64,000 nt of DNA from Mesoterricola sediminis (GTDB lineage Bacteria > Acidobacteriota > Holophagae > Holophagales > Holophagaceae). The translations under genes and the position numbers were made by a program. Positions 1 to 64,000 of the stretch are shown here, piece by piece. The notes beneath the pieces were generated by a model. It made no database searches and was not told the origin of the DNA. It saw nothing but the letters and a program-made list of their open reading frames with translations. The stretch is from positions 2,296,965 through 2,360,964 of the forward strand of contig NZ_AP027081.1 of the NCBI RefSeq assembly GCF_030295425.1, read 5' to 3'. Numbering within the stretch: the stretch's first letter is position 1; the number at the start of each line of letters is the position of its first letter.

Positions 1-846
1 CTGCCCGGCGGCGCCCTGCTCGTGGCGGGCGGCCTGGGCCCCGGCGCGGTGCTGGCCTCCACCCTCCAGTACAAGGACGGGGCCTTCACCCAGGCCGCCA
101 CCCTGGCCGCGGCCCGCTACGATCACCAGGCCACGGTCCTCGGGGATGGCCGGGTCCTGGTCACCGGCGGCCTGCCCCTGCGGGGGAGCGACGTCCAGGC
201 CCTGGCGGGGTGCGAGGTCTATGACCCCGTCCTGCAGCGGTTCACGTCGGCCTCCGCCCTGGCCCGGGCCCGGGCGGGGCACACCGCCACCCGCCTGAAG
301 GACGGCCGCGTCCTGGTGGTGGGTGGCCGGGACAGCACCTGCCTCTTCACCTGCCCGGTGACCATCTGGCGGAGCGCCGAGCTCTTCGATCCCGCCACCG
401 GCACCTGGTCCGACACGGGGTCCATGGCCCAGGGCCGCACCGGCCATACGGCGACCCTCCTGCCCGATGGGCGCGTGCTGATCGCCGGCGGGACCTCCCC
501 CGACCTCCTGGACACGGACGTGTCGTCCCTCGTGGAGGTGTGGGACCCCGCCACGGGCGTCTTCACCGTCGCCGGCAACCTCCTGCGGCCCCGGAGCAAC
601 CATACGGCGACCCTCCTGGGCGACGGCACCCTCCTCCTGGCCGGCGGCCTCACCTACGGCGAAGGCACCCTCGCCACCGCCACCGCGGAGGCCTTCGACC
701 CCCGCACCGGCCAGAGCCGCCTCGCCGTCTCGGACCTCACCACCCGCTACGGCCACGCCGCCGTGCGCCTCCCCTCCGGCCACCTCCTCCTCCTGGGCGG
801 CAGCGAGGGCGGGGGGGCCCTGAAGCTGGTGGAGCGGATCGACTAG
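1..846 (+). CDS. Kelch-repeat beta-propeller protein, C-terminal part
   Basis: The frame is open from the first base, so the start lies outside the window; 281 residues are visible. It carries about five Kelch-type repeats of the form HTATxLxDGRVLxxGG followed by a xxELFDPATGxW strand, the pattern of galactose-oxidase-like six- or seven-bladed propellers. No signal peptide can be judged because the N-terminus is missing. The stop codon TAG at 844-846 straddles the edge of the insertion sequence: TA is host DNA and the final G is the first base of the IS. The protein therefore ends at or very near its natural end, or was trimmed by the insertion. Likely an extracytoplasmic binding or structural protein; the ligand is unknown. 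Confidence 0.75.
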   Translation: MPGGALLVAGGLGPGAVLASTLQYKDGAFTQAATLAAARYDHQATVLGDGRVLVTGGLPLRGSDVQALAGCEVYDPVLQRFTSASALARARAGHTATRLKDGRVLVVGGRDSTCLFTCPVTIWRSAELFDPATGTWSDTGSMAQGRTGHTATLLPDGRVLIAGGTSPDLLDTDVSSLVEVWDPATGVFTVAGNLLRPRSNHTATLLGDGTLLLAGGLTYGEGTLATATAEAFDPRTGQSRLAVSDLTTRYGHAAVRLPSGHLLLLGGSEGGGALKLVERID

Positions 847-1601
847 GCTGTGTTCGGAATCTATAGATTAGATAAATAGTTAACTTGTACTCATACGTAA
901 AGGCTCGTACACCACGAATTTTCCTGGGGTAACGATGCCGAGACGTTTCCTGACCGATGCCATGTGGGCAAAGCTTGAACCGCTCCTTCCGCCAGAGCGT
1001 GGAGGGATGGGGCGATCCCGTCACCCCAACCGTCCCATGGTGGAGGCGATCCTGTGGAGGCACAGGACTGGGGCGCCGTGGAGGGACCTGCCGGAGGAAT
1101 TTGGACCTTGGACAAGCGTGTACACGCGATTTGAGGCCTGGACCAAGCGCGGCGTGTGGCAAAGGATCCTGGAGTTCCTGCGCAAGGAAGCCGACCTGGA
1201 GTGGGTCATGCTGGATGGCACCATCCTTCGCGCTCATCAACCTTCAGCAGGCAAAAGGGGGCTCTGGAACCAGGCGCTCGGACGATCTCGGGGTGGATGC
1301 TCGACCAAGATCCATTTGATCTGCGATGCCCACGGTAATCCTTTGGATTTCCTGGTCACTCCGGGGCAAGCCCATGAAAGCCGGTCTGCTGAAGGATTGC
1401 TGTGCGGTTGGCAGGCAGAGTACGGGTTCGGAGATCGGGCCTACGATGGGAACCCGGTAAGGAAGGCGATCGAGGCCATGGGTGCGACAGCCGTCATCCC
1501 ACCTCATCCCCGGCGCAAGAATCCGGCGGCCTGGGACTCACACCTATACAAGGCCCGCCATGCCATCGAGCATGGGTTCGCCAAGCTCAAACAGTTCAGG
1601 G

Positions 1602-1609
1602 CGCTGGCC
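1602..1609. repeat. 8-bp target-site duplication of IS256-family element, left copy
   Basis: CGCTGGCC here is repeated at 3191-3198 immediately outside the other end of the nested element. The uninterrupted IS5 copy has a single CGCTGGCC at the matching position (within 29590-29610), which proves the duplication. Confidence 0.9.
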
Positions 1610-1710
1610 GATAGAGTCCCAGGGAGTGGTGTAAGAGCCGGGTAGGCAGACAGATGGCCACCGTCCTCCGTATGTTTGTTTTTGCGGAAACAACATAGGA
1701 GCGGAGAACG

Positions 1711-2870
1711 ATGGCCAGAGAAAGTGTGGAGGGTCTTGGGGCCCTGGGCAAGGCTTTGGAGGAAGGCAGCGGGGATTTCCTGCGCCAGCTCGTGATGATG
1801 ACCCTGGAACGGATCATGGCAAGCGACGTCACCGCTCTCTGCCAGGCGGAGGCCGGGGAACGTTCGCCCTTGCGCGAGAATCAACGGAACGGGTGCGGGA
1901 CCGGGCCTGGGAAACCCGCCTGGGGACGATGCCGCTGCGGATTCCGAAGCTTCGTCAGGGAAGCTACATGCCAGACTTTCTGGAGCCGCGCAGAAGCTGG
2001 GAAAGGGCCTTCCTGAGCGTGGTCTCGGAAGCCTACGTGCTCGGGATCTCCACCCGCAAGGTGGAGCACCTGGTCGAGGCCATGGGGGCCAAGGGGATGT
2101 CGAAAAGCGAAGTCTCCAGGCTGGCCAAGGACCTGGATACCGAGGTGACGGCGTTTCGTGAAAGGCCCCTGGAGGGCCCCTACCGCTACATCTGGCTGGA
2201 CGCCATGTATCCGAAGGTTAGGGAAGGTCAGCGGGTGGTGGGCCTGGCAGTGCTCGTGGCCATTGGCGTGAACCAGCAGGGATACCGGGAGGTGCTGGGC
2301 CTGGAAGTTGCTGATGGCGAGATGGAATCGGCGTGGAGCGGCTTCCTGGAGGGCCTGGTCAAGCGCGGGCTGAAGGGCGTCGAGCTGGTGGTTTCGGACG
2401 CCCACACTGGGCTGAAGGCGGCGGTGCGGCGGGTCCTGAACGGTGTCTCCTGGCAGCGGTGCCGGGTTCATTTCATGCGGAATGCAGCGACGCGGTTGCC
2501 CAAGGCGGCGCAGGAGGAGCTTCTGGACCGCCTGAAGCAGGCCTTCCAGGCGCCCTGCAAGGAGGATGCGCAGCGGTTGTTCGCAGCCCTGGCCCTGGAT
2601 ACCCAGCGCAAGCACCCCGGCTTCTCGGCCCTGCTGGACGAGGCGGTGGAGGACGTCCTGGTCTACATGGATTTCCCCAAAGCCCACTGGCGAAAGATCC
2701 ACTCGACCAACGTGCTGGAACGGGAGAACCGTGAGCTTCGCCGGCGATCCGACGTGGTGGGCATCTTTCCGAACCGGGCCGCAGTGCTGCGCCTTCTGGG
2801 CTCGTTGCTCGCGGACCAGCATGCTGAGTGGGTTTCTGCCCGGTTCCCTTACTTGAAGGTGAAGGCGTGA
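1711..2870 (+). pseudogene. IS256-family transposase with one-base frameshift
   Basis: The N-terminal part (1711-1895) reads [20 protein letters not shown] and reaches [11 protein letters not shown], a typical IS256-family segment. The family then expects Y/C-R-x-R-x-W-x-T-R, which is found only in the next frame ([19 protein letters not shown], from about 1896). Losing a single base near 1896-1898 explains this. The downstream frame runs to a TGA at 2868-2870. It contains the catalytic segments [12 protein letters not shown] (first D), [14 protein letters not shown] (second D) and [15 protein letters not shown] (E), plus C-x2-H at QRCRVHF. As written the protein lacks a continuous N-terminus and is probably inactive. 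A sequencing error or a natural slip is possible. Confidence 0.8.
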
Positions 2871-3190
2871 TGGCCCTGGGGCGAGGTCGCGACCCACCCG
2901 GCCGGGGCGGTGCGCGGGCATGGAAAGGCTGATGGATTGCCCGCTGGATTTCGCTGCGCGAAACGGGCCTCCGGCCCGCCCTCCGGGTCCACAGGCAACG
3001 CCCCTGCGGGGCGCCCTTCGGGTCCACAACCTTCCAACACCCGCGGGCTTCGCCTGGAAAACGCTGGCGCGTTTTCCACACCGCCCCGGCCAAAGGTCCA
3101 TCAGCAGCAGCATTTCATTGAAATCGGATCATACGGGTACGGCGGCGCTTCGCTGGCCGCTCTTGCTACACCACTTGACGGGACTCGGGC
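2871..3190. other. Non-coding right tail of IS256-family element with small hairpins
   Basis: These 320 bp after the transposase stop carry no convincing gene. They contain several short self-complementary stretches, such as GGGCCTCCGGCCC, CCCCTGCGGGGCG and AACGCTGGCGCGTT, before the terminal inverted repeat. IS256-family elements usually have much shorter tails. Confidence 0.5.
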
Positions 3191-3198
3191 CGCTGGCC
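3191..3198. repeat. 8-bp target-site duplication of IS256-family element, right copy
   Basis: CGCTGGCC, identical to 1602-1609. The IS5 transposase sequence resumes directly after it. Confidence 0.9.
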
Positions 3199-3308
3199 GC
3201 CAGGTTCGACAAAACGGCGCGAAGTTTCTCAGCCCAGGTGGCTTTGGCCTGCATCGTGATCTGGCTGAGGCTATGAGCGGAGGGTGACAAGCGTTCCGGA
3301 TCCTCATT

Positions 3309-3363
3309 GATCCTATGAAACGCGGAGGCGCGGAGGATCTCGCAGAGGGTCGCGGAGGAAAGC
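3309..3363. repeat. Left arm of about 55-bp inverted repeat around the GxxExxY remnant, IS5 copy 1
   Basis: A GGAGG-rich arm beginning ATCCTATGAAACGCGGAGG. The reverse complement of 3552-3611 begins ATCCTATTGGAACGCGGAGG and stays closely similar for about 50 bp (a few mismatches and one gap). Same arrangement in copy 2 at 29715-29769. Confidence 0.8.
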
Positions 3364-3539
3364 GCTCCTGGAACCTGCCCCTGGATATCGAGTGGAGGGG
3401 GCTTGTGGTTGAGCGGGCCTACCGGCTGGATTTGCTGGTTGACGACCTCGTGGTCGTGGAGGCTAAGGCGGAATGGAGGTCGGCCTGCTCCTCAATTTCC
3501 GTCAGTGGCCTTTCAAAGACGGTGGAATCAAGCGGGTGA
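3315..3539 (+). pseudogene. GxxExxY-family protein remnant (passenger of IS5 copy 1)
   Basis: The 74-codon frame contains DIEWRGLVVERAYRLDLLVD followed by DLVVVEAKAEW. This matches the C-terminal half of GxxExxY proteins, where a D-x-L/V-E-x-K pattern suggests a PD-(D/E)xK nuclease-like fold. The N-terminal half, including the GxxExxY motif itself, is missing, and the tail after EWRSACSS does not look conserved. The start codon lies within the inverted-repeat arm. The same remnant is present in copy 2, so it was fixed in the element before it spread. Probably non-functional. Confidence 0.6.
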
Positions 3540-3551
3540 TACATCCAAGGG

Positions 3552-3611
3552 CTTGATCCTTTCTCCGCGAGCCTCAGCGAGATCCTCCGCGCCTCCGCGT
3601 TCCAATAGGAT
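3552..3611. repeat. Right arm of the inverted repeat around the GxxExxY remnant, IS5 copy 1
   Basis: Reverse complement of the left arm at 3309-3363 with a few mismatches and one gap; the two arms could form a very long hairpin with the remnant in the loop. Confidence 0.8.
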
Positions 3612-3793
3612 GCTGCGAATGCGCGGCGCCATCAGGCACTGCAGCACAGACTCACTATTCCAGCTCCTCCATGGTCCGGCACGGATGGGTATTAGCCATT
3701 ACTATCCTAGATTACGAACACACCCTGGGCGCTGTCGGCAAACCCAAGTCGTTCCCTGACATGGATGAACGGGAAGCTTGCAGGCGGAACCGG

Positions 3794-3818
3794 AAAAAGC
3801 TCCCCGGAGGGAGCTTTT
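3794..3818 (-). terminator. Rho-independent terminator after tRNA-Gln
   Basis: Stem AAAAGCTCCC / GGGAGCTTTT around a CGGA-type loop. Read on the minus strand it follows the CCA end of the tRNA directly and ends in a T run. Confidence 0.8.
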
Positions 3819-3892
3819 GGTTGGGGAGGAAGGATTCGAACCCTCGATAGGCAGGATCAAAACCTGCTGCCTTACCACTTGGCGACTCCCCA
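3818..3892 (-). tRNA. tRNA-Gln (anticodon TTG)
   Basis: On the minus strand the gene starts TGGGGAG, which pairs with CTCCCCA at the 3' end. The D arm is GCCAAGTGGTAAGGC. The anticodon stem GCAGG/CCTGC encloses TTTTGAT, with anticodon TTG reading CAA. The T arm GAGGG-TTCGAAT-CCTTC has one G-U pair. The discriminator A at 3821 is followed by an encoded CCA (3820-3818). A TAGAAT hexamer upstream on the minus strand (3905-3910) is a plausible -10 box. The 3' end of the tRNA faces the IS5 element 92 bp away. Confidence 0.95.
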
Positions 3893-3935
3893 AGGGCGAT
3901 CGGTATTCTACCTTGGGCGGCGCCGGCCGGTCCAG

Positions 3936-4295
3936 TCAGGGGTTGGCCTTGGGGGTGAAGCCGAATTCCTCGACGCCCAGGAGATCGGCGCGGACGGTGG
4001 CGGCCTCGCCGCTCTCGAGGCGGGAGATGGCGCGGACGCCGGTGGTCGTCTCGAAGGCCGTCAGGACGCGGCGCTCGATGTCCTCGCGGGTGGCGGGATC
4101 CAGGGGGTAGGCGATGTCCTTGAAACTGCCGTCGCGCTTGCGCTTGGTGGGCATGGTGACGTAGAAGCCCTCGTCGTTCTCCATCACGCGCAGGTCGCCC
4201 ACGAGGAAGCACCCGTCCAGCACGAGCCCCGCGAAGGCCCGCAGCTTCTCGTCCCCGTCCACCTTGTTGATCCTGACTTCCGTGATGTTGAGCAT
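3936..4295 (-). CDS. spoVG: SpoVG-family regulatory protein
   Basis: 119 residues beginning MLNITEVRINKVDGDEKLRA, with the family's GCFLVGDLRVMENDEGFYV and MPTKRKRDGSFKDIAYPL segments, a hallmark SpoVG fold. SpoVG proteins are small nucleic-acid-binding regulators, named for sporulation but widespread in non-sporing bacteria. No other sporulation gene is visible here. The ATG at 4295 is preferred because the family starts there; a TTG five codons upstream adds only MHGSH. The gene lies between tRNA-Gln and the divergent kdsD. The C-terminus after ADLLGVEEFGF is short, as usual. Confidence 0.9.
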   Translation of the reverse strand: MLNITEVRINKVDGDEKLRAFAGLVLDGCFLVGDLRVMENDEGFYVTMPTKRKRDGSFKDIAYPLDPATREDIERRVLTAFETTTGVRAISRLESGEAATVRADLLGVEEFGFTPKANP

Positions 4296-4394
4296 GTGGG
4301 ATCCGTGCAAAACCCCATTCTAGCCGGGATCGCGCGGCCGGGTCCGCGAGGCTGATAGGATGGAACCTGTCGCATCAGGCAGGGGAGGACGGCG

Positions 4395-5393
4395 GTGTCC
4401 AATTCGACCGGCAGGGGGGTGGAGGTGAAGGATCCGGCGGTGGCGGCGCTGCAGGTGGCCGCGGCCACGCGGAAGGGGCTCGACGCCCTGGTCGCCTCCT
4501 GGAACCCGGCCGCCGCCGAGGCCTTCGCGGCCCACGTCGCGGGGCAGGGGGGCCGGGTGGTCCTCACCGGCGTCGGGAAATCCGGCCTGGTGGCCCAGAA
4601 GATCTCCGCCACCCTGGCCAGCACCGGGTGCCCCAGCCTCTTCGTCCACCCCACGGACGCCCTCCACGGGGACCTGGGCATGGTCACCGTCCAGGACACC
4701 GTCCTCATCCTGTCCAACAGCGGAGAGACGGAGGAGGTCCTCAAGCTCCTGCCCAGCCTCCTCCGGCTGGGGGTGGGCATCGGGGCCATCACGTCCCGGG
4801 GGGAGAGCCGTCTGGCCCAGGCGGCGACCTGGGCCTTCCTGTACGACCTGCCCGAAGGCGAGGGCTGCCCCTTGAATTTCGCGCCCATGGCGTCGACCAC
4901 CCTCCAGCTGGTGTGGGGCGACATGCTGGCCGCCTTCCTCATGAGCCGGTCCGGGTTCACCCTGGAGCGCTTCGCCCAGCTGCATCCCGCTGGAAATATC
5001 GGCTCCAGGTTGCTGAAGTCGAAGGACTTGATGCACACAGACTACCCACGTGTGTCCCTGGACGCCGGCCTCCTGGACGCCCTGGGCGCCATGACCCGGG
5101 GCCGCCTGGGCATGACCACCGTCATGGACGGGGACCGCCTGGCGGGCATCATCGCCGACGGGGACATCCGGCGGGCCCTCGAAAAGGCCGAGGCCGAACG
5201 CATCAGCCCCCTGGACCTGAAGGCGGCGCGGATCATGACAGTCAACCCCGTCTCGGTCGAACCCGGGACCCTCGCCGTGGAGGCCGCCCGGATCCTCGAG
5301 GCCCGGAAGATCACCTTCGTGGTGGTGCGGGAAGGTGACCGGGCTGCCGGCATCCTCCACATCCATGACCTCCTGGGCGCCAAAGTCATCTGA
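4395..5393 (+). CDS. kdsD: Arabinose-5-phosphate isomerase (KdsD/KpsF family)
   Basis: 332 residues, the usual length. A sugar isomerase (SIS) domain at about 40-175 holds GVGKSG (59-64), HPTDALHGDLGM and SNSGETEE. It is followed by HPAGNIGSRLL and two CBS domains (about 210-330). The enzyme converts ribulose-5-phosphate to arabinose-5-phosphate, the first committed step of Kdo synthesis for lipopolysaccharide. GTG start at 4395 with GGAGGA-like RBS a few bases upstream. The LptF-LptG fusion follows 70 bp later in the same direction, so both LPS genes probably share transcription. Confidence 0.9.
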   Translation: MSNSTGRGVEVKDPAVAALQVAAATRKGLDALVASWNPAAAEAFAAHVAGQGGRVVLTGVGKSGLVAQKISATLASTGCPSLFVHPTDALHGDLGMVTVQDTVLILSNSGETEEVLKLLPSLLRLGVGIGAITSRGESRLAQAATWAFLYDLPEGEGCPLNFAPMASTTLQLVWGDMLAAFLMSRSGFTLERFAQLHPAGNIGSRLLKSKDLMHTDYPRVSLDAGLLDALGAMTRGRLGMTTVMDGDRLAGIIADGDIRRALEKAEAERISPLDLKAARIMTVNPVSVEPGTLAVEAARILEARKITFVVVREGDRAAGILHIHDLLGAKVI

Positions 5394-5463
5394 TTCAAGG
5401 GTTTCTGCTTTTCTGCCCCTGGACCCAAGGTTACATAATATACATTATCGAAAGTTGAATCCG

Positions 5464-7686
5464 GTGCGTTCCACCATCCTCCGATACCTCCTGAAAGCCT
5501 GGACGCTCCCCTTCCTGGGGGCCCTCATCTTCTATGGGGGCCTTCTCATGGCCTACGAAGTGGTGGGGGTCTCCAAGGAGATCTTCGCCATGGGCGCCCC
5601 GTTCAGGTGGCTGGTGCCTTTGCTGGCCCTGAGCCTCCCGGACAACCTGGGCCTGGTGCTGCCCATGGCCTCGGTGCTGGGCGGCCTCATGGGCATGCAG
5701 CACCTGTCCGAGGGATCCGAGATGGTGGCGGCCCAGGGCCTGGGGGTCGGCATGCGGGCCCTCGTGAAACCCTGGCTCATCCTGGCGGGGATCCTCCTCG
5801 TCCTGGCCAGCGCCAACGCCCACCTCGTGGTGCCCTGGGCCAACGCCACCCAGCGCGGCGCCCAGAACCAGATGCTGGAGGAGGCCCGGACGCGCTTCCT
5901 TCGCCCCGGCTCCGCCCCCTGGTTCCCGCCCAGCGCTCCGGGCGACGCGGTGTGGATGGCGCCGGACGGCCAGGTCCACCTCATGGAGGTCAACCGGGAC
6001 ACGGTCCAGCACCTGGTGGCCCGCTCCCTGGAGTGGAGTCCCGGAGAAGGCACTGGAGGAAATGCGACCATCAGCCTGACCTTGAAAGACTTGAAGGGGT
6101 CCGTCTTTCACAGGAAGGACCAGAGCATCGTCCACATGCAGGAGGCCGAACATCGCTACGCCTTCAGCGCGCCCCAGGCGCCCCGGCTCCTGAAGCCGAC
6201 GGACGCCCGCTACATGACCACCCCCCAACTCCTGGCCCAACCCGGCTTCGAGACGACGGTGGAATTCATCCGGCGCCTCAGCCTGCCGGTGGCCTCCTGC
6301 GGTCTGCTGCTCCTGGGCGTGGCCCTGGGCCTCGGCCACCCCCGCTTCCAGAAGGGCGGCGCCATCCTCAAGAGCCTGGGCGTCATCCTGGTCTACTACC
6401 TGATGCTCAAGTACTTTGAAAATCAGATCTTGTCGGCCAAATCCACAGCACTCTTCCCCAGGTTCGCCCTCCTTGCCCTTCCCTGGATCTTCCTCGGGGC
6501 GGGCCTGCTGCTCCTGCGCCGCCGCCTGCACCCCCACCAGGCCAACCGCATCTACCGCTTCCTCCCCATGAAGGCGGTGCTCCGTCTGGAGGCCTTCGGG
6601 CAGGAGTGCTCGAAGACCTGTTGGAGTTCGCTCCGTAAGCCACTGGATAAATTCAAGATGTCCTTGGAAGCCAAGCGGAGCGCCCGCCCTTCCCGGGGCG
6701 TCCTGGCCCGGTGGACCCGGGGCCTCTGGTGGCGCAACTGGGGGGGCGTCATGGGCACCTTCCTGGCCCTCAGTCTCCTCATCGAATACGCCAGCCTCGC
6801 GGGCGACCTCGCCAAGAACAAGGTCTCCATCCTGATCTTTTTCAAGTATTGGGTCTGGAACCTCCCCCCCTTTCTCAGCGTCGTGCTCCCCCTGGCCTTC
6901 CTTCTGGGCGGGGTTCTCTCCCTCAGCGACGCGGCCGTGAGCCGGGAGTGGGTGGCGCTGCGCGCGGGCGGCGCGAGCCTGGTGCAGTGGTGCCGGTCCG
7001 GGTGGCGCGCCTGGGGCGGGGTCCTGATCCTCACCTTCGTCCTGCAGGTCCTCGTGGCCCCCTTCGCCTACCGCCAGCAGGACCGGCTCTACCATCAGAT
7101 CCTGGCGCGCCCCACCTCCGAGTACAAATCCAAGCCCTGGCTCCACCTGGGGGCGACGGGCGTGGTGTGGCACCTGGAGGGGAACCTGCGGTGGGGCTTC
7201 CCCCTCAAGCCCGCGGGGGAAGCCCCCGTCCTCCTGTGCTGGAGCCGCGGGGAGGCCCGGAGCGCGGCCCTGCCCTGGGGCGGCCTGACCTGGGTCGATG
7301 GTCCGATGGCTTCCCGGCTCTTCCCCAGCGAGGCCCTCCGCCGGAGTTCGTACGCCGAGGACACCGCCACCCTGGACCTGGTCTCGTGGCAGGCCTGGGC
7401 GCCGGACCCGGAACGGGCGACGATCCTGTGGACCCGCCTCCTGAACTGGCTGGCCGGCCCCGTCCTCCTGTTCGCCATGCTGCCCTACGCTTTCCCGTCG
7501 CCCCGGGGCGGCCGGGGCACCGCCCTCGGCCTCAGCCTGGTGGCGGGGCTCGTCTTCATGGGGCTCCAGGCCCTCTTCTCCGGGGCCGCCAAGGCCGGGG
7601 ACCTGCCGGCCGCCTGGGGCGTCCTCTGTCCCATCCTCCTGCTGTTCGGCTTTGGCCTGCTCCGGCTGGAAAGGCTCCGCACATGA
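5464..7686 (+). CDS. LptF-LptG fusion, LPS export ABC permease
   Basis: About 740 residues contain two consecutive YjgP/YjgQ permease modules. The first starts RSTILRYLLKAWTLPFLGAL and has MASVLGGLMGMQHLSEGSEM and the C-terminal helices near 6280-6520. The second starts near 6720 (WWRNWGGVMGTFLALSLLIE) with VLPLAFLLGGVLSLSDAAVS and terminal helices to 7680. Each half has the family layout: three N-terminal helices, a periplasmic beta-jellyroll region, then three helices. LptF and LptG normally are separate proteins pairing with LptB2 and LptC to lift LPS from the inner membrane. GTG at 5464 is chosen because the LptF fold begins there; TTG at 5455 is possible. The next gene overlaps by 4 bp (ATGA). 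Confidence 0.85.
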   Translation: MRSTILRYLLKAWTLPFLGALIFYGGLLMAYEVVGVSKEIFAMGAPFRWLVPLLALSLPDNLGLVLPMASVLGGLMGMQHLSEGSEMVAAQGLGVGMRALVKPWLILAGILLVLASANAHLVVPWANATQRGAQNQMLEEARTRFLRPGSAPWFPPSAPGDAVWMAPDGQVHLMEVNRDTVQHLVARSLEWSPGEGTGGNATISLTLKDLKGSVFHRKDQSIVHMQEAEHRYAFSAPQAPRLLKPTDARYMTTPQLLAQPGFETTVEFIRRLSLPVASCGLLLLGVALGLGHPRFQKGGAILKSLGVILVYYLMLKYFENQILSAKSTALFPRFALLALPWIFLGAGLLLLRRRLHPHQANRIYRFLPMKAVLRLEAFGQECSKTCWSSLRKPLDKFKMSLEAKRSARPSRGVLARWTRGLWWRNWGGVMGTFLALSLLIEYASLAGDLAKNKVSILIFFKYWVWNLPPFLSVVLPLAFLLGGVLSLSDAAVSREWVALRAGGASLVQWCRSGWRAWGGVLILTFVLQVLVAPFAYRQQDRLYHQILARPTSEYKSKPWLHLGATGVVWHLEGNLRWGFPLKPAGEAPVLLCWSRGEARSAALPWGGLTWVDGPMASRLFPSEALRRSSYAEDTATLDLVSWQAWAPDPERATILWTRLLNWLAGPVLLFAMLPYAFPSPRGGRGTALGLSLVAGLVFMGLQALFSGAAKAGDLPAAWGVLCPILLLFGFGLLRLERLRT

Positions 7687-8579
7687 ACGGCCGGCGCCAC
7701 CGCGCTCGCCGGGTCGTCCAGGTCCTGGTCCTGGCCGGCGGGGTGCTCATGCCTTGGCTCAACGGCGTCCGGCTGGACCTGCCCGGGTCCCAGGTGGTGT
7801 ACGCCGGCCGGGCCTACCCCCTGGGTTGGCCCCACGTGCTCGGCCTCATCGTGCCCTTCGTGCTCCTGGTCTGGGGCCTGGCCTACCTCGCCTACCGCCG
7901 GGGCCGGGTCTTCTGCGGGTGGGCCTGCCCCTACGGAAGCCTGGTCGAGGCCTTCGACGCGCTCCGGACCGCCCTGGGCCGGGGGCGCCACCGGCGGGTG
8001 GCCGCCTGGATGCGGCGAGGCCCCCTGCACCGCTGGGCGCTGCGGGGCGGGGCGCTCCTCGTTCTGACGGTGGTCCCGCTGGTCATGGCGGCGAGCCTGG
8101 CGGCCTACCTGGTCCCCCCGGCCCGGATCCTCCAGGCCCTCGGCCGGCTTCCTGTCCTATCGGACACGGGCCAGACGGCCATCTGGGCCTGGATGGCCCT
8201 GGTCCTGCTGGGGTCCTGGGCGGCGGGCTTCGTTGTCCGGTTCCACTTCTGCCGCATGGTCTGCATTTACGGCATGGGCCAAGCCATGGCCGCCTCGGCC
8301 GCCGATCCGGCCCGCATCCTGCGCCCGCGGTTCATGCCCGGGTCCCTGGACGCTTGCGGAACCTGCCAGGCCTGCGTCAAGGCCTGCTTCGTGGACCTGG
8401 ACCCGCGCACCCCGGACCTGAGGCTGGGGTTCTCGGACGGTTGCTTCAACTGCGGGGAGTGCGTGGACCATTGCGAGACCGTGCAAGGCCACAAGGGCGC
8501 CTCCGCCCTCCTCACCTTCGAACGGCCCACCCCGCCCCGCCGCCGGACCCGGCCCGCCGAACCCGGCGCCTGGGACTGA
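7683..8579 (+). CDS. 4Fe-4S membrane protein of the CcoG/NapH/NosR type
   Basis: 298 residues. Hydrophobic segments near 10-30, 50-75, 120-145 and 165-190. FCGWACPYGSLVEA is the typical CxxxCP membrane motif, followed by FHFCRMVCIYGMGQA. Two ferredoxin-type clusters near the C-terminus are CGTCQACVKACFVDLDP and CFNCGECVDHCETVQG. Relatives serve cytochrome cbb3 oxidase maturation (CcoG reduces copper) or pass electrons in nitrate and nitrous-oxide reduction. No oxidase or denitrification gene is in the window, so the exact role is open. It overlaps the LptF-LptG stop (ATGA), implying translational coupling. Confidence 0.75.
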   Translation: MNGRRHRARRVVQVLVLAGGVLMPWLNGVRLDLPGSQVVYAGRAYPLGWPHVLGLIVPFVLLVWGLAYLAYRRGRVFCGWACPYGSLVEAFDALRTALGRGRHRRVAAWMRRGPLHRWALRGGALLVLTVVPLVMAASLAAYLVPPARILQALGRLPVLSDTGQTAIWAWMALVLLGSWAAGFVVRFHFCRMVCIYGMGQAMAASAADPARILRPRFMPGSLDACGTCQACVKACFVDLDPRTPDLRLGFSDGCFNCGECVDHCETVQGHKGASALLTFERPTPPRRRTRPAEPGAWD

Positions 8580-8581
8580 GG

Positions 8582-9127
8582 TCAGGCCTCCCAGGTCACG
8601 ACGAAGGTGCAGCTGTCCCCGCCCTGCTTGCGGGTGGGCCGGGCCGGGTCGAGGGTCACGCGCACGTCGGCGCCCGCGGGCCGGTGGCGTTCGGCCATGG
8701 CGGTGATGATGCCCCGGTCGAAGTCCGACGGGTAGGGGTTGTCGCACACCAGGAGGGCCCGGCCGGGACCGTCGGCCTCGAAGCGGTAGGCGCCGATGGG
8801 GCCGCCCCGGTGGTTCAGGCGGTAGGCTTCGTCGATGGCGGCCAGGGCCCGGTGGAGGCTGGTGATCGGCGCCGGGAAGCGGGCCTGGTCGGGGATCTTG
8901 CGGCCGATGGCGTAGAGGGTGTTGGGGCCCAGGGTGGCGGCGATCTCACGGAACGCGTCGAGCCAGGCCTGCTGGCGGAACCACTGGCCCGGCTGGGGGT
9001 CCCGGATCCCGTGGGCGGCCAGCACCCGGAGGGCCTGGGCCGGCCCGAAGGGGAGGCCCGAGACGATGGCCAGGACCGTCTCGCCATTCACTTCCACGGC
9101 CTGGGAGGCGGCCTCGAAGGTTCTCAT
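8582..9127 (-). CDS. Conserved hypothetical protein with V4R-like C-terminal signature
   Basis: 181 residues, no signal peptide or membrane segment. The C-terminus KQGGDSCTFVVTW resembles the closing strand of V4R and heme-NO-binding-like small-molecule domains (C-x-x-GDxxCxFxxxW). A central CDNPYPSDFDRGIITAMAER and an N-terminal PGQWFRQQAWLDAFREI look conserved but I cannot assign them. Ends 2 bp from the convergent 4Fe-4S protein gene. It lies 39 bp downstream of the XRE-cupin regulator in the same direction and is probably cotranscribed with it. A ligand-sensing partner of that regulator is possible but only inferred. Confidence 0.5.
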   Translation of the reverse strand: MRTFEAASQAVEVNGETVLAIVSGLPFGPAQALRVLAAHGIRDPQPGQWFRQQAWLDAFREIAATLGPNTLYAIGRKIPDQARFPAPITSLHRALAAIDEAYRLNHRGGPIGAYRFEADGPGRALLVCDNPYPSDFDRGIITAMAERHRPAGADVRVTLDPARPTRKQGGDSCTFVVTWEA

Positions 9128-9166
9128 GACGCGGCTCCGGGATGGGGCAGGTTGGACCCGGCGGCC

Positions 9167-9733
9167 TCAGGCCACCACGTTGAGGATGAAGCTCAGGGCG
9201 CCCTTCCCCGTGTTGGTGAAGGCGTAGGGGCGATCGGAGGGGAAGGCGAGGGAGTCGCCGGCTTTCAGAACGGTGGGGCCGGCCTCCAGTTCGAGGGTCA
9301 GCTCGCCCCGGATGACGAAGACCGCCTCCCGGTAGCCCGGCAGGTCCGGCTCGCCCTGGTAGCGGTCGCCGGGGGCGATGGTCCACCGCCAGAGCTCCAC
9401 GGTGCGCGAGGCGGGGAAGCTCTGGAGGAGGTCCACCCGGGTCCCGGCCTGGCTGCCCTGCCAGAGGCGGAGGCCCCGGGGCGGCAGGGCCCCCCGCCCC
9501 GGATCCCCGTCCCCGTCACTGACGAGCTCGGTGAAGGTCAGGTTGAAGGCGGCGGCGATGTGGCCCAGGGTGGCCAGGCTCACGTTGCTTTCCCCGCCTT
9601 CGATCATGCCGATCATCCGCCGGCTCACCTTGGAGCGGTCGGCCAGGTCCTGCTGGCTCCACATGAGCGCCTTCCGCCGGGCCACGATGTTCCGGGACAC
9701 GGTGCTGAGGAGCTTCTTGGGGTCGTAGGCCAT
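9167..9733 (-). CDS. XRE-family HTH regulator with C-terminal cupin domain
   Basis: 188 residues. HTH_3 domain at about 10-65 (LMWSQQDLADRSKVSRRMIG then MIEGGESNVSLATLGHIAAA), followed by a cupin_2 barrel at about 110-187 (WTIAPGDRYQGEPDLPGYRE, then GELTLELEAGP and AGDSLAFPSDRPYAFTNTG). This arrangement is that of PuuR-like regulators, which sense polyamines or amino-acid catabolites. ATG at 9733 is chosen because the HTH starts just after it; the longer frame to 9832 would run through the operator. It is divergent from ornithine aminotransferase, a likely target, and lies upstream of the V4R-like gene. Confidence 0.85.
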   Translation of the reverse strand: MAYDPKKLLSTVSRNIVARRKALMWSQQDLADRSKVSRRMIGMIEGGESNVSLATLGHIAAAFNLTFTELVSDGDGDPGRGALPPRGLRLWQGSQAGTRVDLLQSFPASRTVELWRWTIAPGDRYQGEPDLPGYREAVFVIRGELTLELEAGPTVLKAGDSLAFPSDRPYAFTNTGKGALSFILNVVA

Positions 9734-9748
9734 GCCCGTCCGGGGAAA

Positions 9749-9787
9749 TATATTGCGCATCGGCGCCATGAGCAATATACTGCACAT
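9749..9787. promoter_or_regulatory. Operator with three related half-sites between XRE-cupin regulator and rocD
   Basis: TATATTGCGCAT at 9749-9760 and ATGAGCAATATA at 9768-9779 form a 12-bp inverted repeat with 11 matches and a 7-bp spacer. TATACTGCACAT at 9776-9787 is a third, forward copy (10 of 12) overlapping the second. The AT-rich sites stand out in a GC-rich region and lie 15 bp before the regulator start, as expected for an autoregulatory site also controlling rocD. Confidence 0.65.
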
Positions 9788-9858
9788 TGGCCCCGGGAGG
9801 CAAGCGCCCGGCCTGTTTTTTCGAACATTCAACGCCTTTTTCCATGAAGGAGTCCTCC

Positions 9859-11073
9859 ATGAGCACCCCGGCCGGCACCTCTTCCCAGGCCTTCATCGCC
9901 CAGGAAAACCAGTACGGAGCCCACAACTACCATCCCCTGGACGTGGTGTGCACCAAGGGCGAGGGCGTCTACCTGACCGACGTGGACGGCAAGAAGTACA
10001 TGGACTTCCTCGCCGCCTACTCCGCCGTGAACCAGGGCCACAACCACCCCCGCATCGGCGAGGCCATGATCCGCCAGATCCGCGAGCTGGCCCTCACCAG
10101 CCGCGCCTTCCGCAACGACCAGTTCCCCCCGCTGCTCGAGAAGCTCTGCCGCATCACCGGCTTCGACAAGGCCCTGCTGATGAACAGCGGCGCCGAGGCC
10201 GTGGAGACCGCCCTCAAGGCCGCGCGCAAGTGGGGCTACGACAAGAAGGGCATCGAGTACCCGAAGGCCGAGATCATCGTGGCCGACGGCAACTTCCACG
10301 GCCGCACCACCACCATCGTGGGCTTCTCCACCGATCCCGACTCCACCAGCCGCTTCGGGCCCTTCACCCCCGGCTTCAGGATCGTGCCCTACGGGGACCT
10401 GGAGGCCGTCAAGGCCGCCATCAACCCCAACACCTGCGCCATCTTCATGGAGCCCATCCAGGGCGAGGGCGGCGTGGTGATCCCCCCCAAGGGCTTCCTC
10501 AAGGGCCTCCGGGACCTGGCCGACCGCAACAACGTCCTCCTCATCCTGGACGAGATCCAGTCCGGCCTGGGCCGCACCGGCAAGCTCTTCGCCTTCGAGC
10601 ACGAGGGCATCCGCCCCGACGGCATCACCATCGGCAAGGCCCTCTCGGGCGGCTTCTACCCCGTCAGCGCCTTCCTGGCCAAGGACGAGGTGATGGACGT
10701 CTTCACCCCCGGCATCCACGGCTCCACCTACGGCGGCAACCCCCTGGCCTGCGCCGTGGCCTCCGAGGCCCTGGACGTGCTGGTGGACGAGAAGCTCGTG
10801 GAGCGCGCCGCGGAGCTGGGCGACCACCTGCGCCACCGCCTCACCACCATGAAGACCGACAAGCTCGCCGAGGTCCGGGTCATCGGCCTCTGGGCCGGCG
10901 TGCAGCTCAAGCCCGAGGCCGGCGGCGCCCGCAAGTACTGCTACCAGCTCAAGGACCGGGGCATGCTCTGCAAGGACACCCACGTGGACACCATCCGCCT
11001 GGCGCCCCCCCTCGTCATCACCAAGGCCCAGATCGACTGGGCCGTGGACCAGCTCGAGGCCGTCCTGGCCTGA
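9859..11073 (+). CDS. rocD: Ornithine aminotransferase (ornithine--oxo-acid transaminase)
   Basis: 404 residues, a class-III PLP aminotransferase. GAHNYHPLDVVCTKGEGVYL and FLAAYSAVNQGHNHPRI are specific to ornithine delta-aminotransferases rather than ArgD. LLILDEIQSGLGRTGKLFAF holds the PLP-binding Asp and GITIGKALSGGFYPVSAF the Schiff-base lysine. It makes glutamate semialdehyde from ornithine and 2-oxoglutarate, linking arginine/ornithine breakdown to proline and glutamate. ATG at 9859 is preceded by AAGGAG seven bases upstream. An in-frame ATG at 9844 has no RBS. Control by the divergent XRE-cupin protein is likely. Confidence 0.93.
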   Translation: MSTPAGTSSQAFIAQENQYGAHNYHPLDVVCTKGEGVYLTDVDGKKYMDFLAAYSAVNQGHNHPRIGEAMIRQIRELALTSRAFRNDQFPPLLEKLCRITGFDKALLMNSGAEAVETALKAARKWGYDKKGIEYPKAEIIVADGNFHGRTTTIVGFSTDPDSTSRFGPFTPGFRIVPYGDLEAVKAAINPNTCAIFMEPIQGEGGVVIPPKGFLKGLRDLADRNNVLLILDEIQSGLGRTGKLFAFEHEGIRPDGITIGKALSGGFYPVSAFLAKDEVMDVFTPGIHGSTYGGNPLACAVASEALDVLVDEKLVERAAELGDHLRHRLTTMKTDKLAEVRVIGLWAGVQLKPEAGGARKYCYQLKDRGMLCKDTHVDTIRLAPPLVITKAQIDWAVDQLEAVLA

Positions 11074-11109
11074 GCCCCGCGCCCTGACCGAAGCCGGCTC
11101 TCCGGGGGC

Positions 11110-11940
11110 TCACAGGCCCGCCCCCGGGGAGCCGGCCGCGTTCCAGGCCCAGCGGACCAGGTCCACCGTCCGCTGGGCGGAAAGCGTCAGGCGATCCCGG
11201 AGCCGGGCGCCCTGCAGGGCCTCGAACAGGGCCCAGTACACCGGGCCGTACCCGGGCTCCCCGGCGGCGGCCGCCGCGGCCTGGGCCGTCCGGTCCGCGG
11301 CCAGGACCTCCTCCACCAGGCCGTAGGCCTCCTCCAGCCACCGCCACGGCAGGCCCAGGGGATCCGGGCCCGGCTCCGCGGGGCGGACCTCGGGCCGGAA
11401 GGGGTCCTGGGCCTCCAGGCGCGCCAGCAGGTCCGACTCCCAGCGGGCATGGATGCCGGCCTGGCCCGTCCCTTCACCATCCGAATCGGCGGTGGTGTGC
11501 AGGGGCACCTGGAGGTCGCCGACGTAGTGGCTGAGCCAGGCCGTGGCGAGGAGGACCCGCTCCCGGTCCCCGGCCTGGAAGGCCCGGACGAGGTCGAGGG
11601 CCCGGGCCTGGATGACCCAGGGCACCTGCCCTGCCCGGAGGAAGCCCGCCGGCCCCAGGCGCGCCCAGGCCGCCTCCGGGTCCCGGGGCACCGCGGCCGG
11701 GCCGCCGTAGGCCTCCGAATCCAGGTAGTGGCGGGGGCCCTCCAGGGGATCCGAGGCCCGCCACCGGTCCGGATCGACGGCGTGGTCGGCCACCTCCCCT
11801 TCGCGGCCCCGGTACCATCCGGCCAGGCCGGGCGGCAGATCGCGGAGGGCGCCCACGGCCAGGAGCCGGTGGCCCAGGGCGCCCCAGGCGGAGAGCGGCG
11901 GTGCCGCCAGCAGGAGCAGGGCGAGGAATCCGGGTCGCAT
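11110..11940 (-). CDS. Secreted S1/P1-type nuclease family protein
   Basis: 276 residues. An N-terminal signal peptide ([17 protein letters not shown]) is followed by [14 protein letters not shown], the mature N-terminus whose Trp and His bind zinc in P1 nuclease. Other expected metal ligands are visible: D in [11 protein letters not shown] in [13 protein letters not shown] in [15 protein letters not shown], and H/W-E in [11 protein letters not shown]. The family cleaves single-stranded nucleic acid or 3'-nucleotides using three zinc ions; some members are phospholipase-C-like. Likely periplasmic or secreted. It converges on rocD and is divergent from mnmA. Confidence 0.8.
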
Positions 11941-12063
11941 GGCGCCTCCAGGCGGGCCTGGGGCCCCCTCCCGGGTGCCGCCGACCTCCGGGAAGTTCGG
12001 GCGCCGGCCCCCGCCCCCAGGCAGACCGGGCATTCCGCTAGAATGGACGCCGGAGGAACGCGC

Positions 12064-13218
12064 ATGGCCGAAGGGCCTTCCCTGCTGCTGGATCACGCCC
12101 TGGACTGCCTGCGGGCCGTTCCCGGCCTTGCGCCCGGGGCCCGGGTCCTGGCCGCCATGTCGGGGGGCATCGACAGCTCCGTGATGGCCGCCCTGCTCCA
12201 CCGGGCCGGCTTCGAGGTGGTGGGGGTCTCCATGCAGCTCTTCGACAAGACCCGGGGCGGCTCGCAGGACGCGGCCGAAGGGCGCTGCTGCACCCTGGAC
12301 GACTTCCAGGACGCGCGCCGGGTGGCCTTCCAGACCGGGTTCCCCCACTACGTGATGGACCTGGAGGACCGCTTCCGGACGGAGGTGATCGATCCCTTCA
12401 TCGCGGCCTACCTCGGTGGCGAAACCCCCAGTCCCTGCATCCGGTGCAACCAGCACCTCAAGTTCCGGGCCCTGCTGGAGTCGGCCGACGCCATGGGCTG
12501 CTCCCACGTCGCCACGGGCCACTACGCCCGCATCGCCCGGGACGGGGCCGGCTGGCACCTGCTGAAGGCCGCGGATCCGGACAAGGACCAGAGCTACTTC
12601 CTGTTCACCCACGACCAGGCCACCCTCGCCCGCACCCTCTTCCCCCTCGCCCCCTTCAGCAAGCCGGAGGTGCGCCAGCTGGCCCGGGATTTGGGCCTCC
12701 ACCTGGCGGAGAAGGCGGAGAGCCAGGAGATCTGTTTCGTGCCGGGGCGCTACGACGCCTTCATCGAATCCGAGGGCCGGGCCCCCGCGCCGGGCGCGGG
12801 CCGGGTCCGCCACGTGGACGGCCGGGACCTGGGCGCCCACGGCGGCTATTGGCGTTTCACGGTCGGCCAGCGAAAGGGCCTGGGGATCGCCCATGCGGAG
12901 CCCCTCTACGTGGTGCGGGTGGACCCGGCCACGGACACGGTCTGGGTGGGGGGCGAGGGGGACCTCTTCGCCACCCGGCTCCGGGCCGGGGAGGTGTCCT
13001 GGTGCCGGGAGGCCCCCCGGGGTCCCCTGGCGTGCCGGGCCCGGATCCGGTCCCGGGGGCGCGAGGCGGAGGCGGTTGTCGTTCCCTTGCCCGACGGTCA
13101 GGTCGAAGTGACCTTCCAGGTGCCCCAGCGCGCGGTGGCGCCCGGCCAGGCGGTGGTGTTTTACGGGGAGGAAGAAGTCCTGGGAGGAGGCTGGATCCGG
13201 GCCGCGCTCCCGGCATAA
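12064..13218 (+). CDS. mnmA: tRNA-specific 2-thiouridylase MnmA
   Basis: 384 residues. PP-loop [13 protein letters not shown] near residue 33, then the catalytic cysteines in [19 protein letters not shown] and [14 protein letters not shown], and C-terminal beta domains with [17 protein letters not shown]. It activates U34 of Lys, Glu and Gln tRNAs and transfers sulfur to give 2-thiouridine. ATG at 12064 follows GGAGGAACGCGC. A tRNA-Gln(TTG), one of its substrates, is also in this window. Seven base pairs before the next gene, so the two may be cotranscribed. Confidence 0.93.
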
Positions 13219-13225
13219 TGGGGCC

Positions 13226-15763
13226 ATGCTCCCCCGCGGCTCCTGGCCGGCCCTTCTGTGTGCGCTCCTTGCCGCTCCGGCGGGCGGGAGCCCAGCCTCC
13301 CTGCCCCTGACCGAGGTCCTGAAGGGCGGCCGGAAGGCCTACACCCTGGTGGGGACGGACGAAGGCCTGGCGTCGGGGGCCGTCGTCTGCATGGCCCAGG
13401 ACACCCAGGGTTTCCTGTGGATGGGGTCGGAAAACGGCCTGATGCGCTACGAGGGCGCCTCCAGCCGCCTCTATGGGACCGAGGACGGCCTCCCCTCGGC
13501 CATGGTCGGGCGCCTCCTGGCCGACCCGGACGGCGGGATCTGGGCCGCCACCCTGCGCGGGCTGGTCCTGTTCCGCGACGGCGCGTTCCGGCCCATCGAG
13601 GTGGAGGGCAAGCCCTACCTGGGCAACCCCGGGCACCTGGCCCTGGACCGGCGGGGCCGGGTCTGGATCCACACCGCCGATGGCCTCCTCCGCCAGAAGG
13701 CGGGCCTGGTTTTCGAGCGGGTGGGCTGGCGCGCCCCCGCCGCGGTCTACGACCTGGCCACGGGGTCCGTCACGGGCCGGGTGTACGTGGCCTCCCAGGC
13801 CGGCATCCACGGGATCGAGGAGGACGGGCGGCACCTGGACTGGGGTCCCGCCGAGGGCCTGCCCCCCGAGGGTCCCATGACGGTGGTGGAGGATGGCCAG
13901 GGCCGCCTCTGGGCCGGGTCGGGCCGGACCCTCGCGCGCCTGGATCGGGGCGCCGCGCGCTTCGCGCCGGCCTCCGAGCACCTGCCCGCGCCCATCTCCC
14001 CCAACGGCCACGCCTACGTGGACCGGGACGGCACGGTGTGGATGCCCACCCAGAACGGGGCCCAGCAGCTGGGCGGCGAGCGCCTGGACGCCGCCCATGG
14101 GCTGCCCTTCCGCTGGGTCCGGGGCCTCTTCCGGGACCGGGAGGGCTCCCTGTGGGTCATGGGCACCGGCCTCGCGCACCTCAAGGGCCACGGCCGGATC
14201 GTGACCCTGGGCGCGGGCGGGGAGGTGGTCTGGGCCATGCTCCGGGACGCCCAGGGCCGCATGCTGGAGGCCACCGACAACGGGGTGCTGCGCATCGGGC
14301 CGGAAGGCGCCGTCCCCCTTCCCGGCACCGAGGGGTGGCGGATCAAGGGGCTGGCCCTGGACGCGGAGGGGACCCTCTGGATGGTCAACACCCGGGGGCC
14401 CACGCTGTGGCTGCGCCGGGGGGCGGCCGCCGCCGTCCAGGCGCCCCTGGGGGAGGCGGGCACGGGCTGCAACAGCGTCCACGTGGATCCGTCCGGCCAG
14501 GTGTGGCTGGGGCACATCCACAAGGGGCTGCTCCGGTGGGATCCGCGGGCGCGCCGGCTCGTCCAGGAGGTGCCCCCCGCCGGCCCGGGCGCCCAGACCA
14601 CGGCCGCCTTTGAAATCCATGGGGACGCCCAGGGCCGCCTCTGGGTCGGCACGGACACGGGGCTCCTCCTCCGGGAGGCCTCCGGGGCCTGGCGCTTTCA
14701 CCGGGAGCCGTCGGGCCTGCGGGTCCGGGGGATGGCGATCCTGCCGGACGGCACGGCCTGGGTCCACGGGGACGAGCCCAAGGGGCTGGCCCGGGTGCGC
14801 CTGGCCGACGGCGGCCTGGAGGTCCTGGAGCGCCGCACCCGCGGCCAGGGGCTGAGCAGCAACATGTTGTACGCCGTTCGGCTGGATGGCGCCGGCCACG
14901 TGTGGGTCGCCACCGACAAGGGCCTGGACCGCCTGGACCCGCCCCTCCACCTGGGCCGGCCCGAGGGCCTCGCCAGCGAGGACTGCTCCGTGAGCGCGCT
15001 CCGGGCGGAGGGGCAGGTCCTGTGGGTCGGCACTTCGGCTGGCCTGTCCGCCGTCGACGCCGCCGCCCTGCCCGAGCCGCCCCCGCCCCCCCAGGCCCAC
15101 ATCCTCCAGGTGGCCTTCGGCGGCCGGCGGCTGGAACCCCCCTTCGGAGCCCTGGGGGCCATCCCCTCCGACCAGGCCTCCGTCGCCTTCCGGGTGGCGG
15201 CCCCCGCCTATGCCAACCCCCAGGCGCTGCGCTTCCAGGTCCGGCTCCTGGGCCTGGAGGCGGCCTGGCGGGACCTGGACGGCCGCCAGGTCCACTTCCC
15301 CGCCCTGCCGGGGCGATCCTACCGCTTCGAGGTGCGGGCGGCGCTCGGCACGGGGCCCTTTGGCCCGCCGGCCACCCTGGCCTTCAAGGTCCTGCCCCCC
15401 TGGTGGCGCACCGGCTGGGCCTACGGGGCCGCCTTCGCCGCCGGGTGCGGCCTCCTCTATGGGGTGGTCCTCCTGCGCCTGCGGGCCCTGGCCCGGAGCA
15501 AGGCGGCCCTGGAGGCCCTCGTGGCCGCGCGGACCCGGGAGCTGAGCGAGCGGAACCAGGAGCTCTCCGAGGCCCTGGGCAACGTGAAGCAGCTCTCCGG
15601 CCTCCTCCCCATCTGCGCCCACTGCAAGAAGATCCGGGACGACCAGGGCTACTGGAACCAGCTCGAGCTCTACCTCTCCCAGCACGCGGAAGTGGGCTTC
15701 AGCCACGGCATCTGCCCCGAATGCGCGTCCCTCCACTATCCGGCGTTCCGGAAGAAGGGCTGA
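13226..15763 (+). CDS. Two-component-type propeller sensor with Y_Y_Y domain and CxxC tail, no kinase
   Basis: 845 residues. A signal peptide (LLCALLAAPAGGSPA) precedes about 650 residues of reg_prop repeats (FLWMGSENGLMRYEG, RLWVGTDTGLLLREA, VWVATDKGLDRLD), forming two periplasmic propellers. A Y_Y_Y immunoglobulin-like domain (LRFQVRLLGLEAAWRDLDG) and one transmembrane helix near 730-750 follow, then a coiled coil (LVAARTRELSERNQELSEAL). In hybrid sensors a histidine kinase comes next. Here the protein ends instead with LSGLLPICAHCKKIRDDQGY and SHGICPECASLHYP, a CxxC...CxxC module seen as a tail on many PAS proteins and response regulators. Signalling output is unknown. Confidence 0.8.
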   Translation: MLPRGSWPALLCALLAAPAGGSPASLPLTEVLKGGRKAYTLVGTDEGLASGAVVCMAQDTQGFLWMGSENGLMRYEGASSRLYGTEDGLPSAMVGRLLADPDGGIWAATLRGLVLFRDGAFRPIEVEGKPYLGNPGHLALDRRGRVWIHTADGLLRQKAGLVFERVGWRAPAAVYDLATGSVTGRVYVASQAGIHGIEEDGRHLDWGPAEGLPPEGPMTVVEDGQGRLWAGSGRTLARLDRGAARFAPASEHLPAPISPNGHAYVDRDGTVWMPTQNGAQQLGGERLDAAHGLPFRWVRGLFRDREGSLWVMGTGLAHLKGHGRIVTLGAGGEVVWAMLRDAQGRMLEATDNGVLRIGPEGAVPLPGTEGWRIKGLALDAEGTLWMVNTRGPTLWLRRGAAAAVQAPLGEAGTGCNSVHVDPSGQVWLGHIHKGLLRWDPRARRLVQEVPPAGPGAQTTAAFEIHGDAQGRLWVGTDTGLLLREASGAWRFHREPSGLRVRGMAILPDGTAWVHGDEPKGLARVRLADGGLEVLERRTRGQGLSSNMLYAVRLDGAGHVWVATDKGLDRLDPPLHLGRPEGLASEDCSVSALRAEGQVLWVGTSAGLSAVDAAALPEPPPPPQAHILQVAFGGRRLEPPFGALGAIPSDQASVAFRVAAPAYANPQALRFQVRLLGLEAAWRDLDGRQVHFPALPGRSYRFEVRAALGTGPFGPPATLAFKVLPPWWRTGWAYGAAFAAGCGLLYGVVLLRLRALARSKAALEALVAARTRELSERNQELSEALGNVKQLSGLLPICAHCKKIRDDQGYWNQLELYLSQHAEVGFSHGICPECASLHYPAFRKKG

Positions 15764-15830
15764 GGGCCAGGGCTTTCCAATGCGCCGCTGGCCTTCTAGA
15801 CTGGGCTTCCACGAACGCAGGGAGTTCCGC

Positions 15831-16799
15831 GTGTCCCACCACAAGGTCATCATCATCGGCACCGGCCCCGCCGGCTACACGGCGGCCATTTACGCCTCCC
15901 GGGCCAACCTGGCGCCCCTCGTCTTCGAGGGGGCGCAGCCCGGCGGCCAGCTCACCATCACCACCGAGGTCGAGAACTTCCCCGGGTTCCGGGAGGGCAT
16001 CCTGGGCCCCTCGCTCATGGACGAGATGCGCGCCCAGGCCGAGCGCTTCGGCACCGAGATCCGCTCCGAGACGGTGCTCCGGGCCGACGTGGCCGCCACG
16101 CCCAAGCGGGTCGCCACGGACAAGGGGGAGTACACCTGCGACGCCCTGATCATCGCCACCGGCGCCTCCGCCAAGTGGATGGGCATCGGCAAGGACGAGG
16201 CGCTGAGCCGCACCGGCGGCGGCGTCAGCGCCTGCGCCACCTGCGACGGCTTCTTCTTCCGCGGCAAGGAGATCGCCGTGGTGGGCGGCGGCGACACGGC
16301 CGTGGAGGAGGCCACCTTCCTCACCAAGTTCGCCTCCAAGGTCACCCTCATCCATCGCCGGGACCAGCTCCGGGCCTCCAAGGCCATGCAGGAGCGGGCC
16401 TTCGCCAACCCCAAGCTGCAGGTCCGCTGGAACGCCGTCGTGGAGGACATCGCCACCCGCACCCAGACCCTGGCCACCGGGGAGACCGTCGAGAAGATCT
16501 CGGCCCTCCACCTCAAGGACACCGTGACCGGGGCCCTGGACGAGCTGGCCGTGGAAGGGCTCTTCGTGGCCATCGGCCACCAGCCCAACACCCACCTCTT
16601 CGCCGGCCAACTGCCCATGGACGCGGCCGGCTACCTCCAGGTCGTCCCGGGGACCACCCGCACCCCCGTCGCGGGCGTCTTCGCCTGCGGCGACGTGCAG
16701 GACCACCAGTACCGCCAGGCCATCACGGCCGCGGGCAGCGGGTGCATGGCGGCCATCGACGCCGAGCGCTGGCTGGGGGAGCAGGGCCTGGGGGCCTGA
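15831..16799 (+). CDS. trxB: Thioredoxin reductase
   Basis: 322 residues. FAD-binding GTGPAGYTAAIYASRANL at the N-terminus, redox-active CATCDG near residue 138, NAD(P)H-binding GGGDTAVEEATFL, and the closing GVFACGDVQDHQYRQAITAA. It moves electrons from NADPH (or a related donor) to thioredoxin in the cytoplasm. GTG at 15831 has GGGAG upstream. No thioredoxin gene is adjacent. Confidence 0.93.
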   Translation: MSHHKVIIIGTGPAGYTAAIYASRANLAPLVFEGAQPGGQLTITTEVENFPGFREGILGPSLMDEMRAQAERFGTEIRSETVLRADVAATPKRVATDKGEYTCDALIIATGASAKWMGIGKDEALSRTGGGVSACATCDGFFFRGKEIAVVGGGDTAVEEATFLTKFASKVTLIHRRDQLRASKAMQERAFANPKLQVRWNAVVEDIATRTQTLATGETVEKISALHLKDTVTGALDELAVEGLFVAIGHQPNTHLFAGQLPMDAAGYLQVVPGTTRTPVAGVFACGDVQDHQYRQAITAAGSGCMAAIDAERWLGEQGLGA

Positions 16800-16880
16800 T
16801 CCCCGGCCGGGACAGGCCCGTAAAGACCCCTTAACGCGGGTCCCCGCAGGCTGTACATTGGGCCAGACTCCCCGGCCGCC

Positions 16881-18227
16881 ATGGATATCCTCGTCATCAC
16901 CCAGCATCACCGGCTTGTGGAATCCCTGCGGACCGCGTTCCAGGGGGTGGGCCACCGGCTCACCGTGATGCAGGACGCCCTCCAGGCCCTCGCCGCCGAG
17001 GCCTGGGACCGGGCCCGGCTCGTGCTGGTGGACGCCGAAGGGGACCCCATGAGCGGCTACCAGCTCTGCGGGCTCCTGCGGGGGGAGTCCCGGGTCCTGT
17101 ACCGGAACCTGCCCGTGTTCCTCATCCTGGACCGCCCCCCCTCCGGCGAGGAGCTGGCCCTGCTGGACGCCGTGGACGGGGACGGGTTCTGCGAGACCTT
17201 CGCCTCCCCCGAACGCCTCCATGCCCAGCTCGGCCCCCTCCTGGAGGGGAGCTCCCTGCGCGCCGGCGGCCAGCCCCTGCGGGCCCTGGCCCGGGGCCTG
17301 GGCGCGGGGGCCCGGGCCCGGGTGGACGACGTGGTGCGGGGCTTCGGCTTCGACCTGGAGGCCGTGCCGGCCCGGGGCCTGAACGACGCGATCCTGGACC
17401 GGCGCCCCCTCCTCCTCTTCCTGGGGGTGGACGCCACGGGGGACCGGGCCCTCCGGGTCCTGCGGAACCTGCCCGAGGGGCACGTCCCCTACACCTTCCT
17501 GGTGGGGGGCCGGATCCCGGAGGCCGCCCAGCGCCGCCTCCTCAACGCCGGGGCCATGGCCTGGCTCAGCCTCCCCGTGTCCGGCCCCCTCCTGGTCCAC
17601 GGCGTGCGGCAGGCCATGGAATGGCTCCACATCCGGCGCCTCAAGGGGGAGGTGCAGCGCCAGCTCAACGAACTGGCGGAACGCCGGGCCGCCCTGGAGC
17701 GGGAGGCCAGCAGCCTGCGCAGCGAGATCCTCCTGGATCCCCTCACGGGCCTCTTCAACCGGCGGGCCTTCACCCAGAACCTGGAGCACGCCGTCCACCA
17801 GTGGGAGCGGCACCGCCGCGCCTTCGTCCTCATCCTGGGGGACCTGGACTACTTCAAGCTGATCAATGACCGGTTCGGCCACGTGGCCGGCGACCAGGTC
17901 CTCCAGGGCGTCGGCCACCTGCTCCGGGCCGGCCTCCGCCGGTCCGACCTGGCCTTCCGCATCGGCGGCGAGGAATTCGCCGTCCTGCTCATGGAGACCA
18001 CCCTGGAGGCCGGGGCCGAGGTGGCCGAGAAGATCCGCCGCCGCATCGAGGCCCACCCCTGCCCCCTGCCCACGGGTCCCACCGCGTTCCCCACCATGTC
18101 CTTCGGGGTCGGCGCCCCCGACGCCCGGGACGCGGCCGGCCTCTTTTCCCGGGTGGACGAGGCCCTGTACCTGGCCAAGCGGCGCGGGCGGAACCGGGTG
18201 GAGGTGCTGGAGGCCCCCGCCTCCTGA
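16881..18227 (+). CDS. Diguanylate cyclase with degenerate receiver-like N-terminus
   Basis: 448 residues. Two receiver-like segments (about 1-120 and 140-250) precede a GGDEF domain at about 280-445. The first keeps a phosphoacceptor-like D in RLVLVDAEGDPMSGYQLC but has TQHH where receivers carry two acidic residues. The second lacks the acceptor. The cyclase has DPLTGLFNRRAF, LGDLDYFKLINDRFGH and an intact GGEEF, with an RxxD inhibitory site (RRSD) five residues before it. It should make cyclic di-GMP with product inhibition. A coiled linker (GEVQRQLNELAERRAALERE) joins the halves. Confidence 0.87.
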   Translation: MDILVITQHHRLVESLRTAFQGVGHRLTVMQDALQALAAEAWDRARLVLVDAEGDPMSGYQLCGLLRGESRVLYRNLPVFLILDRPPSGEELALLDAVDGDGFCETFASPERLHAQLGPLLEGSSLRAGGQPLRALARGLGAGARARVDDVVRGFGFDLEAVPARGLNDAILDRRPLLLFLGVDATGDRALRVLRNLPEGHVPYTFLVGGRIPEAAQRRLLNAGAMAWLSLPVSGPLLVHGVRQAMEWLHIRRLKGEVQRQLNELAERRAALEREASSLRSEILLDPLTGLFNRRAFTQNLEHAVHQWERHRRAFVLILGDLDYFKLINDRFGHVAGDQVLQGVGHLLRAGLRRSDLAFRIGGEEFAVLLMETTLEAGAEVAEKIRRRIEAHPCPLPTGPTAFPTMSFGVGAPDARDAAGLFSRVDEALYLAKRRGRNRVEVLEAPAS

Positions 18228-18281
18228 TGGCTCGCTCGACAGACCGGGTCCCGTCGGGCATGCTCACCCCAGGAGGATGGC

Positions 18282-19436
18282 ATGGTTCAGGACATGACGG
18301 CGGAGGAACTGGTGGCCCTGGTGACGCGGGTCTTCCGGCCCGTACCGGGCGAGCGCGGACTGGCGATCCTGGTGGACCTGCCCGACGCCCAGGTGCCGGA
18401 CACCCCGGCCTGGCGGGAGCGCCGGGACATGGCCGCCGCCTGGGCCGCCATGCTGGCCGGGCGGCGGGAGGAGCTGGGCTTCGACACCCACCTCGCCCTG
18501 TATCCCAATGTGCACACCAACAACGGCGACCTGCCCGCCCAGGCGTGGCTCCAGGGGGACGGGCCGCTGCCCCAGCGGGCCGAGGACCTGGACCCCGCGG
18601 CCGCCCTGCCCTTCCCGGACCTCTATGCCGGGCACTCCATCCTCATCGCCCTGACCACCTTCTCCGCCACGGCCCCCCTGAAGATGGCCGCCCGCCAGTT
18701 CCCCATCCGGGCCGCCACCATGCCCGGCTTCTCCCGGGCCATGGTGCCGAGCCTCCGGCTGGACTACGGGGAGGTCAACCGGCGGGTCCAGCTCCTCAAG
18801 GACCTCCTGGACCGGGCCGAGGGCGCCGACCTGCGGTTCACCCACCCCGGCGGCGCGGCGAACCTGCACCTGGACCTGCGCCACCGCACGGGCCACGCCA
18901 GCGGCGGGCTCATCCCGGACCTGGGCACGGCCGGCAACCTGCCTTCCGGCGAAGCCTACATCGTCCCCTACGAGGGGGAGCGCCCCCAGGACCCCAGCCG
19001 GACCGCGGGCCTGCTGCCCGTCCAGTTCGGCGACGAGGTCGTCTGCTACGCCATCGAGGGCAATGTGGCCCGGTGCGTGCTCCCCGGCGGCCCCGAGGCG
19101 GCGCGGGAGGCGGCCCTCCTGGCGGCGGAACCCGCCTACGGCAACCTGGCCGAACTGGGCCTGGGGGTCCTGGCCGCCTTCGGCGTGAAGCCCGTGGGCG
19201 TGGTGCTCCTGGACGAGAAGCTGGGCCTCCACATCGCCTTCGGCCGGAGCGAGCACTTCGGCGGCCAGGTGGGACCGTCCGCGTTCAGCCGGCCCGAGGC
19301 CGTCGTGCACATCGACCGGGTCTACGTGCCCGAGACCCAGCCCCGGGTCCAGGTGGACAGCGTCACCCTCCGCCTGGAGGACGGCACCGCCCTGCCCCTG
19401 ATGCGGGCCGGCGACTACGCCCCCGGGTTGTTCTGA
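18282..19436 (+). CDS. M29-like (thermophilic aminopeptidase family) metallopeptidase
   Basis: 384 residues, no signal peptide. GNLPSGEAYIVPYEG matches the NxPxGE metal-binding motif of M29 aminopeptidases, and GVVLLDEKLGLHIAFGRSEH FGG corresponds to their later Glu/His metal site. The N-terminal half diverges from classic leucyl aminopeptidases, so substrate cannot be stated. ATG at 18282 has a strong AGGAGG. Its last 22 bp overlap the convergent 2H phosphoesterase gene. Confidence 0.6.
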   Translation: MVQDMTAEELVALVTRVFRPVPGERGLAILVDLPDAQVPDTPAWRERRDMAAAWAAMLAGRREELGFDTHLALYPNVHTNNGDLPAQAWLQGDGPLPQRAEDLDPAAALPFPDLYAGHSILIALTTFSATAPLKMAARQFPIRAATMPGFSRAMVPSLRLDYGEVNRRVQLLKDLLDRAEGADLRFTHPGGAANLHLDLRHRTGHASGGLIPDLGTAGNLPSGEAYIVPYEGERPQDPSRTAGLLPVQFGDEVVCYAIEGNVARCVLPGGPEAAREAALLAAEPAYGNLAELGLGVLAAFGVKPVGVVLLDEKLGLHIAFGRSEHFGGQVGPSAFSRPEAVVHIDRVYVPETQPRVQVDSVTLRLEDGTALPLMRAGDYAPGLF

Positions 19437-19984
19437 ACGTCGCAGAGGGGCCCCATCAGGGGGAACCGGTCCGCAGGCTCGTAGCGGGGGCCGATCCACT
19501 GGAACAGCGTCAGGTTCCGCACCTCGAAGGGAATGTGCAGGTCCATGCCCAGGAGGAGGTCCACGGCCTCGCCGTACGTGCCCCGGGCCGGGGCGCCCTG
19601 GGCCAGGGTGATGTGGGGGATCCAGCGGTCGGGCTCGTACAGGGGGTAGGTCTGGGCGCCCAGGGCCTGGAAGGCGGCGGCCAGGCTCCGGTGCAGGGCC
19701 TCCAGGGTGGGGGTCTTGACGACGGGCGCGTAGAGGATCGGCGAAGACCCGTGGAAGAGGCCGAGGCCGTGGGCCTCCAGCGCGAAGGGCGCGGTCTCCT
19801 GGGAGAACCGCTCCAGGACCTCTTTCGCCCGGTCGTGGTCCAGGCCCTCGAACCCCAGCAGGGTCAGGTGCGGGAAGGGCACCCGGCGGATCCCCGCCAG
19901 GCCGAACTGCGCGCCCAGGTGGGCCCAGATATCCCGGACCCGTCCCGCGGCGGGTTCATGGAGCGCCAGGGCGATGGTGGACAT
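19415..19984 (-). CDS. 2'-5' RNA ligase / 2H phosphoesterase family protein
   Basis: 189 residues, the usual size. The two HxT/S signature motifs are HLTLLGFEG near residue 39 and HITLAQGAP near 124. Members open or close 2'-5' and cyclic phosphate bonds in RNA (ThpR type) or process nucleotide-like phosphodiesters. Convergent with the M29-like gene, overlapping 22 bp. Upstream lies a terminator that closes the sucCD operon, so it is probably transcribed separately. Confidence 0.8.
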   Translation of the reverse strand: MSTIALALHEPAAGRVRDIWAHLGAQFGLAGIRRVPFPHLTLLGFEGLDHDRAKEVLERFSQETAPFALEAHGLGLFHGSSPILYAPVVKTPTLEALHRSLAAAFQALGAQTYPLYEPDRWIPHITLAQGAPARGTYGEAVDLLLGMDLHIPFEVRNLTLFQWIGPRYEPADRFPLMGPLCDVQNNPGA

Positions 19985-20008
19985 GGCTCCAGTCTACACG
20001 CTCCATGC

Positions 20009-20038
20009 CGAAAATATCCCGCCCGGACGCGGGCGGGC
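20009..20038 (-). terminator. Terminator at the end of the sucC-sucD-PAP2 operon
   Basis: On the minus strand CCCGCCC-GCGTCC-GGGCGGG (20037-20018) is followed by ATATTTT, directly after the PAP2 stop codon. Confidence 0.75.
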
Positions 20039-20039
20039 T

Positions 20040-20831
20040 TCAGAAGCGGGCGGATACGGTGAAGCCGGCCCCGCCGGGGCCCAGGGCCGGCCGCACCTCG
20101 ACGGCCACCCGCTTCCCGGCGCGGCGCGCCTGGTCCAGGCCGGTGACGGCCCGCCCCGCGTAGATCCCCACCAGGGCGCCCGCGAGGACGTCGGAGGCGA
20201 AGTGGTCCCGGGTCTGGAGGCGGGAGAGGCCCACGAGCCCGGCGACGCCGTAGGACGCCACCGACACCCAGGTCCGGTCGGTCCGGGCGGAGAGGGCCGC
20301 GGCCATGGCGAAGGCCTGGGCGGCATGGCCCGAGGGGAAGCCGTCCCGGGAGGAGAAGGGCTTGAACGCGTGGTCCCCGTAGCCGTCGACCGGCCGCGCC
20401 CGGCCCGCCAGGACCTTCACGGGGAGGATGGCCGCCTGGGCGAGCACGGCGGAGAGGCCCATGTCCACGAACACGGAGCGGGGCTTGTCCAGGTCGAGGA
20501 GGCTGGTGACGGCGTAGCCGGCGCCCAGGACGGCGAGGCCCGCCATGCCGCCGGGCTTCGCCAGGTCCCGGGCGAGGCGCGTCCTGCCGGGCGTCTGGGA
20601 GCGCCCCATCCCGTCGTCCACAGTCCGGTCCAGGAGGAGGGCCGTGCCCAGCACGGCGGCGGCGCAGAGGCCGGCCTCCCCCCACTGGGCGCGGGACCAG
20701 TCCGCGGGCGCCGTGGCCAGGGCCTTGGCGTCCGCCCACGCCACCCCCGGCAGCGCGCCCAGCGCGTCCGGGGAGGGCGTCTGGGCGCCGAGCCAGGTGC
20801 CGGCCGCCAGGGCCAGGAGCCAGGTCTTCAC
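20040..20831 (-). CDS. PAP2-family phosphatase, membrane or secreted
   Basis: 263 residues. Signal-like N-terminus ([15 protein letters not shown]). The three PAP2 motifs are [27 protein letters not shown] and [18 protein letters not shown], with the catalytic His pair in PSGH and RDHFASD. Substrates in this family include phosphatidic acid, undecaprenyl diphosphate and phosphatidylglycerol phosphate; none can be chosen from sequence alone. GTG start at 20831 overlaps the sucD stop (GTGA), so it is translationally coupled at the end of the sucCD operon. A terminator follows. Confidence 0.8.
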
Positions 20832-21706
20832 GCGCGGGCGAGGCGGGCCGCCATGGCCTTGCCCATGTCGGCGGGGCTCCGGACGACGGTGATGCCGGCG
20901 GCCTCGAGGGCCGCCATCTTGTCCGCGGCCGTGCCCTTGCCGCCGCTGATGATGGCGCCGGCGTGGCCCATGCGGCGCCCCGGAGGGGCCGTCTGGCCCG
21001 CGATGAAGGCCACCACGGGCTTCTTCACGTGGGCCTGCACGTAGGCCGCGGCCTTCTCCTCCGCGTCCCCGCCGATCTCGCCCACCATCACGATGGCGTG
21101 GGTCTCCGGATCCGCGTTGAAGAGCTCGAAGGCGTCGATGAAGCTGGTGCCGTTGATGGGGTCGCCGCCGATGCCCACGCAGGTGCTCTGCCCGATGCCC
21201 AGGGCCGTGAGCTGGCCCACGGCCTCGTAGGCCAGGGTCCCGGAGCGGCTGATGATGCCCACGTGGCCCGGCTTGTGGATGCGCCCGGGCATGATGCCGA
21301 TCTTGGCCTGGCCCGGCGTGATGACGCCCGGGCAGTTCGGGCCGACCAGGCGCGTGCCGGGGTGCTCGTGCATGATGCGCTTCACCTTGATCATGTCCTG
21401 GACGGGAATGCCCTCGGTGATGCAGACGATGAGCTCGATGTCGGCCTCGAAGGCCTCCAGGATGGCGTCCGCCGCCGACGGGGGCGGCACGAAGATCATG
21501 GTGGCGTTGGCGCCGGTGGCGGCCATGGCGGCCTTGACGGTGTCGTAGACGTGGAACCCCTCGACCTCGGTGCCGCCCTTGCCGGGGGTGACGCCGCCCA
21601 CGACCTGGGTTCCGTAGTCCCGGCAGCCCTTGGCGTGGAAGAGGCCCTCGCGGCCGGTGATGCCCTGGACGATCAGGCGGGTGTGGTTGCCGACGAGAAT
21701 GGACAT
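20828..21706 (-). CDS. sucD: Succinyl-CoA synthetase, alpha subunit
   Basis: 292 residues. [19 protein letters not shown] is the CoA-binding Rossmann start, [11 protein letters not shown] and [17 protein letters not shown] are family signatures, and the latter holds the phosphorylated His. With SucC it interconverts succinyl-CoA and succinate with nucleotide phosphorylation in the TCA cycle. It is 23 bp downstream of the small membrane-protein gene that separates it from sucC. Confidence 0.95.
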
Positions 21707-21729
21707 GGTTGACCTCGGGGGGATGGGGT

Positions 21730-22119
21730 TCAGTGGTCGTCGCGGAAGGCGTCGGGGTCGGGGCCCGCGGGGGCCTCCGGCTCATGGGCGGGCGATGCGG
21801 GCTTGAGGGCCCTGAGCTCGGCGAGATACCGGCGCTTCAGGGCGTCCAGTTCGAGGTTCCGGCGGTAGAGGCGGAAGAGGAGGGCGGCCACGACCACCAG
21901 GTTCAGGGGGACGGCCGCCCACATGAGCAGCGGCGCGTGGAAGACGGCGCGCTCCCAGTTCCGGGCGCCCACCATCCAGATGAAGAACCACATCATGGGC
22001 AGGAGGCCCACGGTCACGAAGAAGAAGCCCCAGCCGATGCGCCAGGCGCCCTGGTGCATGGCGGACTGGTACTCGGCCCACTTGGCCTCGTACGCGGTCT
22101 GGGGGTCGGCGGCGCTCAT
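21730..22119 (-). CDS. Small two-helix membrane protein between sucC and sucD
   Basis: 129 residues, family not recognised. Two hydrophobic helices ([20 protein letters not shown] near 30-50 and [19 protein letters not shown] near 65-83) are followed by a basic coiled stretch ([20 protein letters not shown]) and an acidic Pro-rich tail. Its ATG overlaps the sucC stop (ATGA), and sucD follows 23 bp later. Translation coupling suggests equal expression with the enzyme subunits, but a functional link is not shown. Confidence 0.7.
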
Positions 22120-23273
22120 GCGATCGCGGCCACGACCTTGCGGGCGGCGTCGTCGAGGTCGGCGCCCACCTGGATCCGGAGGCCGCTCTCGGAGAGGATG
22201 CGCTTGCCCTCCTCGACGTTGGTGCCCTCGAGGCGGACCACGACGGGGACCTGCACGCCGATCTCGCGCGCGGCCTTGACGACGCCGTTGGCGACGATGT
22301 CGCAGCGCATGATCCCGCCGAAGATGTTGACCAGGACGGCCTTCACGCCGGGATCCTGCAGGATGATCCGGAAGGCGTTCTTCACGGCCTCCTCCGAGGC
22401 GCCGCCGCCCACGTCGAGGAAGTTGGCGGGGCTGGAGCCGTGGTACTGGATGATGTCCATGGTCGCCATGGCCAGGCCCGCGCCGTTGACCATGCAGCCG
22501 ATGCTGCCGTCCAGCTTGATGAAGTTCAGCCCGAACTTCGACGCGTCGATCTCGGCCGCGGCCTCCTCGTTGAGGTCGCGGAAGGCCTGGACCTCCGGGT
22601 GGCGGAAGAGGGCGTTGTCGTCGAAGGCGATCTTCGCGTCGAGCGCCGTGACGTCACCCTGCTTCGTGACGACCAGCGGGTTGATCTCGAGCATGGAGCA
22701 GTCCTTCTCCACGAAGAGCTTGTAGAGGTTCCGGAAGAAGACCACCCCCTTGCGGAAGGTGTCCCCGGACAGGCCCAGGGCGAAGGCCAGCTCGCGGGCG
22801 TGGTGCTCGGCGAGGCCGATCGCGGGATCCACGGCGACCTTCACGATCTTCTCCGGCGTCGCCGCGGCGACCTCCTCGATCTCGACGCCGCCCTCGGTGG
22901 AGGCCAGCGCGGTCACGCGGCCCGTGGCCCGGTCCACGAGGAAGCTGAAGTACAGCTCGCGCGCGATGTCGACGGGGTCGGACACGAAGACGGTGCGCAC
23001 CACGCGGCCCTCGGGGCCGGTCTGCTTCGTGACCAGATTCATCCCCATCATCCGCCCGAAGAGCTCCGCGGCCTCCGCGGGCGTCTTCGCGAACTTCACG
23101 CCACCGCCCTTTCCGCGGCCGCCGGCGTGGATCTGCGCCTTCACGACGCTCTGCCCGCCGAACGATTCCGTGATCGCCGCGGCCTCCGCGGCGTCGGCGG
23201 CCACCTGGCCACGGGGCGTGGCCACGCCGTACTTCCTCAGAAGTTCCTTGGCCTGGTATTCATGGATGTTCAT
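22116..23273 (-). CDS. sucC: Succinyl-CoA synthetase, beta subunit
   Basis: 385 residues starting [20 protein letters not shown], the standard opening of SucC. ATP-grasp domain with [27 protein letters not shown] and the C-terminal [19 protein letters not shown] ligase domain. First gene of the leftward operon sucC, small membrane protein, sucD, PAP2. Confidence 0.96.
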
Positions 23274-23402
23274 GCGAGGCTCCCGGGGACCTGCTGGTTT
23301 CGGATCGATCATCTTAACCCGTTCCTGGGTCCAGTTCGCAACTGGAAGGTGAGGCCCCCGAAGGTATAGACTGGAGTTTCCCCCCTCCCGGGAGTCTTCC
23401 CC

Positions 23403-24968
23403 ATGGCTCAGCTGGACAAGCTCCTGGCCCACATCACGCCCCGCGGGGGCCTCCGCCTCCGCCTGGAGGCCGGCGCCCCGCCCCTCCTGATGATGCCCGC
23501 GGGGGTGGAGACCCCCCTCATGGCCAGCGCCCTGAGCGGGGTCATGGTGGAGGCCCTGGCCCGGGAGGTCCTGCCGGCCGGGAGCGCCCCGGGCTTCGAG
23601 GCCACGGGGGAGGCGGCCTTCGACCACCAGGCCGGGAACGAGACCTTCCTCGTCACCTTGGCCCGGACGCCCCGGGGGGTGGCCATCCAGGTGGAGCCCC
23701 AGTCGGGCGCCTCCTCGGCGACCCTCACCCAGCCCCTGCCCCGCCGCACCCCCGTGCCCGTGGCCCCGCCCCAGGCGCCGCCCCCCGCCCCCCGGGCTGA
23801 CGCGCCCCGGGCTGACGCGCCCCGGGCTGACGCGCCCCGGGCCGACGCGCCCCGAATCGACGCCGCAGGAGGCCGGGCCCTGGCCGAGGCCCTCTTCAAG
23901 GACCTGCTGGCCCGGAAGGGGTCCGACCTGCACCTGACCTCCTTCGAGACCCCCACCGCCCGGATTCACGGAGATATGGAAGAACTGGAAGGGTTCGGGA
24001 TCCTGGGACCCGCCCAGCTCGGCGCCATGATGGAGGCCCTGGCCCCGGAGGCCGCCTGGGAGCACTTCAAGGCCCACAACGACGCCGACTTCGCCTACCC
24101 CTTCGAGGCGGGGGGATGCCGGCTCCGCGTCAACTACTTCCAGGACCGGCAGGGGCCGGGCATGGTCTGCCGGGTGATCCCCAACGAGATCCCCGATCCG
24201 GACCGCCTGGGGCTCCCGGACCCGGTCCGGCGGCTGGCGGACCTGGCCAAGGGCCTCGTGCTCGTGACCGGCCCGACGGGTTCGGGCAAGTCCACGACCC
24301 TGGCGGCCATCCTGGACATCGCCAACCAGAAGCGGAACGACCACATCCTCACCATCGAGGACCCCATCGAGTTCGTCCATCCCCGCAAGCGGTGCCTGGT
24401 CAACCAGCGCGAGGTGGGCAACCACACCGACTCCTTCAAGTCCGGCCTGCGGGCCGCCCTGCGCGAGGACCCCGACATCGTCCTCGTCGGCGAGATGCGG
24501 GACCTGGAGACGATTTCCATCGCCCTGGAGACGGCCATCACCGGCCACCTCGTCTTCGGCACCCTCCACACCTCCAGCGCCATCGGGACGGTGGACCGCA
24601 TCGTGGACCAGTTCCCCTCCGACCGCCAGCAGCAGATCCGGGTCATGCTGGCCGACGCCCTCAAGTGCGTCGTGTCCCAGACCCTCCTCAAGAAGGTCGG
24701 CGGCGGGCGGGTCGCGGCCCTGGAGACCCTCTTCATCACCCCGGCCATCGCCAACCTGATCCGCGAGGGGAAGAACTTCCAGATCCAGAGCGCCATGCAG
24801 ACCGGCCGCGCCTACGGCCAGAAGCTCATGAACGACGCCCTCCTGGAGCTCATCCAGAACCGGGTCGTGGAGCCCCAGGAAGCCTACATGAAGTGCCCCG
24901 ACAAGGAGTCCTTCATGAACACCCTCAAGCGCGGCGGCATCAACTGGGATCCCCGGGGCCAGGAGTAG
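23403..24968 (+). CDS. PilT/PilU-like type IV pilus ATPase with duplicated N-terminal domain
   Basis: 521 residues, against about 350-380 for usual PilT/PilU. The catalytic core (about 160-500) has a PAS-like N-domain ([20 protein letters not shown]), Walker [10 protein letters not shown], Asp box [10 protein letters not shown], Walker [17 protein letters not shown], His box GTLHTSSA, and [12 protein letters not shown], the counterpart of AIRNLIRE. Ahead of it lies a second, weaker N-domain (about 1-100: [20 protein letters not shown] ... [19 protein letters not shown]) and a Pro/Ala linker with four RADAP repeats. It probably powers pilus retraction or assists PilT. No other pilus gene is adjacent. 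Confidence 0.85.
23793..23852 (+). repeat. Four tandem 15-bp repeats encoding RADAP
   Basis: Unit CGGGCTGACGCGCCC four times in frame (fourth unit with one C for T) in the linker of the PilT-like gene. Copy-number change would alter linker length by five residues without breaking the frame. Confidence 0.9.
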
Positions 24969-25008
24969 GGACAGGCGGGCACCAGGCCCCCCACGAAACA
25001 CCCCACCC

Positions 25009-25025
25009 CCCCCGGAATCCGGGGG
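25009..25025. terminator. Short hairpin after the PilT-like gene
   Basis: CCCCCGG-AAT-CCGGGGG between the convergent PilT-like and polyprenyl synthase genes. There is no T run, so termination is likely but not certain. Confidence 0.4.
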
Positions 25026-25087
25026 CTTGACCCCTGCCCTGGCGGAAGGGCGGCTCAAGGCACGGCGGACGGGGCGCCTCCCGGACC

Positions 25088-26083
25088 TCAGTTGCTGCGG
25101 GCCAGCAGGATCTCGGGGATGTCCAGGAGGAGTTTCCGGGTGGCGGGGTCCCCGTCCACGCCCTGGAGGGCGGCAGTGGCCGCGCGGCTGGCGCGGAGGG
25201 CCAGGTCCCGGGTCTCGGCCAGGGCGTCGTGGGCCTGGATCAGGGCGCGGAGGGCCTTCTCGTCCGCGGGGGCGATGGGGGTCTCCTCCCCGTTGGCCCA
25301 GATGCGCTCGATGATGGGGCGCGCCTCCCGGGGGGCGCGCTCCAGGAGGGTGAGCATCGGCAGGGTGAGCTTGCCCTCCCGCAGGTCGGAGAAGACGGGC
25401 TTGCCCATCTCCGCCTCGGTGGAGGTGTAGTCCAGGAGGTCGTCCACGAGCTGGAAGGCCCGGCCGATCTCCAGGCCGTACTGCCGCATGGCCACGCAAT
25501 CGGCCTCGGGGCGGCCCGCCAGCACGGCGCCCGTCTCGGTGCACCCCGAGAAGAGGAGGGCCGTCTTCCGCTCCTGGATGTCGAAGTAGTCCTTGCGGCT
25601 CGTCTCCAGGTTGAACAGGCAGTCGTTCTGGATGAGTTCGCCCTCGATCATCCGGGTGGTCACCTCGGCCATGATCTCCAGCATCCGGAAGGACCGCCCC
25701 GCGATGGCCATGGACATGGAGCGCAGGTAGAGGAGGTCGCCGAAGAGCACGGTCAGGGTGTTGCCCCACAGGGCGTTGAGCGTGGGCTTGGACCGCCGGG
25801 TCTGGGCGTGGTCGATGACGTCGTCGTGGATGAGGGTCGCCGTGTGGAGCATCTCGAAGACCACGGCGAAGCGGATGTCCTCCTGCGTCTCGACGCGGCA
25901 GAGGCGGCTGCCGAGAAGGACGAGGGCCGGGCGAAGGCGCTTGCCCTTCCCCGCGCCGATATGGGCCGCCAAGCGGCTGACGACGGCCACCTCCGACGCG
26001 AGGGCGCGCTGGATCTCCTCCTCCACCTCGGCCAGCTTGCCGGAGATGGGGAGGAAGTACCGGAGGAGGTCGATGCGGCTCAT
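25088..26083 (-). CDS. ispB: Polyprenyl diphosphate synthase (octaprenyl-type, IspB-like)
   Basis: 331 residues. [13 protein letters not shown] binds the allylic or homoallylic substrate. [14 protein letters not shown] is the first Asp-rich motif (DDxxD) and [15 protein letters not shown] the second. It adds isopentenyl units to make the long side chain of menaquinone or ubiquinone; chain length cannot be read from sequence with certainty. Starts 2 bp after the stop of yajQ, so the pair is probably one unit, with yajQ first. Confidence 0.88.
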
Positions 26084-26085
26084 GC

Positions 26086-26583
26086 CTAGGACCGGTAGTT
26101 GGTGAACTGCAGGTCGAGGCCCTGGTCGTTCTTCTTGAGGAGCGCGATCGCGTCCTGGAGGTCGTCCTTGTTCTTGCCGGAGACCCGCAGCTGGTCGCCC
26201 TGGATGGCGGCCTGGACCTTGACCTTGGCGTCCTTGAGGACCTTGACGAGGGCCTTGGCCTTCTCGGAGGGGATGCCCTGGAGGATCTTCACCTCCTGGC
26301 GGACGGTGCCCTTGGCCGCGGGCTCGAGCTTGCCGTACTCCATGGCGCGGATGCTCACGTTGCGCTTGACCAGCTTGCCCTGGAGCACGTCGATCACGGC
26401 CTTGAGCTTGACCTCGTCGTCGCTGGTCAGCACGAGGACGGCCTCGTCCTTGAGCTCGATCTTCGACACGGAACCCTTGAAATCGAAGCGCTGGCCGATC
26501 TCCTTGGTGGCCTGGTTAACCGCGTTCTTCACTTCGTCCATGTCCACCTTGGACACAACGTCGAATGAACAGTCGCTGGCCAT
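26086..26583 (-). CDS. YajQ-family cyclic-dinucleotide/nucleotide-binding protein
   Basis: 165 residues starting [20 protein letters not shown], with [15 protein letters not shown] and the closing [13 protein letters not shown], all characteristic of the family (DUF520). Some members bind cyclic di-GMP and act as transcription co-factors; others were linked to temperate-phage tRNA binding. ATG at 26583 has GGGAGGA upstream; the longer frame (to 26619) lacks conservation. A GGDEF cyclase is encoded elsewhere in the window, but no direct link is shown. Confidence 0.9.
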
Positions 26584-26632
26584 CTGGATCCTCCCGTTGA
26601 TTTCAATGTAGCAGCACACGAGGGAATTGGTC

Positions 26633-27247
26633 TCAGGATGGCTGGGCCTCCAGGCGCGCGCGGAGCTCCGGCCACCCCTCCCACAGGAACATGCGGAGGA
26701 GGGCGACCTGCACGAGGGCGTGCTCGATGCGGCCCTCCCGGAGCATCGCCTCGGCCTCGGGCCAGGGCGCCGCCCAGACCCGCAGTTCCTCCGAGGGGTC
26801 CAGGTCGAGGGGGGCCACTGGATCGCAGTCCAGGCCCAGGAAGAAGTGGCAGCGGTTGTCCTGGATCGCGGGGTTGGGGAGGCAGCTCCCCAGGCTGATC
26901 CAGCGGTCCGGCCGGAATCCGGTCTCCTCCAGCAGCTCCCGGAGGCCGGCGTCGCTGGGCGCCTCGCCGGGCTCGGCCACCCCGCCGATGACCTCCAGCG
27001 TGCTCGCCCCGATGCCGTGGCGGAACTGCTCCACGAGCAGGAGCTCCCCCTGGCGGGTGAAGGCCACGACGTTCACCCAGGCCGGGCAGAGCAGCCGGGT
27101 GAACCCGTGTTCCCGGTCCGTGTGGGGACTCCGCCGCCGCGCCACCACGTGCCGGAAGAGCCGGGATTCCACCTGGAGCTCCACCTCACCGTCCGTCCAG
27201 GGGCGGGCGGGATCGAAGCCGGGGGAATGCTGGGCGATCAGGCGCAT
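26633..27247 (-). CDS. Nudix hydrolase (ADP-ribose pyrophosphatase-like)
   Basis: 204 residues. The Nudix box [24 protein letters not shown] fits GX5EX7REUXEEXGU (as GG...E...RELLEETG). Preceding [20 protein letters not shown] and TLEVIGG are typical of ADP-sugar pyrophosphatases. Likely cytosolic clean-up of ADP-ribose or related nucleotides. Divergent from the lipoprotein gene 58 bp away. Confidence 0.85.
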
Positions 27248-27305
27248 GCCTCCAGTCTACCCATGGGCGCTTCAATTCGCCGGCCGTTGCTGGTATCGTT
27301 CCGGC

Positions 27306-27929
27306 ATGAACGCCCTGTGCCGGGCCGCCACGGCCCTGTCTCTGTTGGTCCTCGCCGGATGCAGCTCCGAGGATCCGCGGCTGCCCGACAAGCTCTACGA
27401 GGAAGCCATCAGCCTCACCCAGCAGGGGCGGAACCAGGAAGCCCAGGCCCTCCTGAAGCGCCTGGCGTCCCAGTATCCGGACACCAAGGCGGGCCGCGAC
27501 GCGGTCAAGGACCTGTACACCCTGGACGGCCTCGTGCGCCAGGAGGTGCGGGAGCGCCAGCGGGCCCTCCACGGCACCATGAAGCGGGTCGCGGACGCGC
27601 TGACCCGCTACCGGAGCACCCACGGCGAGTATCCCCGCTACCTCTCGGCCCTCGTCCCCGACTACCTGGACCAGGCGCCGGAAACGCCCTGGAAGCACCC
27701 TTTCCTGTACCGCCCCTACGTGACCGTCCCCATCGCCGACGTGAAGGACCGCCGGGGCCGGGTGGCCCAGGTCTTCAACACCAAGCTCGACGGCTACATC
27801 CTCTGCTCGCTCGGCCTGGACCTGCAGATCGGGGGCGAGGACCTGGCGGAGGACAGCTACATCGTCAACGGCGAACCCTACAAGGGCGCAGCGCCGCCCC
27901 CCATCCCCCAGCCCCAGCCCCTGCGCTGA
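27306..27929 (+). CDS. Lipoprotein with pseudopilin-like C-terminal domain
   Basis: 207 residues. Lipoprotein signal with lipobox LAGC (CSSEDPR after cleavage). One TPR-like helix pair follows (YEEAISLTQQGRNQEAQALL). The C-terminal half (ADALTRYRSTHGEYPRYLSA then LVPDYLDQAPETPWKHPFLY) resembles the globular part of type II secretion pseudopilin GspG, where a tripeptide YP precedes short strands, though the N-terminal pilin helix is absent. Probably outer-membrane-bound; role unknown. It converges on the methyltransferase gene, 9 bp apart. Confidence 0.65.
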   Translation: MNALCRAATALSLLVLAGCSSEDPRLPDKLYEEAISLTQQGRNQEAQALLKRLASQYPDTKAGRDAVKDLYTLDGLVRQEVRERQRALHGTMKRVADALTRYRSTHGEYPRYLSALVPDYLDQAPETPWKHPFLYRPYVTVPIADVKDRRGRVAQVFNTKLDGYILCSLGLDLQIGGEDLAEDSYIVNGEPYKGAAPPPIPQPQPLR

Positions 27930-27938
27930 GCCCGGTCC

Positions 27939-28694
27939 TCAGCGGCCCCGGACGGGACGGTAGAACAGCACGTCGGTACCGAAGCGCGGGCTCCAGCTCA
28001 TCTTGAGCCGCTCCGTCCCCGCCAGCTCGAACCAGGGGTTGGGCGGCAGGCCCTTCTGGATCATGGCGAGGCCGCGGACCGTCCCCGCCTCGTGCAGGCG
28101 CCGGGCCACCGTGGTCAGCAGTTCGTCCGAGAAGAACACCGAATCCATGAACACCAGGGTGCAGCCCGTCAGGTCCGTCCGGGCCAGGTCCTCCTCCCGG
28201 AGCTCCAGGACCCGGCCGGGTCCCAGCAGCCCTCCGGCCCGCAGGCGATCCCGGGCCGCCCGGGCCACCGCCGCCCGCGACCCGGCCAGTTCCACCCCGA
28301 CGACCTTCGGCAAGGGCGTGGTCAGGAGGGCCTGCATGAGGAAGAAGCCCCGCCCGCAGCCCAGGTCGAACAGCACGTCCCCCCGCCCTGCCCCGAGGCG
28401 CCGGAGGATGGCGTCGGTGGCCGCCGGGGAGGGCTCGCCATAGATGTGGGCCTTGTCCAGGCTGATCCCCTCCGCGCCGTGGCTCGCGTTGATCAAGTGC
28501 CGCTCCGCCTCCGGCACGCCCGCCCGGAAATCGTCGATGGAACTGCCCGGGATGTCCGCGAACACGTCCTCCAGGTGCGCCGCCGCCACCCGCCAGCTCA
28601 GGGGCGCCGGCGCCGGCGCCGGAACCCGGCAGGCGCTCCCCAGCCCCAGGACCAGGGCCGCGACGATCATCAAGCGGGCAGGACGTTGGCGCAT
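27939..28694 (-). CDS. Lipobox-bearing class-I SAM methyltransferase, DOT1-like
   Basis: 251 residues. The N-terminus RPARLMIVAALVLGLGSAC has a basic start, hydrophobic core and a lipobox (GSAC), followed by a Pro/Ala spacer. The rest is a Rossmann methyltransferase: GEPSPAATDAILRRLGAGRG, DVLFDLGCGRGFFLMQALL (motif I) and KVVGVELAGSRA (motif II acidic E), then FMDSVFF. The spacing of motif I and the preceding conserved GE/YGE resembles DOT1-type methyltransferases. A membrane-anchored periplasmic enzyme would lack SAM, so either the signal is not used or substrate methylation occurs before export. ATG at 28694 follows GGAGGG. Confidence 0.65.
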   Translation of the reverse strand: MRQRPARLMIVAALVLGLGSACRVPAPAPAPLSWRVAAAHLEDVFADIPGSSIDDFRAGVPEAERHLINASHGAEGISLDKAHIYGEPSPAATDAILRRLGAGRGDVLFDLGCGRGFFLMQALLTTPLPKVVGVELAGSRAAVARAARDRLRAGGLLGPGRVLELREEDLARTDLTGCTLVFMDSVFFSDELLTTVARRLHEAGTVRGLAMIQKGLPPNPWFELAGTERLKMSWSPRFGTDVLFYRPVRGR

Positions 28695-28699
28695 GGGCC

Positions 28700-28730
28700 C
28701 TCCGCTATATAAATAATGCATTTAGCGGAG
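28700..28730 (-). promoter_or_regulatory. Possible RBS-masking hairpin upstream of the methyltransferase gene
   Basis: On the minus strand CTCCGCTA (28730-28723) and TAGCGGAG (28707-28700) are perfect 8-bp arms around an AT-rich 15-base loop. The second arm contains the GGAG of the only plausible Shine-Dalgarno before ATG 28694. Formed in RNA, it would mask the ribosome binding site. It could equally be a DNA operator with a TATA-rich centre. Confidence 0.5.
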
Positions 28731-28927
28731 CCCACAAGCCGCCCCCACCCCGAAGCCGCGTCCGCGGGGTTGCGCGTGGAAGCCGATCCGATGAGCGGTA
28801 CCGGCTCTGCCCCATTCGGGTTCCGTTGAATTCAGCTAGGCTGTGTTCGGAATCTATAGATTAGATAAATAGTTAACTTGTACTCATACGTAAAGGCTCG
28901 TACACCACGAATTTTCCTGGGGTAACG

Positions 28928-29682
28928 ATGCCGAGACGTTTCCTGACCGATGCCATGTGGGCAAAGCTTGAACCGCTCCTTCCGCCAGAGCGTGGAGGGA
29001 TGGGGCGATCCCGTCACCCCAACCGTCCCATGGTGGAGGCGATCCTGTGGAGGCACAGGACTGGGGCGCCGTGGAGAGACCTGCCGGAGGAATTTGGACC
29101 TTGGAGAAGCGTGTACACGCGATTTGAGGCCTGGACCAAGCGCGGCGTGTGGCAAAGGATCCTGGAGTTCCTGCGCAAGGAAGCCGACCTGGAGTGGGTC
29201 ATGCCGGATGGCACCATCCTTCGCGCTCATCAACCTTCAGCAGGCAAAAGGGGGGGCTCTGGAACCAGGCGCTCGGACGATCTCGGGGTGGATGCTCGAC
29301 CAAGATCCATTTGATCTGCGATGCCCACGGTAATCCTTTGGATTTCCTGGTCACTCCGGGGCAAGCCCATGAAAGCCGGTCTGCTGAAGGATTGCTGTGC
29401 GGTTGGCAGGCAGAGTACGTGTTCGGAGATCGGGCCTACGATGGGAACCCGGTAAGGAAGGCGATCGAGGCCATGGGTGCGACAGCCGTCATCCCACCTC
29501 ATCCCCGGCGCAAGAATCCGGCGGCCTGGGACTCACACCTATACAAGGCCCGCCATGCCATCGAGCATGGGTTCGCCAAGCTCAAACAGTTCAGGGCGCT
29601 GGCCACCAGGTTCGACAAAACGGCGCGAAGTTTCTCAGCCCAGGTGGCTTTGGCCTGCATCGTGATCTGGCTGAGGCTATGA
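28928..29682 (+). pseudogene. IS5-family transposase with frame change at a G7 run
   Basis: Frame 1 reads MPRRFLTDAMWAKLEPLLPP to the A4G7 run at 29246-29256. Copy 1 has G5 there and stays in frame. After the run the homologous protein continues in the -1 frame (LWNQALGRSRGGCSTKIHLI) to a TGA at 29680-29682. Catalytic residues are all present across the two frames: DGTILRAH, FGDRAYDG and HAIEHGFAKLKQF. Ribosomal or polymerase slippage on the G run could yield a fused enzyme, as IS5 relatives sometimes use frameshifting. Otherwise it is a pseudogene. Confidence 0.7.
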
Positions 29683-29714
29683 GCGGAGGGTGACAAGCGT
29701 TCCGGATCCTCATT

Positions 29715-29769
29715 GATCCTATGAAACGCGGAGGCGCGGAGGATCTCGCAGAGGGTCGCGGAGGAAAGC
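29715..29769. repeat. Left arm of inverted repeat around GxxExxY remnant, IS5 copy 2
   Basis: Same GGAGG-rich sequence as 3309-3363; it pairs with 29958-30017. Confidence 0.8.
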
Positions 29770-29945
29770 GCTCCTGGAACCTGCCCCTGGATATCGAGTG
29801 GAGGGGGCTTGTGGTTGAGCGGGCCTACCGGCTGGATTTGCTGGTTGACGACCTCGTGGTCGTGGAGGCGAAGGCGGAATGGAGGTCGGCCTGCTCCTCA
29901 ATTTCCGTCAGTGGCCTTTCAAAGACGGTGGAATCAAGCGGGTGA
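29721..29945 (+). pseudogene. GxxExxY-family protein remnant (passenger of IS5 copy 2)
   Basis: The 74-residue frame matches copy 1 (3315-3539) with the same RAYRLDLLVDDLVVVEAK core and the same missing N-terminal half. It ends at TGA 29943-29945. Confidence 0.6.
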
Positions 29946-29957
29946 TACATACAAGGG

Positions 29958-30017
29958 CTTGATCCTTTCTCCGCGAGCCTCAGCGAGATCCTCCGCGCCT
30001 CCGCGTTCCAATAGGAT
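29958..30017. repeat. Right arm of inverted repeat around GxxExxY remnant, IS5 copy 2
   Basis: Reverse complement of the left arm at 29715-29769 with a few mismatches and one gap. Confidence 0.8.
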
Positions 30018-30130
30018 CCTGCGAATGCGCGGCGCCATCAGGCACTGCAGCACAGACTCACTATTCCAGCTCCTCCATGCTCCGGCACGGATGGGTATTA
30101 GCCATTACTATCCTAGATTACGAACACACC

Positions 30131-30688
30131 CTAAATAACGGGTACCCCGCCTGACAGGGAGTCCGTGTCCTTGGCCGTCACCTTCATGCGGACGGCGGGC
30201 GTCAGGGCGAGGGGGCTTCGGGTGTCCGGGGCCAGGCCGGTGGCCGCCACCAGGGTGCAGGAGCGGGCGGCTTCGGTCCCCAGGGCCTGGGTGCTGACGC
30301 CGGGGGGAACGGTCACCTCCACCTGGGCGAAGGTCCCCTGCCAGGCCGCGCTGGGCGCGGTCCCCACGGTGAGGCGCACCTCCCGGGTCCCGGGCGTCCA
30401 GCGGCCGACCAGGAGCCGGTTGGCCGGCAAGTCCGGGCCGGCCACCAGGGCGCCCTGCACGAGCGCCCCATCCTGCCAGGCCGCCACGGTGACGCCCTCC
30501 GGCACCCGGAAGGTGAGGTCCAGTCCCTGGACGGGCACCTGGGTGGCGTAGGGGTCCAGGGCCAGGAGCACGCGGCAGCGGCGGGAAGCTTGGACACCCC
30601 CGTGGTCGTTGCCCCCACTGCACCCCGGCAGCAGGAGTCCCAGGGCGAGGGGGACCGCCCAGGCACCATGTTTCCATCGGATGTTCAT
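30131..30688 (-). CDS. Cohesin-like lipoprotein
   Basis: 185 residues. Signal with lipobox (LALGLLLPGCSGG). The rest is a single beta-rich domain: CRVLLALDPYATQVPVQGLD, TFRVPEGVTVAAWQDGALVQ and TFAQVEVTVPPGVSTQAL, with the strand pattern and the xxGLDLTFxxPxGV core of bacterial cohesin-type domains. Adjacent upstream, 22 bp away in the same direction, is the giant protein that ends in a dockerin-like module, which strengthens the reading. IS5 copy 2 lies in its TAG stop; the stop is regenerated and the protein is intact (GVPVI end). Confidence 0.6.
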   Translation of the reverse strand: MNIRWKHGAWAVPLALGLLLPGCSGGNDHGGVQASRRCRVLLALDPYATQVPVQGLDLTFRVPEGVTVAAWQDGALVQGALVAGPDLPANRLLVGRWTPGTREVRLTVGTAPSAAWQGTFAQVEVTVPPGVSTQALGTEAARSCTLVAATGLAPDTRSPLALTPAVRMKVTAKDTDSLSGGVPVI

Positions 30689-30710
30689 GTTTTCCTCGTC
30701 TTCCAGGGGT

Positions 30711-33700
30711 TCAGGGCAGGAGGCTGTGGCCGGAGGCGGCCCAGAGCACCAGGACGGCGTCCTGGAGGTCGATCACCCCATCGGGCCTGGACACGCCGTT
30801 GGCCCAGGGGGCCAGGTCGAAGCGGGCCAGGTCCTCGGCGGTGGGGGTCACCAGACCATTGGCGATCTGGAAGGCCCGCAGGGCGTCGGCCATCGTGTAC
30901 AGGGCCGGGGTCGTGGCGGCGGCCCGCACCAGGTGCCGGGCCGTGTCCGCGCGCCGCCCCAGGGCGTCGGTGGCGGAGACGACCGCGCACCAGTCCTGGT
31001 ACCCGTCCAGGGGGAGCCGCACGGAGAAGGCGCCGTTCTGGACCGCGGGGGTCCAGGTGCGCCCGCCGAGGCTGACGGTCACCGTCACCGGCGGCGCGTC
31101 GGAGGCGACCGTCCCCCGCAGCAGGTAGGCGTCCGGCAGGAGCAGCAGGTCCCGCTCCGGGTCGGTCACCGCGACGGCAACCCCGGAGCCGAAGGTGATC
31201 GTCCGGGTCTCCCGGGCCGTCTTGCCGGCCAGGGAGGTGGCCTCCACCACCAGCGTGTTGGCGCCGGTCGCCAGGGTCAGGGGGACGGCGAAGGCCCCAT
31301 TGACCAGGGGGGCGGGAGCAGCGGCGCCGCCATTCAGGCGCCATGTCACCCCGGCCAGGCTGTCCAGACCTTCCGTGCCCGGAGCGGCGGAGGCCGACCC
31401 CGCCAGCGTCAGGTCGGGAACCTGGACGACGGCCCCGTTGGCGGGAGCCACGACCTCCAACCGGGGCGCGGTGAGGTCCAGGGTGACCTTCCGGACCGCC
31501 TGGGCCGTCAGCCCGGCCACATCCGTGGCCGTGAGGGTCAGGACGTTCGCCCCGGCCTTGAGGCGCACGGGCACGCTGAAGCGGCCGGAGGGGAGCACCG
31601 TCGCGGGCGCGCCGTCCAGGGTGAGGGTCACGGCCCCATTGACGCTGGTCGCCGACCCCTCGACGGTGAGGAGGACGGCGGAGGTGGTCATCCCGTCCGC
31701 GGGGGCGTCCAGGGCGATCACCGGCGGCGTGGCCGCCTGCACGAAGATCCGCACCTCCGCCGCCGCGGACGTGCCGTTGGCGTTGGTGGCCGTGTAGGTG
31801 AAGCGATCATGGCCCCAGAAGCCGGCCGCGGGCGTGTAGAGGAAGCGCAGGCCGCTCACCGTCAGGTCGCCGTGGGCGGGTGCCTCGGCGATCGTGAGGG
31901 CGGTGGCCTTCCCGCCCCCGATCACCGGGGTGATCGGCTGGGCGACGCTGCCGGCCGTCACGGTGACGTCCTGGCCCTGGGGCACGGGGAGGAGGGTATC
32001 CACCGTCGTCGCCGCGGACCCGCCGCTCACGTTCCCGTAGCCATCGGCGGCGGTGGCGGTGAGACTGCCCGACTGGTTCACGGGGAGGGTGAAGGTCCAG
32101 GCCCCAGCGGCATCCGCCTGGGCGGTGCCCAGGAGGGTCGCGCCCAGGTAGACCCGGACGGTGGCCCCGGCTTCGGCGGTGCCCGTCACCGTGCGCCCCG
32201 CCACCGACGTGATGACGGGGGCCGCGGGCGCGGCGGTGTCGATGACCGGCGTTCCGGTGGCCAGGCCTTCCAGGTCGGTGCGGGCCGGGAACCCGTCCGC
32301 GTCCCGGAGGGCGCCCACGGCGGCCGTGGCGTCCGCCACGCGCAGGGCCGGGCCCGCGGCGGCGGCGCCGTTGTCGCCTGGGCTGGCCACGTAGCGGAAG
32401 ACCAGGGACGTGGTGCCGCTGCCGGAGACGTAGGCGGCCCGGGCCGGGGCGCCGCCCACGGTCACGGGCAGGAACGGCGCGCCCGAGACGGTGACGGGGG
32501 CGCTGGTGCCCACGGTGTAGGTCACGGTGTTCAGCTGCGCGGCCACCCCGAGGCTGAGGATCCGGGGCGCCGCGGTGGCGAGGCGGGCCTGGTGATTGAG
32601 CAGGTCGCACACGAAGGCGTCGGCCGGCGCCGCGGCGGCCGGACCGAAGGGATCGGTGGCCAGCACGGCCAGAAGGGCGCCCTTGGGCGCCAGGGCCAGG
32701 GTGCCGGGAACCCACGCCACGCCCGTGGCGCGGCCCGACGGGTCGAGGGAGACGGGTGCGCCCGTGCCCCAGGCCGTGAAGACCCCCGATCCCGGAAAGG
32801 CGAGGGACGTCAGGCCGGCGGGTCCCGTGAAGGGGGCCACCAGGGCCTGGACGGCGCCATCCCCGTCCGCGGTGCGGATCGTTCCGCCGCCCAGGTCCGA
32901 GGCCAGGGCCGCGATGCCGTCGTTGCGGGGCGAACCGAGGCCGCCCAGGAGGGCGAGGACGCCCCCGCCCCGCACGTAGGCCTGGAACAGGGCCGCGTCC
33001 CCCGCCCCGAGGGCGGAGGTGGCGCGCAGGTCCCAGACCTGGTCGAAGGCGGCGAGGGCGGGCGGGGCCGCGGAGGCGGTGTCCCAGGCCGTGACGGCCA
33101 GGTTGGCGCCCAGGGCGGCCCGGGAGGCCAGGGCGGCCGCGAGCCCGGCCGGACCCTGGAGGGCATCGTGGAGGAGCAGGACCTTGGAGGCGGGCCCCGG
33201 CATGGCGTAGGCCGACGGCGCCGAGGCCGGGCCGTCCCCGGCGCCGGTGGTCGCGGTGACCGTGAAAGTGTAGGCCCGGTGGTTGACCAGGCCCTGGACC
33301 GTCAGGGGCGAGGCGGCGCCCCGCGCGGCGAGCAGGGTCGGCGCGCCGTCCACCAGGGCCGTGACGGTGTAGGCGGTGACGGCGGTGCCGCCATCGCTGT
33401 CGGGCGCCGTGAAGGCCACGGTGGCCTGGCCATCGCCGGCCGCGGCCGACAGGATTGCGGGGGCGCCGGGGAGGACCGGGACCACCGTCAGGACGGTGGC
33501 CGCGGAGTTCGAGGCCGCGAAATTCGCGTCGCCCGAGTACTCGGCGTGGATGGCATGGTCCCCGCCCCGCAGGCCGCGGGTCGTGAAGGCCGCCGTCCCG
33601 CCGTTGGCCGGGATCGCGCCCAGGGTGGTCGTTCCGTCCTTGAAGGTCACGGTGCCCGTGGCCCCGGCCGTCAGGGTGGCAGTGAAGGTGACGTCCTGGC

Positions 33701-36700
33701 CATAGGTGGCGGGCTGTGCCGACACCGCCAGGGTGACGGTGGAGGCGGCGGGCGCCACCGGGAGGGTCAGGGGCGCGGAGGTCCCGGGGGCGTAGTTGGC
33801 GTCCCCGCCGTAGACCGCCGTGAGGGCATGGCTGCCCCCGCCCAGGGCGGCGGGGCTGAAGGCGGCGAGGCCGCCGCCGACCGTGGCCGTGCCCAGGGTG
33901 GTCGCGCCTTCCTTGAAGGTCACGGTGCCGGTGGCCCCGATGGGAAGGGTGGCCGTGAGGGTCAGGGGCTGGCCGTAGGTGGCCGGGTTGGGGGAGGCGA
34001 CCAGGACGGGGATGACCGGGGCCGCCTGAACGACCAGCGTGACCGTCGAGGCGGTGGACGGCGCATAGGTGGCGGCCCCCCCGTAGACCGCGGAAATCGC
34101 GTGGCTGCCGCCGGCCAGGGTGGACACCGTGAGGGCGGCGGTCCCCCCGCTGAGGGTGGCCGTGCCGAGGGTGATGGCTCCATCCTTGAACGTCACCGTG
34201 CCCGTGGCGCCGGACGTCACCGTGGCTGTGAAGGTCACGGCAGCGCCGAAGGTGGACGGATTGGGGCTGGCGGCCAGGGTCGTGGTGGTGGGGAGGGTGC
34301 CCACCGTCAGGGCCAGGGAGGCCGAGGTCGACCCGGTGAAATTGGCGTTCCCGCCATAGACGGCGGTGAGGGTGTGGGGGCCGATCGCCAGGGCGGAGGT
34401 GGCGAAGGTGGCCGAGCCGCCCGAAAGCGTGGCGGTGCCCAGGGTGGTGGCCCCATCCTTGAAGGTGACCGTGCCCGTGGCCAGGCTGGAGACCGTAGCC
34501 GTCAGGATCACCGTCTGGCCGTACACCGCCGGATTGGGGGTTGCGGCCAGGCTCGTTGCGGAGGCGGCGGTATCCACCACCTGGGTGACGGAGCCCGAGG
34601 TGACGCTCGCGTAGTTGGCGTCACCGCTGTACACCGCCGTGAAGGAGTGGCTCCCCACGGGGAGGGTGGTCGTCTGGATGAAGGCCGCGCCCGCGTTGAT
34701 CGGGACGCTGGCGACGGTGGTGCCGCCGTCCCGGAACGTGATCGTGCCGGTGGCATCGGCGGGAACGCTCACCGAGACCGTCACGGTCTGGCCGTACGTG
34801 CTCGGGTCGGGACCGACGAGGATCGGCAGGGTGAAGGAGGCCTTGTTGACCGTCAGGGTGGATTGGGCGGACGTGGAGCCGCCGTGGTTGGCGGAGCCGC
34901 TGTAGACCGCCGTCAGGAGGTGGGTGCCGCCGCCCAGGGCCGAGGTGACGAGGGTGGCCGTGCCGCCCGAAAGCGGGGCGCTGCCCAGGGTCACGCCGCC
35001 GTCCAGGAAGGTGACGGTGCCGGTGTCCCCGGAGGCCACGCTGGCCGTGAGGGTCACGGCCTGGCCGTAGGTGCAGGGGTTGGGGGTGGGGTTCAGGACC
35101 GTGGTGGTCGCCGCCGGCTGCACCACCTGGGTGACCGGGCTGGAGACGGAGGCGGCGAAGTTGGCGTCGCCGGGGTAGGCGGCGGTGAGGGTGTGGGTGC
35201 CGCCGCCCAGGGCGGAGGTGCTGAAGGAGGCGGTGCCGCCGATGAGGGAGGCCGTGCCCAGCGTCGTGGCCCCGTCCTTGAAGGTGACCGTCCCGGTGGC
35301 CCCGGAGGTCACGATCGCCGTGAGGGTGAGGCTCTGGCCGAAGGTGGAGGGGTTGGGGGTCCCGGCCAGGGAGGTGGTCGTCGCCGCCGTCTGGACCACC
35401 AGGGAGGTGGTGGCCGTGGCGGAGCTGTAGTTGGCGTCCCCGCCGTAGACGGCGGAAAGGGTATGGCTGCCGCCGCCCAGCGTCGAGGTGGCGAGGGTGG
35501 CGACGCCGGAGCCGTTGGGGCTGGCGGTGCCCAGGGTCGTGGACCCGTCCTTGAAGGTGACCGTCCCGGTGACCCCCGCGCTGAGCGTGGCGGTGAGGGT
35601 GACGCTCTGCCCGTAGGTGGACGGGTTGGGGCTGGCCGCGAGGGCGAGCCCCGGCGCCGCGGGGTTGATCACCTGGGTGAGGGCCGAGGAGGTCGAGCCG
35701 TTGTACGCGCTGTCGCCCCCGTAGACCGCCGTGAGGCTGTGGCTCCCGCCGCCCAGGGCGGAGGTCGCGAGGCTGGCGGTGCTGGATCCGTCCAGAGTGG
35801 CCGTGCCCAGCGTGGAGGCGCCGTCCATGAAGGTGACCGTGCCGGTGGCGCCCGAGGTCACGGTGGCCGTCAAGGTCACGGACTGCCCGTAGGTGGTGGG
35901 GTTCACGCTGGAGACCAGCGCCGTCGTGGACGTCAGCTTGTTGATCACCGTGAAGGTGGCGCTGGTGGCGGACAGGGCATTGGTGTTGCCGGCCGCGTCC
36001 GTGCCGGTGCCGGCCGCGACGCGGATGCCCAGGGTCCCGTTCCCCGAGAGGCTGCCGAGGGTCACCGTCCGGGTGGAGCTGGAGCCGGAGACGCCGATGG
36101 ACCCGCAGGCGGCCGTGCCGGTGGCGACCAGGGTGATGTCGCTCGCCGACAGGGTGCAGGATGCGAAGTTGGCGTCCAGGTACGAGACGGTGCAGGTCAC
36201 CGGCCCCGTCGAGGTGGAGCTGGGACTGGGGGAACCGAGGGCCACCGCGGGCGCGGTCCGGTCGATGACGTAGGCCGGGCCGGCCTTGGGCAGGGTGTCG
36301 CAGACCGTGGTGCTCAGGCCCGTGTCGTTGACCAGGCGCAGGATCAGGGTCCCGTCGGCCGTGCCCGGGTTCAGGGTGATCACCCACTGGGCGTTGCTGG
36401 TACCCGCCTTGGCGCTCACGTCGGTGATGGCGGCGCCGGTGAGGGTCGGGTTGAGATCGAAGTTGGAGGCGGTGAGTCCCGTCACCGCCCGGTCGAAGGT
36501 GACCAGGTAGCTGACGCTGGAAGCCGCGGTGACCGCGCTGTCCTGGCGGGTGATCGAGGAGACGTTGGCACAGGGGGTCGGCAGGTTCGCCACGACCTGG
36601 AGGTTGTCCACGTCGAACCAGTCCCGGCAGCGGATGACGATCCTGTCGAGGGTCACGCCCACAAAGGAGGACAGGACCCCGGCCTGATTGAGGGTCTGGA

Positions 36701-37715
36701 ACAGGTTCTGCTTGCTCGCCCCGCTGTCGAAGACCCCCGTGTCCGCCACCTGGGTGGCCCCCAGGTACCCGAGGATCTGGAGGGTCGAATCCGGGGTCGA
36801 GGCGACGCCCGTCCAGCGCAGGTCCAGGGCCTTCAGCTCGAAGGTGGCGCTGGCCGCCAGGGTCGTGGTGACGGTGGCCCCACTGAAGCCCCCGTTGTAG
36901 GCGGTGCTGTCGCAGGGGGCGATCATGCCCTGGAAGCTGGAGAGGCCCGAAAAGTAATCGCCGGGCAGCACGTTCTGGAGGGTCCAGGTCATGCCGCTCT
37001 GGCTGTAGGTCGTCAGGTAGTTGTCCGTCGTCCCGAAGAAACCGTTGAGGGGCGCGGGGCTGAAGGCGGCGGCCGAGTTGAAGTCCAGGGTGACGGGGGT
37101 GGCCACGGTGCCCAGGCGGCCGCCGTAGGCGGCCTGGAAGGCGGCCGTGAAGGGCGAGGGCCGGGCCGCGGCGCCCACCTGCCGATCCAGCTCCCAGGTC
37201 CTGCCCTGGCCCAGGGGCGCGGCGGCGGCGGCGACGGGGACGCCTGCGAGGCGCCCCAGGGTCTTCAGGAAGGCCTCCCCTTCCCCGCCGGCGGCCACCT
37301 CGCACCCATGCACCTGGAGCGAACCGCCCGGGGCCAGGCTCCGGCCCAGGGCCGCCAGGGCCGCGGCATGGCGCGGCAGGGTCGCGGCCGTGAGGGGATC
37401 CCGGCCCAGGAGGAGCCGGCCGGGCTCCCCGTGGGCGACCACGTGGAGGGCCTGGAGACCCGTTCGTCCGGCCACCCGGGCCGCGATTCCCTCCAGGGAG
37501 GCTTCGGCCGGGGCCAGCCGCCGGCCCTCCACGCCGGGCCGCAGGCCCTGCAGGAGGCGGGCGCTGTCCTGGACCCCCGGGTCCACGAAGAGGAGCTCCC
37601 CCGGGACCGTCGCCCCAGCGGCAGGCCAGGCCATCGCCAGGGGCGCCAGGAGGGCCATCAGGCCCCTCGCGAGGCGCTGGAAACATCCGGATCGACCGTT
37701 CACGAAAGCTGTCAT
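30711..37715 (-). CDS. Giant secreted protein: DUF4347, nine Ig-like repeats, dockerin-like C-terminus
   Basis: 2334 residues. A signal peptide (LMALLAPLAMAWPAAGA) is followed by a DUF4347 domain (LLFVDPGVQDSARLLQGL, ALHVVAHGEPGRLLLG, LQVHGCEVAAGGEGEAF). A carbohydrate-module-like region (VTLDFNSAAAF ... FDVDNLQVV) and Ca-site-like Ig regions come next. Nine tandem Big_3-type repeats of about 91 residues follow, each with NPSTYGQSVTLTATV, GTVTFKDGATTLGTA and TLTAVYGGDANY. Then come one fibronectin-III-like domain, a domain with VLLLHDALQG...VWDLRA, a cadherin-like domain (HGDLTVSGLRFLYTPAAGFW), and more Ig units. The end DALRAFQIANGLVTPTAEDL and GVIDLQDAVLVLWAASG is dockerin-like. ATG at 37715 has AGGTAG upstream. 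A surface adhesin or matrix protein is likely. Confidence 0.8.
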   Translation of the reverse strand: MTAFVNGRSGCFQRLARGLMALLAPLAMAWPAAGATVPGELLFVDPGVQDSARLLQGLRPGVEGRRLAPAEASLEGIAARVAGRTGLQALHVVAHGEPGRLLLGRDPLTAATLPRHAAALAALGRSLAPGGSLQVHGCEVAAGGEGEAFLKTLGRLAGVPVAAAAAPLGQGRTWELDRQVGAAARPSPFTAAFQAAYGGRLGTVATPVTLDFNSAAAFSPAPLNGFFGTTDNYLTTYSQSGMTWTLQNVLPGDYFSGLSSFQGMIAPCDSTAYNGGFSGATVTTTLAASATFELKALDLRWTGVASTPDSTLQILGYLGATQVADTGVFDSGASKQNLFQTLNQAGVLSSFVGVTLDRIVIRCRDWFDVDNLQVVANLPTPCANVSSITRQDSAVTAASSVSYLVTFDRAVTGLTASNFDLNPTLTGAAITDVSAKAGTSNAQWVITLNPGTADGTLILRLVNDTGLSTTVCDTLPKAGPAYVIDRTAPAVALGSPSPSSTSTGPVTCTVSYLDANFASCTLSASDITLVATGTAACGSIGVSGSSSTRTVTLGSLSGNGTLGIRVAAGTGTDAAGNTNALSATSATFTVINKLTSTTALVSSVNPTTYGQSVTLTATVTSGATGTVTFMDGASTLGTATLDGSSTASLATSALGGGSHSLTAVYGGDSAYNGSTSSALTQVINPAAPGLALAASPNPSTYGQSVTLTATLSAGVTGTVTFKDGSTTLGTASPNGSGVATLATSTLGGGSHTLSAVYGGDANYSSATATTSLVVQTAATTTSLAGTPNPSTFGQSLTLTAIVTSGATGTVTFKDGATTLGTASLIGGTASFSTSALGGGTHTLTAAYPGDANFAASVSSPVTQVVQPAATTTVLNPTPNPCTYGQAVTLTASVASGDTGTVTFLDGGVTLGSAPLSGGTATLVTSALGGGTHLLTAVYSGSANHGGSTSAQSTLTVNKASFTLPILVGPDPSTYGQTVTVSVSVPADATGTITFRDGGTTVASVPINAGAAFIQTTTLPVGSHSFTAVYSGDANYASVTSGSVTQVVDTAASATSLAATPNPAVYGQTVILTATVSSLATGTVTFKDGATTLGTATLSGGSATFATSALAIGPHTLTAVYGGNANFTGSTSASLALTVGTLPTTTTLAASPNPSTFGAAVTFTATVTSGATGTVTFKDGAITLGTATLSGGTAALTVSTLAGGSHAISAVYGGAATYAPSTASTVTLVVQAAPVIPVLVASPNPATYGQPLTLTATLPIGATGTVTFKEGATTLGTATVGGGLAAFSPAALGGGSHALTAVYGGDANYAPGTSAPLTLPVAPAASTVTLAVSAQPATYGQDVTFTATLTAGATGTVTFKDGTTTLGAIPANGGTAAFTTRGLRGGDHAIHAEYSGDANFAASNSAATVLTVVPVLPGAPAILSAAAGDGQATVAFTAPDSDGGTAVTAYTVTALVDGAPTLLAARGAASPLTVQGLVNHRAYTFTVTATTGAGDGPASAPSAYAMPGPASKVLLLHDALQGPAGLAAALASRAALGANLAVTAWDTASAAPPALAAFDQVWDLRATSALGAGDAALFQAYVRGGGVLALLGGLGSPRNDGIAALASDLGGGTIRTADGDGAVQALVAPFTGPAGLTSLAFPGSGVFTAWGTGAPVSLDPSGRATGVAWVPGTLALAPKGALLAVLATDPFGPAAAAPADAFVCDLLNHQARLATAAPRILSLGVAAQLNTVTYTVGTSAPVTVSGAPFLPVTVGGAPARAAYVSGSGTTSLVFRYVASPGDNGAAAAGPALRVADATAAVGALRDADGFPARTDLEGLATGTPVIDTAAPAAPVITSVAGRTVTGTAEAGATVRVYLGATLLGTAQADAAGAWTFTLPVNQSGSLTATAADGYGNVSGGSAATTVDTLLPVPQGQDVTVTAGSVAQPITPVIGGGKATALTIAEAPAHGDLTVSGLRFLYTPAAGFWGHDRFTYTATNANGTSAAAEVRIFVQAATPPVIALDAPADGMTTSAVLLTVEGSATSVNGAVTLTLDGAPATVLPSGRFSVPVRLKAGANVLTLTATDVAGLTAQAVRKVTLDLTAPRLEVVAPANGAVVQVPDLTLAGSASAAPGTEGLDSLAGVTWRLNGGAAAPAPLVNGAFAVPLTLATGANTLVVEATSLAGKTARETRTITFGSGVAVAVTDPERDLLLLPDAYLLRGTVASDAPPVTVTVSLGGRTWTPAVQNGAFSVRLPLDGYQDWCAVVSATDALGRRADTARHLVRAAATTPALYTMADALRAFQIANGLVTPTAEDLARFDLAPWANGVSRPDGVIDLQDAVLVLWAASGHSLLP
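33475..35934 (-). repeat. Nine tandem Ig-like (Big_3-type) domain repeats
   Basis: Nine consecutive units of about 273 bp each inside the giant gene, conserved at the protein level and diverged at the DNA level. Each carries the TYGQ, GTVTFKDG and VYGGDANY landmarks. Expansion by duplication is evident; the divergence argues against very recent amplification. Confidence 0.85.
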
Positions 37716-38192
37716 GACGCTACCTATGGCTTGATCGCAGGGCCGGCGCGAACCCGGCCTGGGCTGGGGGGAATCAAACTCCCAGCCTATCGCCAGAACA
37801 GCCAGAGGAGCGAGCATAAATAGGAATGGCCTATGAACCCGCCCCCGAAGGCAAGGCTGGAGCGGCGTCCGGCGCCCTGCCCCATTCCGTATTTCCGGAT
37901 CTTCAATGCATGGCTATCGCCCCGAACCGTCCAGAGGCCGCCCGGATCGTCACGTGAATTAATTTCGTCCGCCCCCGGAGCGTGTCGGCAACCCCAAGGC
38001 AATGAATAGCTGCTTACAGGCGAAGCGATCCCATGCCATCCCCTACCTCTGCGTTATTCCCTGGTTCAGCATCTTCCCCCTCGAGGTGGATCGGTCCTGT
38101 GCAGAACCCTGCCAAGACCAGGGCGCGGGCAGACAGGGGCCTTCGCCCCTGCCTGCCCGCGCCGGTCCCGGACCCTCCGTTCGGGAAGGGAC
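37716..38192. other. 477-bp intergenic region before the giant gene, with leader hairpin
   Basis: No gene is supported. On the giant gene's strand the leader includes GGCTGGG...CCCAGCC arms (37787-37781 with 37768-37762) about 50 bp before the start. AT-rich patches (ATAAATAGG near 37816, GAATTAATTT near 37957) could hold promoters. The right end carries the tdh terminator. I looked for cyclic-di-GMP riboswitch motifs and did not see them. Confidence 0.5.
38122..38163 (-). terminator. Strong hairpin terminator after tdh
   Basis: GGCGCGGGCAG...AGGGGC-CTTC-GCCCCT...CTGCCCGCGCC forms a near-perfect stem of about 19 bp just past the tdh stop. The T run is weak, but the stem is very stable. Confidence 0.7.
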
Positions 38193-39224
38193 CTACTTCA
38201 CGCCCCAGTCCAGGATGACCTTGCCGGAATGGCCGCTGCCCATCACCTCGAAGCCCTGGCGGAAGTCCGCGATGGGGAAGTGGTGGGTGATGATCGGGTT
38301 GATGTCCAGGCCGCCCTGGATCATGGCCGCCATCTTGTACCAGGTCTCGAACATCTCCCGGCCGTAGATGCCCTTCAGGAACAGGCCCTTGAAGATCACC
38401 TTGCCCCAGTCGATGGCGGCGTCGTCGCCGAGGATGCCCAGCATGGCGATGCGCCCGCCGTTGGACATGGCGTCGATCATGCCGCGGAAGGCGCCGGCGT
38501 TCCCGCTCATCTCCATGCCCACGTCGAAGCCCTCGGTCATGCCCAGCTCCTTCATGACTTCGGGGAGCTGCTCCCGGCTGACGTCGACGGCGCGGGTGGC
38601 GCCCATCCGGCGGGCCAGGTCCAGGCGGTAGGGGTTGACGTCGGTGATGACGACGTGGCGGGCCCCCACGTGCTTGGCGATGGCGACGGCCATGATGCCG
38701 ATGGGGCCGGCGCCGGTGATCAGCACGTCCTCGCCGACCATGTCGAAGGACAGGGCCGTGTGGGCCGCGTTGCCGTAGGGATCGAAGATCGCGGCCAGGT
38801 CGTCGGAGATCCCGTCGGGGACCTTGAAGACGTTGGCGGCGGGGAGGCTGAGGTACTCGGCGAAGGAGCCGGGCCGGTTCACGCCCACGCCCTTGGTGTT
38901 GGGGCAGAGGTGGCGCTTGCCCGCGCGGCAGTTGCGGCAGTGGCCGCAGACGATGTGGCCTTCACCGGAGACGCGGTCGCCGACCTTGTAGCCCTCGACC
39001 TCGTCGCCCACCTTCTCGATGACGCCCACGTACTCGTGGCCCACGTGCATGGGGACGGGGATGGTCTTCTGGCTCCAGGCGTCCCAGTTCCAGATGTGCA
39101 TGTCCGTGCCGCAGATCGCGGACTTGTGGATGCGGATGAGCACGTCGTTCGGGCCGATCTCGGGGACGGGGACGTCCTCCAGCCAGAGCCCGGGCTCCCT
39201 TCTGCTCTTGACCAATGCCTTCAT
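38193..39224 (-). CDS. tdh: L-threonine 3-dehydrogenase
   Basis: 343 residues, a zinc alcohol-dehydrogenase-type enzyme. [14 protein letters not shown] holds the catalytic Cys, [15 protein letters not shown] the next zinc ligands, and [15 protein letters not shown] the structural zinc site. NAD-binding [18 protein letters not shown]. It oxidises threonine to 2-amino-3-ketobutyrate, which Kbl then splits. It lies 21 bp downstream of kbl, in one operon with it. Confidence 0.95.
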
Positions 39225-39245
39225 GGCTATTCCTCCTGTGGGGGG

Positions 39246-40433
39246 CTACTGGATGACGCCGAGCTCGCGCCCGACCTTGGCGAAGGCGGCGATGGCCACG
39301 TCCAGGTCCGCGCGGGAGTGGGCGGCGGACATCTGGGTGCGGATGCGGGCCTGGCCCTTGGGCACGACGGGGAAGAAGAACCCGGTGACGTAGACGCCCT
39401 CGTCCAGGAGCCTGGACGCGAACTGCTGGGCCAGCGGGGCATCGTAGAACATGACGGGGATGATGGGGTGCTCGCCGGGCAGGAGCTTGAAGCCCAGCTT
39501 CGTCATCTCGGTGCGGAAGTGGAGGGCGTTCTCCTTCAGCTGCCGCCGGAGGCCGTCGCCGCCCTTGAGCAGCTCGAGGACCTTGAGGCTGGTGGCGGTG
39601 ATGGAGGGGGCCAGGGTGTTGCTGAAGAGGTAGGGGCGGCTCTTCTGGCGCAGCCAGCCGATGACCTCGCTGGAGCTGGACACGTAGCCGCCCGAGGCGC
39701 CGCCCAGGGCCTTGCCCAGGGTGCCGGTGATGATGTCGACGCGGCCCATGACGCCGTGGTGCTCGTGGGTGCCCCTGCCCTTCTCGCCGACGAAGCCCAC
39801 CGCGTGGCTGTCGTCCACCATCACCATGGCGCCGTGCTTCTCGGCCAGGTCGCAGATGGCGGGGAGGTTGGCCAGGTAGCCGTCCATGCTGAACACGCCG
39901 TCGGTGACGATGAGCTTGAAGCGGCAGTGGGCGGCGGCCTTCAGCTGGGCCTCGAGGTCGGCCATGTCGCTGTTGGCGTAGCGGAAGCGCTGGGCCTTGC
40001 AGAGGCGGACGCCGTCGATGATGGAGGCGTGGTTGAGGGCGTCGGAGATGATGGCGTCCTCCTCGCCCAGGAGGGGCTCGAAGACGCCGCCGTTGGCGTC
40101 GAAGCAGCTGGAGTAGAGCTGGGTGTCCTCCATGCCGAGGAAGTCGCTGATGGCGGCCTCCAGCTCCTTGTGGATGTCCTGGGTGCCGCAGATGAACCGG
40201 ACGCTCGAGAGCCCGAAGCCGCGGCGGCCGAGGGCCTCCTGCGCGGCCTTGACCAGCTCGGGGTGGTTGGCCAGACCCAGGTAGTTGTTGGCGCAAAGGT
40301 TGATCACCTTCTTGCCGTTGGCCTCGACCCAGGCGCCCTGGGGGGAGGTCATGATCCGCTCGGTCTTGTAGAGCCCCTGCTCCTTGAGCTTGGCGGTCTC
40401 CTCGATGAGGAAGGTCTTGAACGCGTTGTTCAC
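39246..40433 (-). CDS. kbl: Glycine C-acetyltransferase (2-amino-3-ketobutyrate CoA ligase)
   Basis: 395 residues, a PLP alpha-oxoamine synthase. [38 protein letters not shown] and [17 protein letters not shown] (PLP lysine) are diagnostic. It cleaves aminoketobutyrate with CoA to glycine and acetyl-CoA. First gene of the kbl-tdh operon. A palindromic operator and a perfect TATAAT lie just upstream. Confidence 0.95.
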
Positions 40434-40454
40434 GGGTCACCTCTTTTCCCGGCC

Positions 40455-40503
40455 ATTATAGGCCCGGAGGTTCGTGAGCCTTGTCACGAACCCGGGTTAT
40501 AAT
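40455..40503. promoter_or_regulatory. Divergent promoter region with palindromic operator (kbl-tdh / lipoprotein)
   Basis: GGTTCGTGA-GCCTTG-TCACGAACC at 40469-40492 is a perfect 9-bp inverted repeat with a 6-bp spacer, the half-site spacing of CRP/FNR-family binding sites. It is flanked by two TATAAT boxes: on the minus strand at 40455-40460 (for kbl-tdh) and on the plus strand at 40498-40503 (for the lipoprotein). The palindrome covers the expected -35 areas of both promoters, so a bound protein would probably repress both. Confidence 0.65.
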
Positions 40504-40523
40504 CGCCCTCAAAAGGTGAGACG

Positions 40524-41084
40524 ATGCGCATCCCCGCCGCCCTTCCAGCCCTGGTCCCCGCCCTTGTCCTCGCCCTGGCCTGCGGGCCCGCGAGGCTGTC
40601 CCGCCGGGAGGCCGAGAGCGACATCCGGAAGGACTACCCCGTCCAGGTGACGGTCACGGTCCCCGAGTCCGCCTCCGCCATCAAGGGCTCCCCCGAGCAC
40701 GCCAGGCTCGTGGCGATCCAGGAGGCCGTGGCCGGCCCCGGCCTCTTCACCGTGGCCCGCACGCCCGAGGGGGACCGGGAACGGTTCGCCTTCAAGCCCG
40801 GCCCCTCCGCCCCCAGGGAGCTCCGGACCGGCCCCAAGGGCTTCGAGCTCCCCGCCGCCGAGGCCGACTTCGACCGCGCCCTCCGCATCGAGTACCGGGG
40901 CGGCGAGGCCCGGGTCACCTACCAGATCCGCCTGGTCCGGCCCACCCGCCACTTCGGGCTCTTCCAGGTCCTCCACCCCGGGGTCCGGGCCGGCGAGACC
41001 AAGGAACGGCACGCCGCGTACCGCAAGGACGGCCGCAGCTGGATCCTCCAGGGCACCGACGAGACCCTCCGCAAGGGGCAGTGA
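40524..41084 (+). CDS. Hypothetical lipoprotein
   Basis: 186 residues. Signal peptide RIPAALPALVPALVLALACG with a lipobox ending ALAC. No family recognised. The body alternates charged and beta-prone stretches (YPVQVTVTVPESAS, FDRALRIEYRGGEARVTYQI), suggesting a small beta-rich periplasmic domain. TATAAT lies 21 bp upstream, with the palindromic operator shared with kbl. guaA follows 57 bp downstream. Confidence 0.65.
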   Translation: MRIPAALPALVPALVLALACGPARLSRREAESDIRKDYPVQVTVTVPESASAIKGSPEHARLVAIQEAVAGPGLFTVARTPEGDRERFAFKPGPSAPRELRTGPKGFELPAAEADFDRALRIEYRGGEARVTYQIRLVRPTRHFGLFQVLHPGVRAGETKERHAAYRKDGRSWILQGTDETLRKGQ

Positions 41085-41141
41085 GGGCCCGATTGGGTTA
41101 TCCTCGGAGGGACGGACACAGGTCTTTTCCCGGGAGCCCCC

Positions 41142-42671
41142 ATGCACCATGAACGCGTCGCCATCCTCGACTTCGGCTCCCAGTACACGCGCCTGATCAC
41201 CCGGCGCCTCCGGGAACTGGGCGCCTTCGGCCTCGTGTACGCCCCGGGCGCCACCGCCGAGGAGATCGGCGGGCCCGACCTCAAGGGCGTCATCCTCTCC
41301 GGCGGGCCCAACTCGGTCATGGAGGCCGGCGCCCCGGACATCGACCCCGCCATCCTCGCCCTCGGGGTGCCCGTGCTGGGCATCTGCTACGGGCAGCAGC
41401 TCCTGGCCCGGAACCTGGGGGGCGTCATCCACCGCTCCGCCCGCCGGGAGTACGGCAAGGCCCTCATCCGGCTCACGGACCCCGAGAGCCTCCTCTTCGA
41501 CGGGCTGGATCCCGAGCAGCAGGTGTGGATGAGCCACGGCGACCACGTGGAGAAGGCCCCCGCGGGCTTCCGGGTCACCGCCCACACCCGGGGGGTCCCC
41601 GTCGCCGCCATGGAGGACCGCGCCCGCCGCATCGTGTGCATCCAGTTCCACCCCGAGGTCACCCACACGGCCCACGGGTCCCGGATCCTCCTCAACTTCC
41701 TGCACCTGTGCGGCATGAAGCTGGACTGGAACGCCGGGCACTTCATCGAGGAGAAGGTCAAGGACATCCGCCGCCAGGTGGGCAAGGGCCGGGTGGTCCT
41801 GGGCCTGTCCGGGGGCGTGGACTCCAGCGTGGCCGCCCTCCTCCTCCACAAGGCCATCGGCCGCCAGCTCACCTGCGTCTTCGTGGACACGGGCGTCATG
41901 CGCAAGGACGAGATGGCCCAGGTGCAGGAGGCCTTCTCGCCCTTCGACATGCAGGTGCGGTGGGTGGACGCCGGGCGGGACTTCCTGTCGGCCCTGGAGG
42001 GCGTCTCCGATCCGGAGCAGAAGCGGAAGATCATCGGCCGCACCTTCATCGAGGTCTTCGACCGGGAGGCCGCCCAGGTCCAGGCCGACTTCCTCGCCCA
42101 GGGCACCCTCTACCCCGACGTCATCGAGAGTTCGGGCGTGGGCGGGGCGGTGCTCGTGAAGTCCCACCACAACGTGGGCGGCCTGCCGGACGTCATGAAG
42201 CTCAAGCTCGTGGAGCCCCTGCGGGAACTCTTCAAGGACGAGGTGCGCCGCACCGGCCTGGCCCTGGGCCTGCCCGAGGACATGGTCTGGCGCCACCCCT
42301 TCCCCGGCCCGGGCCTGGCGGTGCGCATCCCCGGCTGTGTGACCGCCGATCGCGTGCAGATCCTCCAGGAGGCGGACGCCATCTTCATCCAGGAGCTCAA
42401 GGCCGCCGGCTGGTACCGCACGACGAGCCAGTGCTTCGCCGTCCTCCTTCCCGTCCAGACGGTCGGCATCATGGGGGACGAGCGCACCTACGAGAACATG
42501 TGCGCCCTGCGGGCCGTCACCAGCGAGGACTTCATGACCGCCGACTGGGCCCGGCTCCCCCACGAGCTCCTGGAGAAGGTGGCCCAGCGCATCGTGAACG
42601 AGGTCAAGGGCATCAACCGGGTGGTCTTCGACATCACCAGCAAGCCCCCGGCGACCATCGAATACGAATAG
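41142..42671 (+). CDS. guaA: GMP synthase (glutamine-hydrolysing)
   Basis: 509 residues. Class-I glutamine amidotransferase with catalytic GICYGQQLLARNLGG and HPEVTHTAHG (His and Glu). ATP pyrophosphatase P-loop GLSGGVDSSVAALLLH, then the C-terminal dimerisation part ending KPPATIEYE. It converts XMP to GMP. The upstream region is short and shows no purine riboswitch. Confidence 0.96.
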   Translation: MHHERVAILDFGSQYTRLITRRLRELGAFGLVYAPGATAEEIGGPDLKGVILSGGPNSVMEAGAPDIDPAILALGVPVLGICYGQQLLARNLGGVIHRSARREYGKALIRLTDPESLLFDGLDPEQQVWMSHGDHVEKAPAGFRVTAHTRGVPVAAMEDRARRIVCIQFHPEVTHTAHGSRILLNFLHLCGMKLDWNAGHFIEEKVKDIRRQVGKGRVVLGLSGGVDSSVAALLLHKAIGRQLTCVFVDTGVMRKDEMAQVQEAFSPFDMQVRWVDAGRDFLSALEGVSDPEQKRKIIGRTFIEVFDREAAQVQADFLAQGTLYPDVIESSGVGGAVLVKSHHNVGGLPDVMKLKLVEPLRELFKDEVRRTGLALGLPEDMVWRHPFPGPGLAVRIPGCVTADRVQILQEADAIFIQELKAAGWYRTTSQCFAVLLPVQTVGIMGDERTYENMCALRAVTSEDFMTADWARLPHELLEKVAQRIVNEVKGINRVVFDITSKPPATIEYE

Positions 42672-42754
42672 AAGGCGGCCTCCGGCCTCCGAATCCCTTG
42701 CCTGCGGCTGAACGTCCGGGCAGGCTATGGCATCCCATAGCTGGGGAGGACGCC

Positions 42755-43651
42755 ATGGACGGACTGAAGCAGGTGGTGCTGGCGGGGGGAACCGGCCTGG
42801 TGGGCCGCCATTTGCGCGCCGCCCTGGCGGCGGCCGGCACGCGGGTGACCCTTCTGACCCGGAACCCGGCGGCGACGCCGGGCGCCGTCGGGTGGGACGC
42901 CCTGCCCGGCGTGCTGGAGGGGGCGGACGCCGTCATCAACCTGGCCGGCGAAGGCATCGCGGACCAGCGCTGGTCCCCCGACCGCAAGCGGGCGCTCATC
43001 GACAGCCGGGTGGATTCCACCCGGCGGATCACCGCCGCCCTGGCCCAGGCCGCCGCCCCGCCCCCCGTCCTGGTGAACGCCAGCGCCACGGGCTTCTACG
43101 GCAACCGGGACGACCGGCCCGTGGACGAGTCCGCCCCTTCGGGCACCGGCTTCCTGGCCGAGGTGTGCCGCGCCTGGGAGGCCGCCGCCGACACCGCCCC
43201 CGCCGGGGTGCGGGTGGTGAAGCTGCGCATCGGCGTCGTCCTCGCCCGGGACGGGGGCGCCCTGTCCAAGATGGCCCTGCCGGTGCGGCTCTTCCAGGGC
43301 GCGAAGCTGGGCGACGGCCGCCAGGGCCTCAGCTGGATCCACATCGACGACCTGGTGGCCATGGTCCTGGAGGCGGCCCGGAATCCCGCCTGGGCCGGCG
43401 CCGTGAACGCCGTGGCCCCCGCGCCCCTCTCCAACGAGGCCTTCACCCGCGCCCTGGCCCGCACGCTCCACCGCCCCGTGCTCCCCGTGCCGGCCTTCCT
43501 GACCCGGGCGGCGGTGAAGCTGCTGGTGGGCGAGATGGCGGACGAGATGCTCCTGGGCGGCGTCCACGTGGTCCCCGCCCGGGCCCAGGCCCTGGGCTTC
43601 ACCTTCCGCTACCCCCACGTGGACGCGGCCCTGCCGGGCCTGCTCACCTGA
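42755..43651 (+). CDS. TIGR01777-type NAD(P)-dependent epimerase (SDR39U1/YfcH family)
   Basis: 298 residues. Rossmann LAGGTGLVGRHLRAAL near residue 9, INLAGEGIADQRWSPDRK, SATGFYGNRDD (Tyr-containing catalytic region), IGVVLARDGGALSKM and the C-terminal DUF1731 part (LLGGVHVVPARAQALGF). ATG at 42755 follows GGGGAGGA. The substrate of this family is not established. It ends one base before rex on the opposite strand. Confidence 0.88.
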   Translation: MDGLKQVVLAGGTGLVGRHLRAALAAAGTRVTLLTRNPAATPGAVGWDALPGVLEGADAVINLAGEGIADQRWSPDRKRALIDSRVDSTRRITAALAQAAAPPPVLVNASATGFYGNRDDRPVDESAPSGTGFLAEVCRAWEAAADTAPAGVRVVKLRIGVVLARDGGALSKMALPVRLFQGAKLGDGRQGLSWIHIDDLVAMVLEAARNPAWAGAVNAVAPAPLSNEAFTRALARTLHRPVLPVPAFLTRAAVKLLVGEMADEMLLGGVHVVPARAQALGFTFRYPHVDAALPGLLT

Positions 43652-44293
43652 TCAGGCCTTCTGCTTGGCCCGCTCGGACAGCTTCCGGCTGAAGATCGCC
43701 AGGCTGGCGTAGAGTTCCACGTTCTCGACGATGATGTCCTCGGGCAGCGTCAGGGTGATCGGCGCGAAGTTCCAGATCGCCCGGATGCCCGCGCCCACCA
43801 TCACCTCCGCGATGTGCTGGGCGCGGTCTGCGGGGATGGTCAGGATGCCGATGGTGATGTGGAGCCGCCGGATGGCCTCGTCCAGCTTCTCGACGGGAAA
43901 GACGGGCACGCCGTGGATCTTCTTCCCCACCTTGGCGGGGTGGGCGTCGAAGGCGGCCGTGATGCGGATGCCGGCCCGGTCGAAACCCGAGTAGCCCAGG
44001 AGGGCGGACCCCAGGTTGCCGGCCCCGACCAGGCACGCGTCCGAGGACGTGTTCCAGTTGAGGAAGGTCTCGATGGACGCCAGCAGGTCCGCCACCCGGT
44101 GCCCCACCTTGGGCTTGCCCTGGCTCCCCGTGGCCGCGAGATCCTTGCGGACCTGGGTGTGGTGGATGCCCAGGTCCTCGGCCATCTGGGTGGCCGAGAC
44201 GATCTCCTGGCCCTCCATGTGGATCCGCTGGAGGTAGTGATAGTACTTCGGCAACCGACGCAGGGTTGGGGTGGGAACCGCAGAGGCTGGCAT
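43652..44293 (-). CDS. rex: Redox-sensing transcriptional repressor Rex
   Basis: 213 residues. N-terminal winged helix (LPKYYHYLQRIHMEGQEIVS then ATQMAEDLGIHHTQVRKDLA) and a Rossmann domain CLVGAGNLGSALLGYSGF that reads the NADH/NAD ratio. The C-terminal helix (YASLAIFSRKLSERAK) is the swapped dimer helix. Rex represses fermentation and respiration genes when NADH is low. The ATG at 44293 with CGGAG upstream is preferred to an upstream in-frame start. No Rex site (TTGTGAA-N4-TTCACAA) was recognised nearby. Confidence 0.93.
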   Translation of the reverse strand: MPASAVPTPTLRRLPKYYHYLQRIHMEGQEIVSATQMAEDLGIHHTQVRKDLAATGSQGKPKVGHRVADLLASIETFLNWNTSSDACLVGAGNLGSALLGYSGFDRAGIRITAAFDAHPAKVGKKIHGVPVFPVEKLDEAIRRLHITIGILTIPADRAQHIAEVMVGAGIRAIWNFAPITLTLPEDIIVENVELYASLAIFSRKLSERAKQKA

Positions 44294-44327
44294 GGATTTT
44301 CTCCGGGAGGGAGTATACCTCCAATGA

Positions 44328-45632
44328 CTAGGCAATTTCAGCTTTCAGAAAATGAGGACCCGCATCCGTGATCCGCACGTTGACCAATTCACCAAAGGGA
44401 AGGCGCCGGCCCTCGCCGGCGGCCAGGTGCACGTTCTTCCATTCGCCGGTCCGGGCGAGCCAATGCCCGCCCTCCACCGCGCCGCGGCTTTCCACCCGGG
44501 CGGGGACCGTGCGCCCGACCATCCGGCGGTTGCTGGCCAGGGTCAGCTCGACCTGGCGCGCCTGGAGGCGGGCCAGCCGGTCGGACTTCTCCTGGGCCGG
44601 CAGATCGTCCTGGAGGCGCAGGGCGGGCGTCCCCGGGCGGGGGGAGTAGATGAAGCTGAAGGAGGCGTCGTAGCGCACCCGCTCCAGGAGGGCCATCGTC
44701 GCCTCGAAATCCGCCTCGGTCTCCCCGGGGAAGCCCACGATGAAGTCGGTGGAGAGGCAGAGGCGGTCCCGGCCCGCCTCCAGGTAGCCCAGGCGCTCCA
44801 GGTACTGGTCGATGGTGTATTCGCGGCGCATGCGCCGGAGCACCGCGTCGCTCCCGCTCTGGACGGGGAGGTGGAGGAAGGGCGCGACCTTGGGGTTCGT
44901 CACCAGCGTGCGGGCCAGTTCCCGGGTGAAGTTCATGGGGTGGCTCGTCGTGAAGCGGATCCATTCCAGGCCGTCCACCTCGGCGACCCGGTCCAGGAGC
45001 TGGGCGAAGGTGCACCCGCCCATGTAGCTGTTCACGTTCTGGCCCAGGAGCTCCACCTCCCGGTAGCCCATCTCCACCAGGTCCCGGACCTCGGCCACCA
45101 CGTCCTTCCAGGGGCGGTGCCGCTCGGGTCCGCGGGTGGTGGGCACGACGCAGTAGGTGCAGGCGTGGTTGCAGCCCTCGATGATGGTGACCAGGGCCTT
45201 GGCCGTGCTGTGCCGGAGGGCCGTCTCCGGCGGGAAGAGGTGGTTGTCGGGGTATTCGCCCGTGTCGATGACCCGGGTCCGGCCGGCCCGGGCCTCCTCC
45301 ACCAGCCGCGGCAGCTGCTGGATGGCCATGGTCCCCATCACGAAGTCGATCTGGGGGGCCCGCCGGAAGAGCCCCTCCTTCTCCTGCTGGGCCAGGCAGC
45401 CCGTGACGCCCACCAGGAGGGGCCGGCGCAGCTTCTCCTCCCGGAGCCGGCCCAGTTCGGAATAGACCTTGTTGACGGCCTTCTCCCGGATGGAGCACGT
45501 ATTGAGGATCACAACATCCGCGTCGCCGACGCCGGCGGCCGCTTCGAATCCTTCCTTGGCCAGGAGCCCCGCCAGCTTTTCGCTGTCGTGGTCGTTCATC
45601 TGGCAGCCCCAGGTCTCGATCAGATACTTCAT
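44328..45632 (-). CDS. miaB: tRNA-2-methylthio-N6-isopentenyladenosine synthase MiaB
   Basis: 434 residues. N-terminal UPF0004 domain with its three cluster cysteines (ETWGCQMNDHDSEKL, LNTCSIREKAV, VGVTGCLAQQEK). Radical-SAM motif CNHACTYCVVPTTRGPE and a C-terminal TRAM domain. It adds the methylthio group to modified A37 of tRNAs reading UNN codons. It precedes rex in the same direction. Confidence 0.94.
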   Translation of the reverse strand: MKYLIETWGCQMNDHDSEKLAGLLAKEGFEAAAGVGDADVVILNTCSIREKAVNKVYSELGRLREEKLRRPLLVGVTGCLAQQEKEGLFRRAPQIDFVMGTMAIQQLPRLVEEARAGRTRVIDTGEYPDNHLFPPETALRHSTAKALVTIIEGCNHACTYCVVPTTRGPERHRPWKDVVAEVRDLVEMGYREVELLGQNVNSYMGGCTFAQLLDRVAEVDGLEWIRFTTSHPMNFTRELARTLVTNPKVAPFLHLPVQSGSDAVLRRMRREYTIDQYLERLGYLEAGRDRLCLSTDFIVGFPGETEADFEATMALLERVRYDASFSFIYSPRPGTPALRLQDDLPAQEKSDRLARLQARQVELTLASNRRMVGRTVPARVESRGAVEGGHWLARTGEWKNVHLAAGEGRRLPFGELVNVRITDAGPHFLKAEIA

Positions 45633-45750
45633 GCTTCGTTCACCGCAAAGCGACAGTGTATCAACAAGCCGCCCCGTCCCTCCGGCCGAATACGCAGGAA
45701 CAGCCTTCCCCGCGGCCGGCAGGACCCCGCCGGTGCCCGAAGGCGCCCGT

Positions 45751-46497
45751 TCAGGACCGCGCGAACACGGCCAGGAGGCAGCCCGCGGCCGTAATGACGG
45801 CGAGCCCCGCGACCAGCACCAGGCTCTGGCGCGCGCGGACCCGGGCCAGGTCGGTCCGCCCGTGGGCCAGCGGCAGGCCCACGGCGAGCGCGAGGAGGAG
45901 GACCAGCAGGAGGCCGGTACCCAGCATGAAGCCGTCCAGCCAGCCTCCCCCCTTCCGCAGGAGGCCCTGGGCGAGGGCCGCCTGGCTTCTCAGGAAGAGG
46001 GCCGCCGCGGCCAGGTCCACGAGGATCCAGGCGCTCCGGGAGCGCCAGGCGATCCCCAGCAGATGGCCCGCCAGCAGCACCGGCAGGGCCAGGACGCCGG
46101 AGAGGCCCAGGAGGCCCAGGCCGTGGCCCCAGGGCAGGCTGCCCCCGAGGAGGGCCGGCGCGAGCACCACCGCGCCGCCGCCGATGGCGAGGAGCCAGGC
46201 GCCCAGGAGCCGCCCCGCGACGAGGGCGCCGAGGCCCACCGGCTGGGCCAGATCGAAGCTGAAGCGCCGGTCGCCCAGGTCGCCGGGGATGCCCCGGAAG
46301 GCCAGGAACCCGGCCACCGCGAACACGCAGCCCAGGTGCGCCGCCACGACGGCCGCGAGGGCCGTCCCCTCCGGCGCGCCGCCGCGCAGGTGGCGCAGCC
46401 AGGGCCAGGCCCAGGCCATCGCGGCCGTGAAGGCCGCCCCCGCCCACACCAGGCGGTTCTCCCGCAGTTCGCGTCCCGTGAACGCCAGCGTCTTCAT
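45751..46497 (-). CDS. ABC transporter permease
   Basis: 248 residues with about six hydrophobic segments and no conserved catalytic motif. Typical of ABC-2-type permeases (LAFTGRELRENRLVWAGA start). Start overlaps the stop of the ATPase gene (ATGA), so the exporter is made as a pair. Substrate unknown; regulators of the YtrA kind often control exporters induced by cell-wall or acetoin-related signals. Confidence 0.75.
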   Translation of the reverse strand: MKTLAFTGRELRENRLVWAGAAFTAAMAWAWPWLRHLRGGAPEGTALAAVVAAHLGCVFAVAGFLAFRGIPGDLGDRRFSFDLAQPVGLGALVAGRLLGAWLLAIGGGAVVLAPALLGGSLPWGHGLGLLGLSGVLALPVLLAGHLLGIAWRSRSAWILVDLAAAALFLRSQAALAQGLLRKGGGWLDGFMLGTGLLLVLLLALAVGLPLAHGRTDLARVRARQSLVLVAGLAVITAAGCLLAVFARS

Positions 46498-47366
46498 GCC
46501 GCACCTCCAGCCGTGAGGGCCAGGAACAGGGTCTCCAGGTCCGCCCCGCCGGCCCAGGCGGGGTCGAGGCCGGCCGCGGCCCAGGCCCCGGCGTCGAAGG
46601 CGGCCACCGTGGCCTCCAGGCCCAGCGGTCCCCGGACCACCTGGCTGGCCCCGAAGGGAGCCAGGCGCGCGGGATCCAGGCCGGCCGGGCCCCGGACGCG
46701 CCGGAACCGGGCCTTCAGGTCCTCCAGGGCCGCCTGGGCCTGGACCCGCCCGTCCTGCAGGACGGCGATCCGGTCCGCCAGCCCCTCCACCCCCGGCAGG
46801 TCATGGGTCGCCATGACCACGGTGGTCCCCCGGTCGGCGAGGTCCCCCAGGACCTCCCCGAAGAAGGCCTTCCGGGCGACCGGATCCAGCCCCTGGGTGG
46901 GATCGTCCAGCACCAGGACGGCGGGATCGCCGCCCAGGGCCAGGGCCAGGGCGCCCTGGGCCCGCTGCCCCCGGGACAGGTCCCCGAAGGGCCGCGCCGG
47001 GTCGATGGCCATGCGCTCCAGCCGGGCCAGGACCCCGGCGCCATTCCAGGCGGGCCGGAGCCGGCCGCAGAAGGTCGAGAGCTCGCGCAGGGACAGGCCC
47101 GGGGGCGCGTCGGGGGTCTCGGGGACGAAGCCCACCCGGGCCAGGGCCGCGACCCGGTCCCGCCCGGGATCCAGGCCCAGGAGGCGCACCGCGCCGGCCC
47201 GCGCCGGCAGCAGGCCCAGGAGGCCCTGCAGCAGGGTGGACTTCCCCGCCCCGTTCCGGCCCAGGAGGGCCAGGAAGCCCCCGGCGGGCACCTCCAGGGA
47301 AGCCGCGTGGACCACCACGCGGCGGCCGTAGCCCAGGGTCAAGCCTTCGCAGGTGATCGCGCTCAT
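46494..47366 (-). CDS. ABC transporter ATP-binding protein
   Basis: 290 residues. Walker A GRNGAGKSTLLQGLLGLL, signature DLSRGQRAQGALALAL (LSRGQ rather than LSGGQ), Walker B VLVLDDPTQGLDPVA and H-loop MATHD. It has the CcmA/YtrB-type layout with a C-terminal extension. Between the GntR regulator and the permease; the GntR and ATPase genes overlap by 4 bp. Confidence 0.88.
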   Translation of the reverse strand: MSAITCEGLTLGYGRRVVVHAASLEVPAGGFLALLGRNGAGKSTLLQGLLGLLPARAGAVRLLGLDPGRDRVAALARVGFVPETPDAPPGLSLRELSTFCGRLRPAWNGAGVLARLERMAIDPARPFGDLSRGQRAQGALALALGGDPAVLVLDDPTQGLDPVARKAFFGEVLGDLADRGTTVVMATHDLPGVEGLADRIAVLQDGRVQAQAALEDLKARFRRVRGPAGLDPARLAPFGASQVVRGPLGLEATVAAFDAGAWAAAGLDPAWAGGADLETLFLALTAGGAA

Positions 47367-47761
47367 GCCTCGCCTCCCTTCCCGTCCAATCGCTGCCACG
47401 CCTCGGCCAGGGCCACCTGGACCTCGGCCAGGCCGAAGCCCAGGTGGCGGCCCAGGGCCGCGAAGCCCGCCGCCCCCTCCTCCAGGAGCGCCCCCCGTTC
47501 CCGGCGCCGGCCGTCCGGGTCCGCCTGGACGAAGGTGCCCTCCCCGCGCCGCACGGCCAGGAGCCCGGCCTCCACCAGGTGCTGGTAGGCCTTGGCCACC
47601 GTGGCCGGGTTCACGGCCAGGTCCCGGGCCAGGTCCCGCACCGAGGGGACCGGGTCCCCCGTCCCCAGGGCGCCCGCGGCCACCAGGCGCCGCATGCCCG
47701 CCTCGATCTGCTTCCAGATGGGCACCGCGGACGCGGGATCCACCTGCAATGCGCTTCGCAT
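47363..47761 (-). CDS. GntR-family regulator, YtrA type
   Basis: 132 residues. Winged helix at about 15-75 (PIWKQIEAGMRRLVAAGALG, DPVPSVRDLARDLAVNPATV) followed by a short C-terminal tail, as in the YtrA subfamily that lacks a large effector domain. First gene of a three-gene operon with an ABC exporter, which it probably represses. A palindromic site lies immediately upstream of its start. Confidence 0.88.
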   Translation of the reverse strand: MRSALQVDPASAVPIWKQIEAGMRRLVAAGALGTGDPVPSVRDLARDLAVNPATVAKAYQHLVEAGLLAVRRGEGTFVQADPDGRRRERGALLEEGAAGFAALGRHLGFGLAEVQVALAEAWQRLDGKGGEA

Positions 47762-47777
47762 GATGACCTCGTGTATC

Positions 47778-47793
47778 AGTGTAGTAATACACT
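47778..47793. promoter_or_regulatory. Probable operator of the GntR/YtrA regulator
   Basis: AGTGTA-GTAA-TACACT, a perfect 6-bp inverted repeat 17 bp before the GntR start. A partial extra copy (GTGTAT at 47771-47776) lies beside it. Similar GTGTA...TACAC sites are bound by GntR-family regulators. Confidence 0.6.
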
Positions 47794-47833
47794 AAGTCAT
47801 CCCTGGCCCCTGTCAAGCCCCCTCGTCCGGCGC

Positions 47834-47866
47834 AAAAAAAAACGGGGCCCCTCGCGGGGCCCCGTT
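47834..47866 (-). terminator. Rho-independent terminator of groESL
   Basis: ACGGGGCCCC-GCGA-GGGGCCCCGT followed by a nine-base T run on the minus strand, 25 bp past the groEL stop. Confidence 0.92.
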
Positions 47867-47890
47867 CCTGGCGTACCGTCCCGGTCGGGA

Positions 47891-49844
<1,954 letters not shown>

Positions 49845-49886
49845 GATTGGCCTCCGATGGAAGGGTCCCGGGGGTCCCCGGGGCTG

Positions 49887-49913
49887 TTAGCACTTACTAT
49901 CAGCGAGTGCTAA
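49887..49913 (-). promoter_or_regulatory. CIRCE operator (HrcA binding site) of groESL
   Basis: TTAGCACTT-N9-GAGTGCTAA, one mismatch from the consensus TTAGCACTC-N9-GAGTGCTAA. It overlaps the -10 box, so HrcA would block transcription at normal temperature. hrcA itself is not in this window. Confidence 0.93.
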
Positions 49914-49939
49914 TCTAGCACCCCTCGTTCCCGTGTCAA
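49912..49939 (-). promoter_or_regulatory. Sigma-70-type promoter of groESL
   Basis: On the minus strand TTGACA (49939-49934), a 16-base spacer and TAGATT (49917-49912), immediately upstream of and overlapping CIRCE. Confidence 0.75.
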
Positions 49940-50054
49940 GGGGATTTTCGACATTTCTGAGCAACATGGACTAAGGTTTTATTAGGCATCGATCATACCA
50001 TTTGACCGGAACGAGACCGGGCGCAGGCCCCTTCCATGGCGCTAGACTGGAGGG

Positions 50055-50759
50055 ATGAACGAACTCCCCCTCCTGATCGAACTCCAGGGCGTGCACGACG
50101 GATTGCGCGTCATTCACCGGGACCTCTCGGACTTTCCGCCGGAACTGGCGGCGCTCGATACGGAATTGAAGACCCTGGCCAAGAAACTGGAAGAGGCGGG
50201 CAAGGCCCTCGCCTCCGCCCAGGGGCAGCAGACCACCCTGACGGCCAACTTGGCCTCGGCCCAGAAACTGGAGGACCAGAGCAAGGCGGCCCTCAAGGAA
50301 ACCCGCCACAAGGTCCAGTTCACGGCCGCGATCCGGGAACTGGACGAGCGCCAGCGCCAGAAGGCGGCCGTCGCTCGCCCGCTGAAGGAGGCCGAGACCC
50401 GGGCCGGGACCCTGGAAAAGGCCATCGAGGAGATGGAGGCCCGCCGGATCCAGGCCCAGGCCCAGTTCGACGAGCTCCACCGCATCTTCCTCTCCGGGCA
50501 CGAGAACCAGGTGGAGGCGGAACGCCGTCTCCTCGCCCGCAAGGAGGAGCTCCGCCAGGCCCTCCCCGCCGCCACGGTGACCCGCTTCGACCGGCTCATC
50601 CAGCATCGCCAGGGCCGGGCCGTGGTCACCCTCGAGAAGGGCAACTGCGGCGGCTGCAACACCCGCCTCCGGACCCCCCTCATCGCCCAGCTGCGCGAAG
50701 AGAAGCACATCATCTGCGAATCCTGCCAGCGGATCATCCACGATCCCCAGCGCCCGTGA
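50055..50759 (+). CDS. Coiled-coil C4-type zinc-ribbon protein
   Basis: 234 residues. A long coiled coil (about 25-165, ELKTLAKKLEEAGKALASAQ onward) precedes a zinc ribbon CGGCNTRLRTP...CESCQRII (zf-RING_7/CT398 type). Structures of relatives show a coiled-coil hairpin and zinc knuckle, possibly binding flagellar/type III ATPase or RNA; the function is unsettled. The stop overlaps the GTG start of the next gene (GTGA). Confidence 0.85.
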   Translation: MNELPLLIELQGVHDGLRVIHRDLSDFPPELAALDTELKTLAKKLEEAGKALASAQGQQTTLTANLASAQKLEDQSKAALKETRHKVQFTAAIRELDERQRQKAAVARPLKEAETRAGTLEKAIEEMEARRIQAQAQFDELHRIFLSGHENQVEAERRLLARKEELRQALPAATVTRFDRLIQHRQGRAVVTLEKGNCGGCNTRLRTPLIAQLREEKHIICESCQRIIHDPQRP

Positions 50760-51439
50760 ACCCCCTCGCCGCCCGCGTCGCCCGCCTTCGGGCCCGTATC
50801 CAGCGGGCCTGCGAGGCCTGCGGCCGCGACCCCGGGGAGGTCGAGCTGCTGCCGGTGTCCAAGCGCCAGCCCGCGTCCCTCGTGCGGGAGGCCATGGACC
50901 TGGGTTTCTCGCGCTTCGGTGAGAACTACGTCCAGGAAGGCGTCCTCAAGGCCCAGGACCTGCCCGGGGCCGCCATGGTGCTCATCGGGCCCCTGCAGCG
51001 GAACAAGGCCAGGCCGGCCCTGGCGGCCTTCCAGGAACTGATGACGGTGGACCGCCCCGAGCTGGCCCTCCGCCTCCGCCACCTGGCCGCCGAACTCGAC
51101 CTGGTCCGCCCCGTGTGGCTCCAGGTGGACCTCTGGGGCGAGGCCACCAAGGTCGGCGGCGCCGCGGGCGAGGCCCTGGACGCCGTCCTCGCCGCCCTCG
51201 AGGGCGATCCCCGGCTCCCGGTCCGCGGACTCATGGCCATCCCGCCCCCGGAGGATCCGGAGGCCTTCCGGGCCATGGCGCGCCTGCGGGAGGAGCTCCG
51301 CCAGCGCACGGGGCTCGCCCTCCGCCTGTCCATGGGCATGTCGGGGGACCTGGAGGAGGCGATCCGCGCCGGCACCGACCAGGTCCGCATCGGGACGGCC
51401 TTCTTCGGCACCCGCCAGGCCCCCCTCGTTTCCGAATAG
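50756..51439 (+). CDS. YggS/PLPBP-family pyridoxal phosphate homeostasis protein
   Basis: 227 residues. Alanine-racemase-type N-domain with the PLP lysine in [14 protein letters not shown], then [27 protein letters not shown] and [20 protein letters not shown] with IGTAFFG. Members manage free PLP and affect amino-acid balance. The sequence is a little divergent (SKRQP for the usual SKTxP). GTG start at 50756 overlaps the upstream stop. Confidence 0.88.
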
Positions 51440-51534
51440 GCCCTGACCGTTTTTTTTGTCAAAAATTCACAGTCCTTGTCCTATCCTTCCGGTATAGCCT
51501 TGGGCCATATCATCCAGCCAGGCAGGAGCCCCCG

Positions 51535-53082
51535 ATGGATTTCTGGAAAACGCTGAGCATCAGGAAGAAGCTGATCTACTCCATCATCGCCCTCACGGCG
51601 CTCCTGGCCCTGGCCAGCAGCGCCATCTCCGGCTGGATGATGCACGCCACCCAGAGCGACGCCATGTGGACCAAGGGCCACAGCCTGTCGGCGGTCCTCG
51701 CCGAGGCGGCCACGTCCTCCTACCTCTCCGACGACCTGGGCACCACCACGGGCGCCTCGGAGCGCGCCCTGGAGTTCGTCAAGGAGGACAAGGACGTCAG
51801 CATCGCCGCCATCGTCTCCGTGGACCAGGCCACCAAGGCCGCCACGGTGAAGTACCAGAAGCGCTTCCGGGCCGACGCCAAGGTCGACACCGCGGCCCTG
51901 GCCGAACCCCTGGGCAAGGGCTCCGACAAGTACGAGAAGAACGGCTTCATGATCGTCGCCTCGCCCCTGGGCAACGAGGCCCAGGACGCGACCCGGAAGG
52001 TCTACCAGCTCCTCGTCCTCAACACCGAGGGCATCTCCAAGGAGAACACCAAGAGCACCCTCGTCGCCCTGGTCCTGCTCGCCGTGATGGTGGGCCTCGG
52101 CTTCGTGGCCAGCCAGTTCCTCGGCAACGCCATCGTCAGCCCCCTGGAGACGATCCAGCACCGCATGCGCGACATCTCCGAGGGCGAGGGGGACCTCACG
52201 GCCCGCCTCGACGTCGACGGCACCGACGAGATCGCCCAGCTCTCCGTGAACTTCAACCGGTTCGTGGAGAACATCCAGGGCATCGTCCAGCAGGTGATCG
52301 CCATCAGCACCAACATCGCAAGCGGGTCCCTGCAGATGACCGCGGGCATGACCGAGATGGCCTCCACCGCCGACGCCATCGCCCACACCGCCGAGAACCA
52401 GAAGTCCAGCGTCCGCCAGGCCAACGACAGCGTCGGCACCATCGCCAACTCCTCCAAGGTGATCTACGCCACGGTCAGCGACGCCCTCAGCGTCTTCGAC
52501 CAGGCCCAGGAGGCCGCCGGCAAGGGCGGCACGGCCGTGGGCGCCGCCGTCAGCGGCATGCAGGTCATCAACCAGAACTCCAAGCAGATCGGCAACATCC
52601 TCAACGTCATCACCGAGATCGCCAACCAGACCAACCTCCTCTCCCTCAACGCCGCCATCGAGGCCGCCAAGGCCGGCGAGCACGGCAAGGGCTTCGCGGT
52701 GGTCGCCGAGGAGGTCCGCAAGCTGGCCGAGCGCTCCGCCCAGGCCGCCAAGGAGATCACGGCCCTGATCCTCACCTCCAGCAAGAGCATCGACGACGGC
52801 ACCTCCATGGTGAACACCGCGGGCGCCGCCCTGAAGAGCATCGAGGAGGCCATCCGGGCCAGCGCCGAGCGCATGAAGACCATCGGCAGCCAGAGCCAGA
52901 CCCAGAGCCAGGACAGCACCACGGTCGTGTCGGCCATGGGCAGCCTGTCCAGCATCGCCGAGGGCAACGCCGCCGCCACCGAGGAGATGGCCGCCACCAT
53001 CCGCGAGACCACGCGCACGGTCAACGAGCTCAGCCACCTGGCCGAGACCCTCAACAACCTGGTGAGCCGCTTCAAGGTCTGA
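51535..53082 (+). CDS. Methyl-accepting chemotaxis protein
   Basis: 515 residues. TM1 at about 12-33, a periplasmic domain of about 140 residues, TM2 at about 177-200, then HAMP ([20 protein letters not shown]) and a signalling domain whose tip is [35 protein letters not shown] (core only quoted for position 359-394: [18 protein letters not shown]). It senses a periplasmic ligand and drives CheA. No che genes are adjacent. ATG at 51535 follows GGCAGGAG. Confidence 0.93.
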
Positions 53083-53092
53083 GCGCGGTCCA

Positions 53093-53141
53093 CCCCGTAC
53101 GCGGTAAGGCCGGCGTCCCGCCGGCCTTACCGCGTACGGGG
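53093..53141. terminator. Perfect 23-bp stem hairpin between convergent genes
   Basis: CCCCGTACGCGGTAAGGCCG and its exact complement with a 3-base loop, directly after the chemoreceptor stop. It would terminate from both sides despite no T run. Confidence 0.7.
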
Positions 53142-53154
53142 GGCCCGGCCCGCC

Positions 53155-53649
53155 TCAGAGCAGCTTGATGAGGGGCATGGCCTTCCCGTCCGAGATCACC
53201 TTCACGCCCGTGCCCGAGACCAGCTTGACGCTGGGGTAGTCGGAGGAGCGGGAGCCGCTGATCTCGACCACCGCCGTCCCGGACCCGCCCCGGAGCTGGA
53301 GCTGGACCTTGTAGGACACGACGAAGCCCGTGATCTCCCCGTACCAGACATCCTGATTCTTGAGCGAGGCCGTGGATTTCGTGGAGTAGGTGTCGTGGGC
53401 GCCGGTGGCGTCGACCCGCCAGGTCGGGTTGAGCCGGGCCTTGGGCGCGCTCGCGGGGTTCTTGCGGGCGGACCAGGTATAGGCGTCGTAGAAGCTGACG
53501 GTGGAACCGTCCTTGCACTGGTAGAAGCTGGCCCCGAACGTCTTGTTCTGGGGGGCCTCGAACCTCACCACATGGGTTCCGGCCATCAGGGCCGCGGAAC
53601 CGGCGAGCAAGGCGAAGGCGGGCCGAAGGCCCGGCAGGAGGCGGCGCAT
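53155..53649 (-). CDS. Secreted hypothetical protein
   Basis: 164 residues. Signal peptide (RRLLPGLRPAFALLAGSAAL) then a beta-rich domain without recognised family (VVRFEAPQNKTFGASFYQCK, DVWYGEITGFVVSYKVQLQL, SDYPSVKLVSGTGVKVIS). ATG at 53649 is preferred because the signal peptide begins there; the longer frame adds Arg-rich residues. It stands alone between the chemoreceptor terminator and the NAD(P)-binding gene. Confidence 0.6.
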   Translation of the reverse strand: MRRLLPGLRPAFALLAGSAALMAGTHVVRFEAPQNKTFGASFYQCKDGSTVSFYDAYTWSARKNPASAPKARLNPTWRVDATGAHDTYSTKSTASLKNQDVWYGEITGFVVSYKVQLQLRGGSGTAVVEISGSRSSDYPSVKLVSGTGVKVISDGKAMPLIKLL

Positions 53650-53773
53650 GGGAACCTCGAAGAAGGCAGGCCGCCGGCGGACCCGGGACCTGGGGTGGCG
53701 CACTCCCCGGAACGGGGGGATGGGTGCCCCAAGTATTAATTAATTATTACGCCTGTCAACCCGCGACCCGGGC

Positions 53774-54490
53774 TCAGCGGGCGTGGGAGGTGAAGCCCGC
53801 CATGATCGGGTGGTGCAGGGACAGGCCGCTGAGGACCTTGCCCCCGGGCCCCTGGGGGCTCTCCAGGCAGGTCCACAGGATGGCCTTGGCCACCTGGCTG
53901 GCCTGGATGGGGGCGTAGCGCCAGAGGGTGCGGCTCTGGGGCGCCAGGAGCTTGGCGGCGAAGAGGTAGGGCCGGGCCAGGAAAAGGGCGGCGAGGCGCT
54001 CGCCCAGGCGGAATTCCTCCCGCTTCCCCAGCAGGAGGGAGGGCCGCACGATCAGGTAGGGCAGCCCGCTGTCCACCAGCGCCCGCTCGGCCTCGGCCTT
54101 GGTCTGCAGGTAGAGGCCCCGGGGCCGGTTGGCCCCCGCGCTGGACACCAGGGCGAAGGTGGGCCGGTGCTCCAGCTCGGCCAGGCGCTGCACGAGGGCC
54201 TGGGGGATGGCCAGGTCCACCTCCCGGAAGGCTTCGGGGGAACCGGCCTTGCGCAGGGTGGTGCCGATGGCGCACACGAGGAGATCGCAGGGGATGTCCG
54301 CGCCCAGCCGGGCCAGGTCCGCCGGCGAGCGGAAATCGAAGGCCGCTTCCCGGATCCGCCCGGACAGGCCCCCCAGGGCGCCGGGGCGGCGCACGAGGGC
54401 CGTGACCTCCACATCCTCACGCCCGTCCAGTTGCTTCAGGATTTCCCGTCCGACCAGGCCCGTGGACCCGGCGACGACCACCTGCTTCAT
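53774..54490 (-). CDS. NAD(P)-binding (HTATIP2-like) oxidoreductase
   Basis: 238 residues. Rossmann start KQVVVAGSTGLVGREILKQL, DLLVCAIGTTLRKAGSPEAF and FALVSSAGANRPRGLYLQTKAEAERA (short; core SSAGANRPRG), typical of atypical SDR proteins related to HTATIP2/oxidoreductase-like family. Start overlaps the ftsW stop (ATGA), so it is translated with ftsW. A role in cell envelope or division is not evident. Confidence 0.8.
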   Translation of the reverse strand: MKQVVVAGSTGLVGREILKQLDGREDVEVTALVRRPGALGGLSGRIREAAFDFRSPADLARLGADIPCDLLVCAIGTTLRKAGSPEAFREVDLAIPQALVQRLAELEHRPTFALVSSAGANRPRGLYLQTKAEAERALVDSGLPYLIVRPSLLLGKREEFRLGERLAALFLARPYLFAAKLLAPQSRTLWRYAPIQASQVAKAILWTCLESPQGPGGKVLSGLSLHHPIMAGFTSHAR

Positions 54491-55617
54491 TCACTTGCCT
54501 CCTTGGAAATGGCGAGGAGCAGCCCCAGGCTGGCCAGGCTCGCGACCAGGCTGGAGGTCCCGTAGCTGATGAAGGGGAGCGGAATGCCCTTGTTGGGGGC
54601 GAGGCTCAGCACCACGCTCAGGTTCATGAGCGCCTGGAGGACCAGGAGGAGCGTGAACCCCATCGCGCAGAGCTTCAGGAAGCTGTCCCGCACCCGGCGC
54701 GCCACCCGGTAGCCCCGCCACAGGATCCCGACGAACAGGGCCAGGACGAGGACGCTGCCGATGAGGCCCGCCTCCTCGGAGATCACCGCGTAGATGAAGT
54801 CGGTGTGGGCCTCGGGCAGGTAGTTGAGCTTCTGCATGCTCGCGCCCAGACCCACGCCGGTGATGCCCCCGTTGCCCACGGCGATGAGGCTCTGGAGGGC
54901 CTGGTGACCCTTGCCCAGGGGATCGGCCTCGGGGTTGAGGAAGCTGAGGACGCGGGCCCGCCGGTAGGGCTCGAACCACACGAAGGCGAAGCCCACCGCC
55001 CCCAGGGCCGGGGCGGCCACGGCGAAGATCCAGCTGGCGGCGCCGCCCAGGAAGGTGACGAGGAGCACCACGGACAGGATGAGGAACGTGGTCCCGAAGT
55101 CGGGCTCCCGCAGGATCAGGGCCAGGGGGACCACCATGATGGCGAAGAGGGTGACGAGCTTGGGCACGGACTCCCGGCCCTTGTTCCACACGTCCCGGTG
55201 GCGCACCATCCACCACGCGGTGATGAGCACGGCCAGGGGCTTGAAGAGCTCCGAGGGCTGCAGGGAGGCCCGGCCGTAGCGCATCCACCGGTGGGCGTGG
55301 TTCTTGGCCGGGAAGAAGAAGACGGCCACCAGGAGCAGCAGGATGAGCACGTAGAGCACCTGGAGGGCGCGGGGGTTCTCCTTGATGACGAGGAGGTCGG
55401 TCTGGGAGAGGGCCAGCATGATGGCCACGCCCACGAAGCCCCCCACCAGCTGGTTCACGAGGAAGGTGGCCGCGGCGCTGTGGTTCTTGAAGGCCGAGGC
55501 GGAGAACACCCAGACCATGCCGACGGCCATAAGGGCCAGCGCGAAGAAGAGCAGAAGGCGGTCGATGGGTCTGCGGACGTCTGGACTCACGGCGCTCCAG
55601 GGGGACGAAACCCCCAT
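54487..55617 (-). CDS. ftsW: Lipid II glycosyltransferase/flippase-type division protein FtsW
   Basis: 376 residues, about ten transmembrane helices (SEDS family). FSASAFKNHSAAATFLVNQL, RWMRYGRASLQPSELFKPLA, NYLPEAHTDFIYAVISEEAG and the signature end IPLPFISYGTSSLVASLASL fit FtsW better than RodA. It polymerises septal peptidoglycan with its PBP partner. No mur or ftsI gene is adjacent, unlike a full dcw cluster. Confidence 0.88.
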   Translation of the reverse strand: MGVSSPWSAVSPDVRRPIDRLLLFFALALMAVGMVWVFSASAFKNHSAAATFLVNQLVGGFVGVAIMLALSQTDLLVIKENPRALQVLYVLILLLLVAVFFFPAKNHAHRWMRYGRASLQPSELFKPLAVLITAWWMVRHRDVWNKGRESVPKLVTLFAIMVVPLALILREPDFGTTFLILSVVLLVTFLGGAASWIFAVAAPALGAVGFAFVWFEPYRRARVLSFLNPEADPLGKGHQALQSLIAVGNGGITGVGLGASMQKLNYLPEAHTDFIYAVISEEAGLIGSVLVLALFVGILWRGYRVARRVRDSFLKLCAMGFTLLLVLQALMNLSVVLSLAPNKGIPLPFISYGTSSLVASLASLGLLLAISKEASE

Positions 55618-55654
55618 TCTAGTGCAGCTTCCCCCAGGTCGCCTGAATAATCCG

Positions 55655-55854
55655 AGGGGAGCGGCCGCTGCACGTCCATCGGGGGCATCGCCCCCCAGGG
55701 CGTCGGGAAGGCCGTGCCTTCCCGAGTGTCGCCCCCTGGCGCGCCGGCAGGCCCGGGTTCCTCACCCGGAGCGGGCAAGGCCCCGCCTCCCCAAGGGACG
55801 GGCCGACGCATGCGGCGGCATGCATCGGCCCGGATCCTTCCCCTGGTCCGGAGG
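55655..55854 (-). terminator. Structured intergenic region downstream of the mutase gene
   Basis: On the strand of the mutase gene two large inverted repeats follow its stop: GGGCCGATGCATGC-CGCC-GCATGCGTCGGCCC at about 55829-55798, and further on arms around CCAGGGCG...GGGAAGGC with complements. They probably terminate transcription between the mutase and ftsW. No gene is supported here. Confidence 0.5.
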
Positions 55855-57510
<1,656 letters not shown>

Positions 57511-57601
57511 GGGGCCTCCCATTTTCAACCCAGGGTACCAGGGGTCGACCGGGAAAAGGTCACACCTGCCGGCCCCGCGCGGCTCCAGCGTAGAATGGGG
57601 C

Positions 57602-59200
57602 ATGCCCCACGCCGCCCCGCCCCCGCCCCCCGCCGTCCAGATCCTCCTGGGCGCCGATCTCTGGCAGGCCGGAGCCCCGCCCGTGGCCGGCCAGGCCCTG
57701 GCCGTCAAGGGCGGCCGGATCGTCGGGACCGGGCCCGCGGCGGACCTGCTCCGCGCCTACCCCCGCGCCGCCCGGGTGGAACTCCCCGGCGGCACCCTCC
57801 TGCCCGGCTTCATCGAGGGCCACGCCCACGTGCTCGGCCTGGGCCGCCTGGCCCGGGAGGCCGACCTCACCGGCGCCCCCTCCCTGGACGAGGCCCTGGC
57901 GCGGGTGGCGCGCTGGGCCGGCGAGGGCCACGGCTGGATCCAGGGCCGGGGCTGGGACCAGAACCTCTGGCCGTCCAAGACCTTCCCCACCGCAGCCGAC
58001 CTGGACGCCCGCACCGGGGACCGCCCCGCCGCGCTGCGCCGGGTGGACGGCCACGCCCTCTGGGCCAACACCGCCGCCCTCCGGGCCGCGGGCATCACCC
58101 GCGCCACGCCGGACCCCCGCGGCGGCGCCATCCTCCGGGACGGGCGCGGCGAGCCCACGGGCATCCTCCTGGACGGCGCCATGGACCTGGTGGAGCAGGT
58201 CATCCCGCCCCCCACCGCCGCCGAGCTGGAGGCCGCCCTCAAGGACGGACTGGCCCGCCTGCGGGACCTGGGGTTCACCGCCGTGGCGGACATGGGCGTC
58301 AACCGGCCGGAGCTCGAGGCTTACCGGCGCCTGGCCAAGGCCGGCAAGCTCCCCATCCGGGTCTTCGCCTACCTGAACCACGACGCCCGGCTCATGGTCC
58401 AGGAGCTGCGCCACCCCCGGGCCGTCAAGCTCGCCTCCTTCCAGGTGCAGGGCGTGAAGTTCTACATGGACGGCGCCCTCGGCAGCCGCGGCGCGCGCCT
58501 CCTGGCCCCCTACGCGGACGCGCCCGGCCAGGGCCTCTGGGTCACCGATCCCAAGCGGGTGTCCGTCGACGCCAAGGCCACGATCCGGGCCGGCTATCAG
58601 CCCGCCATCCACGCCATCGGCGACGCCGCCAACCGGGAGATCCTGGACATCCTGGCCGCCCTGCCCCGCCCCAAGGGCCTGCCGCCCCGGGTGGAGCACG
58701 CCCAGATCGTGGCCCCCGCCGACACGGCGCGCTTCGGGGCCCTGGGCGTGGTCGCCAGCGTCCAGCCCATGCACTGCACCGACGACCACGCCTGGACCCC
58801 GGCCCGGCTCGGGCCGGAGCGGGAGGCCGAGGCCTACCCCTGGCGGAGCTTCCTCCAGGGCGGCGCCCTCCTGGCCTTCGGCAGCGACGCCCCCATCGCC
58901 GACGCCAACCCCTTCAAGGCCATCCGCGCGGCCGAAACCCGCCAGGACGCCGCCGGCGATCCGCCGGGAGGCTGGCTCCCCGCCCAGCGCCTCACCCGCG
59001 CCGAGGCCGTGGAGGCCTACACCCGCGGCAACGCCCGGGCCCTGGGCCGGACGGACCTGGGCGTCCTCAAGCCCGGCGCCGTCGCCGACCTCCTGTGGGT
59101 CCAGGCCCCCCTCGCCACCCTCGCCCCCGCCGACCTGGCCCAGGTCCGGCCCGGCCGCCTCTGGGTGAATGGCATCGAAGTCAAGCTGGAGCACCCATGA
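57602..59200 (+). CDS. Amidohydrolase, YtcJ/AepA-like
   Basis: 532 residues. Metal-binding [14 protein letters not shown] (HxH), the lysine region [35 protein letters not shown] and [13 protein letters not shown] (Asp). The family (amidohydrolase_3) hydrolyses amide-type substrates, often N-acylated compounds; substrate unknown. rpe overlaps its stop by 4 bp (ATGA), so the two are cotranscribed. The ribosome binding site is weak. Confidence 0.85.
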
Positions 59201-59865
59201 CCCGTCCCGCCCCTCTGTTGGCCCCCTCCATCCTTTCCGCGGACTTCGCGCGCCTCGCCGAGGCGCTGCCCGTGCTGGACGACCGCTGCGTCGTCCACGT
59301 GGACGTCATGGACGGCCGTTTCGTCCCCAACATCACCCTCGGCATGCCCGTGGTGGCCGCCCTCCGCAAGGAGACCCAGCGCGTGCTGGACTGCCACCTG
59401 ATGATCGTGGAACCGTCCCGCTACGCCACCGCCTTCGTGGAGGCCGGCGCCGACTGGGTCTCCGTGCACCAGGAGGCGGACCCCCACCTGCACCGCACCC
59501 TCGCCGCCATCCGGGACGCCGGGGCCAAGGCCGGCGTCGTCCTCAACCCCGCCACCCCCGTGGAGACCCTCACCGACCTCATGGGCGCCTTCGACTTCGC
59601 CCTCCTGATGAGCGTGAACCCCGGCTTCGGCGGCCAGAGCTTCATCCCGCGCACCCTGGACAAGATCCGGCGCCTGGACGCCATGCGGACCGCCTCCGGG
59701 GCCGACTTCCTCATCGAGGTGGACGGCGGCGTGGGCCCGTCCAACGCCCGGAGCCTGATCGCCGCCGGCGCCGATGTCCTCGTCGCCGGGAACGCCGTCT
59801 TCAAGGCCCCCGACCCCCGGGCCGCCGTGCGCGCCCTCCTCGCCGAGATGGACGCCGGCCGGTAG
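59197..59865 (+). CDS. rpe: Ribulose-phosphate 3-epimerase
   Basis: 222 residues. LLAPSILSADFARLAEAL, HVDVMDGRFVPNITLG, HLMIVEPSRY, VNPGFGGQSFIP and EVDGGVGPSNA hold all catalytic residues. It interconverts ribulose-5-phosphate and xylulose-5-phosphate in the pentose phosphate pathway. Ribulose-5-phosphate is also the substrate of KdsD in this window. Confidence 0.95.
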   Translation: MTRPAPLLAPSILSADFARLAEALPVLDDRCVVHVDVMDGRFVPNITLGMPVVAALRKETQRVLDCHLMIVEPSRYATAFVEAGADWVSVHQEADPHLHRTLAAIRDAGAKAGVVLNPATPVETLTDLMGAFDFALLMSVNPGFGGQSFIPRTLDKIRRLDAMRTASGADFLIEVDGGVGPSNARSLIAAGADVLVAGNAVFKAPDPRAAVRALLAEMDAGR

Positions 59866-59952
59866 CAGCCCCCCCGGGAAGCCAGGACGGATCCGCACCC
59901 CTGTCGAGCCGCGGGGGGGCCCATCGCCGAGGTCCAGGAGCCCCCCGCGGCT

Positions 59953-60612
59953 TCAGGGAAGGGTCCGGCCCGCGGCCGAGGACCGCACCCCGGCGAGCCA
60001 GCCCAGTTCCCGCCACGTGAAGGCGAGTCCCTTGCGCAGGAACCCGGTGTCGGCCCCGTCCGGGGGGAGGCCCAGGAAGGCCTCGCGCACGGCGTGGGCC
60101 GCTTCCTCCAGGCGGGGCCGCCACAGGTGGTCCAGGGGGGCCGTCCCCGCCTGGAAGAGGGCGGCGCCGTCCCCTTCCCGGTAGGCCACCAGGGCCTTCC
60201 GGGCCAGGCGCTGGTCCCCGATCCCCACCGTCACCCGGACATGGTCGTCGAACTGCACCACCTTGATCCAGCAGCCCCCCAGCTCCAGCCACACGAGGCC
60301 ATCGCCGCCGACCCCGCCCCCGCAGTGGCGGATCCCCACGCTCGCGCCGCCGCAGCGCCAGCCCCAGATCCGATCCGGTCCGTCCGCGTCGGTCTCCGCG
60401 ATGACCGGCGGCAGCTTCCGGCCCTTGGGCGCCGGGGCCCCCTCCGTTTCCGGCGTCGCGGGGCGGGTGGCCGCCGGCACGCGGGAGGAGGGTTGGTAGA
60501 CCCGGGACCGGGGCCGCTGGGGCGCCGGGCGCCCCAGGACCGGGAGTTGGCCGGCCGCGAGGGCCAGGGAGCTGGCGGCCAGGAGCAGGACGGTGCGGTG
60601 AACGGTGCGCAT
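59953..60612 (-). CDS. Secreted hypothetical protein
   Basis: 219 residues. Signal peptide (RTVHRTVLLLAASSLALAAG) and a basic Pro-rich stretch (RPAPQRPRSRVYQPSSRVPA) precede a beta-rich domain with WGWRCGGASVGIRHCGGG and WLELGGCWIKVVQFDDHVRV, including three or four cysteines that might pair. No family recognised. ATG at 60612 is chosen for the signal peptide. Divergent from the cobalt transporter operon. Confidence 0.6.
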   Translation of the reverse strand: MRTVHRTVLLLAASSLALAAGQLPVLGRPAPQRPRSRVYQPSSRVPAATRPATPETEGAPAPKGRKLPPVIAETDADGPDRIWGWRCGGASVGIRHCGGGVGGDGLVWLELGGCWIKVVQFDDHVRVTVGIGDQRLARKALVAYREGDGAALFQAGTAPLDHLWRPRLEEAAHAVREAFLGLPPDGADTGFLRKGLAFTWRELGWLAGVRSSAAGRTLP

Positions 60613-60741
60613 GGATCCCCCTCGGGCCCCCGGCGGGGGGCACATGAACCTCCAATGCCACCCAGGGGACCGAGGTTCCGCCCCCGATTGCCCCCCCCGG
60701 ACCCGTCAGGCACAATGGAAGCCACCTTTCCCGGAGGCCTG

Positions 60742-61680
60742 ATGCACATGTCCGATGCGCTGGTGTCCCCGGCGGTGGGGGGGGCCTTCTGGGCGGCATC
60801 GGCCTGGAGCCTCGCCCGCAGCGCCCGGAAGGGGACCCCGGCCGCGGCCCCCCTCACGGGGGTGCTGGGGGCCTTCGTGTTCGCCCTCCAGATGGTGACC
60901 TTCGCCATTCCGGGCACCGGCTCCAGCGGCCACCTGGGGGGCGGCCTCCTCCTGGCCCTCCTCCTGGGGCGGGAAGCCGCCTTCCTGACCCTCGCCTCGG
61001 TGCTCCTCGTGCAGGCCCTCTTCTTCGCCGACGGCGGGCTCCTCGCCTATGGCTGCAACCTCTTCAACCTGGGCTTCATCCCCGTCTTCATCGCCCATCC
61101 GCTCCTGGTGCGGCCCGGGGCCGGCCGGCGCGACCTGGGGATCGGCGCGGCGGCCGTCGCCTCGGCCCTGCTGGGGGCGGCGGGGGTGGCCTTCGAGACC
61201 CGGCTTTCGGGCATCACGGCGCTGCCCCTGGGCGCCTTCCTCTCGGCCCTCCTGCCCATTCACCTGGTGATCGGCCTGGTGGAGGGCCTGGCCACCGTGG
61301 CGGTGGTGCGCTTCCTGCACCGCGCCCGGCCGGAGCTCGTGGAAGGGCCGAGCCGGGGCGGATGGCGGGCCTCCGCCCTCGTGGGCCTGCTGGCCCTGGG
61401 CACGGCCGGGGGGCTCAGCGTCCTCGCCTCCCGCGCCCCCGACGGCCTGGAAGGAGCCATCGCCCGGGTGGCCGGCGCCGAACCGGCCCCGGCCGGCGAC
61501 CGGATCCACCGCGCCCTGGCCCGGGTCCAGGCCCGGGCGCCCCTGCCCGACTACGCCCCGCCCGGCGCCCCCGCCACCCCGGCCCGCACCTCCCTGGCCG
61601 GCCTCGCCGGCGGCGCCCTGACCCTGGCCCTCGCTCTGGCGGCGGCCCTGGCCCTCCGGGCCTGGCGGAAGGCCGCCTGA
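60742..61680 (+). CDS. cbiM: Cobalt/nickel ECF transporter substrate component CbiM with fused CbiN-like (PDGLE) domain
   Basis: 312 residues. MHMSDALVSPAVGGAFWAAS starts with the conserved N-terminal MHxxD/H metal-binding loop of CbiM, followed by about six helices. After about residue 205 a second part has PDGLEGAIARVAG and a final helix, as in CbiN/PDGLE domains, so the two integral components are fused. ATG at 60742 (MHM) is needed because the metal site begins at the N-terminus. GGAGG lies upstream. First gene of the cbiMQO operon. Confidence 0.88.
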   Translation: MHMSDALVSPAVGGAFWAASAWSLARSARKGTPAAAPLTGVLGAFVFALQMVTFAIPGTGSSGHLGGGLLLALLLGREAAFLTLASVLLVQALFFADGGLLAYGCNLFNLGFIPVFIAHPLLVRPGAGRRDLGIGAAAVASALLGAAGVAFETRLSGITALPLGAFLSALLPIHLVIGLVEGLATVAVVRFLHRARPELVEGPSRGGWRASALVGLLALGTAGGLSVLASRAPDGLEGAIARVAGAEPAPAGDRIHRALARVQARAPLPDYAPPGAPATPARTSLAGLAGGALTLALALAAALALRAWRKAA

Positions 61681-61681
61681 C

Positions 61682-62491
61682 ATGGGCTTCCGGGCCGCCG
61701 CCCTCCATCACTTCGCCACGCTCGACGAGCTGGCCCACGGGGATTCCCCCATCCACCGGCTGGATCCCCGGGCCAAGGTCGCGGCCACGGCCCTGTTCAT
61801 CCTCGCCGTGGCCAGCTTCCCCCGCTACGCCGTGGCGGCCCTCGCGCCCTACGCCCTCTTCCCGGCGGCCCTGGCAGCGCTGGGGGGCGTCCCCGCCGCC
61901 TTCCTGGGGCGCCGCCTCCTGGCGGCCCTGCCCTTCGTGCTCTGCCTGGCGGCCTTCAACCCCCTCCTTGACCGGGTCCCCGTGGCCGACCTGGGCGGCG
62001 CGGCCCTCACCGGGGGCTGGGCCAGCTTCGCCTCCATCCTCCTGCGCTTCGCCCTCACCGTGAGCGCCGCGGTGGCCCTCGCGGCCACCACGGGCGTGGA
62101 CGGGGTCACCCGGGCCCTGGAGCGCCTGGGGGCCCCCGCCGCCTTCACGCGCCAGCTGGCCTTCCTCCACCGCTACGCCTTCGTCCTGGGCGAGGAGGCC
62201 TTCCGCCTGAACCGGGCCCGCGCCCTGCGCGCCTTCGGGCGCCGCACCTCGCCGGCGGAGTTCGCCTCCCTCGCGGGCCACGCCCTCCTGCGCGCCTGGG
62301 ACCGGGCCCGCCGCGTGCACGTGGCCATGCTGAGCCGGGGCTTCACGGGGCGCTTCCCGGACCGGCGCCCCCTGGCGTGGCGCCCCGCCGACACCGCCTT
62401 CCTCGCGGCCTGGGCCGCCTTCTTCGCCTGCGCCCGGGTCTGGGACCTGGCCTCGGCCGCCGGCGCCCTGATCCTGGGAGGCCGGCCGTGA
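61682..62491 (+). CDS. cbiQ: Cobalt/nickel ECF transporter transmembrane component CbiQ
   Basis: 269 residues. SPIHRLDPRAKVAATALFIL opening, about five helices, and the coupling motif ARALRAFGRRTS region with ARRVHVAMLSRGFTGRFP (the SRGF signature of CbiQ/EcfT). Couples CbiO ATP hydrolysis to CbiM. Its stop overlaps the next start (GTGA). Confidence 0.92.
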   Translation: MGFRAAALHHFATLDELAHGDSPIHRLDPRAKVAATALFILAVASFPRYAVAALAPYALFPAALAALGGVPAAFLGRRLLAALPFVLCLAAFNPLLDRVPVADLGGAALTGGWASFASILLRFALTVSAAVALAATTGVDGVTRALERLGAPAAFTRQLAFLHRYAFVLGEEAFRLNRARALRAFGRRTSPAEFASLAGHALLRAWDRARRVHVAMLSRGFTGRFPDRRPLAWRPADTAFLAAWAAFFACARVWDLASAAGALILGGRP

Positions 62492-63237
62492 GCGCCCCCA
62501 TCCTGGAGGTCCGGGACCTCGCCTACGCCTACCCCGACGGCACCCGGGCCCTGCGCGGCCTCGCCTTCGCCCTGGCGCCCGGGGAGCGCGTCGCCGTGGT
62601 GGGCGCCAACGGGGCCGGCAAGTCCACCCTCCTGCAGCACCTCAACGGCACCCTCCTGCCCGCCGCGGGCACCGTCGCCGTGGGGGGCGTCCCCGTGGCC
62701 CCGGCCGCCCTGGACACCGTGCGCCGCGCGGTGGGCATGGTCTTCCAGGACCCCGACGACCAGCTCTTCATGCCCACCGTGTACGAGGACGTGGCCTTCG
62801 GCCCCCGGAACCAGGGCCTCCCCGAGGCCGAGGTGGACGCGCGGGTGCGGGCCGCCCTGGAGCAGGTGGACGCCCTCCGCCTCGCGCCCAAGCCCCCCTA
62901 CCGGCTCTCCGCCGGCGAGAAGCGCCGCGCGGCCCTCGCCACCGCCCTCGCCCTGGAGCCCGACATCCTCGTCCTCGACGAGCCCACCTCCGGCCTGGAC
63001 CCCCGGGGCCGCCGCCAGCTCATCGAGATGCTGCGGGCCTTCCCCCACGCCCAGCTCGTGGCCACCCACGACGTGGACCTCGTGCTGGAACTGTGCCCGC
63101 GCACCCTGGTCCTCCACGACGGCCAGCTCCGCGCCGACGGCCCCACCCTCCCCCTCTTCCGCGACGCGGACCTCCTCGCCGCCTGCCGCCTGGAAAAACC
63201 CCTCGCCATGCAGGGCTGCCCCGTCTGCGGCCGCTAG
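62488..63237 (+). CDS. cbiO: Cobalt/nickel ECF transporter ATPase CbiO
   Basis: 249 residues. Walker A GANGAGKSTLLQHLNG, Q-loop MVFQDPDDQLFMPTVYED, signature RLSAGEKRRAALATAL (LSAGE), Walker B DILVLDEPTSGLDPRG and H in ATHDVDLV. An extra C-terminal MQGCPVCGR with two cysteines is unusual. GTG start at 62488. The operon would supply cobalt for cobalamin, used by the mutase at 55855-57510; this link is inferred. Confidence 0.93.
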   Translation: MSAPILEVRDLAYAYPDGTRALRGLAFALAPGERVAVVGANGAGKSTLLQHLNGTLLPAAGTVAVGGVPVAPAALDTVRRAVGMVFQDPDDQLFMPTVYEDVAFGPRNQGLPEAEVDARVRAALEQVDALRLAPKPPYRLSAGEKRRAALATALALEPDILVLDEPTSGLDPRGRRQLIEMLRAFPHAQLVATHDVDLVLELCPRTLVLHDGQLRADGPTLPLFRDADLLAACRLEKPLAMQGCPVCGR

Positions 63238-63380
63238 CTCACCCTTGCCAGCCCGAAGGATCGGAACAAGGTGGTTCCGGTGATTCGATCTGCGGACACT
63301 AGCAGCCATTCGGACGGCCTTTACCCAGCCTGCCCTCGGTTTTTCCTCGGGAGCCTTGGGGACGCAGCCTGGCCCGTGCG

Positions 63381-64000
63381 TCAGTCCACGGGCCCGGCGA
63401 GCGCCTCGATCACGTGCTGGACGAAGCGGGACACCTCCATGGTCGCCAGGAACGTCGCCGCCAGATCCGCGGGCCGGGGCTCCACCGCGGCGGTCGCCTC
63501 CAGCCGGTCCAGCAGCACCGCCTCCAGGTCGTCCAGGGCCCGGAGGCCGGCGTGGGGCCGCATCCAGTCCTCGCCGCCCTCGCGCCAGGCCTCGATGAGG
63601 GGCTGGAGCTCGAAGGCGTCGTAGTGCTCCTCGGCCAGCGCCCCCAGGACGTCCTTGGACGCTCTGGGCGACCGGGCGTGGAAGGTCCGGGTGCGGGTGT
63701 ACGCGTGGCCCTTCCCGTCGGAGACCGTGAACGTCACCCACGCGTCCCGCCCGGAGCCCCCCAGCGCGAAGACCAGCCGCAGCCCGCCCAGGCGGAGGTC
63801 ATAGCCCGAGGGCCGGACCTCGATCCGGTACCCGAGGCGGGATTCCGCCGACCAGGTGACGGCCCGCTCCACGGGCGTCTTCTCCTCCAGGACCGGCGCC
63901 GCCGCCGGCGAGGTCAGGACCGGCACCGCGGCCGCCACCGGCGAGGTCAGGACCGGCACCGCGGCCGCCAGGGGCGAGGGGAGGTCGGACGGCTTCGGCT
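63381..64000 (-). CDS. Hypothetical protein, 5' end outside window
   Basis: At least 206 residues and still open at the window edge. The N-terminal visible part is Pro/Ala/Val-rich with two tandem VPVLTSPVAAA units, then a beta-rich domain (SRLGYRIEVRPSGYDLRLGG, DAWVTFTVSDGKGHAYTRTR) and a helical C-terminus (ALDDLEAVLLDRLEAT). No family recognised. The start could be the GTG at 63959, but the frame continues upstream. Confidence 0.55.
   Translation of the reverse strand, partial: PKPSDLPSPLAAAVPVLTSPVAAAVPVLTSPAAAPVLEEKTPVERAVTWSAESRLGYRIEVRPSGYDLRLGGLRLVFALGGSGRDAWVTFTVSDGKGHAYTRTRTFHARSPRASKDVLGALAEEHYDAFELQPLIEAWREGGEDWMRPHAGLRALDDLEAVLLDRLEATAAVEPRPADLAATFLATMEVSRFVQHVIEALAGPVD
63907..63970 (-). 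repeat. Two tandem 33-bp repeats in the partial hypothetical gene
   Basis: The unit encoding VPVLTSPVAAA is present twice, nearly identical, in frame. Confidence 0.85.

Follow-up and report, generated by a model that had tools for sequence, protein, structure and literature searches.

SAM is regarded as a cofactor confined to the cytoplasm. The described methyltransferases closest to the protein analyzed here are the eukaryotic DOT1/DOT1L H3K79 enzymes, a bacterial DOT1L solved with SAH (9ne1), and, more distantly, aKMT, an archaeal protein-lysine methyltransferase (5fa8, 5jwj), together with the Salinibacter protein 5bxy. Bacterial methyltransferases secreted into host cells have already been published (PMC10117894; PMC10739865); their setting differs from the present one in that host SAM is at hand. 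Modification of surface proteins would be common to our protein and to the outer membrane protein lysine methyltransferases of Rickettsia and of Acinetobacter Tol 5 (KmtA in the latter; PMC11784438); no export signal is named for KmtA in the portion of that paper used here. No periplasmic SAM methyltransferase was found described in searches of the open-access PMC literature, judged by title or by the start of the abstract. Here, we analyzed a gene whose product is most likely a lipoprotein that faces the periplasm and carries a SAM-binding domain of the DOT1 type.

The gene lies in a 64,000-nucleotide stretch (the window) of the Mesoterricola sediminis genome, which is a single contig of 4.52 Mb, and is read on the minus strand from an ATG at 28694 to a stop codon that ends at 27939 (Table 1). 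Its product consists of MRQRPAR, 14 uncharged and mostly hydrophobic residues, Cys22, a Pro/Ala linker, and a domain that begins from LSWRVA. The nearest named records come from the Holophagaceae MAGs UBA706 (65% identical) and UBA692 (64%). The N-terminus, MRQRPARLMIVAALVLGLGSAC, fits the PROSITE-style lipobox pattern. Genes of the LspA and Lgt families (PF01252 and PF01790) are found over the cut-off at one place each in the same genome.

Table 1. Features of the gene within the window and the basis of each assignment
Feature	Position	Strand	Basis
CDS, lipoprotein-type DOT1-like methyltransferase (putative), 251 aa + stop	27939..28694	minus	ORF; PF08123 over cut-off
GGAGG, Shine-Dalgarno-like, 4 nt upstream of ATG	28699..28703	minus	read from sequence
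Predicted signal peptide, residues 1-21: n-region MRQRPAR, h/c-region LMIVAALVLGLGSA	28632..28694	minus	pattern and home-made scorer
Lipobox Cys22, predicted acylated residue	28629..28631	minus	Cys kept in 6/6 orthologues
Linker RVPAPAPAP, from Cys22 to the conserved [ML][ST]WRVA domain start	28602..28628	minus	sequence
Conserved domain, residues 32-251, predicted DOT1-type fold	27942..28601	minus	AlphaFold2 mean pLDDT 83.5; 9ne1 Z 23.5, model residues 30-247
SAM motif I DLGCGRG, residues 110-116	28347..28367	minus	D110, G112, G114 invariant in 10/10 aligned
VGVELA with acidic E135	28284..28301	minus	E135 invariant in 10/10
REEDLA acidic motif with D169	28182..28199	minus	D169 invariant in 10/10
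Motif IV FMDS, residues 182-185; Asp-Ser vs Asn-Ser of 9ne1	28140..28151	minus	M183, D184, S185 invariant in 6/6 orthologues; alignment to 9ne1

A preliminary description of this DNA had read a DOT1-like core behind a lipobox, and this reading was borne out by the PF08123 (DOT1) match (E 3.9e-7, 30.3 bits vs a curated cut-off of 23), by the lipobox pattern, and by the retention of these features in six of six congeners. The gene is present in all six genomes of the genus (that of the window and G066 to G070). Among the 71 other genomes of the window's family, the sole match (G060, E 6e-4) contained a stop and, once read, was dropped as a chance match. Each of the six copies has a basic n-region, an uncharged stretch of 11–17 residues, a Cys, and a Pro/Ala-rich linker of 9–18 residues, and these features persist while the N-terminal letters diverge. 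Since they recur in six diverged copies, we regard the predicted export and lipid-anchor signal as genuine. The strict lipobox pattern is found in four of the six, residue −3 being off-pattern in G066 (PLAC) and G069 (HVSC, followed by a second C). Furthermore, the lipobox Cys is the sole Cys of the protein in four copies; in G069 a second one follows it directly (CC), and in the window copy Cys113 and Cys178 are present besides Cys22. Signal-peptide prediction, which the preliminary description had proposed as a check, gave LIPO for four orthologues with our home-made scorer, SEC for G066, and TM? for G069. It had also held that homologues starting after the lipobox would make the signal an annotation artefact. 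Because the signal is judged genuine and is kept by close homologues, this explanation fails for the genus clade; only distant homologues, namely the four aligned cytosolic DOT1-likes, begin downstream of the lipobox.

The possible start sites were then compared. In three copies of the six, a simple gene caller preferred a different start: position 28670 in the window, the internal MSWRVA in G067, and, in G069, a GTG immediately upstream of the Cys. By eye, a Shine-Dalgarno sequence at the signal start is clear in the window copy and G068, weak or oddly spaced in G067 and G069, and absent from G066 and G070. No such sequence was seen by eye before the internal [ML][ST]WRVA start in any of the six, where the codon is ATG in four copies and CTG, which is not a start, in two, including the window copy. 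In the one pair measured, which is also the closest (G067 and G070), dN/dS was 0.34 over the first 30 codons, on ~10 synonymous and 11 other changes, and 0.16 over the remainder, indicating purifying selection on the core. The latter value, together with the full length of the gene in six genomes, ruled out a pseudogene.

The fold of the domain was analyzed by profile and by model. A profile of the six orthologues matched, among solved structures, 9ne1 best (E 8.6e-11), followed by 5bxy (E 4.7e-8) and aKMT 5fa8 (E 1.1e-7). An AlphaFold2 model built from a 10-sequence alignment had a mean pLDDT of 83.5 and a pTM of 0.78, and 9ne1 was its top structural match in both Foldseek and VIA-align (Z 23.5, rmsd 3.2, 189 aligned, 21% identity, model residues 30–247). 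Below 9ne1, VIA-align placed other DOT1s at Z 20.1 and lower, aKMT 5fa8 at 19.2, 5bxy at 18.9, and Trm14 at 18.6. The fold alone therefore names no substrate, because RNA methyltransferases (Trm14) score nearly as high as eukaryotic DOT1s.

Within the alignment, Y85-G86-E87, D110, G112, G114, E135, and D169 are invariant in all ten sequences, and the predicted SAM pocket looks conserved; motif I of G069 reads DLGSGRS. With the bacterial DOT1L 9ne1 our protein shares the DOT1 fold, YGE, DxGxG, GVE, and a C-terminal MSW, whereas motif IV is MDS in all six orthologues and NS in 9ne1, that is, Asp-Ser in place of Asn-Ser. The eukaryotic DOT1/DOT1L enzymes fall in the same Pfam family, over the cut-off, and their structures align at Z 16–20, some with a large rmsd. 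In contrast to them, our protein carries a lipoprotein signal and has no nucleosome context. The motif IV of human DOT1L is Asn-Asn; the position expected to be Asn-Asn in a eukaryotic-type H3K79 enzyme is occupied by Asp184-Ser185 in six of six orthologues, and our protein is not classed among those enzymes. aKMT and 5bxy have the same Rossmann core and are more distant.

The preliminary description had called an exported methyltransferase unprecedented. This did not hold: the sequence collections contain a class of exported proteins with a methyltransferase fold. A search of 396 Acidobacteriota genomes gave PF08123 matches in 137, of which 113 exceeded the cut-off, and many of the 30 loci fetched from these matches belong to a second family with the motif VPTP, which we use as its working label. 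Relatives on plasmids bear the annotation "class I SAM-dependent methyltransferase" or "methyltransferase domain-containing protein", and its closest solved relatives are 5bxy (E 8e-69) and aKMT 5fa8 (E 4.5e-58). When 297 Acidobacteriota genomes were searched with a profile of six VPTP proteins, 68 gave a match at E ≤ 1e-15, all of them outside the family to which the window belongs; within that family, 60 of 77 genomes matched at E ≤ 1e-6 (best 3.6e-11), our gene being among the matches.

As scored with the home-made scorer, a signal-peptide start is present in 30/30 of the best VPTP loci (one per genome), and in 29/30 at the start with the best RBS; a Sec signal is the better reading of the only "LIPO" call among them (L077). 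The scorer fired on 23 of 113 control genes at the caller's start and on 36 when the start was chosen freely; therefore, 30/30 is strong evidence for the set taken together but not for each protein singly. Short members were sampled as 20 chosen loci from 19 genomes, in which 20 proteins were readable in 17 loci (without L137, L145, and L150). These gave 15 SEC and 4 LIPO calls and one without a signal (L149), hence a signal in 19/20; the LIPO calls are clear for L131, L132, and L133 and doubtful for L136. On plasmids, relatives were found in five records, and the scorer called a signal in one of the three proteins to which it was applied. The Leptolyngbya protein (WP_017292073.1), annotated as "class I SAM-dependent methyltransferase", has a textbook lipobox (STGC); in the Agrobacterium protein, a signal is visible by eye but not called by the scorer, and the Chelatococcus protein, as annotated, was returned as "h-no-pos". 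The four cytosolic DOT1-likes, whose starts were chosen by hand, gave no signal (0/4). Exported proteins with a class I methyltransferase fold thus appear to be common in Acidobacteriota and offer an analogy in favor of export of the protein studied here. Like it, VPTP proteins combine export with a methyltransferase fold, and some are lipobox-anchored; they differ in forming a separate tree group, in having VPTP where ours has YGE, and in carrying mostly Sec signals. In the long VPTP proteins L034, L039, and L047, the methyltransferase core is followed by an additional C-terminal domain.

In a 28-row tree, the orthologues of our protein form a group (99/99) that sits with the four cytosolic YGE-type DOT1-likes, followed by L029 and L032, which are also of the YGE type and start with long hydrophobic stretches. 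A second group (88/83) is made up of the VPTP proteins; in L030, the row adjacent to it, no signal is visible by eye. The root is not fixed, a long-branch warning applies (to L038 above all), and 9 of 25 inner branches are drawn open. The scored set excludes L029, L032, and L027; L027 is also outside the alignment, and L043 is absent from the tree. Profile comparison showed that the two families are homologous over the core (97.6%, 99 columns). Because the lipobox lies ahead of the point at which the four distant cytosolic DOT1-likes begin, export appears to have been gained later, and separate gains in the DOT1-like and VPTP lines would be the simplest reading of these sequences. As to a mobile origin, tblastn found no relative of the lipoprotein in the plasmid collection, and a pattern scan of viral contigs, which detects close relatives only, found none there.

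The surroundings of VPTP genes were also analyzed. In three of the four distinct plasmid loci, an APC permease gene (PF13520) adjoins the methyltransferase gene: the two overlap by 17 bp in Agrobacterium, lie 17 bp apart in Leptolyngbya (permease WP_017292074.1; a second Leptolyngbya record is the same locus), and lie 189 bp apart in Chelatococcus, where the gene order is reversed relative to the others. In Gloeothece, no permease was found within 5 kb. Among the short-member loci, a permease adjoins in 4 of 20. These four come from a single Acidobacteriota family (f22), and in each the permease gene shares the strand of the methyltransferase gene, with its stop within tens of bases of the candidate methyltransferase starts. 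Among the long-member loci, 1 of 20 has a permease, which is divergent. This permease, beside a long exported VPTP methyltransferase (L053 and L167, the same locus in G163), is 28% identical to that of Leptolyngbya. Apparent operons of an APC amino-acid permease and an exported methyltransferase were observed in L131 (4529–7099), L132 (5946–8487), and L133 (4561–7081), as well as in L128, L129, and L130; in L131 to L133, a lipobox enzyme and a Sec enzyme follow the permease in tandem. These arrangements suggest that a permease serves some exported methyltransferases and would be a candidate route for periplasmic SAM. The DOT1-like lipoprotein gene itself has no permease neighbor in the window or in loci L014 to L018. 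Relatives of the VPTP-linked permease at 41% identity over most of the length occur in two of the six congeners (G066 and G067), and the best relative in the window genome is 31–35% identical over parts only.

We therefore turn to what the lipoprotein may do. We favor, at a probability of roughly 0.85, a reading in which the protein is exported and its SAM-type pocket is intact. In this reading, it would be exported by Sec, diacylated at Cys22, and freed of its signal, and the DOT1-type class I domain would be tethered by the short Pro/Ala linker on the periplasmic face of a membrane. Whether it is an active periplasmic protein methyltransferase we put at even odds; if so, it would probably be an amine methyltransferase for an envelope protein. 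Because the SAM motifs are intact, amine methylation on extracytoplasmic proteins, probably at lysines of proteins near the membrane, would be the most likely activity, for which some transporter would have to carry SAM across the inner membrane. Counting against this explanation are the Asp-Ser of motif IV, the DLGSGRS of G069, the cytosolic state of the four distant homologues, the off-pattern −3 residue in two orthologues, the differing starts of the gene caller in three copies, the lack of a clear Shine-Dalgarno sequence at the signal start in at least two, the high scores of RNA methyltransferases in the fold comparison, and the lack of a permease neighbor or a telling operon partner at the gene's own locus. 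In addition, SAM is not known to occur outside the cytoplasm. A wider proposal, that many Gram-negatives run periplasmic SAM-dependent protein methylation, with DOT1-like and aKMT-like export evolved separately and a dedicated APC-type permease moving SAM or returning SAH, we consider rather unlikely. Given the conserved lipoprotein signal on a DOT1-type domain with intact SAM motifs, and the widespread separate VPTP family with its own export signals and occasional permease genes, the existence of periplasmic SAM and methylation becomes directly testable: if it is true, one kind of modification of envelope proteins has so far escaped notice, and if not, these domains have been converted to another use.

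The protein might instead be an exported binding protein or pseudo-enzyme that keeps its SAM/SAH pocket and senses or scavenges periplasmic adenosyl compounds without methylating anything. We consider this unlikely, albeit the foremost of the alternatives. The Asp-Ser motif in six of six orthologues agrees with it; in addition, no periplasmic SAM source is known, and lipoprotein ligand binders are common. However, YGE and the SAM motifs are kept along with the fold, the closest solved structures bear methyltransferase names, and Asp at that position of motif IV is found in other N-methyltransferases. Less probable is work in the cytoplasm, where an inefficient signal, or a second start at MSWRVA, would yield a soluble form able to encounter SAM either ahead of export or with no export at all. 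The ATG at the domain start in 4/6 orthologues, the choice of this start by the gene caller in G067, and the four cytosolic relatives that begin near MSWRVA all fit such a form, but a Shine-Dalgarno sequence precedes it in 0/6 by eye, CTG replaces the ATG in two copies including that of the window, and the signal features are kept in all six.

Class I folds take many substrates, and a halide methyltransferase is found at Foldseek rank 20. An enzyme that methylates small molecules beyond the inner membrane, such as one detoxifying thiols, metalloids, or halides, was therefore also considered; we rate it as improbable, below the cytoplasmic form, for the top matches are DOT1 proteins and aKMT, and by eye no detoxification genes adjoin the gene in the six loci with called neighbors. 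Finally, it is very improbable that the protein begins after the lipobox or that the N-terminus is an N-out, cytoplasm-facing membrane anchor. A start-site artefact was rejected on account of the in-frame signal segment in six of six close orthologues, the Shine-Dalgarno sequence in the window, and the codon pattern of the one pair, although the other starts of the gene caller in three copies count against this rejection, and four distant relatives scored without a signal. The anchor facing the cytoplasm, which had been raised in the preliminary description, is unlikely: the TM? call for G069 would suit it, but the hydrophobic stretch of 11–17 residues is short for a membrane anchor and the basic residues are on its N side.

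The gene of this probable lipoprotein was further examined for its genomic context. In G066, G067, and G070, it lies between rlmN and leuS (products assigned by eye), and the neighbors differ in the other congeners; none of the six loci has an operon partner that hints at a substrate. In G070 (L015, 11184–11894), an ORF that is reverse-transcriptase-like by eye lies between rlmN and the gene and is perhaps an inserted group II intron. The other methyltransferases of the window genome were scored for export at 25 loci (24 PF13649 and one PF01135). SEC was called for the frames taken in L102, L107, and L123; inspected by eye, the first two appear to span the membrane several times and the third does not resemble a methyltransferase, and in L104, L113, and L119, among others, the frame taken may be that of a neighbor.

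Within the window, the gene is convergent with another putative lipoprotein gene (27306–27929) and is bounded upstream by an IS copy from ~28836. This element, of the IS4/5 family, extends to ~30018 with DUF4096 and DDE in two overlapping frames, and scoring of 40 out of 118 candidates showed that the genome contains at least 40 copies at 97–100% identity. The right-hand ends of the copies vary, and a stretch of ~50 bp recurs inverted beyond them. Between the inverted stretches in the window (29721–29945), an ORF fragment, MKRGGAEDLAEGRGG..., resembles by eye a GxxExxY-type protein carried with the IS. Further on, at 30711–37817 on the minus strand, a 2368-aa ORF contains many repeated Ig-like units and probably encodes a secreted or surface protein.
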